The notes: a model not told the origin generated them from the sequence alone. 8,770 nucleotides of DNA from Synergistota bacterium (GCA_021161545.1 JAGHAJ010000156.1:1-8770), one strand, 5' to 3'. Counted from the first letter of the stretch, positions 1 to 8,770 are shown. Translations and numbers: made by a program.

Positions 1-3
1 ATC

Positions 4-33
4 TTGACAACCATACCATCCTCGTTGTAAAAT
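4..33 (+). promoter_or_regulatory. Promoter of the tRNA cluster
   Basis: A perfect -35 box TTGACA (4-9) is followed after 18 nt by a -10-like TAAAAT (28-33). The expected transcription start is near base 40, only a few bases before the first tRNA (43), so the 5' leader to be removed is very short. This is the strongest consensus -35 in the window, as expected for a stable-RNA promoter. The spacing and boxes are read directly; promoter activity is inferred. Confidence 0.75.
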
Positions 34-42
34 CTAAGTCGT

Positions 43-120
43 CGGGGCGTGGCGCAGTCTGGGTAGCGCACCTGCTTTGGGAGCAGGGGGTCGAAGGTTC
101 AAATCCTTTCGCCCCGACCA
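43..120 (+). tRNA. tRNA-Pro (anticodon UGG)
   Basis: A complete cloverleaf can be folded. The acceptor arms CGGGGCG (43-49) and CGCCCCG (110-116) pair fully. The anticodon stem CCTGC/GCAGG encloses the loop TTTGGGA, which gives anticodon TGG. The T arm is GAAGG/CCTTT around TTCAAAT. The discriminator base is A117 and CCA is encoded at 118-120. It is the first gene of a five-tRNA cluster; the next tRNA starts after only 2 nt. Confidence 0.97.
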
Positions 121-122
121 GG

Positions 123-199
123 GCGGGAATAGCTCAGTTGGCTAGAGCATCAGCCTTCCAAGCTGAGGGTCGCGGGTTCGAGTCCCGTTTCCCGCTCCA
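123..199 (+). tRNA. tRNA-Gly (anticodon UCC)
   Basis: The acceptor arms GCGGGAA (123-129) and TTCCCGC (189-195) pair perfectly. The anticodon loop CTTCCAA gives TCC, decoding GGA/GGG. The discriminator is U196, usual for bacterial tRNA-Gly, and CCA is encoded at 197-199. It is separated by 2 nt from tRNA-Pro and 8 nt from tRNA-Arg, so all five tRNAs are probably cut from one precursor. Confidence 0.97.
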
Positions 200-207
200 G
201 TTGATGG

Positions 208-284
<77 letters not shown>

Positions 285-287
285 GAC

Positions 288-365
288 GGTGGACGTAGCT
301 CAATTGGTTAGAGCTCTGGACTGTGGCTCCAGTGGGTGGGAGTTCGAGTCTCCTCGTCCACCCCA
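288..365 (+). tRNA. tRNA-His (anticodon GUG)
   Basis: The acceptor arms GTGGACG (289-295) and CGTCCAC (355-361) pair fully. The anticodon loop CTGTGGC gives GTG. Two histidine identity features are visible: an encoded extra G at the -1 position (288) opposite discriminator C362, and encoded CCA at 363-365. The interval given includes the G-1 residue. The T stem has one G-U pair at its base. The downstream spacer to tRNA-Lys is 9 nt. Confidence 0.96.
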
Positions 366-374
366 GTAGAAAGT

Positions 375-450
375 GGGTCGTTAGCTCAACTGGTAGAGCA
401 CCTGACTCTTAATCAGGGGGTTACAGGTTCGATTCCTGTACGACCCACCA
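375..450 (+). tRNA. tRNA-Lys (anticodon CUU)
   Basis: The acceptor arms GGGTCGT (375-381) and ACGACCC (440-446) pair perfectly. The anticodon stem CCTGA/TCAGG encloses CTCTTAA, giving CTT, which decodes AAG. The discriminator is A447 and CCA is encoded at 448-450. It is the last tRNA of the cluster. A run of five T follows directly (451-455), and the stop codon of the opposing folT-like gene lies 3 nt away, so there is almost no room for a separate terminator. Confidence 0.96.
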
Positions 451-453
451 TTT

Positions 454-990
454 TTATGCTCTCATGGAAAGGCCACTTGCTGTACGGTGCCATGCCTTCT
501 TGATAATCAGAGATATCAGGAAGGGATACAGAAACAGGTAGAATGGAAAGGCAACAGCACGGGGTATCAAGAGAAAGCTGTAAGGCATGTGGAATATTGT
601 GTGCAACAGGTAAGGTATAAGCACCATTGACACAATACTAACTCCCACGGCATTCGAGACAAATATGTGCCAGAATTTAAAACTCTTCCTAAATATATAT
701 TTATGGACTGCAGAGGGTATCCATCCTTTCAAAGCAGCCGTCAAAGTGAAGTATGGAATATATGGTCCCATTGGACTTATAGAATAGCCCACTATATCTG
801 AAATAGCGCCTACAAAGAGTGCATCAATGGGTTCAAACATAAAACCCGCTAATATGAGTGGGAGCATACCTATGCCAATCCTTACACCTTCCACACCAAA
901 TATCGTAAGTCTTATAGAGAAAAACCTCGTCAATATTATCGACAATGCAATAAGCATACCGTCAATAGCTACCCTTTTCGTTTTACTCAT
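454..990 (-). CDS. folT: FolT-like ECF transporter S component
   Basis: Small integral membrane protein of 178 residues, the usual size of substrate-binding S components of energy-coupling-factor vitamin transporters. About six hydrophobic segments can be seen (roughly residues 8-24, 36-55, 57-70, 78-95, 108-130, 140-163). Features matching the folate-type family are the basic N terminus, the RIGIGMLPLILAG stretch (37-49), the AISDIVGYSISPMGPYIPYFTL region (62-83) and the basic C-terminal tail. It would bind folate (or a related vitamin) in the membrane and use an EcfT/EcfA energising module encoded elsewhere, as none is present here. The start at 990 was chosen because AAGGA lies 9 nt upstream. 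An in-frame ATG at 1008 has no comparable ribosome site, and a still longer frame would run through the promoter. The family call is fairly sure; folate as the substrate is inferred. Confidence 0.85.
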   Translation of the reverse strand: MSKTKRVAIDGMLIALSIILTRFFSIRLTIFGVEGVRIGIGMLPLILAGFMFEPIDALFVGAISDIVGYSISPMGPYIPYFTLTAALKGWIPSAVHKYIFRKSFKFWHIFVSNAVGVSIVSMVLIPYLLHTIFHMPYSFLLIPRAVAFPFYLFLYPFLISLIIKKAWHRTASGLSMRA

Positions 991-1027
991 CCTATCACTT
1001 CCTTCCATATAGGCTAAACTATATGTA

Positions 1028-1033
1028 ATTATA
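1028..1033 (-). promoter_or_regulatory. Extended -10 promoter of folT-like gene
   Basis: On the minus strand a perfect TATAAT (1033 to 1028) is preceded by TGG, forming an extended -10 (TGnTATAAT). No convincing -35 box lies 16-18 nt upstream. The predicted start near 1021 leaves a leader of only about 30 nt before the ATG at 990, too short for a tetrahydrofolate riboswitch. The same 13-base core TGTGGTATAATTA recurs at the promoter near 4950. Confidence 0.65.
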
Positions 1034-1081
1034 CCACAAAACACCAAAAAATTCTGCATAGAATTAAGATAAATTGTGATG

Positions 1082-1087
1082 TAAAAT
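1082..1087 (+). promoter_or_regulatory. Probable -10 box of the mocA-cobO operon
   Basis: TAAAAT at 1082-1087 is the best -10-like hexamer before the operon on the plus strand. There is no clear -35, so support is weak. It would start transcription near 1094, about 20 nt before the ATG at 1115 and just before the Shine-Dalgarno sequence. It diverges from the folT promoter in the same 124-nt gap (991-1114). That gap has no room for a cobalamin riboswitch. Confidence 0.4.
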
Positions 1088-1114
1088 GTCTGATAAGGAG
1101 GGAAATAACAAGCG

Positions 1115-1720
1115 ATGATAAGTGGAATACTGCTATGTGCAGGCGAATCCAAAAGAATGGGAAAGGAAAAGCTACTACTACCGTTTGGTAGTAACACTGT
1201 AATAGGACACGTATTAAAGCAATACACAAATTCACACCTCAGAGAGGTAATAGTAGTAGTAGGTGCCAACAGAAATAAGCTTCTACCACACATAATAAAA
1301 GAAAAACACCCTAAGTTAAAAATCGCAATAAATGAAAATTACAGATACGGAATGCTATCTTCCCTCCAAGAAGGCATTAAAGTGGCTGGAAATTCAAACG
1401 CCTACATGGTGGGCCTTGGAGACATGCCTCTCATATGCACAGAGATAATAAACCACCTCCTCCTCTACTACAGAGACAACAAAATCGTGCAACCAGTTTA
1501 TAACAACATAAAAGGTAAACCCGTAATATTCCCTTCAAATCTAAGAAACGAAATACTCTCGGAAGACCCCATAGGCAAAAGTCCAAGAGATATAGTAAAG
1601 AAACATCCAGATATGGTAGAACTGGTAGAGATCCCGTATAAAGAAATAATCATAGACATGGACACTATTGAAGACTACAATAAAATAAGAACACTGTATA
1701 AGGAGGTAAAGCGATGCTGA
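1115..1720 (+). CDS. mocA: MocA-like nucleotidyltransferase (Mo-cofactor type)
   Basis: A 201-residue cytosolic protein of the GT-A-fold MobA/MocA nucleotidyltransferase family. The N-terminal nucleotide-binding signature LCAGESKRMGKEKLLLPFG is at 7-25, the metal-binding GLGDMP at 100-105, the KGKPVIFP loop at 133-140 and DMDTIED near the C terminus (181-187). MocA attaches CMP to molybdopterin to give the cytosine-dinucleotide cofactor of xanthine-dehydrogenase-type enzymes. The segment usually carrying GDxGAR reads SEDPIGKSPRDI (149-160), so it is a divergent member. The GGAGGG ribosome site at 1097-1102 lies 12 nt before the ATG, a little far. Its end overlaps the corrinoid adenosyltransferase gene by 7 nt. 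A CobY-like guanylyltransferase acting in cobamide synthesis is an alternative suggested only by that neighbour; the sequence favours MocA. Confidence 0.75.
   Translation: MISGILLCAGESKRMGKEKLLLPFGSNTVIGHVLKQYTNSHLREVIVVVGANRNKLLPHIIKEKHPKLKIAINENYRYGMLSSLQEGIKVAGNSNAYMVGLGDMPLICTEIINHLLLYYRDNKIVQPVYNNIKGKPVIFPSNLRNEILSEDPIGKSPRDIVKKHPDMVELVEIPYKEIIIDMDTIEDYNKIRTLYKEVKRC
1700..1707 (+). promoter_or_regulatory. Shine-Dalgarno site of cobO inside mocA
   Basis: AAGGAGGT is a full-length anti-16S complement, 6 nt before the ATG at 1714. It lies within the last codons of mocA, so the two proteins are probably made from one message with translational coupling, the second at high efficiency. Confidence 0.8.
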
Positions 1721-2238
1721 AAAAAGGACTGGTGCAAGTGTACACGGGAAATGGAAAAGGCAAGACAACTGCAGCGATGGGGTTAGCACTCAGAGCCATT
1801 GGAAGCGGTATGAAGGTGTGTATGATTCAATTCATGAAGGGCAGGATAAACTATGGAGAGCTTGAAGGCACAAAACATTTACCCGGTTTTGACATAGTAC
1901 AGTTTGGCAGACCAGAGTTCGTCGATAAGAATAAACCCCTACCTATAGATATAGAAGAAGCAAAAAAGGGATTGAAATACGCAGAGGAAATCATAGAAAA
2001 AAGAGAATACGATGTAGTTATACTGGACGAGATAAATGTTGCAGTGGACTTCAATCTCCTTAACAAGGAAGAAGTACTGAAAGTCATAGACAAAAAAGGA
2101 GAAAACACAGAGATAATATTAACTGGAAGATATGCACCAAAGGAATTCATAGAAAGGGCAGACCTTGTCACCGAGATGAGGGAGATAAAACACCCTTACC
2201 AAAAAGGCATTCCAGCAAGGAAAGGCATTGAATTCTAA
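1714..2238 (+). CDS. cobO: Cob(I)alamin / corrinoid adenosyltransferase (CobA/CobO/BtuR)
   Basis: A complete 174-residue cytosolic enzyme that transfers the 5'-deoxyadenosyl group of ATP to reduced corrinoid, forming the Co-C bond of adenosylcobalamin. Family hallmarks are all present: the P-loop GNGKGKTT at 12-19, QFMKG at 39-43, the Walker-B-like VVILDE at 101-106, LTGRYAP at 136-142, DLVTEM at 150-155 and the C-terminal KHPYQKGIPARKGIEF (159-174). The start is fixed by AAGGAGGT 6 nt upstream. It is the second gene of an operon with the MocA-like gene, overlapping by 7 nt, so corrinoid and Mo-cofactor chemistry are co-expressed. Its stop codon interleaves with that of the convergent DMT gene. 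It can serve either salvage or de novo synthesis; no other cobamide gene is in the window. Confidence 0.95.
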   Translation: MLKKGLVQVYTGNGKGKTTAAMGLALRAIGSGMKVCMIQFMKGRINYGELEGTKHLPGFDIVQFGRPEFVDKNKPLPIDIEEAKKGLKYAEEIIEKREYDVVILDEINVAVDFNLLNKEEVLKVIDKKGENTEIILTGRYAPKEFIERADLVTEMREIKHPYQKGIPARKGIEF

Positions 2239-3134
2239 CAAACAAGAAACATTATTATTCCAATAGTAGTTAAAGATACACCTAACCATACTGGGAGAGT
2301 GCTTCTTTCCTTAAGGAAAGCAATAGCTAATATCGTACCTATAAACGGAGTTGAGGAAGATATAGGAGTAGCAATAGAAGCAGGTATAATAGAAAGTGAA
2401 AGTGTAAAGAATATTGTTCCAACAGCTGTTCCAAGTATTCCTGCAATAGTAGCTTCCAACCAGACAAGAGGATGGTGAGGGAGCTCGTATCTACTTTTGT
2501 ACCAGACAAAATATATAATCCACATAACTGTAGTAAGGATAAGAAGCCTTATAAACGTGAGACCCACAGGTGGTAAATAATTTGTGGTTATCTTAAGCAT
2601 TATTATGCTTGCCGTCCACATAAAGTTTGCAGTAACTGCAAATACTACACCAACCCAATGCCCCCTCTTGTCAAAGACTGCATCATTTTTCTCCTCTCTT
2701 GTAGGTTTTGACAATAAATATATACCAAGCACTATCAATGTAGTAGCAGAAATCATCAACAATGTGATTTTCTCCATAAATACATAAGAAGAAAATGCCA
2801 TCACAATTATTGGATACAAGGAAGCGAGAGGCATGGCTCGCGAGACACCAATCTTGTGAATAGCCATTATATACAGAGTATCACCCACAAGAAACGCAAG
2901 TAATGAGGACAAAAACAAATAGAGCCACACAACTGTAGGCAAGTTAGCAAGCATACTGGATGTAATCTGGGAACCAGAAAACAGAATATAAACAGCCAAG
3001 AATGTAACACCACCAGTAGTCCTGACAATATTAACGGTAAAAGCAGGATATTTATTCGCTATCCTCTTGTACAAAAGTGCAGCGACAGCCCAGCATAAAG
3101 CTGCCAAAAAGGAAAAAAACTCTCCCTTTATCAT
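2235..3134 (-). CDS. EamA/DMT-family membrane transporter
   Basis: A 299-residue inner-membrane protein with about ten hydrophobic helices in two similar halves (roughly 3-140 and 155-298), the layout of drug/metabolite-superfamily EamA proteins. Family-like features include the WAVAALLYKR start of helix 1, the SRAMPLASLYPII stretch of the first half and the corresponding ASIATPISSSTPFI of the second, each followed by an acidic-basic turn (MEKIT, LKERS). These carriers usually export or import small metabolites; the substrate cannot be told from sequence. The start at 3134 is chosen because GAGGTGG lies about 5 nt upstream. The open frame continues to 3278 but would run through this gene's own promoter and into the divergent NRAMP gene. 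The stop TAG shares four bases with the stop of cobO. Confidence 0.88.
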   Translation of the reverse strand: MIKGEFFSFLAALCWAVAALLYKRIANKYPAFTVNIVRTTGGVTFLAVYILFSGSQITSSMLANLPTVVWLYLFLSSLLAFLVGDTLYIMAIHKIGVSRAMPLASLYPIIVMAFSSYVFMEKITLLMISATTLIVLGIYLLSKPTREEKNDAVFDKRGHWVGVVFAVTANFMWTASIIMLKITTNYLPPVGLTFIRLLILTTVMWIIYFVWYKSRYELPHHPLVWLEATIAGILGTAVGTIFFTLSLSIIPASIATPISSSTPFIGTILAIAFLKERSTLPVWLGVSLTTIGIIMFLVC

Positions 3135-3175
3135 CGAGACCACCTCATCGATAGTATAATCCAAGCAATGCCAAA

Positions 3176-3203
3176 AGTATATACTCACAAAGCATAAAGT
3201 CAA
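3176..3203 (-). promoter_or_regulatory. Promoter of the DMT transporter gene
   Basis: On the minus strand TTGACT (3203 to 3198) is followed after 16 nt by TATACT (3181 to 3176). The predicted start near 3169 leaves a leader of about 35 nt. The -35 box lies where a -35 for the divergent NRAMP promoter would fall, so the two promoters probably share or compete for the same DNA face. Confidence 0.6.
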
Positions 3204-3216
3204 TAGAGATTGAATG

Positions 3217-3225
3217 TGATATAAT
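3217..3225 (+). promoter_or_regulatory. Extended -10 promoter of the NRAMP gene
   Basis: TGATATAAT (3217-3225) is an extended -10 with a perfect TATAAT hexamer and no recognisable -35. Transcription would start near 3232, about 23 nt before the ATG at 3255. That leader is too short for a yybP-ykoY manganese riboswitch. No Fur or MntR operator was recognised with confidence. Confidence 0.6.
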
Positions 3226-3254
3226 GCAGAAAAGTGCTGTGCTGGAGCATAAAT

Positions 3255-4475
3255 ATGAAAAATAGGCATGCCTTTCATATCATTTTGAGATTTCTGGGGC
3301 CAGGATTCTTAATTACCATAGGTTTCATAGACCCAGGAAACTGGGCAACAAACATAGCAGGCGGAGCTGAATTTGGATACTCACTATTGTGGGTTATAAC
3401 GGTAAGTACTTTCATACTGATACTCATACAGAGTATGGCAGCAAGGTTGGGTATTGCAACAGGAAAATCATTAGCTGTAAACATAAGAGAAAAGTTTCCG
3501 AGAGAAATATCCATTGTTATAGGGATAACCATCATAACTGCATGCGTGGCAACGGATATTGCTGAGCTCGTTGGCAGTGCCATAGGATTCAAACTGCTTT
3601 TTAATCTCCCTCTTTGGGCTGGGGCTGGAATAACGGTAGTATTAGAGATATTCTTCATCGTCACTCAAAGATACCACCGATTGGAGAAGTTCATCATCTC
3701 CTTCTTGGGTATTATATCTTTATGTTATTTAATAGAGATATTTATTGTAAAGCCCGAATGGACAAAAGTGATACCGGCAATGGTGGTGCCAACAGTAAAC
3801 TCCAGGAACATCTACATAATAATGGGAATCCTGGGTGCAGTTGTGATGCCTCACAACATATTCCTGCACTCAAATATCATACACAGCAGACAATGGGGGA
3901 AAACAGAAGAAGAAAAGAGAGCACTGATAAAATACGAAAGACTGGATACAAGTATAGCCATGTGGGTAGGGTGGGCTGTGAACTCTTCCATGATAATAGT
4001 GGCTGCATCTGTATTCTTCAAAAACGGCATAAAAGTAAACAGCATACAGCAGGCGGCAGCAACACTTACTCCATTAGCAGGATGTCTATCCAGCACATTA
4101 TTTGCAATAGCACTGGCATTTGCTGGCATCTCATCATCCATCACATCCTCTATGGCAGAGATAAATGTAATAACTGGATTTATGGGCAAACCCGAGGACC
4201 CATCAACCACAATATACCGCGTATCTGCATTTATCACTGCCATACCTTCCTTCGTCGTTATCTTACTTGGCATAGATACATTCAAACTACTCATATTCAG
4301 CCAGGTGATACTCAGCATTCAACTTCCGTTCACTCTTATACCTCTACTAATACTATGTAGAAGTAGGGAGATAATGGGAAACCTCAGAAGTAACGCAACA
4401 GAATTTCTCCTTGCAATTGCAGTCTCCACACTGGTAACAGGACTGAACATCTACCTCGTAAAGAGCCTATTTTAA
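3255..4475 (+). CDS. mntH: NRAMP-family divalent metal transporter (MntH type)
   Basis: A 406-residue polytopic membrane protein, close to the usual MntH length, expected to bring Mn2+ or Fe2+ (and possibly Co2+/Ni2+/Cd2+) into the cell with protons. Both metal-site motifs are intact: DPGN at 26-29 in helix 1, and A195/M198 in the helix-6 motif AVVMPHN (195-201) followed by IFLHS. Retention of the methionine argues against the Mg-transporting NRMT branch. About eleven hydrophobic segments can be counted. The start at ATG 3255 is preferred because GGAG lies 7 nt upstream; a GTG at 3234 would add seven residues but sits on the transcription start. It is transcribed divergently from the DMT gene, and its last codons and stop overlap the convergent USP gene. 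Metal preference is inferred from motifs only. Confidence 0.94.
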   Translation: MKNRHAFHIILRFLGPGFLITIGFIDPGNWATNIAGGAEFGYSLLWVITVSTFILILIQSMAARLGIATGKSLAVNIREKFPREISIVIGITIITACVATDIAELVGSAIGFKLLFNLPLWAGAGITVVLEIFFIVTQRYHRLEKFIISFLGIISLCYLIEIFIVKPEWTKVIPAMVVPTVNSRNIYIIMGILGAVVMPHNIFLHSNIIHSRQWGKTEEEKRALIKYERLDTSIAMWVGWAVNSSMIIVAASVFFKNGIKVNSIQQAAATLTPLAGCLSSTLFAIALAFAGISSSITSSMAEINVITGFMGKPEDPSTTIYRVSAFITAIPSFVVILLGIDTFKLLIFSQVILSIQLPFTLIPLLILCRSREIMGNLRSNATEFLLAIAVSTLVTGLNIYLVKSLF

Positions 4476-4501
4476 CCCCTTATCAGGAGTATAGGCTTTT
4501 T
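4461..4501 (+). terminator. Terminator-like hairpin at the NRAMP/USP convergence
   Basis: AGCCTAT (4464-4470) can pair with ATAGGCT (4491-4497), and A4461, A4462 and G4463 could extend the stem into the T run 4497-4501. The 20-nt loop contains a small CCT/AGG helix. The T tract follows on the plus strand, so it best suits the NRAMP transcript; on the minus strand the bases after the stem are only moderately T-rich. Both arms are coding: the 5' arm holds the last NRAMP codons and the 3' arm the KKPI codons of the USP gene. Confidence 0.55.
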
Positions 4502-4870
4502 CACACGATGCTTAACTGCATTAGAGACACTACCAAGAACAAAGTCTGCTATCCCTTTATGCCCATGCGTAGCCATTGCAACAAGGTCGCAATCAGACTC
4601 CTCTATTTTCCTCAATACCTCTGGAACAGGTTCTCCTTCTGCCATAGAGAAAATCACATCAATGCCAGCCCTTCTCAGGAACTCTACACCATCTTCTAAA
4701 CACTTTTGTGCTTTTGTGAGCATAAATCTTCTCTGGTCTAATGTGTGTGCATGCACCACATGAAACAAACATACTTTTGAAGAGTGTATCTTAGCAAGTT
4801 CCCTTATATGCCTTAGTATAGCATCATCTACAGGAGAACAATCAAGCAACACAAGAATGCTCTCGTACAT
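4472..4870 (-). CDS. Universal stress protein (UspA family, ATP-binding type)
   Basis: A 132-residue single-domain USP. It begins with the typical beta strand and loop YESILVLLDCS (2-12, D10 being the conserved nucleotide-site acidic residue). The ATP-loop near its end is A100-TH-G103-9x-G113-S114, matching G-2x-G-9x-G-S apart from alanine at the first glycine, a common substitution. It closes with VKKPILLIRG. Such proteins act in the cytosol as ATP-binding stress or regulatory factors; the partner is unknown. Start choice: an ATG at 4876 abuts AGGAGG with no spacing, while the ATG at 4870 has that site exactly 6 nt upstream and fits the family N terminus, so 4870 is preferred. The stop interleaves with that of the NRAMP gene. 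Confidence 0.92.
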   Translation of the reverse strand: MYESILVLLDCSPVDDAILRHIRELAKIHSSKVCLFHVVHAHTLDQRRFMLTKAQKCLEDGVEFLRRAGIDVIFSMAEGEPVPEVLRKIEESDCDLVAMATHGHKGIADFVLGSVSNAVKHRVKKPILLIRG

Positions 4871-4901
4871 TCTCATCCTCCTCTAAATCTATTCACTCTT
4901 C

Positions 4902-4931
4902 ATATTACATCAAATCTTCCCAAAAAGTCAA
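4902..4931 (-). promoter_or_regulatory. Promoter of the USP gene
   Basis: On the minus strand TTGACT (4931 to 4926) and TAATAT (4907 to 4902) are separated by 18 nt. The start is predicted near 4895, about 25 nt before the ATG at 4870. The -35 abuts the position expected for a -35 of the divergent propeller-gene promoter. Confidence 0.55.
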
Positions 4932-4950
4932 AACTAAAATCGAGTATCTG

Positions 4951-4959
4951 TGGTATAAT
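4951..4959 (+). promoter_or_regulatory. Extended -10 promoter of the propeller-protein gene
   Basis: TGGTATAAT (4951-4959) is an extended -10 with a perfect hexamer and no clear -35. Transcription would start near 4966, only about 14 nt before the ATG, so the message would begin almost at its ribosome site GAGGGGG. Confidence 0.65.
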
Positions 4960-4979
4960 TAGCGCAGAGGGGGTCTGAT

Positions 4980-5768
4980 ATGGTCAAAGTGGTATTTTCC
5001 ATGTTTCTGATAATAAGTGGAATCATCCACCCAGAAAGTACATTTTACACTCCAGCCACCGGCTTGTTCATCTCAGAGATAGGAAGGTTCAACTATACGG
5101 ATGGAAAAATCACACATGTAAGGAGTCTTACAAATCCAAAGGCTGAAACAGTTCTATCCAAGCTCATGGACCCAAAGGGTATAACCCTATACCAGAACAA
5201 GTTGTGGATAGCAGATGTGAAAAGGCTACTAATACTGGATATCCGAACCAACAGAGTCTCTTCCATTGAAGGCAAGCTGTTCTCACCACATCCAGAGTTC
5301 TTAAACGATATATGCCAGGTGAATAATTCTATATATGTATCAGATACAAAGAAAAACGTTGTGTATAAAGTGAAAGGCGGAAAGGCAATAAAAACCCTAT
5401 CTATCCAAGCTCCTAATGGTATCTCCTACAATAACAATACAAGGAATACCTATATCGCCACATTCACAAAGCCCGGTAGAATACTCCAGATAAAGGGGAA
5501 ATCTGTAAAAAAGATATACGAATCAACATCCATCAGTGGAGCAGATGGTCTAACACTCTGGAAACAAAAGCACATTATTTTTGTATCTGGATTTCTCTCT
5601 GGTAATATACTGGCTATCTCTCTCAAAGACAGAAGAATTGTAGGAAACATATATGGCCTCTTTAATCCTGCAGACATATTCTTTAGTGAAGAGCAAAAAA
5701 TACTATTCGTGCCAGAGATGGGAAAAAACAGAATCCTTATATACAAAGTAAGCATAAGGGGAAGCTAA
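4980..5768 (+). CDS. Probable exported six-bladed beta-propeller protein (SMP-30/NHL-like)
   Basis: A 262-residue protein. A short hydrophobic stretch (about 4-16) after one lysine suggests a signal peptide or membrane anchor, followed by a repeat-rich body. About six blade-like repeats begin with a Gly/Asp-Ile or -Leu turn: near 28, then DPKGI (64-68), NDI (109-111), PNGI (145-148), ADGL (188-191) and PADI (230-233). These are followed by short strands such as LWIAD (75-79), IYVSD (118-122) and ILFVPE (241-246). This is the pattern of SMP-30/gluconolactonase and NHL propellers. No specific enzyme motif is certain, so a lactonase activity is not claimed; a binding or structural role at the cell surface is equally possible. 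The ATG at 4980 has GAGGGGG 6 nt upstream. The gene is monocistronic, and its stop interleaves with that of the convergent cooC-like gene. Confidence 0.75.
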   Translation: MVKVVFSMFLIISGIIHPESTFYTPATGLFISEIGRFNYTDGKITHVRSLTNPKAETVLSKLMDPKGITLYQNKLWIADVKRLLILDIRTNRVSSIEGKLFSPHPEFLNDICQVNNSIYVSDTKKNVVYKVKGGKAIKTLSIQAPNGISYNNNTRNTYIATFTKPGRILQIKGKSVKKIYESTSISGADGLTLWKQKHIIFVSGFLSGNILAISLKDRRIVGNIYGLFNPADIFFSEEQKILFVPEMGKNRILIYKVSIRGS

Positions 5769-5785
5769 GATTTTTCTGCCTCCCC
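5758..5785. other. Inverted repeat spanning the propeller/cooC stop codons
   Basis: GGGGAAGC (5758-5765) faces GCCTCCCC (5778-5785), complementary except for one A-C position, around a loop that can form an inner AGA/TCT helix. The repeat covers the shared stop codons of the two convergent genes. No good T run follows on either strand, so termination activity is only a possibility. Confidence 0.35.
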
Positions 5786-6655
5786 ATACCTTTGCAGTAC
5801 TTCTTGCAGCCTACAGACTTCTCTGACAAGTGGAAGTGTCCGTTCCTGTGAAAACATGGGAATGATGTTGGGTTCATACTCCAACAGCTTTTCCTCATAG
5901 GGCAACTCAAACACTTCTGAAAAGAGATTAAGGGTATCACCAAGCGTTCTTTCTACCTTTTTGACATCCTTATTCGAGCGAACGCGGTTGATCAAAAGGT
6001 GAACATAGGGTATCCCTATTTCCCTTGCAAGGTGGGCAGAGTGCTCAACAACTTTAATAGAATTGAATGTTGGATCAGTAACTAATACTGCCTGCTTAAA
6101 GCCCTTTGCTAACGCCCTTCCAAAGTGCTCTACACCCGCCTGCGTATCCATAAGGATGACCTCACCATCTCTAAGGTTAATATATCTTACAACAGCATCC
6201 AGTAAGGCATTTTCTGGGCAGAGGCATCCTGTAGCAGCCTGAACTACTGTCCCCATAACCAAAAGATTAACACCTATTGGCGTCCTCAATCCAAACCTAT
6301 TCACGACATCACTAACATCAGGGTTCAGCGTAAGCATCAATCCCCAACCCTCACCCGGCCGTGCTCCAACTTTCTCCTCTATATAATCGAAGTTCTTCGA
6401 AAGAGGGACTATTCTATCCCCTTCTTCCGGTGGAACACCCAATGCATAAGGAAGGTTCATCTGCGGGTCTTCATCCACTGCAAGGACATTAAAACCTGCT
6501 TTGGCAAAGAGATATGAAAGCATCGCCACAGTAGTAGTCTTACCTGCTCCTCCCTTACCAGTGACTACTACCCTAAAACCATTTTCCTCAGTAGATTCCT
6601 CTATGCTCTCTCTTATCTTATCTGCTACTGCTTTAATTCTATCACGTCTATTCAT
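5765..6655 (-). CDS. cooC: CooC-type nickel-enzyme maturation ATPase
   Basis: A 296-residue cytosolic SIMIBI/MinD-family ATPase. It shows the deviant Walker A GKGGAGKTT (33-41, signature Lys34), the switch-I-like VDEDPQMNL (60-68), the CooC-specific GCLCPENALL with C144-x-C146 (143-152) and the switch II/Walker B segment MDTQAGVEHFGR (169-180). CooC dimers use the CxC cysteines to bind metal and help insert nickel into carbon monoxide dehydrogenase; the related AcsF serves acetyl-CoA synthase. About 26 extra charged residues precede the P-loop strand, whereas typical CooC begins almost at this strand. The start at 6655 is supported by an ATGA overlap with the upstream stop and by AGGAG 10 nt before it; a longer frame to 6724 is less likely. 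It is last in an operon after NuoF-like and HoxU-like genes. The target enzyme is not in the window, so CODH as client is inferred. Confidence 0.87.
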   Translation of the reverse strand: MNRRDRIKAVADKIRESIEESTEENGFRVVVTGKGGAGKTTTVAMLSYLFAKAGFNVLAVDEDPQMNLPYALGVPPEEGDRIVPLSKNFDYIEEKVGARPGEGWGLMLTLNPDVSDVVNRFGLRTPIGVNLLVMGTVVQAATGCLCPENALLDAVVRYINLRDGEVILMDTQAGVEHFGRALAKGFKQAVLVTDPTFNSIKVVEHSAHLAREIGIPYVHLLINRVRSNKDVKKVERTLGDTLNLFSEVFELPYEEKLLEYEPNIIPMFSQERTLPLVREVCRLQEVLQRYGEAEKS

Positions 6656-7446
6656 CTCTCTACTTCTCCTCTTGTCATAAGAATGGTTCTCTTGCTGATA
6701 TACTTTCTCCTGCAGTCTGGACACATATCCTTCAGCTCATCTTCTATATCAGGTTCAATCTTCCCTGAGGCACATTCTACCATAGGCTGAGGAGCAAAAT
6801 ACCTTCCGCAAACGCTACATCTCTTCAATTCAACTTCTGTATTACTCCAAGATGTTAAAACACGAACACCCTCGGTATCCTTGATCTCTATAGCACTGGT
6901 CGGGCAAACACTGGCACACGCACCACACCCCATACACACATCACTCTTTTCAAGAAACGGGGTGTTTATTTCCGTATATTGCCCTCTACCAATATAGTTT
7001 ATCGCACTCACTCCCATAACCTCACTGCATACCCTTATACAAAGTCCACAAAGTATACACCTATTATGGAGTGGGTCCAAGGGACTAATTTTTTTAGGAA
7101 ATCTCGTCCTGCTCACACCATACTTTTTTGCCAGCTCCTTTACAGGTTCAGCCATAGGTGCCTGAGCAAGATAAAGTTCTAATATAACCTTCCTATGCTG
7201 GATAATCTCTGGTGTATCAGTAACTATTTCCAGTCCATCAACTGCACGAAGCGTACAAGAAGTAGTTATACCTTTCTTTGCACCCTTTACTACTTCCACC
7301 AAACACATCCTGCACGCACCATAAGGTTCAAGCGCATCATCATAGCAGAAAGCAGGTATATCTATACCTTCCCTTCTTGCCACAGCAAGCATGCTTTCCC
7401 CTTCTTCTGCTTCACAGACCTTCCCATTTATAACCACTCTCACCAT
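6652..7446 (-). CDS. HoxU / NuoG-N-terminal-like iron-sulfur electron-transfer protein
   Basis: A 264-residue soluble Fe-S protein, probably the electron conduit between the NuoF-like flavoprotein and a catalytic partner. Residues 1-78 form a plant-type [2Fe-2S] domain (C34, C45, C48, C64). The linker at 79-125 keeps His84 but has no cysteines, so the His-Cys3 [4Fe-4S] site of NuoG is missing. Two CxxCxxCxxxC sites follow (C130/133/136/140 and C171/174/177/181). The C-terminal 55 residues add CxxC pairs at 210/213 and 242/245 plus C225, resembling a zinc-ribbon or rubredoxin-like knuckle. It has no hydrogenase H-cluster or molybdopterin domain. The ATG at 7446 has GGGGAG 8 nt upstream and lies 5 nt after the NuoF-like stop; its own stop overlaps the cooC start as ATGA. 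HoxU of NAD-linked hydrogenases and the beta/gamma subunits of NADH-linked formate dehydrogenases are its nearest relatives by layout. Confidence 0.87.
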   Translation of the reverse strand: MVRVVINGKVCEAEEGESMLAVARREGIDIPAFCYDDALEPYGACRMCLVEVVKGAKKGITTSCTLRAVDGLEIVTDTPEIIQHRKVILELYLAQAPMAEPVKELAKKYGVSRTRFPKKISPLDPLHNRCILCGLCIRVCSEVMGVSAINYIGRGQYTEINTPFLEKSDVCMGCGACASVCPTSAIEIKDTEGVRVLTSWSNTEVELKRCSVCGRYFAPQPMVECASGKIEPDIEDELKDMCPDCRRKYISKRTILMTRGEVER

Positions 7447-7451
7447 CTCTA

Positions 7452-8770
7452 TTACTCCCCTTCAAGGCAGTCCTCGTACTCATCTGCAAAGTACTTGAGT
7501 GTGGAAATCACAGGGTTAGGTGCAGTCTGTCCAAGCCCACATAGAGATGCCTTCCTAATGGTTTCAGACAACTCCCCGAGTGTCTTTAAGTCCTCCTTTC
7601 TCCCATTACCTGCAACCAACCTATTCAAGATGTTTAACATATGGCGTAATCCTTCTCTACACGGAACACATTTACCACAAGATTCTTCATTGGTAAAACC
7701 GATAAAGAACCTTGCCGTCTCCACCATAGATGTATTCTCATCCATAACCACAATACCACCTGAACCCATTATAGAACCAAGCGCAGTAAGGTGTTCATAG
7801 TCTATAGGAGTAGAGAACAGTCTGTTTGGGATGCACCCACCAGAAGGCCCACCCGTCTGAACCGCCTTTACTCCCTTACCTTTCCTGCCACCTCCACCAA
7901 TATCATAAACCACAGTAGATATAGGCGTTCCCAGTGGCACTTCTACAAGGCCCACTCTCTCAACATCCCCTACCAGAGAAAAGACCTTCGTACCATTGTT
8001 GTCCTTAGTACCTATAGAAGAAAACCAGCCGCTTCCCCTTGCAATTATTGCCGGTATATTGCTCCATGTCTCCACATTATTAATTAGCGTAGGTTTTCCC
8101 CACAAGCCCTTTTCTGCAGGGAAAGGTGGTCTTGGTCTGGGTCTTCCTGTCTTACCTTCTACAGAGGCTATAAGAGCAGTCTCCTCACCACAGACAAATG
8201 CACCTGCTCCTCTTGCTATAGTAATCCTGAAACTAAACCCTGTACCAAATATATCATTTCCCAAGAGGCCATAGCTCTCTGCCTGTTCTATTGCCCGTTT
8301 GAGTCTCTGTATTGCAAGAGGATATTCAGCCCTCACATATATTACACCTTCATCAGCACCAACTGCATAACCCCCGATAATCATACCCTCTATAATCATA
8401 TGGGGGTCACTTTCCATCTCATTCCTATTCATGTATGCCCCTGGATCACCTTCATCTGCATTGCATATTACATACTTCTTATCACTGTCGCTCTGCGCAA
8501 CAAGTCTCCACTTTATCCCTGTGGGGAAACCTGCACCACCTCTGCCCCTTAACCCCGAAGCCTCTATCTCATTTACCACCTCAGAAGGCTTCATCTGAGT
8601 AAGCACCTTATACACGGAAGAATATCCCCCAATTGCAATGTACTCCTCTATATCCTCAGGGTTGATAAAGCCTGCATCTCTCAAGACAACTTTCTTCTGT
8701 TTGGAAAAAAACGGCACCTCACTATAATATGGGATATTCTTCAACCCTCTGCCATAAGAAACAATCTCTC
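7452..8770 (-). CDS. nuoF: NuoF-like NADH-binding flavoprotein, 5' end beyond window
   Basis: The 51-kDa diaphorase subunit, which oxidises NADH at FMN and passes electrons to Fe-S centres. Counting from a TTG at 8744, the flavin loop GLRGRGGAGFPTG is at 64-76, NADEGDPGAYMNR at 95-107 (the usual MDR is MNR), the nucleotide-site GAGAFVCGEETAL at 179-191 and the [4Fe-4S] ligands C356, C359, C362 and C402 in ESCGKCVPC and SLCGLG. It ends soon after, without the two extra ferredoxin clusters of HydB/HndC. The TTG is a poor start because its GAGGG is directly adjacent. The reading frame stays open to base 8768, and the PFFSKQKKVVLRDAG segment resembles the joint after an N-terminal thioredoxin-like [2Fe-2S] domain in longer homologues. 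I therefore treat the gene as partial. If TTG is the true start, the coding region is 7452-8744 (430 residues). First visible gene of the operon with the HoxU-like and cooC genes. Confidence 0.9.
   Translation of the reverse strand, partial: EIVSYGRGLKNIPYYSEVPFFSKQKKVVLRDAGFINPEDIEEYIAIGGYSSVYKVLTQMKPSEVVNEIEASGLRGRGGAGFPTGIKWRLVAQSDSDKKYVICNADEGDPGAYMNRNEMESDPHMIIEGMIIGGYAVGADEGVIYVRAEYPLAIQRLKRAIEQAESYGLLGNDIFGTGFSFRITIARGAGAFVCGEETALIASVEGKTGRPRPRPPFPAEKGLWGKPTLINNVETWSNIPAIIARGSGWFSSIGTKDNNGTKVFSLVGDVERVGLVEVPLGTPISTVVYDIGGGGRKGKGVKAVQTGGPSGGCIPNRLFSTPIDYEHLTALGSIMGSGGIVVMDENTSMVETARFFIGFTNEESCGKCVPCREGLRHMLNILNRLVAGNGRKEDLKTLGELSETIRKASLCGLGQTAPNPVISTLKYFADEYEDCLEGE

Follow-up and report, generated by a model that had tools for sequence, protein, structure and literature searches.

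A nuoF-hoxU-cooC run in a Synergistota genome as the probable 3' half of a CODH operon with an NADH-oxidoreductase module

The window analysed here, 8,770 nucleotides from a Synergistota bacterium (GCA_021161545.1), is the complete contig C24 (G000:C24) of an assembly of 1.58 Mb in 288 contigs that is 82% complete, so that sequence past position 8770 is absent from the assembly as a continuous stretch. The minus strand carries nuoF, hoxU and cooC in a head-to-tail run, with nuoF open to the contig edge:

7452..8770, minus strand: nuoF/BfuB-like gene for an NADH-binding flavoprotein subunit (FMN/NAD and one [4Fe-4S] domain), 5' end lost at the contig edge
6652..7446, minus strand: hoxU/BfuA-like (Type 2) gene for an Fe-S subunit of 264 aa (Fer2_4 plus two [4Fe-4S] motifs)
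5765..6655, minus strand: cooC, gene for a CODH Ni-insertase ATPase of 296 aa counted from the ATG of the ATGA overlap (Walker A, CxC)

A gap of 5 nt separates the nuoF stop codon (7454-7452) from the hoxU ATG at 7446, and the ATGA at 6655-6652 is the hoxU TGA overlapping the cooC ATG. This triplet, with its gap and overlap, had been proposed in a sequence-only reading and is borne out by the coordinates and by profile searches; a TTG at 8744 is not the nuoF start, as no stop interrupts the frame before the contig ends and N-terminal residues are missing by comparison with relatives. The run ends with cooC, on which a plus-strand gene (4980-5768) converges; this gene, which encodes a weak Arylesterase-type (PF01731) protein, overlaps the cooC stop by 4 nt. 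Elsewhere on the plus strand, at 1115-2238, a gene for a MocA-like nucleotidyltransferase overlaps a cob(I)yrinic acid a,c-diamide adenosyltransferase gene (cobA).

The visible nuoF frame encodes 438 aa and, on alignment to full-length relatives, lacks about 130 N-terminal residues. It matches TIGR01959 (4.8e-148) in profile searches, and Pfam reports PF01512 (Complex1_51K, 2.7e-49) and PF10589 (NADH_4Fe-4S, 2.9e-32) and no other domains. The ligands of the HoxU-like subunit for one [2Fe-2S] cluster (C34, C45, C48 and C64) and two [4Fe-4S] sites (C130-C140 and C171-C181) are all invariant in 23 sequences, among which no further conserved His/Cys cluster motif was found before residue 130. This fits the Type 2 BfuA pattern, in which clusters A1, A2 and A4 ([2Fe-2S] plus two [4Fe-4S]) are present without A3 and A5. 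The predicted structure (pLDDT 87) is nearest, over nearly its full length, to the BfuA-like subunit of 9mqx (Z 22.0, rmsd 2.9, 241 residues). A C-terminal CxxC...CPxC site (C210, C213, C242 and C245; residues 210-245) is likewise invariant in the 23 sequences and common to 9mqx_A. Among the 185 searched genomes of the phylum, a HoxU this close (E below 1e-119) occurs in only four. The CooC sequence clearly matches the CODH/ACS accessory protein CooC in the PDB (3kje, E 2.4e-31) and keeps both the deviant Walker A motif GKGGAGKTT and the metal-binding CxC (GCLCPE); a search of a plasmid collection with it gave one uninformative match, in Acetoanaerobium.

Scanning the HoxU alignment against 85,000 species genomes yielded 21 loci, labelled Caldisericaceae, Anaerolineae, Desulfurellales, Desulfobacterales, Desulfurobacteriaceae and others, the labels of metagenome-assembled genomes being taken as given and subject to possible binning errors. 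Upstream of nuoE-nuoF-hoxU, cooS is present in 14 of the 21, and a locus from the same phylum as the window (L026, genome G006) brings a fifteenth genome. Across these 15 genomes, which come from many phyla, the usual order is cooF-cooS-nuoE-nuoF-hoxU-(cooC), and the gaps in the operons with cooS are mostly under 70 nt or are overlaps. As for the other seven loci, the contig ends too early in five (L040, L041, L042, L052 and L056), one (L059) is without CODH, and one (L058, 2-11423) adjoins acsB, acsB, acsC and two CooC-like genes coming after nuoF-hoxU in what is an ACS-linked version of the NADH module. The same-phylum genomes G004, G006 and G008 (including GBS-1 and 42_11) have cooF-cooS-cooC-nuoE-nuoF-hoxU, the GBS-1 type thus placing cooC between cooS and nuoE; the cooF of 42_11 lies beyond the contig end. 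Two Desulfurellales loci, L050 and L057, carry nikR-rcoM-cooF-cooS-nuoE-nuoF-hoxU-cooC unbroken. A NuoE-like (BfuC) gene stands directly upstream of nuoF in the relatives, and its counterpart in the window's genome would fall in the assembly gap. The survey also bears on whether the triplet is conserved, a check that the sequence-only reading had proposed: hoxU and cooC adjoin, with nuoF-type sequence upstream, in nine other loci, whose cooC products are 56-67% identical to that of the window, and this recurrence takes the adjacency beyond chance. The CooS proteins of the relatives have invariant ligand Cys and His residues; that of L043 scores above the TIGR01702 cut-off, with 6t7j as its highest-scoring PDB chain. 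Flanking genes include one for the nickel transporter NicO in L057 and those for a periplasmic binding protein and a NikR-like protein in L039.

Contig C77 (L033) of the window's own genome carries nikR, an RcoM-like gene, cooF and then cooS, which is cut by the contig edge and reads outward in the expected direction. The CooS fragment comprises the first 307 aa (TIGR01702, 6.6e-87) and includes the D/B-cluster cysteines and HGHNP; the C-cluster Cys positions lie beyond the edge. It is 75-82% identical to CooS of L039 and L043-L048 and 51-56% identical to the GBS-1, Desulfurellales and Desulfurobacteriaceae types, and the adjoining CooF is 63-72% identical to CooF of L043-L048. The NikR protein scores 117.6 bits against NF003381 (cutoff 105), and the RcoM-like protein combines PAS (PF13596) and LytTR (PF04397) domains. 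At 1646-2762 of this contig, the NikR-like gene overlaps the PAS-LytTR gene just upstream of cooF. A PAS histidine invariant among six homologues of the RcoM-like protein is a possible candidate for a heme ligand, which would be compatible with CO sensing. A further match to CooS in the genome, on contig C53, was rejected as a hybrid-cluster-protein-like ORF and not CODH (CxxC start, weak partial match).

Given the unbroken order in L050 and L057, C77 followed by C24 reproduces a known arrangement, and we infer that these separate contigs join across about 1.9 kb, a gap (the rest of cooS, nuoE and the start of nuoF) whose size was estimated from how long these parts are in relatives. Comparison of C24 with five other contigs of the genome gave no exact end overlaps of 16-60 bases. 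CODH-type nuoE was not found in this 82%-complete genome: contig C257 carries a second nuoE-nuoF set and contig C131 a nuoE fragment, both of a different paralogue that is 35-46% identical to CODH-type NuoE. The C131 gene was considered as the missing upstream gene and rejected, its product being 70% identical to the C257 NuoE but 38-46% identical to CODH-type NuoE, and the two paralogous genes sharing an exact repeat of 109 bp. This repeat lies at 1-109 of C131, which ends there, and at 1556-1664 of C257, and it probably caused the C131 assembly break.

Taken together, we consider it likely that the triplet is the 3' half of a nikR-rcoM-cooF-cooS-[nuoE]-nuoF-hoxU-cooC operon encoding a soluble Ni-CODH joined to an NADH-oxidoreductase module, most likely a direct CO:NAD+ enzyme that works without ferredoxin bifurcation. 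The sequence-only reading had likewise suggested a Ni-dependent enzyme, CODH or a related one, that delivers electrons to NAD(H) and whose catalytic subunit may lie past 8770; the cooS genes upstream in relatives, along with the genome's own cooF-cooS at a contig edge, lend support to a Ni-CODH of this kind, subject to the join between the two contigs. In the proposed enzyme, CO would be oxidised by CooS at its Ni-Fe-S C-cluster, the nickel having been put in by CooC, and electrons would pass from CooS through CooF and the HoxU-like (Type 2 BfuA) subunit, by way of its Fe-S clusters, to NuoF with its FMN and on to NAD+; NikR and the RcoM-like PAS-LytTR protein would probably control the operon by nickel and CO. 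With standard potentials of -520 mV for CO and -320 mV for NAD+ (PMC9304861), transfer from CO to NAD+ is exergonic without ferredoxin.

The reading of direct transfer without bifurcation is drawn from the C terminus of the window NuoF, which ends about two dozen residues past CGLGQTAPNP with no further Cys motif. The bifurcating modules StnABC and HydABC are characterised by a C-terminal ferredoxin-like domain, at which ferredoxin is putatively reduced (PMC10482914), and homologues that lack the extra B clusters (B2-B5) are stated not to bifurcate (PMC9304861). Compared with the domains that define BfuB, Pfam domains standing in for those of InterPro, the window NuoF has the 51K FMN (IPR011538) and NADH_4Fe-4S (IPR019575) domains; the 4Fe-4S ferredoxin-type domain (IPR017896) that holds the extra B clusters is absent from its visible part, and the relatives show no ferredoxin-type domain in the N-terminal part that is cut from it. 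An SLBB-type domain (IPR019554) was not reported by Pfam in the N-terminally cut window NuoF, and among the relatives only L050 gave a match, below threshold. Because it lacks the ferredoxin-type domain, the window NuoF falls outside the strict definition of BfuB. A frameshift was rejected as the cause of the missing tail, since hoxU begins 5 nt past the stop codon and ten other loci end alike. The bifurcation that the sequence-only reading had entertained is therefore not what the NuoF of this genome points to, as it is without the C-terminal ferredoxin-like domain of HydB, StnB and BfuB (PMC9304861, PMC10482914).

The same CODH-NADH complex might nonetheless bifurcate, as has been proposed for Codh-Bfu (PMC9304861), with ferredoxin bound outside the C-terminal domain of NuoF, perhaps at a site on another subunit such as CooF. 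The nearest matches of NuoF and HoxU are subunits of bifurcating enzymes (7t2r_B, 9n5u_B and 9mqx_A), and the close operon relatives L039, L049, L053 and L057 do have a ferredoxin-like tail, so that bifurcation in these four is plausible. However, the tail with the extra clusters is missing from the window and ten related loci alike, the window NuoF has no 4Fe-4S domain of the kind by which BfuB is defined (IPR017896), and homologues lacking B2-B5 are stated not to bifurcate (PMC9304861); we regard bifurcation in the window's own enzyme as unlikely.

It would be a good deal less probable that nuoE-nuoF-hoxU-cooC and cooF-cooS are separate operons, the NADH module serving another catalytic subunit such as a hydrogenase. 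C77 and C24 are indeed unjoined, and the genome does hold the second nuoE-nuoF set and the nuoE fragment described above, but the NuoE identities and the 109-bp repeat rule out C131 and C257 as the missing piece, CooC sits within the triplet, the gene order of L050 and L057 is colinear with C77 plus C24, and no [FeFe] hydrogenase above the family cut-off was found. A place for the triplet in a CODH/acetyl-CoA synthase (Wood-Ljungdahl) cluster can be given hardly any weight: in L058, nuoF-hoxU does precede acsB and acsC with cooC further on, and NADH:ubiquinone-oxidoreductase-like COGs do occur among the neighbours of Wood-Ljungdahl-associated CODH (PMC6344411), but the L058 HoxU shares only 39% identity with that of the window, where the others share 48-64%, the cooS-bearing operons that were read are made up of cooF, cooS, nuoE, nuoF, hoxU and cooC, and the window's genome, at 82% completeness, has no match to AcsB/CdhC. 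Because no AcsB was found there, the CODH appears to stand alone.

The proposed CO:NAD+ arrangement of CODH and NADH-module genes is one that has been predicted before and is uncharacterised. A general association of CODH with NuoE/NuoF-like genes is published (PMC6344411), and the Deferribacter autotrophicus CODH-II and Carboxydothermus ferrireducens CODH-IV loci likewise have cooF, cooS, nuoE-like and nuoF-like genes, a 4Fe-4S dicluster protein and cooC (PMC6896113); the former, whose function was left open by its authors, has an added FNOR gene, unlike the window operon (PMC6896113). Codh-Bfu, described by Schut et al. (2022), likewise unites CODH subunits with a BfuABC-like NADH module that includes a Type 2 BfuA, and CO oxidation was proposed for it (PMC9304861). 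It comprises four Firmicutes sequences, in two of which the CODH genes lie between BfuB and BfuA, and the full set of clusters is attributed to its BfuB, whereas the window NuoF has no C-terminal clusters (PMC9304861). In the literature searched, we found no purification of Codh-Bfu and no characterised CODH-Bfu or CO:NAD+ enzyme of the window type. HydABC and StnABC share the NuoE- and NuoF-type core, but have the C-terminal ferredoxin-like domain missing here and a different catalytic input subunit (PMC10482914). In the electron-bifurcating tungsten aldehyde oxidoreductase Wor-Bfu (9mqx), a Type 2 enzyme fed by extra subunits, the HoxU-like subunit is alike in length, fold and CxxC...CPxC site and the alignment of the NADH subunit with that of L039, a relative with a tail, extends through the C-terminal ferredoxin tail, whereas the catalytic subunits differ from those of the window system. 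The cooS-cooC-cooF-FNOR operon of Geobacter sulfurreducens is likewise preceded by rcoM and passes electrons to NAD(P)+, but with an FNOR flavoprotein in place of NuoEF-HoxU; CO-dependent NADPH formation was measured in cell extract (PMC4703632). The operons described here extend the CODH-NADH arrangement well past the Firmicutes reported for Codh-Bfu and bear on the question of direct electron transfer from CODH to NAD+ through a HydBC-like module and of what makes such a module bifurcate.

Among the relatives, the NuoF tail takes three states. It is short as in the window in ten loci (GBS-1, 42_11, L041-L047 and L052), carries CPAxxC and two [4Fe-4S] motifs in L039, L049, L053 and L057, and is a GltD/NfnB-like extension in L048, L050, L051, L056 and L059; Pfam domains (Fer4_20 plus Pyr_redox_2) identify it in L048 and L050, and the sequence does so in the other three. 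A tree of the NuoF core shows at least four changes of tail state, a count that serves as a guide only, as many branches are weak. Close relatives within the Desulfurellales differ in this respect, L050 and L051 having the GltD-like FAD/NAD(P) extension and L049 and L057 the two [4Fe-4S] clusters. We tentatively suggest, with somewhat less than even confidence, that the NuoF end is a swappable acceptor module of one CODH-NADH operon family, in which the absence of a tail would go with direct CO-to-NAD+ transfer, two [4Fe-4S] clusters with bifurcation to NAD+ and ferredoxin, and a GltD/NfnB-like FAD domain with a link to NADP(H), the CO-oxidising core being rewired as domains are gained and lost, even inside a single bacterial order. 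No description of this three-state series was found in the literature searched. The operons form a natural series of one core with three tails, and the Desulfurellales swaps make the role of the ferredoxin domain testable. Two of the loci with the GltD-like extension, L056 (308-4802) and L059 (6369-10783), have nuoE-nuoF::GltD-hoxU with no cooS on the contig, possibly an NAD(P)H/ferredoxin module that stands alone or works with a different enzyme.
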